Source: Calothrix anomala FACHB-343 (lineage in GTDB: Bacteria; Cyanobacteriota; Cyanobacteriia; Cyanobacteriales; Nostocaceae). Taken from it: 52,136 nt of DNA. This document shows positions 1 through 52,136 of the stretch, one piece after another. Positions within the stretch are counted from its first letter, which is position 1. Each line of letters begins with the position of its first letter. Under the pieces are notes generated by a model, which was not told the DNA's origin, searched no databases, and saw nothing but the letters and a program-made list of their open reading frames with translations. The stretch lies in contig NZ_JACJQG010000072.1 of the NCBI RefSeq assembly GCF_014696435.1, forward strand, positions 1-52,136. Direction: 5' to 3'. The position numbers and the translations under genes are program-made.

Positions 1-82
1 AGCCTGCCTTCGCAGGCTAAAAGTTTGATAGCCTGCGAAGGCAGGCTTCGTATTTCTAGCCCCACCCTTATAGGGTGAGGGC
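1..82. repeat. Cluster of intergenic palindromes
   Basis: The 18-mer AGCCTGCCTTCGCAGGCT at 1-18 is repeated as its exact reverse complement at 30-47, so an 18-bp stem with an 11-nt loop can form. A second hairpin, CCCACCCT/AGGGTGAGGG, lies near 62-82. No U-tract follows, so I call it dispersed palindromic repeat DNA rather than a terminator for the hydrolase gene ending at 169. Confidence 0.75.
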
Positions 83-168
83 GTTTTTGCACATTTGGGA
101 TGCTCCCCCCATATTGCACAAGTCAAGTATTAACCTATTGTTCTGCTTTCTCTATGCTGAGTAAAAAT

Positions 169-1065
169 TTAGGAATTCAGCAGAGGTAAAAACTGACGAA
201 TTAAGCCAATAGTGACTGCTGGTAATTCTAACTGTGGTGTTAATCCCACATCTTCAATGTGTTGAAAAATTTTAATGGCTTGGGGATTGAGATCCGCCAA
301 ACGTCTGCCGATTTCTGGCCCCGTAAATTGGGATTTTTCTCCCCATATAATGGCGGTGGGAGTAGTCAATTGCTGAATATATAACGATAAATCAAAGCAC
401 AAATCGCCACGCACAAAAGACAGTGCTGTGTATTCTGCATTTGGCTGTTGTGCAGATTCGAGATAAGCATCGACAATTTCTTGGTAAACTCGGCTAGGCT
501 CGGCAAATTGTCGTTGTTCTAAAAAAGAGCGAATGCCGTTGCTAGTTGCAACTCCCGTACTATACAACAAGCGATCGACAATGGGAACGCTGGCTAATTG
601 CGCAAAAAAACTGCGGGAATAGTCTTCACCAAAATCAGAGAGTCCCGCAGGAGTGGTAAGAATGAGAGATTTAAATAGATCGGGATGAGCGATCGCTAAT
701 CGAATTACGATAGCTGCAGTTAAAGAAGATGCGATCGCTGTGACTGGATGGGTACAAGTCTGCTGTAAAAATTCCTGAATCGTTTTTAAGTAATCTTCAA
801 CTTGATAATTGCGTCCTAAATGCTCAGATCTCCCCCAGCCAAGTAAATCCGGTGCAATAATTCGGTAGTCGCTAGCGAATCCTGGATAAACTTTAGACCA
901 TTCATAAGCCGAAGAACCACCACCAAATCCATGAAGAAACACTAAAGTTTCCCTTTCGTCTTTAGGCGTATCATCTTGCCACAGTGAACCTGTGTTCGTG
1001 TAGTAAACTATTCTTCCTAGAGAGGTAATTATCGAGCGTTGTTCAAATCCTAGTGGCTGAAACAT
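169..1065 (-). CDS. Alpha/beta-hydrolase fold protein with degenerate catalytic triad
   Basis: A 298-residue single-domain alpha/beta hydrolase of normal family length, starting at ATG 1065. The oxyanion region FLHGFGGGSSAYEW (about residues 43-56) and APDLLGWGRS (about 71-80) are typical. The nucleophile elbow reads ASSLT, so a serine is kept. The segment where the acidic residue is expected reads WGEKSQF (usual WGxxD), and the segment expected to hold the histidine reads EDVGLTPQLE (usual GHxPxxE). No signal peptide is seen. By family it could be a hydrolase or haloperoxidase-like enzyme, but the altered acid and histidine positions suggest a changed or lost activity. The substrate is unknown. 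It stands alone, with no operon partner in view. Confidence 0.85.
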   Translation of the reverse strand: MFQPLGFEQRSIITSLGRIVYYTNTGSLWQDDTPKDERETLVFLHGFGGGSSAYEWSKVYPGFASDYRIIAPDLLGWGRSEHLGRNYQVEDYLKTIQEFLQQTCTHPVTAIASSLTAAIVIRLAIAHPDLFKSLILTTPAGLSDFGEDYSRSFFAQLASVPIVDRLLYSTGVATSNGIRSFLEQRQFAEPSRVYQEIVDAYLESAQQPNAEYTALSFVRGDLCFDLSLYIQQLTTPTAIIWGEKSQFTGPEIGRRLADLNPQAIKIFQHIEDVGLTPQLELPAVTIGLIRQFLPLLNS

Positions 1066-1655
1066 AAATATTGTGATTCAGGTTTGTGTTTGTTAGGAAA
1101 AGGTTAAAATTTAGTCAATTTTAAGTATTTATACTAAATTAAGTTCCGGAATAGCACTAAGTAATCAAGTATTAGCATAAAGAATCAACAAGTATGGAGA
1201 GAATTTATTAGCGTTCCCCCAGATACCTGTATGCGTGACTATCTAGGATCGCAGTTTGGTATTACCTGTTGACCTGCAAATCTCTTTCATTATGGATGAA
1301 TCTATGATGCTTAGACTTCTGTCCAACGTCAGATTAAGTGGATGTAAAATTGCCAGATTATCTATGAAGATATGATGATTTTTTTATGACAAACTTGGGC
1401 TGTTTTTGCCTGTATTTACTGCCCCATGAGGATTTAGGTTTGTAATCAGGATAACTTAGAGGTTAATTATGGCATGGCTTTTGTATGGTAATCTATCAGA
1501 AAGATTACGGATACTTTTTCTAAGTTAACTCTCAGTTAAAACCCTGATATCAACAAACGTTAACTTTATTACTGGCAACAAAAAACAATCTTTGCTTGTA
1601 ATTATGACGAATCATTAAATTAATTATTCTTAAGAAAATTCAAAGGCGGAGTGTG
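1066..1655. other. 590-nt AT-rich intergenic region
   Basis: This separates the divergently transcribed hydrolase (minus) and the small hypothetical gene (plus). I see no convincing coding frame, tRNA or strong terminator. It presumably holds both promoters, but I could not assign -10/-35 elements with confidence. Confidence 0.5.
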
Positions 1656-2240
1656 ATGGTAAAGGAGGCAATTCTCAAATCAGATAAAATCCCCAAGTTT
1701 AACAATAGTGAATTTGCGGTTGATAGTAGTCAGATTCATCACCAAACTCTAGCTACAGAATGGCAAGGTTCTGTCAAAGAAGTTTATGAAACTGCATCAG
1801 CAAATACACCGAGTTGTATTGCTTTAAACTTTGAGGATTTAAAATGTTTTGAAACAGTAGAACGCCAGTATGAATCCTGGGGTGTAATTTTCACTAACTG
1901 TATAGCTATACAGCCATCAAATCCTGCATTTCCCGCACATTCAGGTTCAACAGTATTGATGGGATCGCCAAAAAGTGGATCGTTAGAAGTAAGTTTTTTG
2001 CAACCCGTGAATTGGGTAAGTGCTTTTGTTACCAGTTCACAACGGCTAATACTCACAGCTTACGATCGCGATCGCCAAATGCTAGCGCAAACAGTCTTAC
2101 CAGCAGCCAATCTCGCTAATTCTGACTCTTCCATAGCGCCTAACGCTTTATTATCTATAGCTGCAAATAATATTTATCATCTGACCTTCAGTGCATTTGA
2201 CGGTCAATTTACCCTAGATAATTTTCGCTTTTGTGTTTAA
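1656..2240 (+). CDS. Hypothetical beta-rich protein
   Basis: A 194-residue protein that I cannot assign to a named family. ATG 1656 is preferred over GTG 1653 because the purine-rich AAGGCGGA ends 5 nt before it. The first 45 residues are polar and probably disordered. From about residue 50 the sequence alternates hydrophobic and polar residues (IALNFEDL, SLEVSFLQPVNWVSAFVTS, LTAYDRD, YHLTFSAFDGQFTLDNFRF). This pattern resembles the jelly-roll beta-sandwich domains of cyanobacterial surface or PEP-CTERM-type proteins that begin with FEDL and end with LDNFRF. There is no signal peptide and no C-terminal sorting signal. A carbohydrate-binding or structural role is only a guess. Confidence 0.65.
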   Translation: MVKEAILKSDKIPKFNNSEFAVDSSQIHHQTLATEWQGSVKEVYETASANTPSCIALNFEDLKCFETVERQYESWGVIFTNCIAIQPSNPAFPAHSGSTVLMGSPKSGSLEVSFLQPVNWVSAFVTSSQRLILTAYDRDRQMLAQTVLPAANLANSDSSIAPNALLSIAANNIYHLTFSAFDGQFTLDNFRFCV

Positions 2241-2248
2241 TTTGTTAG

Positions 2249-2268
2249 AGACGCGATTAATCGCGTCT
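2249..2268. repeat. Dispersed palindrome AGACGCGATTAATCGCGTCT
   Basis: This is a perfect 20-bp palindrome. Near-identical copies with TC in place of the central TA occur at 6878-6897, 20130-20149 (followed by several partial copies to about 20204) and 34188-34207. Copies lie in intergenic gaps and often next to heptamer repeats. The exact dyad can form a hairpin, and the family behaves like a cyanobacterial REP-type repeat. Confidence 0.85.
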
Positions 2269-2315
2269 GTACAACAGTCAACAGTCAACGGTCAAATAAG
2301 GTATTATTGTTTCTC

Positions 2316-2350
2316 GATGGCAGCTTGAGGCAACTCTCATAGCTGCCATC
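2316..2350 (+). repeat. Intergenic hairpin
   Basis: GATGGCAGCT (2316-2325) is the reverse complement of AGCTGCCATC (2341-2350), giving a 10-bp stem with a 15-nt loop downstream of the 1656-2240 gene. The following bases are TATATACC rather than a U-run, so it could stabilise an mRNA 3' end but is not a classical terminator. Confidence 0.5.
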
Positions 2351-2459
2351 TATATACCCATAGGCATGGAACGCCTTGACAATAAATGGGTGTACTATCC
2401 TTTCCTTATATAAAGTAAAACTATAAACTAATAATCTTGTAATCTAGTAGGTAAAAACC

Positions 2460-3227
2460 GTGGCGCAGGCTTTGTCTTCATGGCAGCAATTAATTAACCA
2501 GCTTTCTAACTGGTCGCTTCCAGATCTTAAGACAGGAGCCTCAAAGCAACGAAAATATCGGCAGTTTTCTGGCCCTGGTGGCGTGCTAGGATTGCTGACA
2601 ATTATTGTGGCGATGCTGTTGTGGAACTGGAAACTTCTGTTGGCGCTGCTAATTGGGATTGGCGTGATGTTATCAGTCTACTCAATGCAGAAGTGGGACT
2701 GGCAACAACGTTGGTCTCAAATGCAGGGGTTTGTCAATGCCCCCAACCGTCAGTTAATCTTGGCAGTTAGTAGCGGTGGAATTGCGACTTTTACCAGTTA
2801 CATCGCTGCAGCGATTTGGTTTGACTCTAACAGTCCTTGGATTGCTGCGGGTGTGATTTTCCAAGGTTTAGGAACTTTATTAAGTTTAATTTTGCTGGTT
2901 TCCCAAATCGTCAATTTTTATGGAATTCGTCAAGAAGACCAATGCGATCGCTTGTTAGATAACTTAACAGAAGCAGACCCCTTAAAGCGTTTGGTTGCTG
3001 TGCGTCAATTAACTAAACTTGTTAGCCGCAAACGGGTTGATGCAAGTGTAAAACAAAATGTAATTGAATGTTTGCAATTGTTATTAACTCAGGAAAAAGA
3101 AGCAGTAATTCGCGAAGCAGCTTTTGAAAGCTTACAAACTTTAGATAGCGCAAAACTGCCTCTAGTCAATACTTCTAGTATTTTTATCCCTGTTGCTGCC
3201 AAAGTTAAAACACAAATTCCTTCTTAA
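2460..3227 (+). CDS. Conserved-type cyanobacterial membrane protein with C-terminal HEAT/ARM-like region
   Basis: A 255-residue protein with a GTG start at 2460. About residues 40-75 form one or two membrane helices (VLGLLTIIVAMLLWNWKLLL and LLIGIGVML). Two more hydrophobic stretches follow at about 98-120 and 127-152. The C-terminal 90 residues are soluble and helical (DPLKRLVAVRQLTKLVSRK, AVIREAAFESLQTL), like one to two armadillo/HEAT repeats facing one side of the membrane. I do not recognise a named function. The 18-nt gap to the gluconokinase gene suggests co-transcription. Confidence 0.8.
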   Translation: MAQALSSWQQLINQLSNWSLPDLKTGASKQRKYRQFSGPGGVLGLLTIIVAMLLWNWKLLLALLIGIGVMLSVYSMQKWDWQQRWSQMQGFVNAPNRQLILAVSSGGIATFTSYIAAAIWFDSNSPWIAAGVIFQGLGTLLSLILLVSQIVNFYGIRQEDQCDRLLDNLTEADPLKRLVAVRQLTKLVSRKRVDASVKQNVIECLQLLLTQEKEAVIREAAFESLQTLDSAKLPLVNTSSIFIPVAAKVKTQIPS

Positions 3228-3245
3228 GAATTTGCTGCCAATTAT

Positions 3246-3731
3246 ATGATTATCATCGTCATGGGTGTTTCTGGCTCTGGTAAAACCACTGTAGGCAAAC
3301 TTTTGGCAGAGTCTTTAGGGTGGACTTTTAGCGATGCTGACGCTTTCCATTCACCAGAGAATGTGGAGAACATGCGGCGTGGTATTCCTCTAACTGAGAC
3401 TGATAGAAAACCCTGGTTAGAAGCTTTACAAGCAGCTATTAAACAATGGTTGCAAGAAAATACAAATGTGGTGTTGGCTTGTTCGGCGTTAAAAGATAGC
3501 TATCGTCAATTTTTGCTAGTGGATAGCGAACGCATCAAGCTAGTCTACCTCAAAGGCTCTTACGATTTGATTCAAAAACGTTTACAAGAGCGTCAAAATC
3601 ACTATATGCCGGAAATACTTCTCCAGAGCCAGTTTGATGCCTTAGAGGAGCCTTTAAACACCATATATATAGATATAGCCCAATCACCCCAAGCTATTGT
3701 GCAAAACATTAAAACGGTTTTGCAAATTTAG
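3246..3731 (+). CDS. gntK: Gluconokinase
   Basis: A 161-residue P-loop kinase of usual GntK length (EC 2.7.1.12). It phosphorylates D-gluconate to 6-phosphogluconate, which enters the oxidative pentose phosphate or Entner-Doudoroff route. Seen: Walker A GVSGSGKTT at residues 7-15, the substrate segment DADAFHSPENVENMRRGIPL at about 31-50, and LACSALKDSYR at about 79-89, all characteristic of gluconokinases as distinct from shikimate or adenylate kinases. It is cytosolic. It starts 18 nt after the membrane-protein gene and probably shares its transcript. An imperfect terminator-like hairpin follows at 3753-3784. Confidence 0.93.
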   Translation: MIIIVMGVSGSGKTTVGKLLAESLGWTFSDADAFHSPENVENMRRGIPLTETDRKPWLEALQAAIKQWLQENTNVVLACSALKDSYRQFLLVDSERIKLVYLKGSYDLIQKRLQERQNHYMPEILLQSQFDALEEPLNTIYIDIAQSPQAIVQNIKTVLQI

Positions 3732-3752
3732 TTTTTACAAAATTTAATAAAT

Positions 3753-3784
3753 AGGCGGATTCGCATTACCAATGGTATCCGCCT
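3753..3784 (+). terminator. Hairpin after gntK
   Basis: AGGCGGAT (3753-3760) pairs with ATCCGCCT (3777-3784) 22 nt after the gntK stop codon, and an inner ACCAATGGT dyad extends the structure. The bases that follow (GACAGACAAAC) lack a U-run, so it may be an mRNA-end stabiliser. The rest of the gap to 4130 holds another small hairpin (GGGAGC 4060-4065 / GCTCCC 4071-4076) and no gene I can support. Confidence 0.45.
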
Positions 3785-4130
3785 GACAGACAAACAACAA
3801 TACTATGAACTTACCCATCATTACAGCTGATGACCAGCGATCGCCGGAATAAATTGTCATAATTTCATAAAATTTATGAAAAATTAGCATTTCGGATCGC
3901 GATCGCTAATTACAACATGCAGATATGCTGCCATTAATGCCATGATGAATGCGATCGGGCGATTCAATACTTTGGTAGTTCGATTGAACTGTTTTTTCTA
4001 TGTTAAACTTCGTCCATGTTGAAACCTGGAGCGGGACGGAAAGCCCCCTACTACCAGCAGGGAGCAAGATGCTCCCACTACCATGAAAAACTATGGTTCT
4101 CAAAATAGATGTGGTTTATCAAATTATTTA

Positions 4131-4430
4131 CTAAAGTATTTGTGCCTGAATGCGTTCTTCTCTCAACTGAGATATAAAGTTATTAATATCAAAATTTTCT
4201 GCTAATTCTGCTTCTACAACTAAAATTCCATCTTGGCGATAAAGGTTTGCTGGTTGATTATTCAATAAATTATTCAGTTGGGAATTTTGCTGAGTATTTT
4301 CTTCAGTTACTTCCTGACTGAGAAGCTCTATTTTTTCTGTAATGGCTTGCAAAATAAATTCTTCAGTCGATATTCCTTGACTATTTGCCCATTTTTCAAT
4401 TTTTTGTTGCAGTTGGGGAGGAACGTTCAT
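4131..4430 (-). CDS. Small ribbon-helix-helix-like hypothetical protein
   Basis: A 99-residue protein with ATG 4430. The N-terminus (VPPQLQQKIEKWANSQGISTEEFILQAI) has the pattern of a ribbon-helix-helix or antitoxin-type DNA-binding segment. The C-terminal half (ILVVEAELAENFDINNFISQLREERIQAQIL) resembles the toxin-binding tails of small antitoxins. No toxin gene is adjacent, so it may be an orphan antitoxin or a free regulator. The family assignment is an inference from composition and length only. Confidence 0.6.
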   Translation of the reverse strand: MNVPPQLQQKIEKWANSQGISTEEFILQAITEKIELLSQEVTEENTQQNSQLNNLLNNQPANLYRQDGILVVEAELAENFDINNFISQLREERIQAQIL

Positions 4431-4547
4431 AAAAGTGAAGAGAAATCAAACTTTAATACTTTAATTGTAAAAGGCGATCGCTTAGTTGATATTCAAGCTA
4501 GACGGTCATGCGATCAATCACACAACGAGGGTATGAAAATCTCTCTG

Positions 4548-4579
4548 AACAGTCAACAGTCAACAGTCAACAGTCAACG
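4548..4579. repeat. Heptanucleotide array, GTCAACA family
   Basis: Tandem 7-mers AGTCAAC. The same heptamer family, on either strand, recurs near 2275-2294, 7666-7693, 13425-13452, 22793-22835, 31441-31483, 32540-32576 and 43303-43345. The largest array is at 21990-22136. These match the short tandemly repeated repetitive (STRR) sequences described in heterocystous cyanobacteria. Confidence 0.85.
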
Positions 4580-4636
4580 CTATTTTCAACACAGTTATCT
4601 GAGTTTGGGACGGGAAAACCCCGCCCCAAAACTTAA

Positions 4637-5812
4637 TTATGGCGTGTTAGGAATTAACCTACCGCAAGGATAGGTAGCTGCTTGCTGGTTTGCACTTTCG
4701 ACGACAGCCGCAGGAATTTTATCTGATGGTTGCGCTTTTGCTGCAAGATAATCTTGGCGGAGTTTTTCGACAATTGTTTCTCGCTTGTCGTATAGCCGCT
4801 TTAATTGGCGTGGCTGGTTTTTTTGCAGCACATAAGCGGTTACCAATGGTAAAGCGATCGTGCTATCGGTGTAACAAACAATTGTGCTAGGTAACTCTTC
4901 CGGGTCAATTTTACCCCAGCTAACCGCTTCTGAAGGTGTCGCCCCGGACAAGCCACCTGTATCAGGACGCGCATCGGTAAACTGGACAAAGTAGTCATGT
5001 CCCCGTTCTTCTAAGCCTAGTACCTCGTGAAGTTGCGGTTGGGTTTGTAGCAAAAAGTTCTTCGGACTACCGCCACCAATAATCACAGCTGCGCTTTTAC
5101 CTTCAGCTTCTCGTGCATTGTAGGCGATCGCAGCTGTTTCGTTAACATCAATAGAAGGATCGATAATTAATTGCGAACCTTCCAAAGCTAAAGCGGCGAC
5201 ATTCATCCCAATAGAACTATCCCCAGGAGAAGAAGTGTAAATCGGTACGCCACATTCATAAGCTGTTGCTAGCAAGCAGGAATTTTTCACCCCTAATTGC
5301 TTTTCAATTTCCCAGACATACTTACCTAGCAAATAGTGAAATTCAGCCGTTCCCATGCGCTTTTGAAAAGCTTCTGCTTGCAGTATCTTGCGGATAAATG
5401 CATCAGTTTCTAGCAGCACATCATAGCCGAAAATAATGTCATAAATGCGGATAGTTCCTTCTTGACGTAGTTTCACATCATCCAAAAAGGGATTACCCGC
5501 AAATAATTCAAAACCCAAACCATAGTGCATATCGTGATAAAGATTTGCACCAGTGCTAATCATCCAGTCAATAAAGCCGTTGCGAATTAACGGCGCAAGG
5601 GCGGAAACCCCAAATCCGGCTGGTGTCATCGCCCCAGAAAGACTTACACCGACTGTGACACCAGGGGTTAACACCTCACGACTCAGCAGTTGACATATTT
5701 CCCGCAACCGCGCGGAGTTGTAAGCGGTAAAGTAATTATCAATCAAATCAACTACGCCGATATCGGTGGACATGGGAATCGGTGCAATTTTTTGACCTAG
5801 TTTTTTTGACAT
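4637..5812 (-). CDS. Deoxyhypusine synthase-like (homospermidine synthase-like) enzyme
   Basis: A 391-residue protein of the deoxyhypusine synthase fold. Seen: [19 protein letters not shown] near residue 50, [15 protein letters not shown] near 85-99, [12 protein letters not shown] near 200, and the NAD-binding [16 protein letters not shown] near 246-261 followed by [20 protein letters not shown]. Eukaryotic enzymes transfer an aminobutyl group from spermidine to eIF5A. Bacteria lack eIF5A, so bacterial members are thought to act in polyamine metabolism, for example homospermidine formation from putrescine or spermidine in an NAD-dependent reaction. The last 35 residues ([20 protein letters not shown] onward) form a low-complexity tail beyond the fold. 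It is a single gene; no polyamine partners are nearby. Confidence 0.85.
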
Positions 5813-5860
5813 TCTGAGAATCCCGAAAAGTAAATACGCCGAATCTAATGTTATCTAGGA

Positions 5861-6802
5861 TTACGTTAATTCTCGTATAACTTTTAGATAACAATCGTAA
5901 GCACTTTGTCCAAAACAGACAAAAATCACTTGTTCGATGGACTTATGGCTGTGTAAAAACTTGTTAACTTCCGAAATTGCAATTTTACAGGCGCGTTCCA
6001 GAGGAAATCCATAAACGCCAGTGCTAATCGCCGGAAAAGCAATGGTTTTAATTTGATATTGTGCTGCTAAAGTCAAGCTATTGCGGTAACATCGCCCTAA
6101 CGTTTCATCTTCACCGCGATCGCCACCATACCACACAGGGCCGACGGTGTGAATTACCCATTTTGCGGGAAGTTGATAACCTTTGGTAATTTTCGCTTCC
6201 CCAGTAGCACAACCATTTAACAGGCGACATTCAGCTAATAATTCCGGCCCCGCAGCGCGATGAATTGCGCCATCCACACCGCCACCACCCAATAAAGAGT
6301 TTTTTGCAGCGTTCACAATTGCATCGACTGGTAGCTGGGTGATATCACCTTGAATAACTGATGTTTGCTGGCTCATTTTCGCTTCACCATGATTGTGATT
6401 ATTTTCTAACATCCCAGCCGCATAAATTGCTTGTAATCTTTGGAATATTGCTAATAGGTGTTTATTGTCAATCATCTTAGCTAAATGACCGCTACAAAAT
6501 CGCTCTTGGCGAATGTGCGTTGTAAACAATTTTTGTAATGTAGAAATATCTGCTACATTTAATAGTTCAGGATTAGTAATAAAACTATCTGCTGATTGTT
6601 TCCAAGCTAACCAATCAAAAGAAATGATAAAGTTTTCTTGATAAAGTGCTGTAATAAGCTCGTTAAATTCTTTAGAATAGCAATATGGTTCAAAAGTCAA
6701 TGGTTCAGTTTGGATGTCATATAGCTTAACTTCTTGATTCGTCAATAATGTGACAAAACCTAATATATTTTCCAGATTTTTTAGTGTAATTTGAGTAGAC
6801 AT
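5861..6802 (-). CDS. Macro-domain ADP-ribose hydrolase fused to an N-terminal DUF6508-like domain
   Basis: A 313-residue two-domain protein. Residues about 145-310 are a complete macro domain of the YmdB/O-acetyl-ADP-ribose deacetylase type: [53 protein letters not shown] and [12 protein letters not shown] cover the nucleotide-binding loops. Residues 1-135 form an independent helical domain that includes [20 protein letters not shown], a pattern I associate with DUF6508. Macro domains bind or hydrolyse ADP-ribose derivatives; what the extra domain adds is unknown. The usual macro protein is about 170 residues, so this is nearly twice as long. It is preceded by the palindrome and GGGCATT heptamers at 6835-6897 in the divergent gap with cobO. 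Confidence 0.85.
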
Positions 6803-6834
6803 ATATAGGAATCTAGCTGCGTATTCTTAATTAA

Positions 6835-6897
6835 TGGGCATGGGGCATGGGGCATGGGGCATTGGGCATTCTTGTACAGACGCGATTCATCGCGTCT
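6835..6897. repeat. GGGCATT/GGGCATG heptamers plus palindrome
   Basis: Tandem 7-mers of the GGGCATK type run to about 6870 and are followed by the 20-bp palindrome family copy at 6878-6897. Similar heptamer arrays occur at 16745-16795, 17586-17640, 31049-31083, 34216-34250, 38624-38660 and 52076-52104. Read in one frame they encode Met-Pro-Asn/His-Ala-Pro/Gln-Cys-Pro, which falsely extends neighbouring ORFs. Confidence 0.85.
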
Positions 6898-6921
6898 CTA
6901 GCAACTGACAAATAATAATTG

Positions 6922-7599
6922 ATGAAAAACGATAACCCACAACAATTAGATTCAGATCAAGAGATTGCACGTGTAATTGACGAGGTAATGTCCTCATCTT
7001 TGAGTAACGAACAGTATCGCCAAAAGATGCAGCGACGTAAAGAAGTCCAAGATAAGCGGATAGCACAAGCTGTCCCCGAAAAGGGATTAGTGATTGTAAA
7101 TACTGGTAACGGGAAGGGGAAAACCACTGCGGCTTTAGGGATGGTATTGCGATCGCTTGGTCATGGGTATAAAGTGGCGATCGTCCAGTTTATCAAAGGT
7201 GCGTGGGAACCCTCAGAGAAAAGGGTGTTTAGTAGTTGGCAAGACCAGTTAGAATTTCATGCTATGGGCGAAGGCTTTACCTGGGAAACCCAAGATCGCG
7301 ATCGCGATTTAGATAAAGCACAAGCAGCTTGGGAAAAATCCTTAGAATATATTCGCAACCCAGAGTTTAGATTAGTCTTATTAGATGAAATTAATATTGC
7401 TCTGAAAATGGGTTACTTACAAGTTGAGCAAGTATTAGCCGGTTTAGCTGCAAAACCTGCTGGTACTCACGTAATTCTTACAGGTAGAGGCGCACCACCA
7501 GCTTTAATTGAACGTGCCGACTTAGTCACCGAAATGACATTAGTTAAGCATCCTTTCCGCGATCAAGGTGTAAAAGCTCAACCAGGAATTGAATATTAA
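6922..7599 (+). CDS. cobO: Cob(I)yrinic acid a,c-diamide adenosyltransferase
   Basis: A 225-residue CobO/BtuR-type enzyme (EC 2.5.1.17). It adds the 5'-deoxyadenosyl group of ATP to the corrinoid cobalt in adenosylcobalamin (or pseudocobalamin) synthesis and salvage. Seen: Walker A TGNGKGKTTAALGM at about residues 53-66, QFIKGAWEPSE, the acidic LVLLDEINIAL at about 151-161 and VILTGRGAPPALIERADLVTEM near the C-terminus. ATG 6922 is preferred to TTG 6919. The first 45 residues are an extension (VMSSSLSNEQYRQKMQRRKE) like the N-terminal helix that covers the corrinoid. It is monocistronic, with a clear terminator at 7628-7660. Confidence 0.94.
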   Translation: MKNDNPQQLDSDQEIARVIDEVMSSSLSNEQYRQKMQRRKEVQDKRIAQAVPEKGLVIVNTGNGKGKTTAALGMVLRSLGHGYKVAIVQFIKGAWEPSEKRVFSSWQDQLEFHAMGEGFTWETQDRDRDLDKAQAAWEKSLEYIRNPEFRLVLLDEINIALKMGYLQVEQVLAGLAAKPAGTHVILTGRGAPPALIERADLVTEMTLVKHPFRDQGVKAQPGIEY

Positions 7600-7627
7600 A
7601 ATCATCAATTTATCCTCAATAACAGCA

Positions 7628-7660
7628 AACTCCATCTTTTTTCGGATGGAGTTTTTTATT
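7628..7660 (+). terminator. Rho-independent terminator of cobO
   Basis: AACTCCATC (7628-7636) pairs perfectly with GATGGAGTT (7645-7653), followed by TTTTATT. It begins 28 nt after the cobO stop codon. Confidence 0.9.
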
Positions 7661-7729
7661 ATAGCTGTTGACTGTTGACTGTTGACTGTTGACAGAGTTG
7701 AAAGCCTAGTATTGTGAAGGTTTTATCTT

Positions 7730-7825
7730 ATACCAATTGGAAAAAAGAATGCGACAGTCTGTAGGGGCACTGGCACTGCCATGCCCTCTAGAATATATTG
7801 ATGTAGCGCAAATATGATTTAAATT
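7730..7825. mobile_element. MITE-like element, ATACCAATT family (copy 1)
   Basis: It starts with ATACCAATTGGAAAAAAGAA and carries an inner TGCGACAG...GGGGCA...TGCCATGCCCTCT...ATATTGATGT. The copy at 18149-18254 has the same order of motifs with intact terminal inverted repeats, and a third diverged copy is at 46793-46887. The right end here is eroded, so its position is approximate. Confidence 0.6.
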
Positions 7826-7834
7826 ACTATTAGT

Positions 7835-8296
7835 TTAAACTTGTTTCCCTGCTACATTTCTAATCACTTCCACATCTAACTCTAATATTTCAGCTACTTC
7901 TTGCACAGTCATTCCACGTTGCAGAAGTTTTACAATCATTTTTCTTTTGGCTTGTTCCTCGATTTCTTGTTGAACTTCTTCTTTGAGTTGTTGCTTAACT
8001 TCTTCTTTCACCTCTTCTCTAGCTTCTTCTTTTAACTCCTCATATACTCTTGTACCTCTGATTAATTCCAAACTCAACATTGCTTTTACCTCCTCCCTGC
8101 TCAAATTAGGAAACTTGTTTACCAGAATCGCCTCTATTAATTCTAAAACTTTTCTTTGGATGGCTGTGTCTTTGACTTCTTCTCTAGCTTGATTAACTAG
8201 TTGTTTGACTGATTCTTGTGCTTTTTGCTTACCTTCCACAATTAACTTCACAATTCCCAATCCTAATGATTGGTATGGTGTTTCCCAAAGCCTCAA
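7835..8296 (-). pseudogene. C-terminal remnant of a DUF2887/Rpn-type PD-(D/E)XK nuclease-like protein
   Basis: The 153-residue frame has only a TTG start, with an in-frame TAG 3 codons upstream (8303-8305). It matches my memory of the second half of the large cyanobacterial DUF2887 proteins (Rpn/PD-(D/E)XK-like): LGLGIVKLIVE, VLELIEAILVNKFPNLSREEVKAML, then a long charged helix rich in EEVKEEV and a C-terminal helix-turn segment (KLLQRGMTVQEVAEILELDVE). The N-terminal nuclease core is absent, and upstream lies the toxin gene, so the 5' part seems to have been deleted. A translated stand-alone fragment cannot be excluded. Confidence 0.7.
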
Positions 8297-8315
8297 CCCA
8301 AGCTACGAATATTCA

Positions 8316-8660
8316 CTACAAACCGAGAATTGTAGACAATGCTAATGCTAATTGCTCTATATAATTATCATCTAGATGACCGATTACTCTGATTATTCGC
8401 GATTTATCAATAGCTCGAATTTGCTCGCAAAGTATTACGGAGTCTTGGTTTAATCCAGCAACTCCTGAAGGAACAAACACATGAGATGGTAAAAGAGCGC
8501 GGCGGATTTTAGATGTAAAAGGTGCAATTATTGTGTGAGGGCTAACAGAATTCGCTTGGTCGATTTGTAGAATCACAACAGGTCTAATTCCTGCTTGTTC
8601 CGTACCTATTACTGGATTTAGATCGCAAAGAATCACATCCCCCCGCCTAATTTCTACCAC
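8316..8660 (-). CDS. mazF: MazF/PemK-family endoribonuclease toxin
   Basis: A 114-residue protein of normal MazF length. Seen: RRGDVILCDLNPVIGTEQAGIRPVVILQ at residues 5-32, IAPFTSKIRR near 45-54 and the final helix. MazF toxins cleave mRNA at short sequence motifs and are blocked by their antitoxin. The start is GTG 8660, which overlaps the antitoxin stop by 7 nt, so the pair is translationally coupled with the antitoxin first, as is usual for TA operons. The truncated nuclease-like remnant follows directly downstream. Confidence 0.92.
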   Translation of the reverse strand: MVEIRRGDVILCDLNPVIGTEQAGIRPVVILQIDQANSVSPHTIIAPFTSKIRRALLPSHVFVPSGVAGLNQDSVILCEQIRAIDKSRIIRVIGHLDDNYIEQLALALSTILGL

Positions 8661-8884
8661 TTAATTTCCCCACGAGCTAAACGATTCTCATAGTCTTCTA
8701 AATTAGATAGGTAGTCGGAAAAGTCTGATTCTACTAGATCTAAAGATTCAGTCGATTGCAGCCAGGACGAAGTGTCTTTATTACCATATTTCCAAACAAG
8801 GAAGTCTATAAAATCACTCACCTCTTGAACCAGAGAATCTGGAAGTAGGCGAATCTTAGCAATGGTTTCATCATGTACAGTCAT
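8654..8884 (-). CDS. Antitoxin, DUF2281-like, partner of MazF
   Basis: A 76-residue acidic protein, ATG 8884. The N-terminal half (IAKIRLLPDSLVQEVSDFIDFLVWKYG) matches the LPxxxxxEVxDFIDFL pattern of DUF2281-type antitoxins. The acidic C-terminus (LSNLEDYENRLARGEIKW) is the expected toxin-neutralising tail. It probably also autoregulates the operon. Position, size and 7-nt overlap with mazF support the assignment; family homology is from pattern only. Confidence 0.85.
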   Translation of the reverse strand: MTVHDETIAKIRLLPDSLVQEVSDFIDFLVWKYGNKDTSSWLQSTESLDLVESDFSDYLSNLEDYENRLARGEIKW

Positions 8885-8942
8885 AAGGTCTGCCTTTTTG
8901 TTGTGATTCTATTTTTACGATACTCTGTGGTAGCAACATCTT

Positions 8943-11321
8943 TTATTGAATCAATGCTTGAAAGCGTTCATCTTCCCGAATGCTATCAAAATCAGAGTCA
9001 GTTTTTGCCATTTCTCGAACTTCTTCAGGACTGAGATTAATTGCTTGTTGCAGATTTTTTAATGTCTGCTCAATGTTATTTTGAAGTGCATAATAGCAAG
9101 CTTTATTGTACCAAGCTTGGTGGAAATCAGGTTGAATCTCTAAGGCTTTGTCATAGGATGCGATCGCTTGTTCATTGCGTCCCAAATTCCCTAGCGCAAT
9201 CCCCCGGTTGTACCAAGCATCGTGATCATCAGGTTTAATCTCTAAAGCTTTGTCATAGGATGCGATCGCTTGTTCATTGCGTCCCAAATTAAATAGCGCA
9301 TACCCCCGGTTGTTCCAAGCATCGTGATCATCAGGTTTAATCTCTAAGGCTTTGTCGTAGGATGCGATCGCTTGTTCATTGCGTCCCAAATTAAATAGCG
9401 CATACCCCCGGTTGTTCCAAGCATCGTGATCATCAGGTTTAATCTCTAAAGCTTTGTCGTAGGATGCGATCGCTTGTTCATAGCGTCCCAAATTAAAAAG
9501 CGCATACCCCCGGTTGTTCCAAGCTTGGTGTATATCAGGTTTAATCTCTAAAGCTTTGTCGTAGGATGCGATCGCTTGTTCATAGCGTCCCAAATTAAAA
9601 AGCGCATACCCCCGGTTGTTCCAAGCTTCGTGATCATCAGGTTTAATCTCTAAAGCTTTGTCGTAGGATGCGATCGCTTGTTCATTGCGTCCCAAATTAA
9701 ATTGCGCATACCCCCGGTTGTTCCAAGCTTCGTGTTTATCAGGTTTAATCTCTAAAGCTTTGTCGTAGGATGCGATCGCTTGTTCATAGCGTCCCAAATT
9801 AAATTGCGCATTCCCCCGGTTGTTCCAAGCTTCGTGATCATCAGGTTTAATCTCTAAAGCTTTGTCATAGGATGCGATCGCTTGTTCATAGCGTCCCAAA
9901 TTAAATTGCGCATTCCCCCGGTTGTACCAAGCTTCGTGGTAATCAGGTTTAATCTCTAAAGCTTTGTCGTAGGATGCGATCGCTTGTTCATTGCGTCCCA
10001 AATTAAATTGCGCAATCCCCCGGTTGTACCAAGCTTCGTGTTTATCAGGTTTAATCTCTAAAGCTTTGTCGTAGGATGCGATCGCTTGTTCATTGCGTCC
10101 CAAATTAAATTGCGCATTCCCCCGGTTGTTCCAAGCTTCGTGATCATCAGGTTTAATCTCTAAAGCTTTGTCATAGGATGCGATCGCTTGTTCATTGCGT
10201 CCCAAATTAAATTGCGCAATCCCCCGGTTGTACCAAGCTTCGTGGTAATCAGGTTTAATCTCTAAAGCTTTGTCGTAGGATGCGATCGCTTGTTCATAGC
10301 GTCCCAAATTCCCTAGCGCAGTCCCCCGGTTGTTCCAAGCTTGGTGGTAATCAGGTTTAATCTCTAAAGCTTTGTCGTAGGATGCGATCGCTTGTTCATA
10401 GCGTCCCAAATTAAATAGCGCATTCCCCCGGTTGTTCCAAGCTTGGTGGTAATCAGGTTTAATCTCTAAGGCTTTGTCATAGGATGCGATCGCTTGTTCA
10501 TAGCGTCCCAAATTCCCTAGCGCAATCCCCCGGTTGTACCAAGCTTCGTGATCATCAGGTTTAATCTCTAAAGCTTTGTCGTAGGATGCGATCGCCGCTT
10601 CATATTCTTTTGCCGAAACCAACAAATTTCCCAGTTCAAATAGTAAACTTACCTTACTATCTTCTGTCTGATGTTTTTCTGCCAATAAGTCTTGAATTTC
10701 TAAGACTTTTTCAATTTTTTGTTCTTGGCTAAGTTTCAAATACTGCTCATAGTCTCCTGACAATATCAAACGAGTTGATTCCTGTTCTACCAATTCTGGT
10801 GTAGTTGGTAATTCAAACATTCCCGAACGCCAATCAAAAAAATCTGGGGCGCGGTGGATAAAATAGTTTATGGAAAATGACCGCAAAAGAAACACAAAGC
10901 AAAATGGTAAATCATCTCTAAACCGTTCTCGCTGTTGATTTAGATGATTTAAAATATGCGGTACGCTGGTTAAATTGCTGAATTGTCCTTCTGTAATTTC
11001 ACCAAAAGTTCTTTTTTCGTATTTATATAAAGAATATTCCAGACCTTTAATTAATAAAATATCAATTTGTTTATCTTTAACAAACTCAGCCACTCGCGCA
11101 TATAAATTATCGATTGATTCAACTAAGCGCAAAGCTTCTATCTGCTTCTGGGGAATATCCTGTGGAAGTTTAGCAATTAAATTCTCGGCTTCCACAGGTG
11201 TACATTGCACAAAAAATAAGCCAAATCCTGATTTGCGCTTGAGGGCGCGAACTAAATCTTGATAGGCTGCTTCTGGTTCTGGGGGTAAATCGTCATCCCA
11301 ATCATCTACATTTGGGTTCAT
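8943..11321 (-). CDS. iSTAND-like N-terminal domain protein with about 15 near-identical TPR repeats
   Basis: A 792-residue protein, ATG 11321, overlapping the upstream AAA-ATPase gene by 4 nt (ATGA). Residues 1-185 contain FGLFFVQCTPVEAENLI, a strand-loop IDILLIKGLE, FCFVFLLRSFSINYFIHRAP and DFFDWRSGMFEL. This layout resembles the inactive STAND-like NTPase domains of bacterial NLR-like and conflict proteins, with no Walker A lysine. Residues about 235-745 are 15 TPR units of 34 residues (EQAIASYDKALEIKPDxHxAWNNRG), almost identical to each other, then one diverged unit (about 747-779). TPR superhelices bind peptide partners. Coupling to the ATPase suggests a sensor or scaffold role; the specific function is unknown. 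The repeat identity points to recent expansion. Confidence 0.85.
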   Translation of the reverse strand: MNPNVDDWDDDLPPEPEAAYQDLVRALKRKSGFGLFFVQCTPVEAENLIAKLPQDIPQKQIEALRLVESIDNLYARVAEFVKDKQIDILLIKGLEYSLYKYEKRTFGEITEGQFSNLTSVPHILNHLNQQRERFRDDLPFCFVFLLRSFSINYFIHRAPDFFDWRSGMFELPTTPELVEQESTRLILSGDYEQYLKLSQEQKIEKVLEIQDLLAEKHQTEDSKVSLLFELGNLLVSAKEYEAAIASYDKALEIKPDDHEAWYNRGIALGNLGRYEQAIASYDKALEIKPDYHQAWNNRGNALFNLGRYEQAIASYDKALEIKPDYHQAWNNRGTALGNLGRYEQAIASYDKALEIKPDYHEAWYNRGIAQFNLGRNEQAIASYDKALEIKPDDHEAWNNRGNAQFNLGRNEQAIASYDKALEIKPDKHEAWYNRGIAQFNLGRNEQAIASYDKALEIKPDYHEAWYNRGNAQFNLGRYEQAIASYDKALEIKPDDHEAWNNRGNAQFNLGRYEQAIASYDKALEIKPDKHEAWNNRGYAQFNLGRNEQAIASYDKALEIKPDDHEAWNNRGYALFNLGRYEQAIASYDKALEIKPDIHQAWNNRGYALFNLGRYEQAIASYDKALEIKPDDHDAWNNRGYALFNLGRNEQAIASYDKALEIKPDDHDAWNNRGYALFNLGRNEQAIASYDKALEIKPDDHDAWYNRGIALGNLGRNEQAIASYDKALEIQPDFHQAWYNKACYYALQNNIEQTLKNLQQAINLSPEEVREMAKTDSDFDSIREDERFQALIQ
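9108..10610 (-). repeat. 102-bp tandem DNA repeat encoding TPRs, one HIP1 site per unit
   Basis: About 15 units of 102 bp, each encoding one 34-residue TPR. Every unit except the most 5' one carries GATGCGATCGCTTGTTCA on the plus strand, so a HIP1 octamer GCGATCGC recurs every 102 bp (the 5'-most unit has GATGCGATCGCCGCTTCA). Units differ mainly at three or four codons (YEQ/NEQ, the residue before HEAW/HQAW, NN/YN, and LFN/QFN/LGN). Confidence 0.92.
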
Positions 11322-12643
11322 GGAAGTTTTGCTACAGCTTCTTTAAATTCGGCAATTCCTTGAATTAATGGATGAATATCATACCAGCGCTGCATCTCTC
11401 CCTCATCATCAATATATTTATATTCTAAAAGACAGCGATTATACATCAAACTGCGATACAGGTCATCACCAGGAAGTTTTTTAGAACGGGACACCTCAGC
11501 TAAAAGATGCCATTGTGAGTTTTCTACAGTGCGGCGATAGGTATCTCTTGCTTGAGTAATTGCACGTTGCACGGCATTTTTTGTAATAGGTAACTCATCA
11601 ATCCGTCCAATAGCATCTTGAGTTAACAATAGCAAATTCCTCACATGACCTCCACTCATCAAACACAGTCTTTCTAAGGTTTCAGGACTATCAAAAATGT
11701 CCTTTTCTGGTGAAACTTCCGGTGCAATTTGCCGAACTCGCTTGCTAATTAATTCTTTAACTTTCTTCAGTCCAGGCTGATAAATTGCTCCATCGGGTGT
11801 TTTCACCATAATCATCGGTAAAATTAGGCATTCACCATAGATATCCCGAATATCTGTACCGCGTTTAGAATACAGTAAGGAAATAGGTGCAGTATAAATC
11901 AAATGGCAATCTAAACCTTTGAGTTGTCCGCTACGGTCTACAAAAACTTCCTCATAGTTAGTGTTATCTCCGTCCTTAACTAATACCATCCGGTCTAAAT
12001 TATCGACAATTACCGCTAGTTTATTGCAGCCATTAGGTAAATTCTTTTTGGCATCTGTCAGAAATTCATTCAATACCTGAATTAGAGTTACAGTGTGAGG
12101 ATCAATTTTTTGGCGAATCTGTTGACGTAGCTGGGGAACGGCTCTTAAATTTGCTGTTAGTTTGGCAAATTGAGCAATTTGCGCTTCTATTTCTAGACTC
12201 TCAAACTCTATGGGAGTCTGTGCCAAATCTTTCAACTCACCCCACAGACTTTTTAACCAGTTGAGTATAGGACGAGGATTGGCAATTTTCTGTAAATCTT
12301 TGAGCAAGCGGCGTGTACAGGCGAGGAGAATATCTGTATATTGAGCATCTTCAGAATCAATATCTTCTTCATCAGCCGCAAAATAGACAACATAGAATTG
12401 CCGATTTTCTAAATACTTCTTTAACCTGAGTAGCTCTGTAGATTTCCCAGCACCCCGATGTCCAGAATATAATTGGCAGGTATTAGTATTTGCCAATCGC
12501 ATCCGATTTCCCAACTCTTGAAAAATATCCGCATCTCCCCGCACATCCTGACAATCAACATACCTTGTATCATCGGCGGGTAAGGGTTCAAAGGGGTTAA
12601 AGGCGTTATAGAGTTTGGTAAGTAAGTCAGGATTATTAAGCAT
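11318..12643 (-). CDS. AAA/STAND-like P-loop ATPase, partner of the TPR protein
   Basis: A 441-residue protein starting at ATG 12643 (a TTG at 12661 would add six residues). Walker A is YSGHRGAGKSTELLRL at about residues 60-75. Walker B is KLAVIVDNLDRM at about 212-223, with sensor-like HLIYTAPISLLYSKRG. The C-terminal third (about 310-441) looks helical and winged-helix-like (MSGGHVRNLLLLTQDAI, YDIHPLIQGI). It is cytosolic with no transmembrane segment. It overlaps the TPR gene by 4 nt in one operon, so the two products very likely act together, as in split NLR-like conflict modules. The effector, if any, is not evident; a KAP- or Orc-like role is the alternative. Confidence 0.8.
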   Translation of the reverse strand: MLNNPDLLTKLYNAFNPFEPLPADDTRYVDCQDVRGDADIFQELGNRMRLANTNTCQLYSGHRGAGKSTELLRLKKYLENRQFYVVYFAADEEDIDSEDAQYTDILLACTRRLLKDLQKIANPRPILNWLKSLWGELKDLAQTPIEFESLEIEAQIAQFAKLTANLRAVPQLRQQIRQKIDPHTVTLIQVLNEFLTDAKKNLPNGCNKLAVIVDNLDRMVLVKDGDNTNYEEVFVDRSGQLKGLDCHLIYTAPISLLYSKRGTDIRDIYGECLILPMIMVKTPDGAIYQPGLKKVKELISKRVRQIAPEVSPEKDIFDSPETLERLCLMSGGHVRNLLLLTQDAIGRIDELPITKNAVQRAITQARDTYRRTVENSQWHLLAEVSRSKKLPGDDLYRSLMYNRCLLEYKYIDDEGEMQRWYDIHPLIQGIAEFKEAVAKLP

Positions 12644-12697
12644 AAGTATTAAATATGGCAATTTTGCCTATTATAATCACGATAATAGTCCCTAATA

Positions 12698-12937
12698 CTC
12701 GTTAATGAGCCTCGAAACCTCATTAACGAAGAAAAAAGTCTCATTAATGAGCCTCAGAACCTCGTTAATGAAGATAAAAGCCTCATTAATGAACCTCAGA
12801 ACCTCATTAATGAAGAAAAAAGCCTGATTAATGAGCCTCAGAACCTCGTTAACGAGCCTCGAAACCTCATTAATGAAGAAAAAAGCCTCATTAATGAGCC
12901 TCAGAACCTCATTAATGAAGAAAAAAGCCTCATTAAT
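12698..12937. repeat. 21-bp tandem array, about 11 units
   Basis: Two alternating 21-mers, CTCATTAATGAGCCTCAGAAC and CTCATTAATGAAGAAAAAAGC (shown as 21 bases only to fix the period; key core is CTCATTAATGA), make a 42-bp compound unit. The core CTCATTAATGAG is itself palindromic. Because 21 is divisible by three, reading frames stay open through the array on both strands and give heptad-like peptides (LINEPQN/LINEEKS on plus, LINEAFFFINEV on minus). The 115-residue minus ORF through it is not supported as a gene. Confidence 0.9.
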
Positions 12938-12945
12938 ATATTTTC

Positions 12946-13081
12946 GTAGTGGCGTAGCAAGCTTAAAATGTGGCAATATAATTTTCTTGTGGGGTGGACA
13001 TCTTGTCCGCCCAGGACGGGCGAGACGCCCATCCCACAAGAGTTTTATTAATGCACCATTTTAGCCTTGTCGCGCCAGTAG
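12946..13081. mobile_element. MITE-like element A (tandem with B)
   Basis: Left end GTAGTGGCGTAGCAAGCTTA and right end near 13081 (…CTTGTCGCGCCAGTAG) form imperfect terminal inverted repeats. The core, about 95 bp, is nearly identical to that of the next element and contains nested palindromes (TGGACATCTTGTCCGCCC, GGGCGAGACGCCC). It has no coding capacity. Confidence 0.65.
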
Positions 13082-13213
13082 TGGTCTGACACGCCTAAAA
13101 TGTGGCAATATAATTTTCTTGTGGGGTGGACATCTTGTCCGCCCAGGACGGGCGAGACGCCCATCCCACAAGAGTTTTTCTAATGCACTATTTTAGTTGT
13201 GTCAGTCCACTAC
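13078..13213. mobile_element. MITE-like element B
   Basis: 136 bp bounded by GTAGTGGTCTGACAC on the left and GTGTCAGTCCACTAC on the right (terminal inverted repeats with one mismatch over 15). The core matches element A. The internal module TGGGCGGGCAAGATGCCCACCCC-type palindrome recurs alone near 13345-13375. The remaining gap to 13457 has no gene; it ends in GTCAACA heptamers (13425-13452). Confidence 0.75.
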
Positions 13214-13457
13214 GACGAAATAAGGACACAGCATTGCTGTGCCCTTATGAATCTTTTATATTTTATGCTGGTCACTTAATTACGGAAAAATACCACAATT
13301 AAGGGGCGGAAATCTATAAGCTAATCAGCATTTAAGTTGCATGATTTGGGCGGGCAAGATGCCCACCCCACAAGAGACTGATAAAATTGAATCTGCAAAT
13401 TAGATGTCTCATAGCTTATTCCCAGTCAACAGTCAACCGTCAACAGTCAACCAGAAT

Positions 13458-14630
13458 TTAATATTCAGGAACGGAAGAATCTACTTCTCGACTCCAAGCG
13501 GTGATTCCGCCTTTAACGTTTGTGCCGACAATTCCCGCATCTTTAAGAATGCTCAGGGCTTTTGCCGATCGCCCGCCCATTTTACAATGAGCAATTAAGC
13601 GGTGTCCGTTGAGGATTTCTTTGACTTGTTGCACGCCATTGCCATTTTCAATATCTGGTAATGGAACTAATACTGAACCAGGTATTTTGGCGATTTCATA
13701 TTCATGCGGGTTACGCACATCTAACAGTACAAAATCTTTTGCACCGCTATCTAATAACTGTTTCAATTCTGTCACAGTCATTTCTTGAATTTCTTGCTGC
13801 TGTTTGGCTTCTTCAGCTTTCGCTTGGGGAATACCGCAGAATTCTTCGTAGTCGATGAGTTTTTCAATTACTGGGCGAATTGGGTTAGGACGCAGTTTCA
13901 ATTCGCGGAATTTCATTTCCAATGCATTGTATAGCAGCAAGCGTCCGCTTAAGGTGTTACCTTGTCCAAGAATAATTTTGACAGTTTCTGTCGCTTGAAT
14001 CACGCCAATAATTCCCGGCAATATGCCTAACACCCCACCTTCTGCACAGGAAGGAACCATCCCTGGTGGTGGTGGTTCGGGATACAAGTCACGATAATTC
14101 GGCCCGCCTTCATAGTTAAATACGGTGGCTTGTCCTTCAAAGCGGAATATGGAACCGTAAACGTTAGGCTTGTTGAGCAGTACGCAAGCGTCGTTAACTA
14201 AATATCTGGTGGGGAAGTTATCAGTTCCATCCACGACAATATCATAGGGTTCCAAAATACTCAGAGCATTTTCGGAACTCAGGCGAACTTCATGCAAATC
14301 AACTTGACAAAAGGGGTTAATTTCGAGAATTCTATCTTTAGCTGATTGAATTTTCGGTTTACCTACCCAGGATGTACCGTGAATTACTTGGCGTTGCAAG
14401 TTCGATGTATCAACCACATCGAAATCAACTATACCAATGCGACCAACGCCCGCAGCTGCTAAATATAATAGCAGGGGCGCACCGAGTCCACCTGTACCGA
14501 TACAGAGTACACTGGCGGCTTTCAGGCGTTTTTGCCCTTCTAATCCTACTTCCGGCAAAATTAGGTGCCGAGAGTAGCGTTCGTAATCGTCTTTGGTTAA
14601 CTGGATTTCTTCCAGATTGGGATTGAGCAT
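13458..14630 (-). CDS. moeB: MoeB/ThiF-type adenylyltransferase with C-terminal rhodanese domain
   Basis: A 390-residue E1-like activating enzyme plus sulfurtransferase (MoeZ/MoeBR type). It adenylates the C-terminal glycine of small ubiquitin-like sulfur carriers (MoaD, ThiS or CysO types) and can deliver sulfur through its rhodanese. Seen: ERYSRHLILPEVG at about 16-28, nucleotide-binding GTGGLGAPLLLYLAAAGVG near 46-64, VDGTDNFPTRYLVND, and PSCAEGGVLGILPGIIG near 192-208. The rhodanese domain runs from about 285-390 with active-site loop HCKMGGRS (Cys about 349). The zinc-binding cysteine pairs of classical MoeB are not apparent. It lies downstream of a JAMM peptidase gene, as in sulfur-carrier processing pathways. 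Confidence 0.9.
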   Translation of the reverse strand: MLNPNLEEIQLTKDDYERYSRHLILPEVGLEGQKRLKAASVLCIGTGGLGAPLLLYLAAAGVGRIGIVDFDVVDTSNLQRQVIHGTSWVGKPKIQSAKDRILEINPFCQVDLHEVRLSSENALSILEPYDIVVDGTDNFPTRYLVNDACVLLNKPNVYGSIFRFEGQATVFNYEGGPNYRDLYPEPPPPGMVPSCAEGGVLGILPGIIGVIQATETVKIILGQGNTLSGRLLLYNALEMKFRELKLRPNPIRPVIEKLIDYEEFCGIPQAKAEEAKQQQEIQEMTVTELKQLLDSGAKDFVLLDVRNPHEYEIAKIPGSVLVPLPDIENGNGVQQVKEILNGHRLIAHCKMGGRSAKALSILKDAGIVGTNVKGGITAWSREVDSSVPEY

Positions 14631-14696
14631 AGCAATTTTCAGTGGAGGGCGGATTATTTATCGTAGCGAAAAATGATATCCGTATCGATCGATTGT

Positions 14697-15155
14697 TTAA
14701 ATTATGTTGTTAATTGCTTCTGGTTGGAATTGATGGTTGTCATCTAAACTCCAGCTTTGGAGTGTTTCCGCTTTGCCTTTGAGAACGGAAACTATTATAT
14801 ACGAGTATTCCGGCCAGGCATAGAGGCGATCGCATTCTGAAGGTATAGCGGGTGCGTCGGGGTGGGAATGGTAAATCCCGATAATATTCAAAGCGCGATC
14901 GCGTGCTGTTCTTTGTGCTTGTAACATAACTTGAGGTGCGATCGCGTATCTTCGGCGTGGGGTATCCTGAGTGCGATCGCCTGGGAAATCATCTATTGTA
15001 TTATTCCAGGCATTTTCTGTGGGTATCACTTCCACTACGGTTCTGCTCTCACTCAGCCCGTGACCCAGGATTATACCGCAACATTCATCGGGGTAAGTAC
15101 TTTCGGCGTGGCTGCGGATAATTTCTACTTGTTGGGGAAGAACTCGCAGAATCAT
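14697..15155 (-). CDS. M67 (JAMM/MPN+) metallopeptidase
   Basis: A 152-residue Mov34/MPN-family zinc peptidase. The JAMM signature is complete: ECCGIILG (Glu about 25) with HSHPDAPAIPSECD at about 96-109 (two His and Asp as zinc ligands, Ser beside them). Bacterial relatives such as Mec+ cleave residues from small sulfur carriers. Location just upstream of moeB (66-nt gap, same strand) supports a role in sulfur-carrier maturation for cysteine or cofactor synthesis. No carrier gene is next to it. Its ATG overlaps the stop of the upstream four-helix-bundle gene by 1 nt (TAATG), indicating one operon of three genes. Confidence 0.88.
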   Translation of the reverse strand: MILRVLPQQVEIIRSHAESTYPDECCGIILGHGLSESRTVVEVIPTENAWNNTIDDFPGDRTQDTPRRRYAIAPQVMLQAQRTARDRALNIIGIYHSHPDAPAIPSECDRLYAWPEYSYIIVSVLKGKAETLQSWSLDDNHQFQPEAINNII

Positions 15156-15514
15156 TAATAATTGCGGCTAAGTTTCTCAATCGTATATTCTAGTAATTCT
15201 TTCACTTCCACGATACTGCTGACAAGGCGATCGTAATCTGAAGGTTGCACCAGTTCTAACTCATAACAAAGCAGCAGGTAATATTCTACTTCTATGGCTG
15301 AATCTCTAGCCATTTCCAGAAAATCTAGTTTTGCTTCGATTTCATCGTGGTGGCTTCCCTGAGCAATTTTAATCGGCACAGCAGAACAAGCTAAACGTAT
15401 TTGTTGCGTTAAACCCAGTAATTCATCGTCGGGGAAATTTCTGGTTAAATCATAAATTGCTACTGTAAGTTCGTGGGCTTTATCCCATTCTGGAAGAGTT
15501 CTAAATTCTGACAT
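15155..15514 (-). CDS. Four-helix-bundle protein (23S rRNA IVS-type family)
   Basis: A 119-residue helical protein matching the small four-helix-bundle family first noticed in intervening sequences of 23S rRNA genes: LPEWDKAHELTVAIYDLTRNFP, LTQQIRLACSAVPIKIAQGSH, FLEMARDSAIEVEYYLLLCYEL and a final VKELLEYTIEKL helix. Here it is a free chromosomal gene, translationally coupled to the M67 peptidase. The biochemical role is unknown for the family. Confidence 0.85.
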   Translation of the reverse strand: MSEFRTLPEWDKAHELTVAIYDLTRNFPDDELLGLTQQIRLACSAVPIKIAQGSHHDEIEAKLDFLEMARDSAIEVEYYLLLCYELELVQPSDYDRLVSSIVEVKELLEYTIEKLSRNY

Positions 15515-15903
15515 CTTAAATTTACTAAAACTGATGGTTGATAATGTGAGTCATGCTAGTACTAAAAAACACGGTATTTTATTTTTGGCTACGAAATTCT
15601 CCGTACTAATAATACCCAGATTAACACTATGACACGCATGGTTAATTAGGCATTTATATTCAGATACATATTTTAATCACATTCTATATATGTTAAAAAA
15701 ATGACACATTTTTTAGCATTTATGGGAATGGCATATTATTTTAATTCCGTAGTGAGGACTTTATTTCTTATTTGAGGACTGAAATCCTCACTACAGAATG
15801 AATTCTAAATTTTTACATTGCTTAATTTAGCTTGTTTTTTACACCGACTTGCTTAACTACTCAATTTAGACCTAATTCTCTGCATCTTTATATGGAATTT
15901 TTA
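15515..15903. repeat. Intergenic region with an inverted repeat
   Basis: 390 nt without a gene. GTAGTGAGGA (15749-15758) and TCCTCACTAC (15785-15794) form a 10-bp inverted repeat around a TTTATTTCTTATTTG-rich centre, a common cyanobacterial GTAGTG-ended palindrome. The rest is AT-rich, with no recognised signal. Confidence 0.6.
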
Positions 15904-16644
15904 TTAGGAAAGGATCGTCACTTTCCCGGTAGCTAAATTATAATAACCACCAACAATTTTAAGTTTACCTTGCTGAATTAAATTACCTAAAATTGCCGAG
16001 CGTTCAGCTAAATGTTCGGCTTGATATTGCACATTAGCAATAACAGTATTTGCTTCTAAATTACCGTTTTTCTTTTTAGCAATTTCTACAGCAGGTTTAA
16101 TTTCTTCGACAAAAGCACCAATTCTTCCAGGAAGTGGTTTACCTTCAACGGCTGCGTGAACTGCACCACATTTTGTATGACCTAAAACTAAAATAAGTTG
16201 CGTACCTAATACTGATGTCGCATATTCCAAGCTACCAATAGCTTCTGAAGAAGCCACATTCCCAGCAACTCGTACTACAAATAAATCGCCTAATCCTTGG
16301 TCAAAAACGATTTCTGCGGGTACTCGCGAATCAGCACAGCCTAATATAGCTGCAAATGGATATTGAGCTGCAACAGTTTCTTGCAAGCGAAATTTAGATT
16401 GGCGAGGAAGAAGACGCTTCCCTTTAACAAATCGTTGATTTCCTATTAGCAACCGATTTAATGCTGTTTGGGGATTAACTGGTTTTGGTTTTTTGACAGC
16501 ATCATTAGATGGATCTTCAGCTAATGATGGTTCTTTGTTCCAGAGTACACCGCCAGTACCAATAATAGCCCCAAGACCAATGCTACCCAAACCAGCTAAA
16601 TGTAAAAAATTACGCCGCCCAATAAATCCATTAATTCTAGCCAT
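15904..16644 (-). CDS. ecaB: Exported beta-class carbonic anhydrase (EcaB type)
   Basis: A 246-residue carbonic anhydrase (EC 4.2.1.1) interconverting CO2 and bicarbonate. The N-terminus has a Tat-like signal: IGRRNFLHLAG then a hydrophobic stretch LGSIGLGAIIGTGGVLW, so the product should be periplasmic or lipid-anchored. The zinc motifs of beta-class enzymes are complete: ILGCADSRVPAE (Cys, Asp, Arg) at about 99-110 and LGHTKCGAVHAAVEG (His, Cys) at about 154-168. The C-terminal IVGGYYNLATGKV is typical. EcaB-type enzymes are thought to help keep inorganic carbon in the envelope or thylakoid lumen. It appears monocistronic. Confidence 0.92.
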   Translation of the reverse strand: MARINGFIGRRNFLHLAGLGSIGLGAIIGTGGVLWNKEPSLAEDPSNDAVKKPKPVNPQTALNRLLIGNQRFVKGKRLLPRQSKFRLQETVAAQYPFAAILGCADSRVPAEIVFDQGLGDLFVVRVAGNVASSEAIGSLEYATSVLGTQLILVLGHTKCGAVHAAVEGKPLPGRIGAFVEEIKPAVEIAKKKNGNLEANTVIANVQYQAEHLAERSAILGNLIQQGKLKIVGGYYNLATGKVTILS

Positions 16645-16744
16645 TCATCTACCTGACAACGTTTCGTTGTTGCCTGGAAGATAGCAAAATTCAGCCAGAT
16701 GTAAGAGTACTCGCTGACACTGTTTAAGAGTGATTTAAGTTTTG

Positions 16745-16795
16745 GGCATGGGGCATTGGGCATTGGGCATTGGGCATTGGGCATTGGGCATTGAT
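16745..16795. repeat. GGGCATT heptamer array
   Basis: Seven tandem GGGCATT/GGGCATG 7-mers upstream of ecaB and downstream of the ABC gene, followed by CCCTGCTCCCTGCTCCC, another common intergenic repeat in this window (compare 18079-18105 and 31025-31054). Confidence 0.85.
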
Positions 16796-16834
16796 CTTTT
16801 GCTATTTTTCCCCCTGCTCCCTGCTCCCTTGCAT

Positions 16835-17560
16835 CTAATGCTTCCCAGCACCTAGATACAGTTCTGCGACTTTGGGATCGTTTAACAATTCTTGACCGGG
16901 GCCTGTGATAGCATCACGTCCTGATTCTAGAACATAACCGCGATCGGCCATTTCTAGGGCTTTACGGGCATTTTGTTCTACGAGGACAATGGCTGTACCA
17001 GCTTGGTTAATTTGTTTAATTTGCTCGAATACTTGTGTTACCAGGATGGGCGATAAAGCGGCGGAAGGTTCATCCAAAAGCAGTAGACTTGGTTCCAGCA
17101 TCAAAGCTTTACCCATTGCCAACATCTGTCGTTCTCCACCAGAAAGAGTACCAGCGCGTTGACGACGGCGATCGCTTAATCGCGGAAACATGGTAAATAT
17201 TTTATCTTTGAGGGGCTTTAGGGGCACATTCCGCACAAAAGCCCCCATTTCTAAATTTTCTTCAATACTTAAAGATGGAAACACATTGGCAATTTGCGGA
17301 ACGTAACACATTCCCCGTTGCACAATTTGATTTGACTTTAAGCCAGCAATATTTTCACCTTTAAAGGTAATTGTGCCTGTATGGGGAGTTAATAATCCAA
17401 AAATGGTTTTTGCTAAGGTAGATTTACCCGCACCATTAGGGCCGATTACGGTGACTAATTCCCCCGCTTCCACCCGAAAATTTACACCTTGCAGGATATC
17501 TACATCTTTAATATATCCAGCATGAACATTTTGAACTTCTAATAAATAGTCAATAGTCAT
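16835..17560 (-). CDS. natE: ABC transporter ATP-binding protein, branched-chain/neutral amino acid type (LivF/NatE)
   Basis: A 241-residue ATPase of the HAAT family. Walker A GPNGAGKST at about 40-48, Q-loop YVPQ near 90, signature LSGGERQM near 139-146, Walker B LLLLDEPSAAL near 159-169 and H-loop replaced by EQNA as in all LivF proteins (VLVEQNARKALEMADR). The closing LLNDPKVAELYLG is a LivF hallmark. In cyanobacteria this sequence type is NatE of the N-I neutral amino-acid permease, whose other subunits are commonly encoded elsewhere; none is adjacent here. UrtE (urea) is the alternative, less likely without urt neighbours. Confidence 0.87.
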   Translation of the reverse strand: MTIDYLLEVQNVHAGYIKDVDILQGVNFRVEAGELVTVIGPNGAGKSTLAKTIFGLLTPHTGTITFKGENIAGLKSNQIVQRGMCYVPQIANVFPSLSIEENLEMGAFVRNVPLKPLKDKIFTMFPRLSDRRRQRAGTLSGGERQMLAMGKALMLEPSLLLLDEPSAALSPILVTQVFEQIKQINQAGTAIVLVEQNARKALEMADRGYVLESGRDAITGPGQELLNDPKVAELYLGAGKH

Positions 17561-17585
17561 TTGTCAATAGTCATTTGTTATTGGG

Positions 17586-17640
17586 TATGGGGCATTGGGC
17601 ATGGGGCATTGGGCATGGGGCATTGGACATTGGGCATTGA
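17586..17640. repeat. GGGCATT/GGGCATG heptamer array upstream of natE
   Basis: Tandem GGGCATK heptamers followed by a pyrimidine-rich CCTCTGCCTCCTCTGCTTCC tract (about 17659-17690). The plus-strand frames crossing this stretch are repeat artefacts. Confidence 0.8.
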
Positions 17641-17766
17641 GTATTTATTTAGTTACCCCCTCTGCCTCCTCTGCTTCCTCTGCTTCCTCTGCCCTCTTGC
17701 GTTTTCCCTTGTCTCCCTTCCCAATATCCCACGCCCCTCTGCCTTACCTTAACCCTGAACTATGGA

Positions 17767-17994
17767 CTATTCTGGCGTTTTTTGCAAGTCTGGTCGTTCT
17801 TCGGGAACGATCGCGCCTTCTACTGGGCATACTTGGAGACAGATGCCACAATCAATGCAGGTAGCAAAGTCAATCCAGTACCAATCGGTTCCTTTGACGT
17901 TTTTACCTGGCCCGTCATGAATACAGGCTACTGGACAAGCTTCTACGCAGTCAGCAATGCCTTCACAGACATCGGTAACAATTGTATGTGGCAT
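17767..17994 (-). CDS. Small ferredoxin with two Fe-S cluster motifs
   Basis: A 75-residue bacterial-type ferredoxin, ATG 17994. The first motif is C10-x5-C16-x3-C20-P-x2-C24 (VCEGIADCVEACPVAC) and the second is CIDCGICLQVCPVEGA, a full C-x2-C-x2-C-x3-CP 4Fe-4S site. The wider spacing in the first motif and the WYWIDFATC loop resemble 7Fe/8Fe ferredoxins. It carries electrons in the cytosol; the partner is unknown. It is probably monocistronic. Confidence 0.9.
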   Translation of the reverse strand: MPHTIVTDVCEGIADCVEACPVACIHDGPGKNVKGTDWYWIDFATCIDCGICLQVCPVEGAIVPEERPDLQKTPE

Positions 17995-18148
17995 TTTCTT
18001 GATTCCCTCTGTTTAAAATCGGCCATTTCTAGCCTAGCAATTAGTGCTGTTTCGTAGTGAAGGCATCATCAAGAAGGCAGGGGGCAGGGAGCAGGGAGAG
18101 GGGGAGACAAAGTATCGCTTTGGTGGGTGGGGTTCTTGCGGTTTAGTA

Positions 18149-18254
18149 ATACCAATTTGAAAAAAGAGTGTGACAAATGGTAGGGGCATGGCAATGCCAT
18201 GCCCTCTGGAATATGAATATATTGATGTGCCGCAAACATTATTGAAATTGGTAT
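18149..18254. mobile_element. MITE-like element, ATACCAATTT family (copy 2, intact ends)
   Basis: 106 bp with terminal inverted repeats ATACCAATTT (18149-18158) and AAATTGGTAT (18245-18254). The centre carries a palindrome GGGCATGGCAATGCCATGCCC. Same family as 7730-7825 and 46793-46887. It is non-coding and probably mobilised in trans. Confidence 0.75.
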
Positions 18255-18365
18255 AAGTAATCAAGCGGATATAATCTCAGAAATAAACCCGACACTATCA
18301 TGCATAAATGTCGGGTTGAGTTTGCATAAACAGTAAAATTCAAGACTGAATTCCTGAGAAGAAAA

Positions 18366-19187
18366 TTAATCATCCGAATTTTCAGCGATCGCTACTGCGA
18401 GTTTTTCATAACGTCGAGGATCGCCTTCGGCAAATACCTGTCGCTCTTGTCCTTTACGCCCATACAAACCTTCCATGATTTTTTGCCAGTCCATAGAAGA
18501 TAACGGTGAAGGGCTATCTTCTACATTGTGCTGTTGCTCAATCACAGTCTGTTTCTGGAGGTGTTGCTGCGCCAGTAAGACACGTGCTTTAACTGCCCAG
18601 CTATCATCTTTGGCAGCTATTTGCTCAAATTGGGACTGAATTTGCGATCGCCAATCTGGATAATTAGTTGCCACAGCATCGGCGAGAAACTGTAAACCAA
18701 CGACTGCTGAATAGCGTACTACCCATTCGTCGTCTTCTTTGGCGACAAATAGCAAGGCATCCATTGCTTCTGCTTGGGCAATTTCTAGCAAATCTTCGGG
18801 GAACCAATGCCACTTCATCATTCCTAAACCCTTAGCGGCTGCCCGTCGGACGCTGAGGGCAAAGTCTGCTGTGGCTGCACCTAACAAGGTGACTAATCCT
18901 CGCGGATCGCCAATTCCTGCTAAGGCACGGATTGCCCAAGATCTAGCGGTGTAGTTATGCAGATCCAGTAGCTCTAACAGTGCTGGTACTGCGGGTTCGC
19001 CGATTTGGATTAGTCCATCAACAGCGGCGACGGCTGCACCTGGATTGTTATAGCTGAGTGAAGCAATTAAGGTGGGGATGGCTCCTTCTAAACGAGATGC
19101 TGCTAAGTTTTTCACAGCTTCTTGTAGCCGGAGAGAAGAATCTGCGTCTTCTACTGCACGAATTAGAGAGTTAAGGTAATCAGGCAT
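18366..19187 (-). CDS. cpcF: Phycocyanobilin lyase subunit CpcF
   Basis: 273 residues from ATG 19187. The frame extends 6 codons further to a non-ATG codon, but MPDYLNSLIRAVEDADSS is the typical start. HEAT-like helices (AAVAAVDGLIQIGEPAVPAL, ARSWAIRALAGIGDPRGL, SVRRAAAKGLGMMKW, DDEWVVRYSAVVGLQFL) define the CpcE/CpcF/NblB superfamily. With CpcE it forms the heterodimer that attaches phycocyanobilin to Cys84 of CpcA. It follows cpcE by 51 nt in the cpc1 operon. After the HEAT region there is a tail of about 55 residues (DSPSPLSSMDWQKIMEGLYG onward), which makes it longer than the roughly 200-215 residues I expect for CpcF. Confidence 0.93.
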   Translation of the reverse strand: MPDYLNSLIRAVEDADSSLRLQEAVKNLAASRLEGAIPTLIASLSYNNPGAAVAAVDGLIQIGEPAVPALLELLDLHNYTARSWAIRALAGIGDPRGLVTLLGAATADFALSVRRAAAKGLGMMKWHWFPEDLLEIAQAEAMDALLFVAKEDDEWVVRYSAVVGLQFLADAVATNYPDWRSQIQSQFEQIAAKDDSWAVKARVLLAQQHLQKQTVIEQQHNVEDSPSPLSSMDWQKIMEGLYGRKGQERQVFAEGDPRRYEKLAVAIAENSDD

Positions 19188-19238
19188 GAGGGAGAAGAGA
19201 AGCAATAAGTTCTACCTTTTACATTGTCCCTCTTTCTG

Positions 19239-20069
19239 CTACAATAGCGCATCCATTAATTGCATTACTTTAATCGCCCCAGGAGATAAATCCGTTGCTG
19301 TGGTTTGTGGCAATTGCTTTTCGAGTAAGCCTTTGAGGGCTATCAGCTTTAAGCTATTTTCTGCTAAAGTTTCGGCGATCGCATCAGCAGCTGGCAAATA
19401 TCCAATCGCTCCTAAATCTGCTAGCACGGCTCGACGTAATTGTAAATCATCGTTAGCTAATGCTTGAATTAAGCGATCGCCATACTGATTTGATGTTTCT
19501 GTTGGTTTATAGGTAAGCTGATACATTGCCCTAGCTGCTGCAAACTGAATCCGGGGAATGGGGTGATCTAAAAAAGATTCAATTGCAGGAATGGCTTCAA
19601 CTGCTCCCAAAGTTCCCAAGGCTTCAATAATCGCGTCAAAAGGTTGGGCTAACTGGGGCGGTTCTGGTGCGGGTGAGGTTCCAGGAATGCGATCGCTCAA
19701 TAAATCAATCAACCGATGAATACAGGATGTGTCCCCCAACATTTCTAGAGATTGGGCTGCAGCTTCCCGGACGTAAAAATCAGAACATTCCAGCGCTTTG
19801 ACTAAAGCGGGAACTGCTCTATTTTCGCCTAGTTTACCCAAGGCTCTAGCTGCATTGCGACGTAGGGGATAACCACCAGCATGAGTGCGATCGTCCTCAT
19901 CTTCTAAGGCAGTAATTAATACATCAATGGCTTCTGGAGCATCCACCCGAAAGCGTCCTAACCACCAAGCGGCGTATACCCGTAATCCCAAATCTTCACC
20001 TTGGAGATTAGCGATCGCCTGTTCCACAGTTAATTGGCTATCATCCTGAATATTAGCTTTGTTTTCCAT
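19239..20069 (-). CDS. cpcE: Phycocyanobilin lyase subunit CpcE
   Basis: 276 residues, the usual CpcE length. HEAT-like repeats run through the protein: LRVYAAWWLGRFRVDAPEAI, PLRRNAARALGKLGENRAVP, FYVREAAAQSLEMLGD, IPRIQFAAARAMYQLTYKPT and LQLRRAVLADLGAIGYLPAA. With CpcF it is the chromophore lyase for the alpha-phycocyanin Cys84 site. It is third in cpcB1A1EF. The 223-nt gap after cpcA1 contains a strong hairpin that probably limits its expression relative to cpcBA. Confidence 0.95.
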   Translation of the reverse strand: MENKANIQDDSQLTVEQAIANLQGEDLGLRVYAAWWLGRFRVDAPEAIDVLITALEDEDDRTHAGGYPLRRNAARALGKLGENRAVPALVKALECSDFYVREAAAQSLEMLGDTSCIHRLIDLLSDRIPGTSPAPEPPQLAQPFDAIIEALGTLGAVEAIPAIESFLDHPIPRIQFAAARAMYQLTYKPTETSNQYGDRLIQALANDDLQLRRAVLADLGAIGYLPAADAIAETLAENSLKLIALKGLLEKQLPQTTATDLSPGAIKVMQLMDALL

Positions 20070-20129
20070 AGAAAATCGCTCTCAACGAGATGAAGGGTTA
20101 GGAAACTTTAGATTGCTGACGCCTTGTAC

Positions 20130-20204
20130 AGACGCGATTCATCGCGTCTCTTGTCTCTCGCGATTCATCGCGTCTCTGATTCATTGCGTCTCTGATTCAT
20201 CGCT
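20130..20204. repeat. Palindrome family cluster
   Basis: One full AGACGCGATTCATCGCGTCT copy (20130-20149) followed by three degenerate partial copies of CGATTCATCGCGTCTCT to about 20204, between cpcE and the hairpin. Confidence 0.8.
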
Positions 20205-20221
20205 TTTCTGACCAAAACAAT

Positions 20222-20277
20222 ACCCGGAGGGGTAAACAATCACTAACTTCTGTCAGTCATTGTATACCCCTCCGGGT
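20222..20277 (-). terminator. Long hairpin between cpcA1 and cpcE, probable attenuating terminator or processing site
   Basis: ACCCGGAGGGGTAAACAAT (20222-20240) pairs with ATTGTATACCCCTCCGGGT (20259-20277) over 19 positions with one A-A mismatch and an 18-nt loop. On the transcribed (minus) strand it is followed by TTGTTTTGG. This fits the abundant cpcBA transcript ending here with partial read-through into cpcEF. Confidence 0.8.
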
Positions 20278-20293
20278 CAAACCATCTAAAAAA

Positions 20294-20782
20294 TTAGCTT
20301 AATGCGTTGATGGCGTAGTCGATGTAGGAGTTAGCTTCAACAGCAGGATCGCCGCTCAAACCGTGGTTAGCTTTGATATATTTCAAAGCTTCAACGTACC
20401 AGCTAGGAGATAGATCGAAGGTACGGTTGATTTCAGCAAGACCACCGATGAGGTAATCATCCATTGGGCCTGTACCACCAACAACTAGGCAGTAGGTAAC
20501 CATGCGCAAGTAGTAACCGATGTCACGAACGCACTTGTCTTTGCCTGTTTGAGTAGAAGCAAAGTTGGGGCCTTGAGTGCTGGTGGTGTAGGGATATTTG
20601 CTGTAAACAGCGTTAGCAGCACCGCTAGCTAGGCTAGAAGCTTTTTCGCTTAAAGCTTTTGCAGCTTCTAAGCTAGCTTTAGCTTGACGGAAACGACCAA
20701 ATGCGGTTTGGATTTCGGTGGAGCTTAAGAAGCGTCCTTGGGAATCAGCAGCAGCTACTGCTTCGGTTAAAGGGGTTTTCAT
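20294..20782 (-). CDS. cpcA1: C-phycocyanin alpha subunit (cpc1)
   Basis: 162 residues, exactly the length of CpcA. The start is [20 protein letters not shown], and the chromophore site is [20 protein letters not shown] with Cys84 for phycocyanobilin and the partner Asp87. The globin-like fold ends in [10 protein letters not shown]. It is the light-harvesting subunit of phycobilisome rods and pairs with CpcB1, encoded 97 nt upstream. It differs from CpcA2 by scattered substitutions. In Fremyella-type strains the cpc1 set is constitutive. Confidence 0.97.
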
Positions 20783-20879
20783 GTCAGATTTTCTCCCAAT
20801 ATCTTATTTTGATGAAAGAGCTTTTAGCAATTGTTGTCAGCTATGTGCAGCCGATCAGAAAAAACTGGTAAGTCTGTGG

Positions 20880-21398
20880 TTATGAAACCGCAGCAGCAGC
20901 TTTATCAAAATAGCTAGCTACTTCAGACATTAAGCTTGCACAGTCGCCTCTGGTGATACCGTTGGTGTCGCCAGCAATAGCTAGTGCAGCGTCTTTCATC
21001 TTTTGAACGCCAACTGCTACGGAAGCACCGGGGGTTCCTAAAGCCAAGTAGGTTTCTCTCAAACCGTTGAGGCAGCGATCGTCGAGGATGCTTGCATCGC
21101 CAGAGAAGATAGCGTATGTTACATAGCGTAAGATGATTTCCATGTCACGCAAACAAGCAGCCATACGACGGTTGGTGTAAGCGTTACCACCAGGAGCGAT
21201 CAACTGGGGCTGTTCTGCAAACAAAGAACGAGCTGCATTAGCAACGATTGTGGAGGAATTGCCGGTGATGCGGTTGACAACGTCCATGCGCTTGTTGCCA
21301 TCAGCAACCATAGCGCTCAGGGCATCAATTTGAGAAGCACTCAGATATTCACCGCGTGCATCAGCTTGGGAGACTACTTTTGCAAATGCGTCAAACAT
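20880..21398 (-). CDS. cpcB1: C-phycocyanin beta subunit (cpc1)
   Basis: 172 residues, exactly CpcB length, starting [40 protein letters not shown] contains Asn72 (methylated in the family) and Cys82. The second chromophore loop, [20 protein letters not shown], holds Cys153. First gene of cpcB1A1EF. A purine-rich TAGGAC lies before the ATG. Its long 5' region (to about 21985) should carry the promoter. Confidence 0.97.
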
Positions 21399-21989
21399 AC
21401 ACTCTATGTCCTAATTCGTTTAGTCGAGTATGGCTTGGATTAGGTTACAACCCAATTTGATTCGGCTAATAGCCTAATCAACTCAAAGCAGTAGGTTGAA
21501 TAACTGCTGAAACCTTTCCGATTGTTTCCCTGAGGAAGTTGGGAAGATTTCTGATTTCTTTAATAATTGAAGAGCTTTCTCATCTGGGATGAACGACTAG
21601 GCGATCGCCTGGTCTGTTGATCTCTTCAATGTTGTTTATACTATATCGTTGGATCGTTTGTTTATTACAAATTGTCAACTTCATGGTGTCATGACCGGAA
21701 ACGCTTATTCATCAAGCTGTTCATTCTTATTAGTATTTATAATTTTCTTAGCATTTCTTAATCATCCCTCAGTTTTGTCTAGCTAATCTACCTAGCTCTA
21801 CTGCTATTACAGGTAGATATTGCTGCTCTACAGCCGAGCTAAAAATGAATAAAATTTTAATAAATATTAAAAAAACTGAGTTTTTCTCATATAAGTGTTA
21901 TGAGCGTACAACGCTCAAGCAAGCAATAGGCAATTAATGTCTGCAATAAGTAAGCTATTCTGCTTTTAAGTCGCACAATCCATCATGAG
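21399..21989 (-). promoter_or_regulatory. 5' region of the cpc1 operon
   Basis: About 590 nt without a gene, between cpcB1 and the heptamer array. It is AT-rich beyond 21640. No TTGCACA-N4-TTGCACA motif is visible, in contrast to cpc2, which agrees with constitutive rather than RcaC-controlled expression. I could not fix -10/-35 positions. Confidence 0.5.
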
Positions 21990-22136
21990 GACTGTTGACT
22001 GTTGACTGTTGACTGTTGACCGTTGACCGTTGACCGTTGACTGTTGACTGTTGACTGTTGACTGTTGACTGTTGACCGTTGACCGTTGACTGTTGACTGT
22101 TGACCGTTGACTGTTGACTGTTGACTGTTGACCGTA
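21990..22136. repeat. STRR: 21 tandem heptamers GACTGTT/GACCGTT
   Basis: 147 bp, exactly 21 uninterrupted 7-mers, each either GACTGTT or GACCGTT (last GACCGTA). The largest heptamer array in the window. A 103-residue minus frame through it is an artefact. Confidence 0.95.
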
Positions 22137-22354
22137 GGGGCGGGTTTATTTAGATCTTTGTCGATCAACGCGGATATCCCTGAACCCGCCCACATAAAAG
22201 TTAACAGCCCTGATTCAGTAAGTCGGCGGCAATAAACCAAACTATGCTGCGCAATGTAAACATGCTTGAAACCCTTACCAATGACCAATGACAAATGACA
22301 AACCTCGCCAGTTGTCTTTAATTACGCCGACCTACTTAGTAGTTGTGTAATTTA

Positions 22355-22561
22355 TCACGATTTAGTTGCTGTCCAATCTTTCTTGAGCAAGGCGAGAAAG
22401 GTGGCAATTCCTTTAGAAAATCCTTGGGGGTCAGGTAAAACATACTGGGGAAATTCCTCATAAGGCCGCCACGGCTCTGAGGAGTTATGACGCAGGTACA
22501 AAACGCGCTCATCTCCTTCAAGTTTCCAGAGCATTTGACCGCCAGTGGGAATTTCAGCCAT
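22355..22561 (-). CDS. Small hypothetical protein
   Basis: 68 residues, ATG 22561 with AGGAG 6 nt upstream. The sequence has a protein-like composition (MLWKLEGDERVLYLRHNSSE, YEEFPQYVLPDPQGFSKGIA) rather than that of a repeat shadow. No signal peptide or membrane helix. Family not recognised. It lies between cpc1 and the Uma2 gene and is not obviously part of the phycobilisome operons. Confidence 0.7.
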   Translation of the reverse strand: MAEIPTGGQMLWKLEGDERVLYLRHNSSEPWRPYEEFPQYVLPDPQGFSKGIATFLALLKKDWTATKS

Positions 22562-22992
22562 GTTGTTCTCCTAAATATAGTGCAAACAAAAACTTGCCAA
22601 ATTCTGCCAGAATTCCGTGATTCTCAATATTAATTTACGTCAACTTTGCTACAAGACTCCTAGACTATTGCTTTGAATTGTTGTAAGAGCATGGATACAT
22701 TATAGTTGCCCGTTGCTAAGTTAGCCACAACTCAAATAAGTAGCCATCATTGGCGAGAAAATCCCACAACCAAATATGGAAATATCTCTTAAGAGTCAAT
22801 AGTCAATAGTCAACAGTCAATAGTCAACAGTCAACGCTATTTTCAAGTTAGTCCTTCATGGGGAAAACACACAACCAAACATGAAAATCTCTAGTCCCTA
22901 GTCCCTAGCCCCTATTTTCAAGCTAGTGTTGTTCTCTATCAAGCAATACGAAAAATTTAAACTAGAGTTACCCTGCAAGACCAAAACCAATC

Positions 22993-23565
22993 ATGATTAA
23001 ATTAAACAGCCAACTCACGTTAGAAGAATTCCTTGCACTTCCACAAGGTGATATCATTTACGAACTAATTGATGGCGTAGCTGTCCCTAAATTTCCTAAT
23101 GATGATATGGCACCAAAATATTTTCATAGTTCCGTAACAGGTGCGCTATTTATCTTATTGTCTGCATGGGCGCAAGGAAAAGGACGGATAGTAATTGAAT
23201 GGGCAATTAAGCTCATCAGAAATCAACAAGACTGGGTTCCAGTAGCAGATTTGACTTATATTTCTTATAATCGTCTTCCTGCCGATTGGTTACAGGATGA
23301 GGCATGTCCAGTTGCACCTGAATTAGTAATTGAAATTATTTCTCCTGGTCAAACTTTTGGAGAAATGACAGAAAAAGCCACTGATTATTTACAAGCTCAA
23401 GTTCAAAGAGTTTGGATTGTAGATACCAAAGCCAAAACTATTACGATTTTTTGCCCGAATACTCTTCCCCAAACTAAGCGCGATCGCGATATTTTGACAG
23501 ATTCTCTCTTTCCAGGGCTACAAATTACACCTCAACAAATCTTCCAAACAGCAGGGATAATTTAA
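22993..23565 (+). CDS. Uma2-family (DUF820) PD-(D/E)XK endonuclease-like protein
   Basis: 190 residues, ATG 22993. Hallmarks of the cyanobacterial Uma2 family: LTLEEFLALPQGDIIYELIDGVAVP, then VPVADLTYIS (Asp of the active site), APELVIEIISPGQTFGEMTEKATDYLQAQVQRVWIVD (E-x-I/V...K/Q-like catalytic segment) and the terminal LFPGLQITPQQIF. The fold is that of PD-(D/E)XK nucleases; the cellular role is not established. It sits between the two phycocyanin operons on the opposite strand, convergent with cpcD2. Confidence 0.9.
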   Translation: MIKLNSQLTLEEFLALPQGDIIYELIDGVAVPKFPNDDMAPKYFHSSVTGALFILLSAWAQGKGRIVIEWAIKLIRNQQDWVPVADLTYISYNRLPADWLQDEACPVAPELVIEIISPGQTFGEMTEKATDYLQAQVQRVWIVDTKAKTITIFCPNTLPQTKRDRDILTDSLFPGLQITPQQIFQTAGII

Positions 23566-23611
23566 AATTTAATCATTATATTTTATTTTTTAGCTTTTAT
23601 TTTTCATAGCA

Positions 23612-23651
23612 GTAAAGGGGCGGAGAAAGGTAAACTTTTCCACGCCCTTAC
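23612..23651 (-). terminator. Probable terminator of the cpc2 operon
   Basis: GTAAAGGGGCG (23612-23622) pairs with CGCCCTTAC (23643-23651) with a small bulge, 45 nt after the cpcD2 stop on the minus strand. The downstream minus strand reads TGCTATGAAAAATAAAAG, a weak tail. Also a possible bidirectional stop for the convergent Uma2 gene. Confidence 0.6.
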
Positions 23652-23695
23652 ATTCCAAAATTAAATACTATTGCTGTCAGATATGCGATGCGATT

Positions 23696-23947
23696 TCAGT
23701 TTTCCGATGAAGTTTCAGCAGACGCAGTACGAATGCCCACAATTTTACCGCCTAAACGGCTGATGCGTCGCATTTCTTCATTCATGCGGCTGTAAGGCAC
23801 TTGAATGAGAATTGTGCTGCTATTGCGAATTTGATACCGATTGTTGTCGGTTTGCTCGCTCTGGCGCAATCCTTCTACTTCGTAGATAAAAACGCGATCT
23901 TCTGAGCTGGTGCTTGACCCTCTTGTCAATGCAGATTTACCCAACAT
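23696..23947 (-). CDS. cpcD2: Rod-capping linker CpcD (cpc2)
   Basis: 83 residues, the size of the small terminal rod linker (about 9 kDa). It is a stand-alone CpcD domain: RVFIYEVEGLRQSEQTDN, STILIQVPYSRMNEEMRRI and GGKIVGIRTA. It caps the distal end of phycocyanin rods. Last gene of cpcB2A2H2I2D2, 14 nt after cpcI2. Confidence 0.95.
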   Translation of the reverse strand: MLGKSALTRGSSTSSEDRVFIYEVEGLRQSEQTDNNRYQIRNSSTILIQVPYSRMNEEMRRISRLGGKIVGIRTASAETSSEN

Positions 23948-23961
23948 AATGGTTTTATCTC

Positions 23962-24834
23962 CTATTGTGCCAAGGTAATGCTAGCAATCTTACCGCCCAG
24001 CTTATTGATTTGCTGTAGGGTGCTAGATAGTTGTTCGTAGGGAACGATAAATTCTTTATTGCTCCGACGAACTTTGGGATATCTGGGTAAGCTGATACCG
24101 GTCACTTCAATCCGGTATAAACCTGAGGTAGAACCAGCGGAAGATCTGCCAAAGGTGCGGCTGGGTGCTGTTCCTAGCTTGGAGGGGAGGTAAGAGAAAC
24201 CTTGAGAACCACCAGAAGGAGCGATAATCGCAGAGGCACTGTTTTTAGCTAAGTCAGCAGCCAGACGAGAACTAGTACCAGCAAGCTGAGAGCGATCGCT
24301 ACTAGCATAACCGCGATAGAGGCGGAACATGCGCGTAAAACCAACGGTTCTTTGACCAACGCCTGTGGTTACAAAGTCACGGTAGTAAGGAACGATCGCA
24401 TCGCCAAAGTAAGCATCATATTCAGCAGAGTCGATGTAAGAATCGATGTCTGCATCGAAGCCTTGATTTTGGTAGCGATCGAGATGCTCGATTACTTCCG
24501 ACTCATCGTAGGGTGCGCGTCCTAGCAGGTGTTTAATGTTTAATTCAATTACCCGGGTGTGGAAGTTCGGATAAAGGAATTTGGTTTTGTATAGTTCGGA
24601 TTTAGCCACGGCGCGGACAAAATCCCGGACGCTGAGTTTACCATTGGTCAATAACGACTCTAAGCTGGTGAGACGTTCTGACTGCATTAGGTAGTCGTTA
24701 CCTAATACTTGACGATAAACTGCTGCAATGACAGCCTTGGCATCTTCTGCTGTCCAGTTGGGCCGCAGTTCAACTGGGCGTGTTTGATCGAAAGCCGAAG
24801 TTCCCAAACGAGACGCGGCGGTTGTAATTGCCAC
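23962..24834 (-). CDS. cpcI2: Phycocyanin-associated rod linker (second of two, CpcI2)
   Basis: 290 residues. The N-terminal PBS-linker domain (about 15-165) shows [39 protein letters not shown] and [20 protein letters not shown]. The C-terminal CpcD-like domain (about 235-290) has [17 protein letters not shown] and [11 protein letters not shown]. It sits inside phycocyanin hexamers and joins discs in the rod. It follows cpcH2 by 43 nt. The H/I naming follows the Fremyella gene order and is interchangeable with CpcC-type names. Confidence 0.93.
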
Positions 24835-24877
24835 TAATAGCTCTCCTTATAGATTGGATATTGCAAATGGAATTGAT

Positions 24878-25693
24878 TTAGGCAGGAGAAATATTTACTA
24901 CCCGGTTCCCTCTTTGATTCAGTCTTTGGAGGGTGGGTGAGAGTTGATCGTAAGCCACCAAAGACTCTCTCATACTACGGCGGACTTGAGAATTCTGCCC
25001 GCTATTTGCTTGAATAAAGCGCACTCGGTAAAGCTGTCCGCGATCGCCTGCGACTGTTCCAGTTAGTCCCTTACCAAAGTTCGGGGTTTGAATCGCTGTA
25101 GCTAAATTCAAGGCGAGATCCTGGGTTAACCAAGCAGATTTATTTTTCCCTTGGGAGCGATCGCTGTTTGCATACCCGCGATAGATTTGAAACATGCGGC
25201 TAAAACCGACTGTTTTTTGTCCTGGTTGGGTAGCAAATCCGCGATAATAGGGGACAATTGATTCGCCAAAGTTTTCTTGATATTCCAAAGAATCAATATA
25301 AGAATTGATTTCTGCCTCGTATCCTTTTTGGGTATAGAGATCGACATGGTAGGCAATCTCTGCTTCATCATAGGTAGCACGACCAAGGAGGTGCTTATAG
25401 TTGAGTTCGATGAAGCGGACTTGAGGTGTAGAGTAAAAGAATTTTTGCCGATATAGTTCGGATTGTGCTAATGCCCGCACAAAATCGCGAACGCTAATGT
25501 TACCTTGCTGCAATAGCGATTCGGCGCTGGTGAGACGTTCGCTTTGCATGAGGTGATCGTTGCCAAACACTTGACGATAGGCAGCATTAATTACTGCTTT
25601 TACGTCTTCATTTGCTCTTAATTCTATAGGAGCTGTGCTGGCAAATGGCTCAAATCCTAACTGACTGGCGGCCTGGGAACTAGTCATGACCAT
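24878..25693 (-). CDS. cpcH2: Phycocyanin-associated rod linker (first of two, CpcH2)
   Basis: 271 residues, a paralogue of the next gene with the same two domains: [39 protein letters not shown] and [20 protein letters not shown] in the PBS-linker domain, and [20 protein letters not shown] plus VVNISPA in the CpcD-like end. It links phycocyanin hexamers made under the cpc2 programme. It lies 106 nt after cpcA2. Confidence 0.93.
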
Positions 25694-25799
25694 TCTCCTG
25701 AATTTTAATCAGAAAAAACATGCCCAGAACCCCATAAAACTGCCTATGCTAGAAAATTAGCATCCACAGCCTTTAGTTGTTCTGGGCAAAAATCAACTC

Positions 25800-26288
25800 T
25801 TAGCTTAAAGCGTTGATTGCATAGTCAATGTAGGAGTTAGCTTCAACAGCTGGGTCGCCGCTCAAGCCATGATTAGCTTTGATGTACTTGAGAGCTTCAA
25901 CATACCAGCTAGGAGATAGATCGAAGGTACGGTTGATTTCTGCCAAACCACCAATTAAGTAGTCGTCTAGAGGGCCTGTACCACCAGCGATTAAACAGTA
26001 GGTGATAATCCGGATGTAGTAACCGATGTCGCGGACGCACTTGTCTTTACCGCGTTGGTCAGCAGCAAAGTTCTTACCTTGCATTTGGGTGGTGTAGGGG
26101 AACTTTTGGTATACTGCATTCGCAGCACCAGAAGCTAGGCTAGAAGCTTTTCCGCTTAATGCCTTAGCTGCATCTAAGCTAGCAGATGCTTGACGGAAAC
26201 GTCCAAATGCTACTTGAATTTCTGTAGAGCTCAGAAACCGACCTTGAGAATCTGCGGTAGCGACTGCTTCGGTTAAAGGGGTTTTCAT
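25800..26288 (-). CDS. cpcA2: C-phycocyanin alpha subunit (cpc2)
   Basis: 162 residues. Chromophore Cys84 in [20 protein letters not shown]. It is close to CpcA1 with substitutions concentrated in residues 47-100 (for example [15 protein letters not shown] against [15 protein letters not shown]). In Fremyella-type chromatic acclimation the cpc2 pair is the red-light-induced phycocyanin. It follows cpcB2 by 75 nt; the lyase genes cpcEF are supplied by the cpc1 operon. Confidence 0.97.
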
Positions 26289-26363
26289 GCTGATTATCCT
26301 TTCAACAAATTATGTAAAGGTGTGCGTTAGAAATAAGAAAGATTGAGCTAGCCGAGGATTTTT

Positions 26364-26882
26364 CTAGCCTACAGCCGCAGCAGCGCGATCGAAGTAGCTG
26401 CTTAATTCAGACATTAAGGAGCTACAGTCACCACGGGTAACACCGTTGGGATCGTTTGCGATCGCGATCGCTGCTTCTTTCATCTTAGAAACGCCAGTCG
26501 CTACAGAAGCGCCAGGAACGCCCAGAGCCAAGTAGGTTTCGCGCAAACCGTTTAAGCAGCGATCGTCTAAAACGCTAGCATCGCCTGCAAATACAGCGTA
26601 GGTTACATAGCGCAAAATGATTTCCATGTCGCGCAAGCAAGCAGCCATACGACGGTTGGTGTAAGCATTACCACCTGGTTGAATTAACTGGGGTTGCTCT
26701 TCAAATAGTGCCCGAGCTGCATTAGCTACAATTGTGGATGCATTACCGGTGATGCGGTTTACAACATCCATCCGTTTAGCACCAGCAGATACCATATCTT
26801 TTAATGCATCGATTTCAGAATCGCTAACGTAAGCGCCTCTTGTGTCAGCTTGGGAAACTACTTTGGTAAAAGCGTCAAGCAT
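26364..26882 (-). CDS. cpcB2: C-phycocyanin beta subunit (cpc2)
   Basis: 172 residues from ATG 26882 ([20 protein letters not shown]), preceded by AGGAG 8 nt upstream. The open frame continues 34 codons further to 26984, but this extension has no counterpart in CpcB. Asn72/Cys82 lie in [20 protein letters not shown] and Cys153 in [18 protein letters not shown]. First gene of cpcB2A2H2I2D2. The RcaC-type L box is about 380 nt upstream. Confidence 0.97.
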
Positions 26883-27261
26883 TCCAGCATCTCCTAAATA
26901 ATTACTATGCTGTGGATTCAAATTAGGTTCAAAATTCTGAATCTTGATGTGAACGAGCAGCATAATTTGTTGAAAGATAACCACGCTATCATCAGTAAAT
27001 CAGCAAACAGTAACTAGCAAGTTTTAATCCCTTGCAAATCCGGGCAAATTCCACCCGAAACTGTTAGCTATTTAAAGTTAACTAACGGTACAGTTATCCA
27101 TCAATTCAATACTGCGAATATCCATTACAACTACTTCTCTAAGACTCACAAGCTCAGATCGTGAAATAGTTGAGCCTCAATTTTTCAGAAACTGAACTCT
27201 TCCATCCAGGTTAAAGAGTTCAGCGGTTTTTTGAACCTGCAATTGATTAAAGCAATCCAAT
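26883..27261 (-). promoter_or_regulatory. Leader and core promoter region of cpc2
   Basis: About 380 nt between the L box and cpcB2 with no gene. A hairpin-capable CTGAACTCTTccatccaggttAAAGAGTTCAG lies near 27191-27222 (GAACTCTT/AAGAGTTC), possibly a leader structure. -10 and transcription start were not fixed. Confidence 0.6.
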
Positions 27262-27279
27262 TGTGCAAATTTTGTGCAA
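27262..27279 (-). promoter_or_regulatory. L box (RcaC binding site) of the cpc2 operon
   Basis: On the minus strand, 27279 to 27262 reads TTGCACA-AAAT-TTGCACA, a perfect direct repeat with the 4-nt spacer that defines the L box bound by the response regulator RcaC in Fremyella diplosiphon. It faces cpcB2. In that system phosphorylated RcaC activates cpc2 in red light. This identification rests on an exact match plus the gene context. Confidence 0.9.
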
Positions 27280-27609
27280 TTTTTTATTTGGGTTCAAAGA
27301 TTTAGTTACGAAATATTAAGAAAACCCGCAAACCTTGTACAGTCAAGGATTTATTTTATTTTAATCTTGTCTTTAGATTTAAATTATCGTTACATTCAGC
27401 AATATTTGTCAACAATTGGGTTAAGCAAAATTTTTTTGCTCCAAATTTTTAGCAAAAATGTGGTTTTTGTCTGTACTATTTTCTTTAATATTTCTTTAAA
27501 TAAGTTTATAAATATCTTGTTTAATTTCACTTGCATAGCAAAAGACGTTGCTTAAGCACTATTAAGCAAGATTAAGTTTTTACGCGCCCAGATCAAATAT
27601 CTTCGTGTT

Positions 27610-27676
27610 AGGGCTGTCCAGGGTCAAGAGTCAAAAGTCCAAGCTGACTTTTGACCCTGGACTCTGGACTTTTGAC
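27610..27676. repeat. Inverted repeat of GTCAAAAGTCC/GGACTTTTGAC type
   Basis: Copies of GTCAAAAGTC and GACTTTTGAC flanked by CCAGGGTCAAGAG and CTGGACTC can fold back. It is a dispersed intergenic repeat between the cpc2 promoter and Yfr1, not coding. Confidence 0.6.
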
Positions 27677-27856
27677 AACCTTAGTGGGAAATATAAAGTT
27701 TAAATGCGTCACAGCTTAGTATAAGTAGGGGTAGGGTGTGTTTGCAAACGCCACTCGCCTCAAGCAGGGAAAACCTTCCGTCGCCAGCAGGGTAATTTTG
27801 TATTGGGTTTAGCAAATTTTTGGTTACCAAAAGTGTAACCGGATTATTTTCACAAT

Positions 27857-27940
27857 TGAGCTACTTTATGATGATTTGTAGTTAAGCTCCTCACACCACA
27901 CGAAAAGCCGTGAAGCATTATGTTTCACGGTCTTTTTCTT
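27857..27940 (+). ncRNA. yfr1: Yfr1 small RNA
   Basis: The invariant single-stranded core CTCCTCACACC is at 27887-27897. It is preceded by a small 5' hairpin (CTAC 27861-27864 / GTAG 27878-27881) and followed by CACACGAAAAG and a terminator stem CCGTGAA (27908-27914) / TTCACGG (27924-27930) with a TCTTTTTCTTTTTTT tail. This hairpin-core-terminator order is that of Yfr1, an abundant trans-acting cyanobacterial RNA whose core pairs with target mRNAs. A possible -10 is TATTTT at 27845-27850, giving a start near 27857. The exact 5' end is inferred. Confidence 0.87.
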
Positions 27941-28364
27941 TTTTTGTACAGTGACTAATTATCTGTCGTCGGTCACACATTCGTGTCGTTATGACAAATT
28001 GTTATCGTCTAAGGTGAAATTTGCATTTTGAGAGTAGCAATGACAAATTCGTGTCATCCACTAAAACCAATTTTACTTATCTTTATATGGTTTGGTTTTT
28101 TCCTGCCTACTTACTTAGAGCAAATAGAAAAATCGGTGATTTGGGATAAAGGCGATCGCCTGTGCTATTTTTCATTAAATGCGATCGCCTGACTTTAGAG
28201 AAATGATGTAGCCTGGGGGATGTCGCCGGGTGGGGGCAAAGCGGTGCTTATGCCCCTACGATGATTTATACTTGAGGAACTGGTAATCTGCTGTATTTCC
28301 CGTGAGTGCGATCGCCTTTACCATATGTCGGTTTAAGCTGAAAAAGCCGATTATTACAGTTCTT

Positions 28365-28595
28365 CAACACAATATTGACGACAATCAACACAGCATTGAC
28401 GACAATCAACACAACGTTGACGACAATCAACACAGCATTGACGACAATCAACACAGCATTGACGACAATCAACACAGCATTGACGACAATCAACACAACG
28501 TTGACGACAATCAACGCAACGTTGACGACAATCAACACAACATTGACGACAATCAACACAACATTGACGACAATCAACGCAACGTTGACGACAAT
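28365..28595. repeat. 21-bp tandem array, 11 exact-length units
   Basis: Eleven units of 21 bp with core TTGACGACAATCAACRCA. Length 231 bp is exactly 11 x 21. Two plus frames (repeating SIDDNQH and TTINTAL) and one minus frame (VNVVLIV) stay open through it, so three overlapping ORFs appear; none has a convincing start or non-repeat domain and I do not annotate them. Compare the 21-bp array at 12698-12937. Confidence 0.93.
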
Positions 28596-28745
28596 CAAAA
28601 CGATATCAATTTGACTAATGAGAATCTGGAATTGAGTGTTGGGGGTTTGTAGTAGCTAAGAGCAAGAAGTCAAAACTTGTTCATTTAACACTCCTAACTT
28701 AGTAACCAGGCGCGAGCGATCGCGTCTGTTTATTTTTTGGCTATT

Positions 28746-29303
28746 TTATTTTGGTAAACCGATAAGACGCTGAACTTGTACGGATACATCAGGAAAAGCC
28801 AAGGGGGAAATAGTACCTGTAGTGAATGTTAGTTCAGTTTTGTATTCTCCATTATTGAGGTCGCGAAATACCTGTAATTGCGGAGTCTTGAGGTTAACAA
28901 CCCAGTATTCAATAATTCCTGCTTCCCCATAAATTTCTTTTTTCTCGTTTAAATCTTTACTGAGGGTAGCTTGGGAAAATTCAATTACCCAGAAAATATC
29001 TTCCGGGTAAGGGTGATGTTGCAAGTAAATTTCGCCTAAAGGTTTAACAACTGCGATATCAGGGGCGGGTTCGGAATCATTGGGTAAAGTGATAGGTTTT
29101 GCATCGCGAATTTTTACCCGTTCACCCAGTAGTGCGCGGAGATAATCGGCAGTTTCTGTGTTGTAATAGGCGTGAGGTTCGCGTTCTGGGGGCATAACAA
29201 TAAGATCGCCACGCAATAGTTCAATCGGCTGTCCGTCAAAAATGCCTGCTTCTATTGCTCGGTGATAGCGTTCAAGTGACCATTTATAAGTAGTTACGGT
29301 CAT
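28746..29303 (-). CDS. Uma2-family (DUF820) PD-(D/E)XK endonuclease-like protein
   Basis: 185 residues, ATG 29303. Uma2 marks: WSLERYHRAIEAGIFDGQPIELLRGDLIVMPPE, the active-site type EPAPDIAVVKP, FWVIEFSQATLSKDLNEKKEIYGEAGIIEYWVVNL (E...K motif) and LAFPDVSVQV at the end. It belongs to a different Uma2 subgroup from the gene at 22993. It lies beyond the cpc2 control region and has no obvious operon partner. Confidence 0.9.
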   Translation of the reverse strand: MTVTTYKWSLERYHRAIEAGIFDGQPIELLRGDLIVMPPEREPHAYYNTETADYLRALLGERVKIRDAKPITLPNDSEPAPDIAVVKPLGEIYLQHHPYPEDIFWVIEFSQATLSKDLNEKKEIYGEAGIIEYWVVNLKTPQLQVFRDLNNGEYKTELTFTTGTISPLAFPDVSVQVQRLIGLPK

Positions 29304-29317
29304 CAGAAAAATGGGTA

Positions 29318-29612
29318 GAAACCCCGTCCTTTAGTACCGGTTTACAAGCCCCTTACGGGGACTGGTTTTTAAATGGCGATAAGCCCAAGAACCAGCAAAC
29401 TTGTTTAAGTCCCTTCCCGCAACACAGATAAGATGTCCTGTCTAACAGCACCTAACCAATTAGGCTTGTAGATAGTCCAGACTAGGGAAGTATCTGGAAG
29501 TGCGTGCCAACCTGTGTCTCAATGCGGTATTCACCTCTTGCGTTGCCTAAATTGGTTTAGACAATCCTCACCCTTCAAGAGTGAGGTTGGTGAAGGCATT
29601 TGATTTAGCCTT
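29318..29612 (-). mobile_element. Possible remnant of an IS200/IS605-type (tnpB) element end
   Basis: No open frame is kept. On the minus strand it ends in ACCGGTACTAAAGGACGGGG next to a CCCCGTAAGGGG hairpin, and contains further hairpins (CCTAACCAATTAGG; CTCACTCTTGAAGGGTGAG). Such CGGTAC...GGACGGGG ends resemble the right ends of cyanobacterial tnpB elements. This is based on memory of the pattern only. Confidence 0.35.
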
Positions 29613-29628
29613 TTTTCTCCTGTTTTTA

Positions 29629-29752
29629 GGGACTTACAAAAAATAAATTACCCATATTTCGTAGTGCGAGCATCTTGCTCGCTGGTGTTCAAAAGCGAGC
29701 GAGACGCTCGCACTACAAATTTATTAGGTATTTAAAAAATTGGATGTCCCTT
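29629..29752. mobile_element. MITE-like palindrome with GTAGTGCGAGC core
   Basis: Outer imperfect inverted repeats begin AGGGACTTAC and end GATGTCCCTT. Inside, GTAGTGCGAGC (29661-29671) and GCTCGCACTAC (29706-29716) are perfect inverted repeats with nested GAGC-rich dyads. An outer-end-like AAGGGACTTCCAAGT also occurs at 32469-32483. The rest of the gap up to leuB (29753-29892) shows no gene. Confidence 0.6.
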
Positions 29753-29892
29753 ACCAGAGATTTAGTTTAATTGTAGTCTTGTAGGTCAATTTGCCGATAA
29801 AAAGAATTTTTACCGCATATCTACTAACTCATGAGTACACGTTGCTAGGTATGATATTTAATCTGCAAGCATTTACTCAGTAAAAACTAGCT

Positions 29893-30975
29893 ATGACTCA
29901 AAACTACCGCATTACTTTACTCCCCGGCGATGGCATTGGCCCCGAAATTATGGCCGTAGCGGTAGATGTGCTGAAAGTCGTGGGGAACAAATTTGATCTA
30001 AGTTTTGATTTTCAAGAAGCTTTAATTGGTGGTGCAGCTATTGACGCTACTGGCGAACCCCTACCGGCTGCAACCTTAGATACTTGTCGCAACAGCGATG
30101 CAGTATTACTCGCTGCTATCGGTGGTTACAAGTGGGATACTTTACCATCTCATCTCCGCCCAGAAGCAGGGTTATTAGGATTACGTGCGGGGTTGGGATT
30201 ATTTGCCAATTTGCGCCCAGCGAAAATTTTACCCCAGTTAATTGATGCCTCAACTTTAAAGCGGGAAGTTGTCGAAGGCGTAGATATTATGGTGGTGCGC
30301 GAACTCACTGGAGGAATTTACTTCGGTAAACCCAAGGGGATTTTTGAAACGGAGACAGGAGAGAAGCGGGGTGTAAATACAATGGTTTACACCGAATCAG
30401 AAATCGATCGCATTGGCAGAGTCGCCTTTGAAACCGCCAGAAAACGCGGTAAGAAACTTTGTTCAGTCGATAAAGCCAATGTTTTAGAAGTATCTCAACT
30501 GTGGCGCGATCGCATCACCAAACTTTCTCAAGAATATCCTGATGTGGAACTCTCGCACCTCTATGTCGATAATGCGGCAATGCAATTAGTCCGCGCCCCC
30601 AAACAATTTGATACCATCGTCACAGGTAATTTATTTGGCGATATTCTCTCCGATGCTGCTGCCATGCTCACAGGTAGTATTGGAATGCTCCCTTCAGCTA
30701 GTTTAGGTGCTTCCGCCCCCGGCGTCTTTGAACCGGTTCACGGTTCCGCCCCAGATATCGCAGGACAAGATAAAGCCAACCCCCTAGCACAAGTATTAAG
30801 TGCAGCCATGATGCTACGGTACGCCCTAGATCAACCAGCCGCCGCCGACGCCATCGAAAACGCCGTATTCCAAGTTCTCGAACAAGGCGATCGCACTGGC
30901 GATATTCTCTCCCCCGGTACCAATCTTTTAGGCTGTCGCGCTATGGGTGAAGCTTTAATTAAAGCGATTAGTTAG
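29893..30975 (+). CDS. leuB: 3-isopropylmalate dehydrogenase
   Basis: 360 residues, usual LeuB length (EC 1.1.1.85). It oxidises and decarboxylates 3-isopropylmalate to 2-oxoisocaproate with NAD+ in leucine synthesis. Seen: [20 protein letters not shown] at residues 7-26, the substrate loop [32 protein letters not shown], the catalytic Lys/Asp regions [11 protein letters not shown] and VDNAAMQLV, and [20 protein letters not shown] with metal-binding aspartates. Cytosolic homodimer in the family. Followed by GTTGTCA heptamers. Confidence 0.97.
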
Positions 30976-31083
30976 TTGTCAGTTGTCAGTTGTCAGTTGT
31001 CAGTTGTCATTATTCTTCCTTTTCCCCCTGCTCCCTGCTCCCTGCTCCCTGCCCAATGCCCCATGCCCAATGCCCCATGCCCA
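30973..31083. repeat. GTTGTCA heptamers followed by GGGCAT-type heptamers
   Basis: Five tandem AGTTGTC 7-mers directly after the leuB stop, then CCCTGCTCCCTGCTCCC and GGGCATT-family heptamers on the other strand. ORFs crossing it on both strands are repeat artefacts. Confidence 0.85.
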
Positions 31084-31162
31084 ACATCTAGATCATTTTG
31101 GCAACCGTTACGGAAAGTTTCATATAAACTAGAGACAAATCTAGAAAGCAATAACATCCATA

Positions 31163-31432
31163 GTGTACGCTTTACGACAAGGAAACGAAAATTATACTGC
31201 TCCCCGCAGTCAGCATTCTCAGCCACCTTTGGCTGATCCTGCTGTTATCCGGGCTGCTGGTCAGATTTACTACACTCTCTGCGAAGCACATCCAGAAGTT
31301 ACTGGACAGCCTACAGGTGTAGCTATTAATCGCGTTACTCATCGCGGTAAGGTAATTTTTACTAATCAGCCAGTTCTGTTACCGCAAGAATGTTTTGTGC
31401 CGTTAAGTCAAATTGAATCCCAAATGTATTAG
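31163..31432 (+). CDS. Small conserved-type hypothetical protein
   Basis: 89 residues with a GTG start at 31163. No recognised motif. The composition is that of a compact soluble protein (ADPAVIRAAGQIYYTLCEAH, GVAINRVTHRGKVIFTNQPV, PQECFVPLSQIES). I cannot name a function. It stands alone between leuB and pilD. Confidence 0.7.
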   Translation: MYALRQGNENYTAPRSQHSQPPLADPAVIRAAGQIYYTLCEAHPEVTGQPTGVAINRVTHRGKVIFTNQPVLLPQECFVPLSQIESQMY

Positions 31433-31440
31433 TCAAAAGT

Positions 31441-31483
31441 CATTAGTCAACAGTCAACCGTCAACAGTCAACCGTCAACAGTC
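31441..31483. repeat. GTCAACA-family heptamers
   Basis: Tandem and near-tandem AGTCAAC/CGTCAAC units; further AATGACTAATGACTA-like and CAACTGAC-like near-repeats run up to the pilD start at 31608. Confidence 0.75.
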
Positions 31484-31607
31484 ACTAGTCATTAATCATT
31501 GGTTGCTAGACAAATGAGGAATGACAAGGGACAGATGATACTTAAAAACTGACAACTGACGACTGACAAAGTACAAATAACAAAGGACTAATGACTAATG
31601 ACTAATT

Positions 31608-32429
31608 ATGGATATTCTCATAATCCTACCGGCGAGTGCTGTTGTCTTCGCCTTAGGTGCATCTATCGGTAGTTTTATCAATGTTGTGGTGTATCGGTTA
31701 CCAGCCGGATTATCGGTACTTTGGCCGCCTTCTCGCTGTCCCCATTGCCTCAACCAACTAAAAGCTTATGATAATGTGCCTGTTTTTGGCTGGCTATGGT
31801 TAAAAGGTCGGTGTCGTTATTGTAAAAGCAAGATTTCTGCCCGCTATCCTGTAGTGGAAGCGTTAACGGGCGTAATATTTTTACTAGTTTTTCTCTTATT
31901 TAAAGTTTCTATTTTAACAATTGGTTATTGGGCGTTTTGTAGCTGGTTATTGGCCTTATCCCTCATTGATTTAGATACTATGACATTACCAAACCAACTG
32001 ACGCAGTCGGGTTTGGTATTGGGAATAATATTTCAAATAGTTATTGGATTGTTTCCTGAAGGTAGTTCTGTGGGAGCTATTAGACATTTAATGATGGGAA
32101 TAGTTGGCGCAGTGGTGGGATTGTGGTTATTTGATGCGATCGCGCTTTTTGGCTCCATTGCTCTGGGTAAAACCGCAATGGGCGCAGGCGATGCTAAATT
32201 AGCCGCCATGATGGGGGCTTGGCTGGGGTGGAAATATTTGCTGCTAGCGGCTTTTATCGCTTGTGGAGTGGGAACCTTAGTGGGGATTGCCTCAATTACA
32301 CTCTCAAAGCGCAGATTTGGTCAAAAAATACCCTTTGGCCCGTTTCTGGCGATTGGGGCAGCGATCGCCTTATTTGGCGGTGAAGCGATTTTATCGGCGT
32401 ACTTGCGGCTATTTTTTCCAGTAATTTAA
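31608..32429 (+). CDS. pilD: Prepilin peptidase / N-methyltransferase
   Basis: 273 residues, an integral membrane aspartic protease of the PilD/GspO type that cleaves the leader of type IV prepilins and methylates the new N-terminus. Seen: the first membrane segment with GASIGSFINVVVYRLP, the methylase-domain double CxxC (CPHC near 44-47 and CRYC near 69-72), ARYPVVEALTG, and the catalytic aspartates in SLIDLDTMTLPN and MGAGDAKLAAMMG (GxGDxK). About seven further hydrophobic segments. Needed for pili, motility and transformation. Single gene. Confidence 0.95.
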   Translation: MDILIILPASAVVFALGASIGSFINVVVYRLPAGLSVLWPPSRCPHCLNQLKAYDNVPVFGWLWLKGRCRYCKSKISARYPVVEALTGVIFLLVFLLFKVSILTIGYWAFCSWLLALSLIDLDTMTLPNQLTQSGLVLGIIFQIVIGLFPEGSSVGAIRHLMMGIVGAVVGLWLFDAIALFGSIALGKTAMGAGDAKLAAMMGAWLGWKYLLLAAFIACGVGTLVGIASITLSKRRFGQKIPFGPFLAIGAAIALFGGEAILSAYLRLFFPVI

Positions 32430-32539
32430 ATAAAGGAGGCAAAAACAAAGTCGCACATGGACAACTTAAGGGACTTCCAAGTAAAAAAATATTCCATTGC
32501 TATTGTTCAGTGTTGACGGTTCACAGTTCACGGTTAACG

Positions 32540-32576
32540 GTTAACAGTCAACAGTCAACAGTCAACAGTCAACAAC
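32540..32576. repeat. GTTAACG/GTCAACA heptamers
   Basis: Tandem heptamers after pilD, part of the window-wide GTCAACA family. Confidence 0.75.
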
Positions 32577-32659
32577 TTGAACGGAGTAATTTATTTTTTG
32601 GAGTTTTTTAAAATCCCATTTTAAACCCCATTAATCAATCATAAGAAATTTCTACCCCC

Positions 32660-32833
32660 ATGACTGTAACTGTCATTACGCCATTAATTCTTCAGATTTT
32701 GGTAATATCATCCTGTGACCAGTATTACCCTCTTAACGAGCTAACTGCTCATAACCTAGCAATACGAAGTCTTGATGTGGGAGCAAGTGTCCCCTTGAGG
32801 GGTTGGGGAAGAGCGTCCTGTTGGGGGGATTAA
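32660..32833 (+). CDS. Possible 57-residue small ORF upstream of accD
   Basis: An ATG at 32660 opens a 57-codon frame: a hydrophobic start (MTVTVITPLILQILVISSC) and a C-terminus rich in Gly and Trp (VPLRGWGRASCWGD). The start looks signal-peptide-like with a lipobox-like ISSC, but there is no ribosome-binding site and no basic N-terminus. It could be chance in a structured leader. Listed so that the region is recorded. Confidence 0.25.
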   Translation: MTVTVITPLILQILVISSCDQYYPLNELTAHNLAIRSLDVGASVPLRGWGRASCWGD

Positions 32834-32839
32834 TATGTA

Positions 32840-32940
32840 AGACCTTTGCCAATACTTTCACAAAGATAAAACTGATAACACAGTTGTGTTGGCATCAGCA
32901 TTTTCGTTAAGCTGGCAACCAAAGATGCAAAATAAGGTCT
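32840..32940 (+). ncRNA. Candidate structured RNA in the region upstream of accD
   Basis: AGACCTT (32840-32846) pairs with AAGGTCT (32934-32940). Nested inside are TTGCC (32846-32850) with GGCAA (32914-32918), CAGC (32896-32899) with GCTG (32911-32914), and AACAC/GTGTT (32877-32890). This nested pattern suggests a folded leader or small RNA about 100 nt long. Known families were not matched by eye. The remaining bases to 33152 hold only GACTGGGG-type short dyads. Confidence 0.35.
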
Positions 32941-33152
32941 GAATAGCTAAGAAGCGTAATTTGACGATTAGTCATATAGTCAAGAGCCAAACGGGATGAA
33001 CAAACGTGTCTTTCCCCTAGCGGAGCCACCACACAAACCATATCCAGTCCACAGTCCCAAATCACGACTGGGGAATGAGGACTTTTTACCCTGTAATCCC
33101 TCTAGCTTCTTGACTCAGTTTTCGACCTCATTACCCAATTAATAAGATAAAA

Positions 33153-34103
33153 ATGGCAAACAACGAAGAATCACGCGGTTTAAAGTCACTATTGGATTGG
33201 TTTGCAAATCGCCGAAAACCAGGCACTATTAATCAAGAACGTCAAGAAAGAGAAATTGCTGATGGGTTATGGCACAAGTGTGCTAAGTGTGGTGTACTCA
33301 CCTATACAAAAGACCTAAAAGCAAATCAGATGGTTTGTGTGGAATGCGGTCATCATAATCGGGTAGATAGCGACGAACGCATTCGCCAATTAATTGATGC
33401 TAACACTTGGCGACCAATGGACGAGAATTTGCGTCCTACCGATCCCCTGCAATTTCGCGATCGCAAACCTTACAGCGATCGCTTGCGGGAAATGCAAGAA
33501 AAAATTGGTTTAATTGATGCAGTAAAAACTGGTTTTGGTCAAATTAATGGTTTACCCGTAGCTTTAGGAGTAATGGATTTCCGCTTCATGGGTGGAAGCA
33601 TGGGTTCCGTCGTCGGGGAAAAACTCACCCGGATGATTGAGCAAGCCACCCAACGCCGTTACCCGGTAATCATCGTCTGCACTTCGGGGGGGGCGAGAAT
33701 GCAAGAAGGTATGCTTTCCCTGATGCAAATGGCGAAAATTTCCGCCGCCTTACAACGCCATCGCGACGCCAAACTTTTATATATTCCTGTTTTGACTCAT
33801 CCTACCACCGGGGGTGTAACAGCCAGTTTTGCCATGTTAGGCGACATCATCCTCGCAGAACCCAAAGCTACCATTGGCTTTGCCGGTAGACGAGTCATTG
33901 AGCAAACCATCCGCGAAAAACTACCCGAAGATTTCCAAACTGCTGAAGATTTACTCAAGCATGGTTTTGTTGACGAAATCGTTTCCCGTACCCAGTTAAA
34001 GAACACTCTCGCCCAGCTGATTGGTTTACACCAACCCATACCCACCGCCCCACACGTGGTGTTATGGGAAAGCATGAGCTTGAGTTCTAGCGCTGCTGAG
34101 TAA
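33153..34103 (+). CDS. accD: Acetyl-CoA carboxylase carboxyltransferase subunit beta
   Basis: 316 residues (EC 2.1.3.15 as the AccAD complex), transferring the carboxyl group from carboxybiotin to acetyl-CoA to make malonyl-CoA for fatty-acid synthesis. The N-terminal four-cysteine zinc ribbon is complete (CAKC near 43-46 and CVEC near 62-65). The crotonase-like core shows [59 protein letters not shown] and [13 protein letters not shown]. AccA is encoded elsewhere. A long region of about 720 nt precedes it and may contain a leader. Confidence 0.97.
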
Positions 34104-34117
34104 GTGAGGGGCTAGGG

Positions 34118-34250
34118 GGGGCAGGGAGCAGGGGGCAGGGGGATAAGGAGGACAAGGGGGACAAGGGGGACAAGGAAGACATTGTAGAGACGCGATTCAT
34201 CGCGTCTATGAAAAATGCCCAATGCCCAATGCCCAATGCCCAATGCCCTA
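34118..34250. repeat. Intergenic repeats after accD
   Basis: GCAGGGAGCAGGGGGCAGGGG and GGGGGACAA units, then the 20-bp palindrome copy at 34188-34207, then CCCAATG heptamers to 34250. They separate the convergent accD and MFS genes. Confidence 0.85.
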
Positions 34251-35645
34251 TTCTTCAACAAATATCAGGGGTAAAATTGCTGCTAGGCGACATAAGCTAG
34301 ATAGGGCGAATAAGCCGAGTAAAGCGCCTTGTCCGGCAAATTCGGCGATGAAGCCGCCAATAGTTGTACCTAAAGCACCACTAAAACCAGCGACAGCAGA
34401 AGCGATCGCAAAATAGATAGACTGATTTTTCAGTGGTGCGATCGCTAATTGCAAATTGTTATTGCATAGATCAATTGCTGCCAAGGTTCCGCCTGTAAAA
34501 ATATGTAATAGCGGTAACCATAACCAAATATTCCAGCTATTCGCACTGACACCTAGCCACAATAACGGTGTCAGTGCTACTAAACTGCCAATCATCATTA
34601 AAATCCGTCGGTTACCGATTTTATCGGCTAATTTACCCCACAAGACAATCAATAACATACTAGCTCCCGCCTGGAGACTACCGTAAAGCGTTACGCAACT
34701 GACATCTAGATGTAGCTTATCTAGCATGTAGAAGTTGAAAAAAGGCGCACTGATATTAAAAGCCAGCGTCCAAAAGCCGAAATAAAGCAGAAACCGTAAA
34801 AAGTTCCAGTTACTGCCGATACTTGCCAAATCATTGGGTGGACTAGTTATTTCCGTGACGGTAACAGTTTCCGCAGATTCACTAGTTTGCTGGTACTTTA
34901 CAAGACTACTGTTTTGTAATGCGGGATTCATGTCAGTTTGAAAGTACTGACAGCAGATGCTAATTATCCCGCAAGCGATCGCTGCAAATAAAATTATCCC
35001 GTAACCTTGTAAAGTGCCACCATACCAATGCGATACCGCTAGCCCTGCTAAAGGTACGCACAGCAAATTAGTCAAGCTAGATGCACTATTACGAATCCCA
35101 AAATACCTACCTCGTAACTTTCGCGGAACGATTGTTGCTAGCCAACTTAGCCAAGATGCACTTCCCAAACCCCCCAATAAGCCACTGAACAGTACAACTA
35201 ACAGGGTTAATAATATTAACTGTTGAGAATTTATCCCAATCCAGGGTGAAGTAATAATACTAAAGCCGAGAATGAGCCACAGTAACCGCGCAATTCCATG
35301 AGTTTTCAGCGAATATTGGAAACGGCTGCTGCTGCGTTCGGATAATAAAGCACCTAATGGTTGAACCAAATTTACCAACATCGGAATAGATGACAGCATC
35401 CCAAACACCACGGGACTCGCACCCAACTCTAATAGAAAATTGCTGAGTAAAATACCACCAGTAGCTACACCGAAAACGGCGGCGAAAACCGCATCTAGAG
35501 TTGAAGCTCGCAAGCTGGTGCGAATAGCATCTTTATAATCTTGCGGATTGGGCTTTGTCGGAGAAATAAATGCTGATTGTGGCGCGGGAATCTGGGTAAT
35601 TTCCAAACTCACAGGCGCAACAGTTTCAATCGGAACAAAAGTCAT
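34248..35645 (-). CDS. MFS transporter
   Basis: 465 residues with about 12 hydrophobic segments in two halves split by a polar loop (about 230-270, TDMNPALQNSSLVKYQQTSE onward). After an N-terminal cytosolic stretch of about 45 residues come AVFAAVFGVATGGILLSNF and MLSSIPMLVNLVQPLGALLS, then the motif A-like LRGRYFGIRNSASS near the first-half loop and ADKIGNRRILMM in the second half. The C-terminal VAGFSGALGTTIGGFIAEFA is typical of facilitators. The substrate is unknown. It overlaps the heptamer repeats at its 3' end (34248-34250). Confidence 0.87.
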   Translation of the reverse strand: MTFVPIETVAPVSLEITQIPAPQSAFISPTKPNPQDYKDAIRTSLRASTLDAVFAAVFGVATGGILLSNFLLELGASPVVFGMLSSIPMLVNLVQPLGALLSERSSSRFQYSLKTHGIARLLWLILGFSIITSPWIGINSQQLILLTLLVVLFSGLLGGLGSASWLSWLATIVPRKLRGRYFGIRNSASSLTNLLCVPLAGLAVSHWYGGTLQGYGIILFAAIACGIISICCQYFQTDMNPALQNSSLVKYQQTSESAETVTVTEITSPPNDLASIGSNWNFLRFLLYFGFWTLAFNISAPFFNFYMLDKLHLDVSCVTLYGSLQAGASMLLIVLWGKLADKIGNRRILMMIGSLVALTPLLWLGVSANSWNIWLWLPLLHIFTGGTLAAIDLCNNNLQLAIAPLKNQSIYFAIASAVAGFSGALGTTIGGFIAEFAGQGALLGLFALSSLCRLAAILPLIFVEE

Positions 35646-35837
35646 AAATTAAATTTATACGGATAATGAACCGTAGAATTGTCTCGTTGCCGATAATTTC
35701 TCGCCATTGTAGCTTGGTTAACACAGGCTAGGGGCTAGGGACTAGGGAATAGAGATTGCAACAAAAATTCAGATGGGGAAATATCGGGTTTTGGCGACAG
35801 ACGATATAAGTAAAGAAAGAGTGACTGTGATAATTAC

Positions 35838-37088
35838 GTGATTAGCAGCAAATTGTACAAGTTTTTGGGATTGGCAATAGCGATCGCGATCGCCATGATT
35901 ATTTGGCACAGTTTATCACTATCCCAGATATCTACAGGGGTTACTGTGAAACTTAGCGGTTGGGGAGGTAATCAAGTTGAGCAAAAACTCCTCAAACAGG
36001 TAATCCAAGATTTTGAAACACAGCACCCCCAAATTAAAGTTAAGTATGAGGTAATTTCCGATCAATACATGGATGTAATTAAAACTCGCTTAATCGGAGA
36101 AGCCGCACCAGATGTATTTTATCTAGATGCGCTGGAAGCTCCTTTTTTGATGAGTCAAAACGTCCTCGAACCGCTAGATGGTTATATTACCCCCGAATTT
36201 GATTTAGCCGATTTTGAACCTAACCTACTTAATAGCTTCAAATACCAAAACCAAATTTACGGCTTTCCCAAAGATTACTCAACCCTGTCGCTGTTTTATA
36301 ACAAAAAAGCCTTCGCTAACCTGGGTTTAAATAGTCCACCCAAGACTTGGGAAGAATTACGCAGCTACTCTCGGCAATTAACAGGTAAGTTGAATAAATA
36401 TGGCTTTGGAGAAGTTCCCGAATTAGCCCGTCAAGCGTATAAAATTAAAGCCTTTGGCGGACAAATTATTGGTAAAAATGATAATGCTACCTTTGCCAGG
36501 GAACCAGGTTTACAGGGTTTGCAATTAGTTATCGATCAGTATCAAAAAGATCGTACCTCTGCCCAAAAATCCGATGTAGGGACAAACTCAGGTAGCGAAA
36601 TGTTTGGACAGGGTAAAGTTGCAATGGTAATTGAGGGGAATTGGGCGCTGACTTATCTTCAGGAAACTTTCCCCAATTTGGAGTTTGCTACCGCAGAAGT
36701 ACCAACTATTAATGATAAAAAAAATACAATGGTTTTTACCGTCGCCTATGTAATGAATAAACAAGCCAAACACAAAGCTGAGGCTTGGGAATTAATTTCT
36801 TATCTCACAGGTAAAGCCGGAATGGAAAAGTGGACGGGAACCGGGTTTGCGCTACCGACGCGAAAATCTGTAGCAGAGAAATTAGGTTATGACAGAGATA
36901 CTTTGCGATCGCCTTTTGTAAGCGGTGTGTCCTACGCTACGCCTTGGCAAGCAGGCAAATATCCCGCCGCTATTGTGAATAATTTTGATAATCAATTTAT
37001 TAGCGCTTTGTTAGGGGAGCAGCCGTTAAAGCAAGCAATGGTGCGGGCAGAAAATGCGGCGAATCAGGAGATTACAGCGATGGAATAA
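35838..37088 (+). CDS. ABC transporter sugar-binding protein (family 1 solute-binding)
   Basis: 416 residues, GTG start 35838. The N-terminal hydrophobic segment (LGLAIAIAIAMIIWHSL) is a signal peptide or anchor; there is no lipobox cysteine. The core has the family-1 pattern: VTVKLSGWGGNQVEQKLLKQ, IKVKYEVISDQYMDVIKTRL, PDVFYLDALEAPFL, FYNKKAFANLGL-PPKTWEELRSYS, GKVAMVIEGNW and a C-terminal AWELISYLTGKAGMEKWTGTG. Binds a sugar or oligosaccharide in the periplasm. No permease or ATPase gene is adjacent, so it is an orphan subunit. A second such protein is at 43456. Confidence 0.9.
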   Translation: MISSKLYKFLGLAIAIAIAMIIWHSLSLSQISTGVTVKLSGWGGNQVEQKLLKQVIQDFETQHPQIKVKYEVISDQYMDVIKTRLIGEAAPDVFYLDALEAPFLMSQNVLEPLDGYITPEFDLADFEPNLLNSFKYQNQIYGFPKDYSTLSLFYNKKAFANLGLNSPPKTWEELRSYSRQLTGKLNKYGFGEVPELARQAYKIKAFGGQIIGKNDNATFAREPGLQGLQLVIDQYQKDRTSAQKSDVGTNSGSEMFGQGKVAMVIEGNWALTYLQETFPNLEFATAEVPTINDKKNTMVFTVAYVMNKQAKHKAEAWELISYLTGKAGMEKWTGTGFALPTRKSVAEKLGYDRDTLRSPFVSGVSYATPWQAGKYPAAIVNNFDNQFISALLGEQPLKQAMVRAENAANQEITAME

Positions 37089-37092
37089 GTAT

Positions 37093-37176
37093 TCTCTCTG
37101 CGCTCTCTGCGCCTCTGCGGTTCAAAAATAATTTATTTAACCACAGAGACGCGGAGGACACAGAGAAAGAGAGGAA
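37093..37176. repeat. Inverted CTCTGCG repeat
   Basis: TTCTCTCTGCGCTCTCTGCG-CCTCTGCGGTT (plus strand, 37095 on) is mirrored by AACCACAGAGACGCGGAGG to 37175, a long imperfect hairpin between convergent genes. The same CTCTGCGCC/GGCGCAGAG sequence recurs near 41640-41690 and 41758-41782. A common cyanobacterial repeat, possibly working as a bidirectional terminator here. Confidence 0.75.
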
Positions 37177-37227
37177 AAAAGGACTGTTTCACCAAAATTT
37201 TGACTCACCTTGAACTAGCTATTCCAT

Positions 37228-38487
37228 TTATCTTTTCGCCAGTTCTGGAGTCCGCCCTTTTAACCCAATCATCAACTTGAGAGTATAAACTTTAAGCAAT
37301 GGTACTCGGCGCATAATCCATAAACCTAAACGACGCACCAATAATAAAGGTAAGAAATTATTAGAAAACATCCGATCTAACAAATCGGTGAAACCTAATA
37401 TTGTCAAATTTTCTCGCTGACGCCAGTTTTCATAGCGCTTGAGAATTTTGATGTTACCAATATCTTCGCCTTTAGCGTGGGCTGTCTGTATTACCTGTGC
37501 CAATGCTGCTGCATCGCGAATACCTAGATTTAAACCTTGTCCGCCAACAGGATGACAATTATGGGCTGCATCGCCTATTAATGCTAATCTCGGTAAGACA
37601 TAGCGATCGCTTTGCATGAGTTGCACTTGAAATATAAAGCGATCGCCTAATAATTCTAATTTACCCATCTGATTACCAAAGCGGCGGCTGAGTTCGCTTA
37701 AAAATTGCTCGTCATCTAAACCACATAAAGCTTTCGCTTCTTCATGGGGTGCTGTCCAGACGATGCGGCAACGATTTCCCGGTAGCGGTAAAATCGCAAA
37801 CGGGCCGCTAGTCCAAAATTTTTCGTAGGCGGTGTTATTGTGGGGTTTTTCTGGTTTGACGAAGGCGACAATACAAGATTGCCAATATTTCCAGCCGTGG
37901 GTTTTAATTCCCGCCGCTTGACGAATTGGCGATCGCGAACCATCGGCGGCGACTAATAATTTACTGCGTATAGTTCTTGTATGTTCTGCAACTTTAATAT
38001 CAAGGGTTGCTATGTCTTTGTGGTACTCGGTTTTCAATACCTCTGCGGGACATAAATAAGTTACATTAGTACAATTACGGACGAATTCTTGTAGCGGCTC
38101 TAACAGTGCTTGATGTTCGGCTACATAACCTAACTCTGGTGTACCTAAATCTGCGGTGTTAAATTCCACCACTTCCGAAAAATCGGCATCAGATAGGCGT
38201 ACATGCTCATATTTGGCGATTTGCGGTAATATTTTATCCCAAATGCCAATTCCTTGATAAATTAGCGCCGAAAGCATGTGAATGGCGTAGGCTTGCCCTT
38301 TGGCTACGGCTGCTGATGCTACTTTCGCTTCCACCAGCAAGATACTTAAGCCGGAATCTTTTAAGGCTGCGGCGAGGGTTAATCCCGCAATTCCGCCGCC
38401 GACAATAACTAAATCGTAATCGTATCCCCGCTTTTCTGTGGCTATTGGGGAAGAGTTGAGGGTTTGCAAAGGCTGTGTTAAGGGCAT
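37228..38487 (-). CDS. FAD-dependent hydroxylase, UbiH/COQ6 family
   Basis: 419 residues, class A flavoprotein monooxygenase. The N-terminal FAD site is YDLVIVGGGIAGLTLAAALK at about residues 24-43, followed by LLVEAK. The DG motif is LLVAADGSRSPIRQAAGI near 183-200. The second FAD motif is ALIGDAAHNCHPVGGQGLNL near 303-322. In proteobacteria this family hydroxylates the ubiquinone ring; the cyanobacterial substrate is not certain (plastoquinone or other aromatics). Single gene, convergent with the solute-binding protein gene. Confidence 0.9.
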   Translation of the reverse strand: MPLTQPLQTLNSSPIATEKRGYDYDLVIVGGGIAGLTLAAALKDSGLSILLVEAKVASAAVAKGQAYAIHMLSALIYQGIGIWDKILPQIAKYEHVRLSDADFSEVVEFNTADLGTPELGYVAEHQALLEPLQEFVRNCTNVTYLCPAEVLKTEYHKDIATLDIKVAEHTRTIRSKLLVAADGSRSPIRQAAGIKTHGWKYWQSCIVAFVKPEKPHNNTAYEKFWTSGPFAILPLPGNRCRIVWTAPHEEAKALCGLDDEQFLSELSRRFGNQMGKLELLGDRFIFQVQLMQSDRYVLPRLALIGDAAHNCHPVGGQGLNLGIRDAAALAQVIQTAHAKGEDIGNIKILKRYENWRQRENLTILGFTDLLDRMFSNNFLPLLLVRRLGLWIMRRVPLLKVYTLKLMIGLKGRTPELAKR

Positions 38488-38577
38488 TGTTACGAGAAAT
38501 TACAGCATCTTAATATTATTTTGACGCGATCGCCCTGTTTAGAGCAAGTCAAAGAACAGGAAAAGGGGGACAAACAA

Positions 38578-38660
38578 TTCAAAATTCAAAATTCAAAATT
38601 CAAAATTAAGAATTCTTTTTGACTTTTGCCCAATGCCCAATGCCCAATGCCCCATGCCCT
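38578..38660. repeat. CAAAATT heptamers and CCCAATG heptamers
   Basis: AATTCAA 7-mers (38578-38606) then GCCCAAT heptamers (38624-38660) fill the gap between two minus-strand genes. The AATTCAA family also appears at 46800-46826. Confidence 0.85.
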
Positions 38661-41391
38661 AAAACATCAAGTTAAAAAAGAAGGCGGTAAAACCTAACAT
38701 TAGCAACAAATGTGGCAGATTTTGCAAAAGCGATCGCTTAGTCATGCGTAGCAGTGGATAGGGACTAAACACCATTGCAGAAATTAGGGTAACGCCTTGC
38801 AAAAATTGCGCTACATCTAAACTCCAACTGAGAGAGGGTAAGCCAGCGCCACTGTAGCCCAATGTTTGTGCTAAAACTGGCAGAATTTGCCCAGCTTCCG
38901 TCACAGCAGCCGGAATATAATGAGCGAGATTAGCTGCTAGAGTTAAAGGTAGGTAGGCATAAATCACGGTGAGATAGTCTGGTTGCTGTTTATCGAAAAA
39001 ACGCGCGATCGCATGAGTGGAATAAGTCAAAATGGCGGGAATGCTCAGAAGCGCCAGCACAATCGGCAGGCTAATGAGTAAATGCTCGGAATCAAGGGAA
39101 ATATCACCAAATCCCAACCATCTGAGAATTTTCTGCCCGTTATGCATGAATACACCACCCAACAGCAGCAGCAACAGCGCGACTTCTGCCCAAAATCCTT
39201 TGTGGTTATCGAGTAAATCTGAAGCTGGGAAGCGTAAATTCAATTGTGCAGAGCGATTGGGACAGCCTTTCAAGCAAGTCATACACAGCACACAGTCGCG
39301 GTTATCCTGCAATTGCGCTGGATGTAAATAAAGCGGACAACCTCCCGTTTGCTGTCCTTCGCTTGCTAAAGCTTCAGCAAAGGTAATGGGGGTTGGTTTA
39401 GTGCCCTTATAACAGCCAAAGGTGGTACATTGACTACCACATAACTGTTGTGCCGATCGCAATTCAATTACCGACAATTTGGCAAATAAACCATTCATTC
39501 CACCGATGGGGCAAAGATACCGACACCATAATCGCCGTTCGTAGATGAGGCTAAAAATGACGGCTCCGGCGGCAATTGTCAACAGTAACCAAGCAGACAG
39601 GTAAGCATGGTGCGGTAAGTCCCAGAGTTTCTCCCATAGGTAAATAGCTACAAAACCGGCGAAGACAATCCAACCGCCCCAACGGTTCAACCATTTGCTA
39701 TTCCAAGTGAGTTGCTGGCGGGGAAATAGCCACATAGAAATGCGCCTAATTACGGCTCCGGTAATCATGAATGGACATACAGCACACCAAAGCCTACCCA
39801 CAAAGGCAAACAGAAATAGATAACCAGGCCACCACCAAGCCCAAAATAAATTTAGGGTAATACTGCTATCCCGATTTTGCGGCCCTATAAAACCCCAAAC
39901 TACCACAGGGACAAAAATTGCCATCATAATTACCCAAATACCCTTGGGATACCAGCGACTCAACAAAATTTGTCGCAACCAGGGTACATGAGTTAACAAA
40001 TCCAAGCGAAAAGCGTTTTTAGTTGATTCTACTGACCATAATGCCTGTTCTGGAATCACAGAATACCCCGGTGGCGTCATAATCGTGGCTCGGTGCAAAA
40101 TCTCTGCCAGTTCTGTCACGTTTGCAGGGTAGTCATAGCTAATTAAGCGGCGGAGATCTGATTGATCGAGTTTTAACAAGGGGCGGTTTTGTTCGCAGCA
40201 AAACTGCTTTAAAAAATACTCAGCAAAGTGGGGTATATCGGCTTTGCGTTGAGGTAGGGTAAAGAGTTTAATGGTAATCGCTTTAATATCCGGTAAATCT
40301 AGTTTATTTGGCGATGCGAGGATGAGACGTACCTGAGATTCAATTTTTGGTGCAGGTTGTGTAATCGGATTAATTTTGCCGATAATACCTTGGTTTGGCA
40401 GAATTAATCCAGTTTTGATGTAGTGACTTAAACGAGCGCGATCGCCTAGACTCAAAACATGTACATTATCTAATAGCAGGGTTCCTCGCTCTAACAGTTC
40501 TAAAATCCCTCGTTGCTGTCCTATCCTACCAAACAGCACATCCGTATCTAGCCGCCCATCTTCCGCGCGCTGTAACGCCCCACAGTCAATTTCGGCAAAG
40601 GTTTGGGAAGCCAAACTAGAACCAGCATGAATCAAACCTGCAAAGAAGGTTTTCCCCGTACCTGCTTGTCCCTGTAACACCACAGGCTGAAGATTGGCTG
40701 CGGCTTGATTGATTTGTTCTGTGAGTTTTTGTGCGCCTTTACTATTACCAATAATGCTTGTATTTGTTGGTAATGGCTGAATATAAGCCTGTAAAGCTTG
40801 AATCCGTTCTTGTTCCCAAGCAATCCGACTAGTATATTCATACAAATCTTGCGATAGTTGAGAATGAATCAAACGTTCAATTTCGGGGAATTCTGCAATC
40901 AGCTTTTGAAATGCAGCCTTTGGTAAAAATAATATTTGGCATTTTGTCAGAGCGATCGCATTAGTTTGATATGTTCCTTCTACGCCATTCGCAATCAAAA
41001 CATAGCCAAATAAATCTCCTGCATGTCGATAGCGAATTAATGATTGCCCAATTAGCGATCGCCGAAAAATCTCCACCTTTCCCGACTGCAAAAGATATAA
41101 TCCTATAGGGGTATGTCCCTCCTGGTAGATTAAAGTTTCCGGTTCTACATTAAAACAATGAAACGATTGCGCGATCGCTTCTCTTGCTGATTGTGACAAT
41201 TTCCCCCAAAGTTCATGCAGACTCAGCCAATTCAGGCAATCTTCCCCATCATTAACTATATTTGTCATCAACGGTAATGGTTGTTCTAAAATTACCGCTA
41301 CAGGTTGATTTTGCCTGTTTTCTTGAAAATCATGTACCAAATCCAGGCTTTGTGGAAACGAGGGATGATGATTATATTTATTTAAGTACAA
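38659..41391 (-). CDS. Fusion: cyclic-nucleotide-binding domain + degenerate NtrC-type AAA+ + NapH/NosR-type membrane ferredoxin
   Basis: Up to 910 residues (TTG 41391; first ATG 41268 would remove 41 residues). Residues about 60-190 form a CRP-like nucleotide-binding domain (LIYQEGHTPIGLYLLQSGKV, AGDLFGYVLIANG). About 212-450 is an NtrC-type AAA+ domain: Walker A GQAGTGKT (241-248), DVLFGRIG, GTLLLDNVHVL as Walker B with Asn where catalytic Glu is expected, and no GAFTGA loop. No helix-turn-helix follows. About 484-910 is membrane protein with 8-10 helices: RLWCAVCP (536-540), RLWCRYLCP (623-628), CGSQC...C, and a 4Fe-4S motif CVLCMTCLKGCP (700-711). It should be an inner-membrane redox protein with a sensory cytosolic half. 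Substrate and partners are unknown. Confidence 0.88.
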   Translation of the reverse strand: MYLNKYNHHPSFPQSLDLVHDFQENRQNQPVAVILEQPLPLMTNIVNDGEDCLNWLSLHELWGKLSQSAREAIAQSFHCFNVEPETLIYQEGHTPIGLYLLQSGKVEIFRRSLIGQSLIRYRHAGDLFGYVLIANGVEGTYQTNAIALTKCQILFLPKAAFQKLIAEFPEIERLIHSQLSQDLYEYTSRIAWEQERIQALQAYIQPLPTNTSIIGNSKGAQKLTEQINQAAANLQPVVLQGQAGTGKTFFAGLIHAGSSLASQTFAEIDCGALQRAEDGRLDTDVLFGRIGQQRGILELLERGTLLLDNVHVLSLGDRARLSHYIKTGLILPNQGIIGKINPITQPAPKIESQVRLILASPNKLDLPDIKAITIKLFTLPQRKADIPHFAEYFLKQFCCEQNRPLLKLDQSDLRRLISYDYPANVTELAEILHRATIMTPPGYSVIPEQALWSVESTKNAFRLDLLTHVPWLRQILLSRWYPKGIWVIMMAIFVPVVVWGFIGPQNRDSSITLNLFWAWWWPGYLFLFAFVGRLWCAVCPFMITGAVIRRISMWLFPRQQLTWNSKWLNRWGGWIVFAGFVAIYLWEKLWDLPHHAYLSAWLLLTIAAGAVIFSLIYERRLWCRYLCPIGGMNGLFAKLSVIELRSAQQLCGSQCTTFGCYKGTKPTPITFAEALASEGQQTGGCPLYLHPAQLQDNRDCVLCMTCLKGCPNRSAQLNLRFPASDLLDNHKGFWAEVALLLLLLGGVFMHNGQKILRWLGFGDISLDSEHLLISLPIVLALLSIPAILTYSTHAIARFFDKQQPDYLTVIYAYLPLTLAANLAHYIPAAVTEAGQILPVLAQTLGYSGAGLPSLSWSLDVAQFLQGVTLISAMVFSPYPLLRMTKRSLLQNLPHLLLMLGFTAFFFNLMF

Positions 41392-41896
41392 TTTCGTAAC
41401 TCCAATATTTAATTAAAAACTTAATTTAATTTTTCAGTATTTATTTTTAGAATTTTTAGAAAAATTGAGTCACAATTGACTATCAAAGTAGGCGTATTCA
41501 CCGATTAATGCATCATATTTTTCATGTTAAAACCCTGTTATAGATCAAGATAATTTAATTTGTCAAAGTATACATATATTTGTAAATCCTACCTTTTCGT
41601 TACCTTTTTTTACTTAGCTCAAAATGATGAAACTAAAAAACTCTGCGCACCTTTGCGTTAACCTTAGCGCCCCTTTGCGTTTCCCAAAGATATAATTTCC
41701 TGCAACTTCATAAATAGTATGAGAAGGCGTTGCATAATTGCGGGATGATTTATCTCACGCAGAGGCGCAGAGACGCAGAGAGAATAAGGAGTGGAAAATT
41801 TCAATAGCTCAAAATCCATCCCCTAATTCAGCAATGCCTATGAGAAAATCGGCGTTGCATAAATCCGATGAAATGCGATTGCATCCATCAGAAATA
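41392..41896. other. Gene-free region with CTCTGCG repeats
   Basis: AT-rich upstream region of the fusion gene (its promoter should lie here), then CTCTGCG-type repeats near 41640-41690 and 41758-41782 around GCGTTGCATAA duplicates. I do not support the 63-residue plus frame here. Confidence 0.5.
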
Positions 41897-42136
41897 CAAA
41901 AAACCCGCTACCAAAGGCAGCAGGCTTGAATGGTATAGTGTGTAGTTACGGGAAAATCAAAGAATTAATTGATTATCTACTATAAAATGTATAAATTAGC
42001 AGTTATAGCCATCTCAAACAGGCGATTATCACATAGGTCTAGGGTTAGGGCAGCTAGCCATAGAGCCAGGGTTGCGAGTTCAATCTAACTTCATCTCTTT
42101 GAGATTGTCCATATCATTTAATAGCAGACTATTATA
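41897..42136 (-). ncRNA. Candidate small RNA transcript with its own promoter and terminator
   Basis: A perfect -10 TATAAT is on the minus strand at 42136-42131. About 200 nt downstream is a terminator-like stem AGCAGG/CCCGCT pairing CCTGCT (41924-41919) with AGCGGG (41909-41904), followed by six Ts. In between, GACAATCTCAAAGAGAT forms a small hairpin and a 10-codon frame (MDNLKEMKLD, 42112-42080) is possible but lacks a ribosome-binding site. No known family matched by eye. Alternatively the hairpin is a distant terminator of the YebC gene. Confidence 0.4.
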
Positions 42137-42489
42137 GTATCGCAAAAGAGTGTGTGATTATGTTATTAGTTATATAAACTTTCTGTGTAGATTTCTATAT
42201 TATTCTCTGGGCAAATTGTTTTTTAATTTGTAAATCATCTATACCTAGCTACAACTTCCGCAGCAAATTATCATCACAGCTAACACAGGGAAACTAGAGA
42301 AACAGCTATAGATGCCAGACAATATTAATCATAGAAATAAGGCTTTACCAAATAATTTATTGGAATTTAACTATAAAGCCTGAAAACTTCCAGCATCTCA
42401 TAGCCGTATGTCAATAGTTTGTAAATTTTATGAAATTTGTATGTCTATTTTCGCAGATGTATATTAGACAACAAATTATCCAAATTCTC

Positions 42490-43248
42490 CTAAACAATAC
42501 TCAAAGCCATGAGACTTTCCGACATTTCAAAGTTAGATGTCACATTTTGCACATCATCCAAACCTTCTAGAGTATCAATTAATTTGAGAAGCGATCGCGC
42601 CTGATCGGCATCGGTAACTTCTACACTATTACTAGGAATCCAGCGCAATTCTGTATCAGTTACCTGAAAGCTTTTTTCATTCAGGGTTTTATTCAGCGTT
42701 TCTAAATCTTCAACAGCGCTAAATACTTCCGCTATTTCCGCCTCAGTCATTTCGTAAGACTCAGCACCACCTTCTAAAGAAGCTTCTAAAAGCTGTTCTT
42801 CATCAACTACACCTTCAACAGTGCAAACGCCTTTTTGGGAAAACATCCAACTTACACAGCCCATTTCCCCCAAATTTCCGCCATTTTTGCTAAAAGCAGC
42901 CCGTAAATCAGCCGCAGTGCGATTGCGGTTATCTGTCAAAGCTTCGACTAAAATTGCGACACCACCAGGGCCGTAACCTTCATAACGAATTGCTTCTAAA
43001 CTATTGTTATCACCACCAAATGTACCTGCGCCTTTAGCGATCGCTCGTTCAATATTATCATTAGGAATTCCCGCAGCCTTAGCCTTATCAATTGCTGTAC
43101 GTAATTGAAAATTACCTGCTGGATCTGGAATTCCACTTCTGGCTGCGACAATAATCGCCCGTGATAGCTGAGTAAAGGTTTTTGCCCTTTTTGCATCCAC
43201 CACAGCCTTTTGGCGCTTAATATTAGCCCACTTACTATGTCCCGCCAT
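42490..43248 (-). CDS. YebC/PmpR-family DNA-binding regulatory protein
   Basis: 252 residues, normal family length. MAGHSKWANIKRQKAVVDAKRAKTFTQLSR is the conserved start. DNNSLEAIRYEGYGPGGVAILVEALTDNRNRTAADLRAAFSKNGGN marks domain II (about 78-127; the motif is longer, key residues are YEGYGPGG and DNRNRT). The C-terminal ferredoxin-like domain ends in LEGLDDVQNVTSNFEM. YebC proteins act as transcriptional regulators or as translation factors easing ribosome stalling at polyproline. Monocistronic here. Confidence 0.95.
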   Translation of the reverse strand: MAGHSKWANIKRQKAVVDAKRAKTFTQLSRAIIVAARSGIPDPAGNFQLRTAIDKAKAAGIPNDNIERAIAKGAGTFGGDNNSLEAIRYEGYGPGGVAILVEALTDNRNRTAADLRAAFSKNGGNLGEMGCVSWMFSQKGVCTVEGVVDEEQLLEASLEGGAESYEMTEAEIAEVFSAVEDLETLNKTLNEKSFQVTDTELRWIPSNSVEVTDADQARSLLKLIDTLEGLDDVQNVTSNFEMSESLMALSIV

Positions 43249-43302
43249 AACTTTAACTTCATCTCAACTCTATTTCCAGATTAAGATATAGTTGAAAGTC
43301 AA

Positions 43303-43369
43303 TGGTCAATAGTCAACGGTCAACCATCAACAGTCAACAGTCAACTGACAACTGACAACTGACAACTAA
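43303..43369. repeat. GTCAACA and CAACTGA heptamers
   Basis: Tandem 7-mers GTCAACR (43303-43345) followed by GACAACT 7-mers (43346-43369), in the divergent gap between the YebC gene and the solute-binding lipoprotein gene. Confidence 0.85.
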
Positions 43370-43455
43370 CTCTTCCTAAAGATAATTGCGCGACAGTTCC
43401 AGAAAGTGAGACAGTTGAGGCGATCGCTTTTCTGGAATTGCTGATTGAGTAGATC

Positions 43456-44799
43456 GTGTCCAAATTTTTTTCGCCCCAGCACTATCCCCAGCGTCACAGC
43501 AGACAGTTCTCCCGCTACCTGAAATACTGGCTGTTGATGTTATTTGTGGCGGTATTAGTTGTTACTGGCTGTCAAGCAATTCTCCGCCAGCCAGAAGCAA
43601 AGGTAATTCATATTACCTTGTGGCAAGGCGTGAATCCACCGCAAAATCGGGATGTATTGCAAAAGCTAGTAGATAAATTTAATCAAACTCATCCGCATAT
43701 TCAAGTAGAATCGTTGTATGTTGGGCAACAGGATCAGCAAATGCCCAAAATTTTGGCGGCTGTAGTCGGCAATGCACCGCCGGATTTATTATGGTACAAC
43801 CCAACCATCGCCGGTCAATTAGTGGAACTTGATGCCATCATTTCTGTAGATGAAATGCTGGCAAAATCACCAGTAAAAGCAGAAATTGACCCGACTTTAT
43901 TTGCATCGATGGAATATCAGGGTAAAATCTGGTCAATACCCTTTGCAACAAATAATGTCGGCGTTTTTTACCGTCCTAGTCTGTTTAAAGCCGCCGGAAT
44001 TGACAAGTTACCGCAAACTTGGGAAGAGTTGCGCCAAGTAGCCAAGAAATTAACCAGAGATAGCGATGGCGATCGCAAAATAGATAAATACGGAATGCTT
44101 CTTCCTCTAGGTAAAAGCGAATTTACCGTGTTTACTTGGTTACCCTTTATGTGGAGTGGTGGTGGTGAACTTGTCAGTGGTGATGTACAGCAAGCTGCTG
44201 CTGTGAATTTAACAGAAAATCAAGGCGCGATCGCCGCTTTACAATTTTGGCGCGATTTAATCACCGATGGTTCGGCGATGTTATCCGAACCAGAACGAGG
44301 TTATGAAGTTAATAACCTGGTGAATGGTAAAGTTGCAATGCAAGTCACTGGCCCCTGGAGTCTGGGAGAATTTCAACAAAGTGGTGTAGATTTTGATGTC
44401 TTCCCCATTCCCAAGCAACAAAATCCGGCTACTAGTATTGGTGGCGAGAATTTATTCTTATTTAAAACTACGCCAGAACAGCAAAAAGCCGCCTTTCAAT
44501 TTGCAGAATATGCTGTCAGTGAAGCATTTCAAACCGAATTAGCTTTAGGAACTGGTTATTTACCTGTAAATGTGCGATCGCGCCAAAGTAGTAAATACCA
44601 AAAATTTATTCAGAAATTCCCTCAAATACAGGTATTTTTAGACCAAGCAAAATTCGGGCGATCGCGTCCTATTTTTCCTAATTATTCACGCATTTCTGAC
44701 AATCTAGGTAGAGCGATTGAATCTGTATTATTAGGTAAAAATTCACCAGCAGAAGCTCTCAAAATTACTCAGCAACGCCTAGATTTAATTTTTCAGTAA
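43456..44799 (+). CDS. ABC transporter sugar-binding lipoprotein (family 1)
   Basis: 447 residues, GTG start 43456. Signal peptide of lipoprotein type: basic start, hydrophobic YWLLMLFVAVLVV, lipobox VTGC (Cys about 39). Core: VIHITLWQGVNPPQNRDVLQ, IQVESLYVGQQDQQMPKILA, PDLLWYNPTIAGQL, VFYRPSLFKAAGI-PQTWEELRQVA, DSDGDRKIDKYGMLLPLG, GKVAMQVTGPWSLGEFQ. It binds a sugar or sugar-phosphate in the periplasm for an ABC importer whose membrane and ATPase genes are not adjacent. Paralogue of the 35838 protein but in a different subgroup. Confidence 0.92.
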   Translation: MSKFFSPQHYPQRHSRQFSRYLKYWLLMLFVAVLVVTGCQAILRQPEAKVIHITLWQGVNPPQNRDVLQKLVDKFNQTHPHIQVESLYVGQQDQQMPKILAAVVGNAPPDLLWYNPTIAGQLVELDAIISVDEMLAKSPVKAEIDPTLFASMEYQGKIWSIPFATNNVGVFYRPSLFKAAGIDKLPQTWEELRQVAKKLTRDSDGDRKIDKYGMLLPLGKSEFTVFTWLPFMWSGGGELVSGDVQQAAAVNLTENQGAIAALQFWRDLITDGSAMLSEPERGYEVNNLVNGKVAMQVTGPWSLGEFQQSGVDFDVFPIPKQQNPATSIGGENLFLFKTTPEQQKAAFQFAEYAVSEAFQTELALGTGYLPVNVRSRQSSKYQKFIQKFPQIQVFLDQAKFGRSRPIFPNYSRISDNLGRAIESVLLGKNSPAEALKITQQRLDLIFQ

Positions 44800-44937
44800 T
44801 CAAATACACAGATAGATTTTTAGGCTGTTAAAACCCTCTCTATTATCGCGAAAATTAAAATTCAGCAAACAGTTTTAGTTACTACTTTTGTGATTAAGAT
44901 ATCATATTTATGATTAATTTTATAGTAATTATTAATT

Positions 44938-45072
44938 TAGGACTTACGCACCGAACACAAAAATCCTCACAAGGGTGGTCAAAAGTCAATGGTCAAAATT
45001 CATGTTTTTGGACTATGGACTATTGACCATTGACAAAAAGCATGAAAAATATCTGACACTGCGTAAGTCCTA
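44938..45072. mobile_element. MITE with TAGGACTTACGCA ends
   Basis: 135 bp with perfect 13-bp terminal inverted repeats: TAGGACTTACGCA (44938-44950) and TGCGTAAGTCCTA (45060-45072). Inside, GTCAATGGTC and GACCATTGAC form a second hairpin. It has no coding capacity; presumably mobilised by a transposase acting in trans. It lies 98 nt upstream of the subtilisin-like gene. Confidence 0.9.
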
Positions 45073-45170
45073 TAATTAGAGAAATTTATTCTTGACTGCA
45101 TTACTTCGTATCATCAAAGTTACGCAATTTCCGGCTGCACAAAAATGTCATCTTTGAGGAGAAAATACTT

Positions 45171-46655
45171 ATGCCCCATGCGTCCAGTAACAACAGCACA
45201 TTGACTAATAACGGGCTAAATATTAATCCTATTTCCTCCGCAGATACTTTTACTTCTCAAGATGACTACAATTTTAATCTCAGTGGCAGAAGTAGTTTTG
45301 ATAATAATATCAATGCTGTAAACGCCAATTCTACTCAGGCTCAATCGCTAAATAGTGAAGATACCATGAGTACTATGAGTTATGACTCTACCACTGGATA
45401 TGGATTAGTGAATGCCGCAGCCGGAGTTGCTAGAGGAATTGGACAAAATACCTTTACTGATGTTGCCGATTTAGGTGGTAATAGTTGGAATGTAGACATG
45501 GTAAAAGCCCCAGAAGTGTGGGCTAGAGGATACACAGGACAAGATATTATTGTTGCTGTGATTGATACGGGAGTTGACTATAATCACATAGATTTACAAA
45601 ATAATATTTGGACTAATACTCGCGAAGTTGCTAATAATAATATAGATGATGATGGTAATGGTTATATTGATGATATTCACGGTTGGAATTTTGTAGAAAA
45701 TTCCAACGATCCCATAGATAGAAACGGTCACGGTACTCACGTTTCTGGGACTATTGCTGGTGAAAATAATGGTACTGGTGTGACAGGTATTGCCTATAAT
45801 TCCAGAATTATGCCAGTGAAAGTTTTAAATGATTCTGGCTCTGGTTCTATTAGTTCAATTACTCAAGGTATTTACTACGCTGTCAATCAAGGAGCTAGAG
45901 TAATTAATCTCAGCTTGGGTAGCGATTTTCCTAATAATTCTTTAGCATCAGCTATTGAATATGCTAGCAGCAAAGGTGTAGTAGTTGTGATGGCAGCTGG
46001 TAATAATGGGTTACCGATCCTATCTTATCCTGCTAGTTATGCAAATAGATGGGGATTGGCTGTAGGCGCAGTCGATCGCAATAATCAGATTGCAGATTTT
46101 TCTAATACACCAGGAATCAGTCAACTCGCTTACGTGACAGCGCCAGGAGTGGGTATTTACTCATCATTACCAGGCAATCAATATGGTAGTTATAATGGCA
46201 CATCTATGGCTGCGCCTCATGTTGCTGGGGTAGTAGCTTTAATGCTCAGTGCTAATCCTAGCCTAACTGATGCCCAAGTACGTCAATTTATGACACAAAC
46301 TGCGGGTAATGGGGGACAAAATCCAGACGTTGGATTAAGTGCTGGTTGGTTAGCCGATGAATTTATTGCAGAGATAGCAAGAAATCCGGCTAAATTTTCG
46401 ACAGTCAATTTTGATGATAGCGCGATCGCCGAAAATCAGACCATAGATTTAAGCGCGAATAGTTCCACACCAGCCTCAAGCGTCGATTTATTCAGCAATG
46501 CAAACATCAATTCTCAATACCGCTATTATGATAGCAGTCTGCAAACAGACAATAACAATAGCCCCGAAAACGATCAGACACAAGATATACAAAGCATCCT
46601 GGAAAGATTTCAACAACAAATGGATGAATTGCGCCAATGGTTTGCTAACCCATAA
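45171..46655 (+). CDS. Subtilisin-like serine protease (S8), no signal peptide
   Basis: 494 residues, ATG 45171 with GAGGAG 9 nt upstream. The catalytic triad is complete: Asp in VAVIDTGVDYNHIDL (about 127-141), His in GHGTHVSGTIAG (about 187-198), Ser in NGTSMAAPHVAG (about 343-354), with the oxyanion Asn in MAAGNNG. Between Asp and His is a Ca-loop-like NNIDDDGNGYIDD. The first 90 residues are Asn/Ser-rich and start with no signal peptide; DDYNFNLSGRSSFDNNI at about 24-40 resembles a fragment of the domain at the start of the calpain-like protein. The tail (about 420-494) is polar and Gln/Asn-rich. Probably secreted without a Sec signal, possibly through the HlyD-linked exporter. Confidence 0.93.
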   Translation: MPHASSNNSTLTNNGLNINPISSADTFTSQDDYNFNLSGRSSFDNNINAVNANSTQAQSLNSEDTMSTMSYDSTTGYGLVNAAAGVARGIGQNTFTDVADLGGNSWNVDMVKAPEVWARGYTGQDIIVAVIDTGVDYNHIDLQNNIWTNTREVANNNIDDDGNGYIDDIHGWNFVENSNDPIDRNGHGTHVSGTIAGENNGTGVTGIAYNSRIMPVKVLNDSGSGSISSITQGIYYAVNQGARVINLSLGSDFPNNSLASAIEYASSKGVVVVMAAGNNGLPILSYPASYANRWGLAVGAVDRNNQIADFSNTPGISQLAYVTAPGVGIYSSLPGNQYGSYNGTSMAAPHVAGVVALMLSANPSLTDAQVRQFMTQTAGNGGQNPDVGLSAGWLADEFIAEIARNPAKFSTVNFDDSAIAENQTIDLSANSSTPASSVDLFSNANINSQYRYYDSSLQTDNNNSPENDQTQDIQSILERFQQQMDELRQWFANP

Positions 46656-46745
46656 ATCTCAACCACACCAGACTCTAGCACTGGGTGATGAGGGTAGCTT
46701 ATAGAGCGATCGCATCTCTGTCAAATAATCTTTTAATTTTGCTTC

Positions 46746-46783
46746 AAAGTGGCTGTAAATAAATTTTACAGCCACTTTTATTA
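46746..46783 (+). terminator. Terminator of the S8 protease gene
   Basis: AAAGTGGCTGTAAA (46746-46759) and TTTACAGCCACTTT (46765-46778) form a perfect 14-bp stem with a 5-nt loop and TATT after it, 90 nt after the stop codon. Confidence 0.85.
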
Positions 46784-46792
46784 AAGTATGTC

Positions 46793-46887
46793 ATACCAAT
46801 TCAAAATTCAAAATTCAAAATTAAGAATCCAGACAGAACAAGGCGTTGAGGTTGTGTATCTGTCGCATTCTTTTTTCAAATTGGTGT
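46793..46887. mobile_element. MITE-like element, ATACCAATT family (copy 3, inverted)
   Basis: ATACCAATT (46793-46801) to AAATTGGTGT (46878-46887). Its minus strand begins ACACCAATTTGAAAAAAGAA-TGCGACAG as in copy 1. Interior partly replaced by AATTCAA heptamers. The rest of the gap up to 47230 (about 340 nt) is AT-rich with no gene recognised and should hold the calpain-gene promoter. Confidence 0.65.
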
Positions 46888-47230
46888 CATTCTAAATCCC
46901 CCTAAATTCCTTCCCGATCGAGCTTTCATTATTTTGTATAGGAAAATTATTGCCATAGCACATGGAATCTCTAAATTCCATATTATTCATCATCACGACT
47001 TAAAAAAGGGTGTTTTCATCTAGAACAACACGCATGAAGCCATATTTTTTTATAAGTATCATTTTAACTTTAATTGTACTTCACAAAAAAATACGCAGGT
47101 ATACCCTTACTATTTCTGCATGAGCAAATGCAGAATGTAATCAATATGTATTTGGCTGGCAATTCTATTTAAAAAACCTTTGCTACACAAGGTAGCAAGC
47201 ACTTTAATTTAGCAATTGGTAAGAGGATTT

Positions 47231-50104
47231 ATGACTTTTGATATTTCAGATAACACGCTAAATACAGCTTTGAATATAAATTTAAATTCTAACCCTCAAA
47301 CTTTCAACAACTTGGTGGGTTTGTCAGATCCAAACGACTTTTATCGCTTCAACCTTAGTAGCCGCAGTAGTTTTAGCCTCTCTCTCGATAAGTTATTAGC
47401 TGATGCAAATGTACAAATAATTCGCGACTATAACTTAAATGGTGTAGTTGATACAGGTGAAATTATTACTGGTTGTTATACTACAGGAACGGCTCCTGAA
47501 TCGCTCAAAACATCTTTAGAGAGTGGTACATACTTCATAAGAGTTTACTCAGCCAAGGGTGATACTAAGTATAATTTGAGTGTTTCTGCTCAAGTAATTA
47601 ACAGTATTCCCAATAATTTACAATTCAACCTCAATAATACTAGCCTCAAATCTACAGATACTCTCAGCATTAATAATGCTTGGGTATATGATGACAATGG
47701 TGTGGGAAACATTGCACGGGTAGATTTCCGCATTAAAAAATCCGATGGAACCTTCGTTAATGTCGCTGATGTGATGAGTTTCACACCTTCAACTACTGAC
47801 AATCGTTGGGGAAGTTTCAACTACAGCCTATCGTTGAGTAATTTAACCTTAGCAAATGGAAAATACAGCCTTTCGGCATTAGCTTACGATAAATCAGGCG
47901 CTAAAAGTAATTTAGTTGAACAGACATTTAGCTTCAGCAATAACATCGCACCTACTCAATTACAATTCAACCTAAATAATACTAACCTTAAATCTACAGA
48001 TACTCTCAGCATTAATGGTGGCTCAGTCTATGATGCTAACGGTGTCACAGATATCTCTCGCGTAGATTTCCGTATTAAGAAATCCGATGGAACTTTTGTG
48101 GATGTTGTGGATGTTGTAAATTTCACACCTTCAACTAATGAAAATCGCTTGGGAAGTTTCAACTACAGCTTATCGTTGAGTAATTTAACCTTAGCAAATG
48201 GAAAATATAGCCTTTCGGCATTAGCTTACGATAAATCAGGCGCTAAAAGTAATTTAGTTGAACGTGAATTTAGCTTCACCAATAACATCGCACCTACTCA
48301 ATTACAATTCAACCTCAATAATATCAGCCTTAAACCTACAGATACTCTCAGCATTAATGGTGGCTCAGTCTATGATGCTAACGGTGTCACAGATATCTCT
48401 CGCGTAGATTTCCGTATTAAGAAATCCGATGGAACTTTTGTGGATGTTGTGGATGTTGTAAATTTCACACCTTCAACTAATGAAAATCGCTTGGGAAGTT
48501 TCAACTACAGCTTATCGTTGAGTAATTTAACCTTAGCAAATGGAAAATATAACCTTTCGGCATTAGCTTACGATAAATCAGGCGCTAAAAGTAATTTAGT
48601 TGAACGTGAATTTAGCTTCACCAATAACATCGCACCTACTCAATTACAATTCAACCTCAATAATATCAGCCTTAAACCTACAGATACTCTCAGCATTAAT
48701 AGTGGCTTAGTTTATGATGCTAACGGTGTTACAGATATCTCTCGCGTAGATTTCCGCATTAAGAAATCCGATGGAACTTTTGTTGATGTTGTGGATGTTG
48801 TGAGTTTCACACCTTCAACTAATGACAATCGCTTGGGAAGTTTCAACTACAGCTTATCGTTGAGTAATTTAAACCTAGCGAATGGAAAATATAGCCTCTC
48901 GGCATTAGCTTACGATAAATCAGGTGCTAAAAGTGATGTAGTTGAACGTGAATTTACAATTCAGATTACTAGTGATTGGTTTAGCCAAAATCTCATAGAT
49001 AAACAAATAATCGATCTGACGCGACTGCGTGCAGCTGATAATAAATTAAGCCGCCAAGATATGATTGATATCTTTCGTGATGCGAGAGATGGCGGTTTAA
49101 TTGATAGCAATGAACTACAGGATTTGCGGAAAATTGTCAGTGAATCTAGCCGCTTCAATATAGACGATCATGTACGTGTGTTATCTAACAAAGTTATTAA
49201 TAGTGATGTTGCAAATAAAAATTACAAGGGTAGCGCATTAGGTAACTTGTATGCTGGTAGCAGCGCCACGCAAATGGATCGGCTAATTGATAAGTGGTTT
49301 TTAGGAGGCGATCGCCCAACCGCACCAACTGGATTTACAATGACTTATCAGCAAGCTTCAGGTAGTTTATTTGGTAGCGATGGTACATTCAACTACCAAG
49401 ATGTTAAGCAAGGTTTCTTAGGTGACTGTTACTTCTTAGCTTCTTTAGGCGCAACAGCACGCCAGCAACCATCGGCAATTACAAATATGTTTATTGACAA
49501 TGGTGACGGGACTTTTACAGTCAGATTCTACGGTCAATACAATGGTAAAGTTACTACAGCTAGTGATTATGTCACCGTCGATCGCTGGTTACCAACCAAT
49601 GTCTCAGGTGAGGGCTACACCGGACAAAGATTTGCTAAATACGACAATCTCAATCTAGGCTTGTGGGTAGCTTTAGCAGAAAAAGCTTATGCTCAATTTG
49701 CTGAATCTGGGCTATCTCAACGTGATTCTAATGCTAACAGTTATGGCAGCATTGAGGGCGGTTGGGGTTATCGGGTAATGCCATCTCTTACTGGTATCAG
49801 TGGGGGTTACTATGCTGATACAAGTTGGAGTAATACAGGAACTCGTTCGGGCGCTTTTCTAAGTTTGTCGCAAATAGCTACTATGTTAACTACTGGAAAA
49901 GCAATGACAGCCGATACTATTTCTAATCCAGGATTAAATATTGTTGGCGGACATGAGTACACTATTATTAGTGCTGACACCACAAATGGAACTTTAACTC
50001 TCTATAATCCTTGGGGTGTGACAAGACAAGGTGAAACTAATGGTGTTCTAACTCTGTCTTACAATGATTTCCGCAATAATTTTCTGATAATTAATGCTGC
50101 TTAA
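47231..50104 (+). CDS. Calpain-like cysteine protease (C2) with four Ig-like repeats
   Basis: 957 residues from ATG 47231, with AGAGGA 4 nt upstream; the frame can be read 5 codons further from TTG 47216 but this is less likely. Residues about 1-120 resemble a PPC (bacterial pre-peptidase C-terminal) domain: DPNDFYRFNLSSRSSFSLSL, GTYFIRVYSAKGDTKYNLSV. About 125-575 are four near-identical 114-residue beta-rich repeats (LQFNLNNxSLKxTDTLSIN...YDKSGAKSNLVE). About 580-660 is a helical linker. About 700-957 is a calpain-type catalytic domain: QGFLGDCYFLASLG (Cys), GGHEYTIISAD (His), TLYNPWG (Asn). No signal peptide. Calcium dependence and target are unknown. Confidence 0.93.
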   Translation: MTFDISDNTLNTALNINLNSNPQTFNNLVGLSDPNDFYRFNLSSRSSFSLSLDKLLADANVQIIRDYNLNGVVDTGEIITGCYTTGTAPESLKTSLESGTYFIRVYSAKGDTKYNLSVSAQVINSIPNNLQFNLNNTSLKSTDTLSINNAWVYDDNGVGNIARVDFRIKKSDGTFVNVADVMSFTPSTTDNRWGSFNYSLSLSNLTLANGKYSLSALAYDKSGAKSNLVEQTFSFSNNIAPTQLQFNLNNTNLKSTDTLSINGGSVYDANGVTDISRVDFRIKKSDGTFVDVVDVVNFTPSTNENRLGSFNYSLSLSNLTLANGKYSLSALAYDKSGAKSNLVEREFSFTNNIAPTQLQFNLNNISLKPTDTLSINGGSVYDANGVTDISRVDFRIKKSDGTFVDVVDVVNFTPSTNENRLGSFNYSLSLSNLTLANGKYNLSALAYDKSGAKSNLVEREFSFTNNIAPTQLQFNLNNISLKPTDTLSINSGLVYDANGVTDISRVDFRIKKSDGTFVDVVDVVSFTPSTNDNRLGSFNYSLSLSNLNLANGKYSLSALAYDKSGAKSDVVEREFTIQITSDWFSQNLIDKQIIDLTRLRAADNKLSRQDMIDIFRDARDGGLIDSNELQDLRKIVSESSRFNIDDHVRVLSNKVINSDVANKNYKGSALGNLYAGSSATQMDRLIDKWFLGGDRPTAPTGFTMTYQQASGSLFGSDGTFNYQDVKQGFLGDCYFLASLGATARQQPSAITNMFIDNGDGTFTVRFYGQYNGKVTTASDYVTVDRWLPTNVSGEGYTGQRFAKYDNLNLGLWVALAEKAYAQFAESGLSQRDSNANSYGSIEGGWGYRVMPSLTGISGGYYADTSWSNTGTRSGAFLSLSQIATMLTTGKAMTADTISNPGLNIVGGHEYTIISADTTNGTLTLYNPWGVTRQGETNGVLTLSYNDFRNNFLIINAA
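47600..48955 (+). repeat. Four 342-bp tandem repeats inside the calpain-like gene
   Basis: The phrase CCTACTCAATTACAATTCAA recurs at 47951, 48293 and 48635, giving a period of 342 bp (114 codons); the first unit starts about 47600 with a diverged copy. Units 2 and 3 are almost identical at the DNA level, so they were duplicated recently or homogenised. Confidence 0.92.
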
Positions 50105-50540
50105 TACTGTTAGCTAATTTAAGAGGGCATGGCATTGCCCACCTGTATCAAATTAAGCTAAAAACCTTTCTCTATCTCGTTTCCAGCCTCTGGCTGGAAA
50201 TGCGGATTGCGAGGCTCCGCCTCGTCTCTGATAAATTGAGGCAGAGCCTCATAAATCTGCGCTCCCACGCAGAGCATGGGAGCTAGATATTAATGCTGCT
50301 TAATACTGTTAGCTAATTTAAGAGGGCATGGCATTGCCCACCTGTATCAAATTAAGCTAAAAAACTTTCTCTATCTCGTTTCCAGCCTCTGGCTGGAAAT
50401 GCGGATTGCGAGGCTCCGCCTCGTCTCTGATAAATTGAGGCAGAGCCTCATAAATCTACGCTCCCACGCAGAGCATGGGAGCTAGATATTAATGCTGCTT
50501 AATACTGTTAGCTAATTCAAGAGGGCATGGCATTGCCATG
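50091..50540 (+). repeat. 199-bp tandem duplication at the 3' end of the calpain gene
   Basis: TTAATGCTGCTTAATACTGT begins at 50091, 50290 and 50489: two full 199-bp copies (two base differences noted) and a partial third. Copy 1 contains the last codons and stop of the protease gene. Each unit has four hairpins (GCATGGCATTGC, CCAGCCTCTGGCTGG, CGAGGCTCCGCCTCG, TGAGGCAGAGCCTCA). No gene is encoded. Confidence 0.95.
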
Positions 50541-50562
50541 CCCCTACGTGAATTGCATTCCT

Positions 50563-52059
50563 CTATCTCACAGAAAATGCTTCGCTAAATCGGCGCGTCA
50601 CTGGCTCCATAATAAAGGTCAAAACTGATTTCTTCCGAGTAACAATTTCGCCATTTGCTGTCATACCAGGAGTTAAAGGAACTTCTTGCCCACGGAAATT
50701 AATTGAGTGTTTATTTAACTTTATCCTAGTAGGAAATACTAAGCCTAAATCTTTATCTGTAATGGCATTGGGGCTAACGTGAACAACTTCACCATTAATT
50801 ACGCCAAATTCTTGAAATGGGAAAGTTGCCATTTTTACCTTAGCTTTCATCCCCCGACGAATAAATCCAATATCGCGATTGAGGACTTTAACTTCTAGCA
50901 GCATTTCTTCCCCTTCTGGCAAAATAGAAAGTAATTCTTCACCAGCTTGTACAGGGCCTTTTGTAGCTTTGATTTTATAAATTGTCCCGGCAAAAGGAGA
51001 TTTAATTGTTTCTTCGTCTTCCTGCTTTTTAGCTTGCTCTAATTGACCGGAAACATTAGCTAATTCTTCTTTACGCTTGTTGATTTGGGTGAGGATTTCC
51101 GTTTGCCGTTCTGATGCGACACGTTGCGCTTGATTGCGTGCAGCTTGATAGGCTTCTTGGGCTTGGCGAATTTCTTGAACTTGGGCTGCAATATCTTTTT
51201 CTAAAGATGTAATTCTGTCTTGAACTTCAATAATTTTATTTTGAGCATTTGTGATTTCATCTTTAGATCTGGTGATGTCTGTAATAGCTCGATTTAATCT
51301 TTCTTGTGCTTCTAGATAATCAACTCTAGGTACAGCACCAGGAGATACAAGGGTACGTAAACTTTGTTCTCTTTTTTCAGCAATTTCCAAATTGTTTTGC
51401 ATTTTCGCACTAATGCTTTGGGCGTTAGCGAGATTAGTTTTGGCGTTCACAAAAGCGCTTTTAGCATTGACTAAATTTTCTTGTAATCTTGTTAGTCGCA
51501 CTTTGGCCTGATTCGCGATCGCTTGTTGGCGATTGGCTTCGGCTTCGGCTGTAGCTTGGCGTGCTTGATAATCAGCCAAACGGGAGTTTAACAGTTCATC
51601 TTGGAGTTTAGTACCAGTACTTTTTACTCCCACCCGTTCCGCATCTAAACGCTGTAAGTCTTCCTGAATCAATTTAGTAGCTTTAGCCAGGCGATTGACA
51701 TCAGTTTGCTTCAAATCGGGATCGCGTTGAATTAAGACTTGATTTTTGGTGACGCGATCGCCTTCTTTAACCTTGATTCTCACTATTGTCCCACCACCTA
51801 AAGATGTGACTGGACGCACTTGAGTAGATGCTATTAATTCCCCTGGCGCGATCGCGACTTCATCAATTTCCGAAAAATTTGCCCATGCGATCGCCCCAAA
51901 TACTATCAAGCTGATCGTTCCCGCTAACAATCTTGTATATAGCGGCGGTAATTCCTGAACGGCTTTACCCAACTCATAAGATAGTTGTTCATCTGGTTTA
52001 GCAAATCGCTGTTTTGTCTGACGGGCTTGCGCAGCATTCGCCACGAGGGAATATTTCAT
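50563..52059 (-). CDS. HlyD-family type I secretion membrane-fusion protein
   Basis: 498 residues from ATG 52059 (MKYSLVANAAQARQTKQRFA). The frame runs 15 codons further into GGGCAT heptamers (to 52104), which I regard as artefact. One membrane anchor at about 45-65 (LLAGTISLIVFGAIAWANFS), then IAPGELIASTQVRPVTSLGG and VKEGDRVTKNQVLIQRDPDL (biotinyl/lipoyl half), a long coiled coil (about 115-345) of Gln/Ala/Lys/Glu heptads, and the C-terminal half: IKSPFAGTIYKIKATKGPVQ, VLNRDIGFIRRGMKAKVKMA and a final beta domain ending LTPGMTANGEIVTRKKSVLT. It links an inner-membrane ABC exporter to a TolC-type channel. The exporter ATPase is probably upstream beyond the window. Confidence 0.93.
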   Translation of the reverse strand: MKYSLVANAAQARQTKQRFAKPDEQLSYELGKAVQELPPLYTRLLAGTISLIVFGAIAWANFSEIDEVAIAPGELIASTQVRPVTSLGGGTIVRIKVKEGDRVTKNQVLIQRDPDLKQTDVNRLAKATKLIQEDLQRLDAERVGVKSTGTKLQDELLNSRLADYQARQATAEAEANRQQAIANQAKVRLTRLQENLVNAKSAFVNAKTNLANAQSISAKMQNNLEIAEKREQSLRTLVSPGAVPRVDYLEAQERLNRAITDITRSKDEITNAQNKIIEVQDRITSLEKDIAAQVQEIRQAQEAYQAARNQAQRVASERQTEILTQINKRKEELANVSGQLEQAKKQEDEETIKSPFAGTIYKIKATKGPVQAGEELLSILPEGEEMLLEVKVLNRDIGFIRRGMKAKVKMATFPFQEFGVINGEVVHVSPNAITDKDLGLVFPTRIKLNKHSINFRGQEVPLTPGMTANGEIVTRKKSVLTFIMEPVTRRFSEAFSVR

Positions 52060-52075
52060 ACAATTTTTGTAGTTA

Positions 52076-52104
52076 TTGGGCATTGGGCATGGGGCATGGG
52101 GCAT
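52076..52104. repeat. GGGCATT/GGGCATG heptamers upstream of the HlyD gene
   Basis: Four tandem GGGCATK units at the window end; they produce the false MPHAPCPMPN extension of the HlyD frame. Confidence 0.85.
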
Positions 52105-52136
52105 GGGGACTAACTTAGCTTTATCTACAGCAGTCA

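Follow-up and report, generated by a model that had tools for sequence, protein, structure and literature searches.

One long reading frame in the cyanobacterium Calothrix anomala FACHB-343 joins a CRP-like domain, an NtrC-type AAA+ domain and an iron-sulfur membrane domain of the NapH/NosR type, and we see about an even chance that its product is a membrane redox protein of the sulfide or low-oxygen response, in which a non-hydrolysing AAA+/CRP head acts as regulator. The motifs of the head support the view that this architecture has left sigma-54 transcription. What is new in this analysis is the genomic context of the clade to which the protein belongs (clade I), namely a cysteine synthase gene (cysK) as frequent partner and gene islands of sulfide/low-oxygen type, a link that the initial annotation of this DNA had missed and that is the main carrier of functional information.

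The window, i.e. the whole 52,136-nt stretch of contig NZ_JACJQG010000072.1 that was analysed, carries the gene on its reverse strand (Table 1). Pfam models matched over their cut-offs along one and the same 910-aa frame: cNMP_binding (residues 81-167, E 9.9e-15), Sigma54_activat (residues 213-330, E 5.6e-14), AAA_lid_14 (residues 381-440, E 2.9e-12) and Fer4_5 (residues 600-640, E 2.3e-7, 31.1 bits against a cut-off of 22), which bears out the three-part fusion proposed by the initial annotation. The lack of a helix-turn-helix, proposed there as well, agrees with the same scan, as no family of this kind is among the 11 Pfam families listed at E ≤1 for the fused protein; the membrane helices come after the AAA+ domain, where bEBPs carry a Fis-type helix-turn-helix, and the C-terminus is itself a membrane helix. 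An NtrC-type AAA+ fold with its lid was found by Pfam, by alignments and by structure comparison (the latter barely testing the membrane part), and in the predicted structure the long helix of the roll runs into the AAA+ domain. Within the window, no Rfam match reached its gathering score.

Table 1. Features of the fused gene and its downstream neighbour, in window positions
Feature	Position	Strand	Details
Fused gene	38659..41391	-	910 aa; TTG start; coordinates include the stop codon; no internal stop
GGAG, ribosome-binding-like	41400..41403	-	8 nt 5' of TTG
CRP/FNR-like roll and long helix, without DNA-binding domain	40792..41247	-	residues 49-200
NtrC/NifA-type AAA+ domain and lid	40072..40755	-	residues 213-440
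Walker A, GQAGTGKT	40648..40671	-	residues 241-248; K-T in 55/56 clade I rows, window included
Walker B, LLLDNVH, Asn replacing the catalytic Glu	40459..40479	-	residues 305-311; Glu in 0/56 clade I rows
NapH/NosR/FtrD-type iron-sulfur membrane domain	38662..39954	-	residues 480-910; ~9 helices; from Fer4_5/NapH models, hydropathy and positive-inside pattern
First Cys-Pro motif, CAVCP (CX2CP)	39772..39786	-	residues 536-540
Second Cys-Pro motif, CRYLCP (CX3CP)	39508..39525	-	residues 623-628
Ferredoxin-like stretch	39262..39441	-	C651, C655, C660, C685 and C700-x2-C703-x2-C706-x3-C710-P
Next gene downstream, UbiH/VisC-like FAD hydroxylase	37228..38487	-	419 aa; 171 bp from the fused gene

A misassembled join of two genes, for which the initial annotation had allowed, was ruled out: the architecture recurs in cyanobacterial relatives, and 71 of the best 80 loci (72 of 81 rows with the window counted) are single frames of at least 800 aa. 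These loci were retained from a contig scan over genomes of 84,980 species, the family total being larger, and all 80 bear what we take to be cyanobacterial names. Clade I accounts for 59 of them (55-93% identity in the best segment) and clade II for 21 (38-41%); the window gene is 93% identical to that of Tolypothrix sp. FACHB-123 (L045), and a second family copy in the window's own genome is 41% identical. Full-length, head-only, membrane-only and AAA-plus-membrane trees all set the two clades apart with full support and, as either half of the protein recovers this split, the head was apparently passed on together with the membrane unit. In a phylum sample of 146 cyanobacterial genomes, 43 gave a match, and 41 were left once G106 and G134 (AAA+ part only) had been dropped; matches in these 41 span the AAA+ and membrane parts, five of them (G014, G087, G109, G119, G141) being unmatched over the CRP-like part. 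Clade II is the commoner form there, clade I occurring in four of the 41 (G000, G078, G087, G116). Some clade I loci are atypical: in L091, L095, L099 and L102 the N-terminal part lies in a separate frame, as expected from broken genes or draft-assembly errors, and L006, L096 and L097 (L006 and L096 probably being the same organism) encode proteins of ~700 aa without the CRP-like part, so that the roll may be dispensable.

Motifs of the head were scored in 56 of the 60 clade I rows (window included, the four split loci that lack the region dropped) and in 48 clade II rows, of which 21 come from the contig scan and 27 from a genome search, with possible overlap of species. Walker A is intact in the window protein and Walker B carries Asn for Glu, both exactly as first described, and the replacement proves to be family-wide: the Glu position holds Asn in 52, His in 2 and Gln in 2 clade I rows, and Asn in 46 and Lys in 2 clade II rows, with Glu in none of either. 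The Walker B Asp is kept in 32/56 clade I rows, and Ala or Ser replaces the first P-loop Gly in 37/56, while the clade II P-loop has invariantly lost its Thr and reads K-D in 48/48 rows. GAFTGA, searched as GA[FY][TS]G, was found in 0/56 clade I and 0/48 clade II rows, so that no relative scored keeps either this loop or the Walker B Glu. Alignments of the window protein to NifA, VpsR and NtrC4 likewise contain neither the GAFTGA hairpin nor the arginine-finger segment (located as in NtrC and PspF, with the motif FREDLYYRL). From these residues, the clade I head could plausibly hold a nucleotide but not hydrolyse ATP. The earlier suggestion of ATP as a sensor ligand is thus plausible for clade I, where K-T is nearly always kept, and for clade I only, because the clade II P-loop reads GKD throughout.

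The phosphate-binding cassette of CRP/FNR regulators contains a Glu and an Arg. In the roll of the fused protein, Tyr stands at the cassette Glu position in 48 of the 54 clade I rows that have a residue at this point, and Arg at the aligned position in only 7/54, the window protein having Tyr and Gln; cyclic-nucleotide binding via the usual residues is therefore not supported. The N-terminal domain, first described as nucleotide-binding, has the fold of such a domain and lacks the Glu and Arg that usually hold the cyclic nucleotide.

Loss of GAFTGA and of the Walker B Glu in all rows scored supports a departure from sigma-54 transcription. The accompanying premise that the phylum is without sigma-54 agrees with the window's genome, where Sigma54_DBD found no match at E 0.001; the sigma-54 DNA-binding domain was matched at E ≤0.001 in 6 of 142 sampled genomes, in one of them over the Pfam cut-off. 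A stand-alone 202-aa frame with this domain (62 bits, over the Pfam cut-off) lies at L033:1459-2067 (-) in G125. Passages of PMC3162934 report sigma-54 and its activators as absent from 29 sequenced cyanobacteria.

The membrane domain resembles stand-alone 4Fe-4S membrane proteins, over 93% of the domain for one of Deinococcus and over 40-64% of its length for proteins of haloarchaea and of an Azospirillum FTR1 gene cluster. It falls far short of the curated NCBIfam cut-offs (NapH, 36.4 of 213 bits; NosR, 20.8 of 1000 bits), and no solved structure matched the membrane part by sequence at E ≤1. Averaged hydropathy gives 16 peaks, merged by judgement into ~9 helices, in keeping with the 8-10 first proposed; the CxxxCP pattern proposed with them fits the second Cys-Pro motif only, the first being CX2CP. 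The 2-3, 6-7 and 8-9 loops are rich in positive charge, as are the segments preceding helix 1 and following helix 4, a pattern that would place on the cytoplasmic side not only the head but also the ferredoxin-like stretch and the two Cys-Pro motifs. Gated electron transfer across the membrane, the remaining part of the interpretation in the initial annotation, stays hypothetical. Conservation is concentrated here, as invariant alignment columns fall mostly within the membrane domain and not in the head. Both Cys of CAVCP are present in all 59 clade I rows that have residues at this place, as well as in 21/21 clade II rows, and both Cys of CRYLCP in 60/60 and 21/21; in the ferredoxin-like stretch C710 is kept in 97% of clade I rows and the remaining Cys in 100% of both clades, giving 97-100% for all twelve. 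That stretch, poorly modelled (pLDDT <50 at residues 648-699), contains one regular CX2CX2CX3CP site and four further invariant Cys that are oddly spaced.

Neighbouring ORFs of the best 80 loci and of the window were clustered. cysK lies downstream on the same strand at 31 of the 59 clade I loci (five of those without it have less than 1.2 kb of downstream DNA, as do some of the loci with it) and at 0 of the 21 clade II loci, of which at least L121 ends directly after the gene. Among the 59, it is the next ORF in 29 and within 50 bp in 21; L066 has it upstream instead. The one neighbour CysK that was scanned, that of L065, scored over the cysK cut-off. Neighbour CysKs are 66-97% identical to one another, reach no more than 61% with the three CysK copies compared from their own genomes and, judged by these identities, form a group of their own, i.e. 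a dedicated cysteine synthase. A CysK-binding C-terminal Ile was sought by eye in the fused protein, whose last residues close a membrane helix; no claim is made. The gene-cysK pair also occurs on two plasmids, Aulosira laxa NIES-50 plasmid2 (typed conjugative) and Pseudanabaena galeata pPg_03, with 17 and 5 bp between the genes and petC and psbA nearby. In a reduced tree of 44 rows, from which contig-end, short and near-duplicate rows were dropped, all 12 early-branching clade I rows have cysK, five changes are needed in total, and the Nostocales subclade holding the window copy is without it, a few early forks being weakly supported; in a fuller tree, the early rows L090, L096 and L097 lack cysK and 10 changes are needed. 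As the early-branching rows of the reduced tree carry it, the pairing is likely to be ancestral in clade I.

Further clade I neighbours are a rhodanese, ArsR, TauE, an MBL-fold hydrolase (below the cut-offs of its NCBIfam models), psbA, petC, a Tll0287-like protein, cydB and an SQR-like protein, each label resting on a profile scan of one example, and cydA, an RND pump, haem oxygenase, a HemN-like protein and one rhodanese cluster, labelled just by reading their sequences. One or more of 16 such island clusters, chosen after viewing the data, are present at 40/59 clade I and 1/21 clade II loci; with cysK excluded, at least one is present at 27/59 against 1/21 and at least two at 23/59 against 0/21, comparisons in which flank lengths differ and shared ancestry is ignored. 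No island cluster occurs in the available flanks of 19/59 clade I loci, and the window locus is of that kind. Upstream near the clade I genes of four loci (L053:9345-9935, and also L054, L059 and L068) lies a methyltransferase whose TehB match is weak and under the cut-off.

The distribution of SQR, counted at E ≤1e-60, follows a similar line, as it was matched in 35 of 48 clade I genomes, drawn from part of the clade I loci, against 21 of the 146 genomes of the phylum sample. Within that sample, SQR was found in 3/4 clade I genomes and in 13/37 clade-II-only genomes; the 35/48 of clade I differ from these 13/37 with a Fisher p of 0.0008, uncorrected for ancestry. The 13 of 48 clade I genomes in which SQR was unmatched include several metagenome assemblies. 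The window's genome has an SQR island on a contig other than that of the fused gene, where the SQR (E 3.5e-94 against solved SQRs) adjoins an ArsR regulator, in the company of pump genes, rhodaneses, an MBL-fold gene and a TauE-like gene (pump, rhodanese and TauE-like labels being read from translations). The palindrome ATWACTATATAGTWAT occurs at L141:9018-9033 and 9591-9606 (0 and 1 mismatch), between divergent SQR/MBL genes of this genome, and with at most one mismatch it precedes several SQR/MBL genes of other cyanobacteria, which makes it a candidate ArsR operator. Allowing three mismatches, it has four matches in the window, one of them inside the next downstream gene and none upstream of the fused gene, and occurs in 7 of 48 clade I upstream regions against ~0.9 in shuffles, three of these seven regions falling in one close group, so that no common operator for the fused gene and the SQR island is claimed.

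What, then, would such a protein do? The cysK partner of clade I and the island context point to sulfide or low-oxygen physiology, and by analogy with NapH, NosR and FtrD the membrane unit may have an electron-transfer role to which a head has been added. It would exchange electrons, in either direction, with a cytoplasmic acceptor or donor on the one hand and with the quinone pool, or else a partner in the envelope, on the other. The clade I head would hold ATP without hydrolysis, the roll would carry a ligand or redox signal, and the head would thus form a clamp that sets the activity of the membrane unit, while the cysteine synthase would consume sulfide entering or produced, thereby clearing it. 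The core job of the family need not be sulfide, as clade II has no sulfide context, and the window copy falls in the Nostocales subclade that lacks the cysK link and comes from a genome with its SQR island elsewhere. A bolder version, in which clade I is an ATP-clamped reductase that converts polysulfide, thiosulfate or another sulfur species to sulfide (or takes electrons from sulfide) and hands its product to CysK, the sigma-54-activator motor being the allosteric head, strikes us as improbable.

The protein might instead be a membrane-tethered redox sensor, its FeS unit reading the quinone or sulfide state and its CRP/AAA+ head signalling by protein contact with RNA polymerase, a transcription factor or CysK, much as TyrR and VpsR work without sigma-54; we regard this as a real but rather unlikely alternative, given that no DNA-binding domain appears in the Pfam scan, that the protein terminates in a membrane helix, and that its invariant columns are chiefly those of the membrane domain and not of the head. 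It is quite doubtful that it is a metal or cofactor-maturation reductase like CcoG or FtrD, keeping metal reduced for cytochromes or photosystem parts of the islands: cydAB, petC and psbA do lie near some clade I members, and distant relatives of the membrane domain are found in an Azospirillum FTR1/cupredoxin cluster and beside a His-rich protein in Deinococcus, but these relatives are 25-28% identical and the commonest neighbour is cysK, no metal gene. Decay of a former sigma-54 activator after a chance fusion, leaving a relic of no importance, would account for the degenerate Walker B (and for Walker A in clade II), yet is very improbable for a protein whose AAA+ and membrane matches recur in 41/146 sampled genomes, whose altered residues are near-fixed (K-D in 48/48 clade II rows, K-T in 55/56 of clade I) and whose two halves give an identical two-clade split.

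Around the window gene, the UbiH/VisC-like neighbour is shared, among the clustered loci of the best 80, only with the nearest relative, L045. Sugar-type solute-binding proteins flank the fused gene on both sides (35838-37088 and 43456-44799), and no ABC permease was found among the 17 of 43 window ORFs scanned with Pfam. The window also contains a subtilase gene (45171-46655) and, after it, a calpain-like gene of the Peptidase_C2 type that carries Big_13 repeats (47216-50104), as well as a protein of the deoxyhypusine-synthase family (4637-5812), here in a cyanobacterium.

If the membrane redox reading is right, a transcription-factor AAA+ module, freed from transcription, now regulates a membrane redox protein as its head, which many cyanobacteria have retained and which in one clade still bears a P-loop but not the catalytic Glu; names in public records, 'nitrogen assimilation regulatory protein' among them, would then need correction. 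The link to cysK and sulfide islands leads to a testable role in how oxygenic phototrophs tolerate sulfide and low oxygen. Our literature search, covering titles, starts of abstracts and passages of the papers listed, found no description of the fused gene, which leaves its absence unproven; the keywords matched only an arsR passage in PMC8002359 and nothing in PMC5776472. Passages of PMC5061849 describe the proximity of sqr, arsR and psbA in Geitlerinema and others, the same type of neighbourhood as that of many clade I genes; these passages do not mention the fused gene, and 'cysteine synthase', 'cyclic nucleotide' and '4Fe-4S' are absent from the text available. In Synechococcus PCC 7002, according to passages of PMC12466478, pdo, rhod, tauE and cysK2, all of them genes of the types that surround clade I, go up under polysulfide, but sqr goes down.

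With the sigma-54 activators (NtrC, NifA, NorR, PspF) the fused protein has in common the AAA+ fold, the lid and Walker A. Unlike them, it is without GAFTGA, the arginine-finger segment and a helix-turn-helix, has Asn for the Walker B Glu, and is membrane-bound, in a genome where sigma-54 was not found; as five of the features tested are missing, it does not belong with the bEBPs. VpsR, TyrR and similar NtrC relatives are DNA-binding regulators, whereas in the fused protein a membrane redox unit is present and a DNA-binding domain is missing. They too have lost or changed GAFTGA (passages of PMC3162934). The roll is shared with CRP/FNR regulators, but not the Glu and Arg of the cassette nor the helix-turn-helix. 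Proteins of the NapH/NosR/CcoG type have two CX3CP motifs. Like NapH, NosR, CcoG and FtrD, the fused protein has Fer4_5, Cys-Pro motifs at helix ends and ferredoxin-type cysteines; it differs from them in its first motif (CX2CP), in an atypical first cluster site, in further C-terminal helices past the stretch matched by the NapH model, and in the CRP and AAA+ head that it carries.
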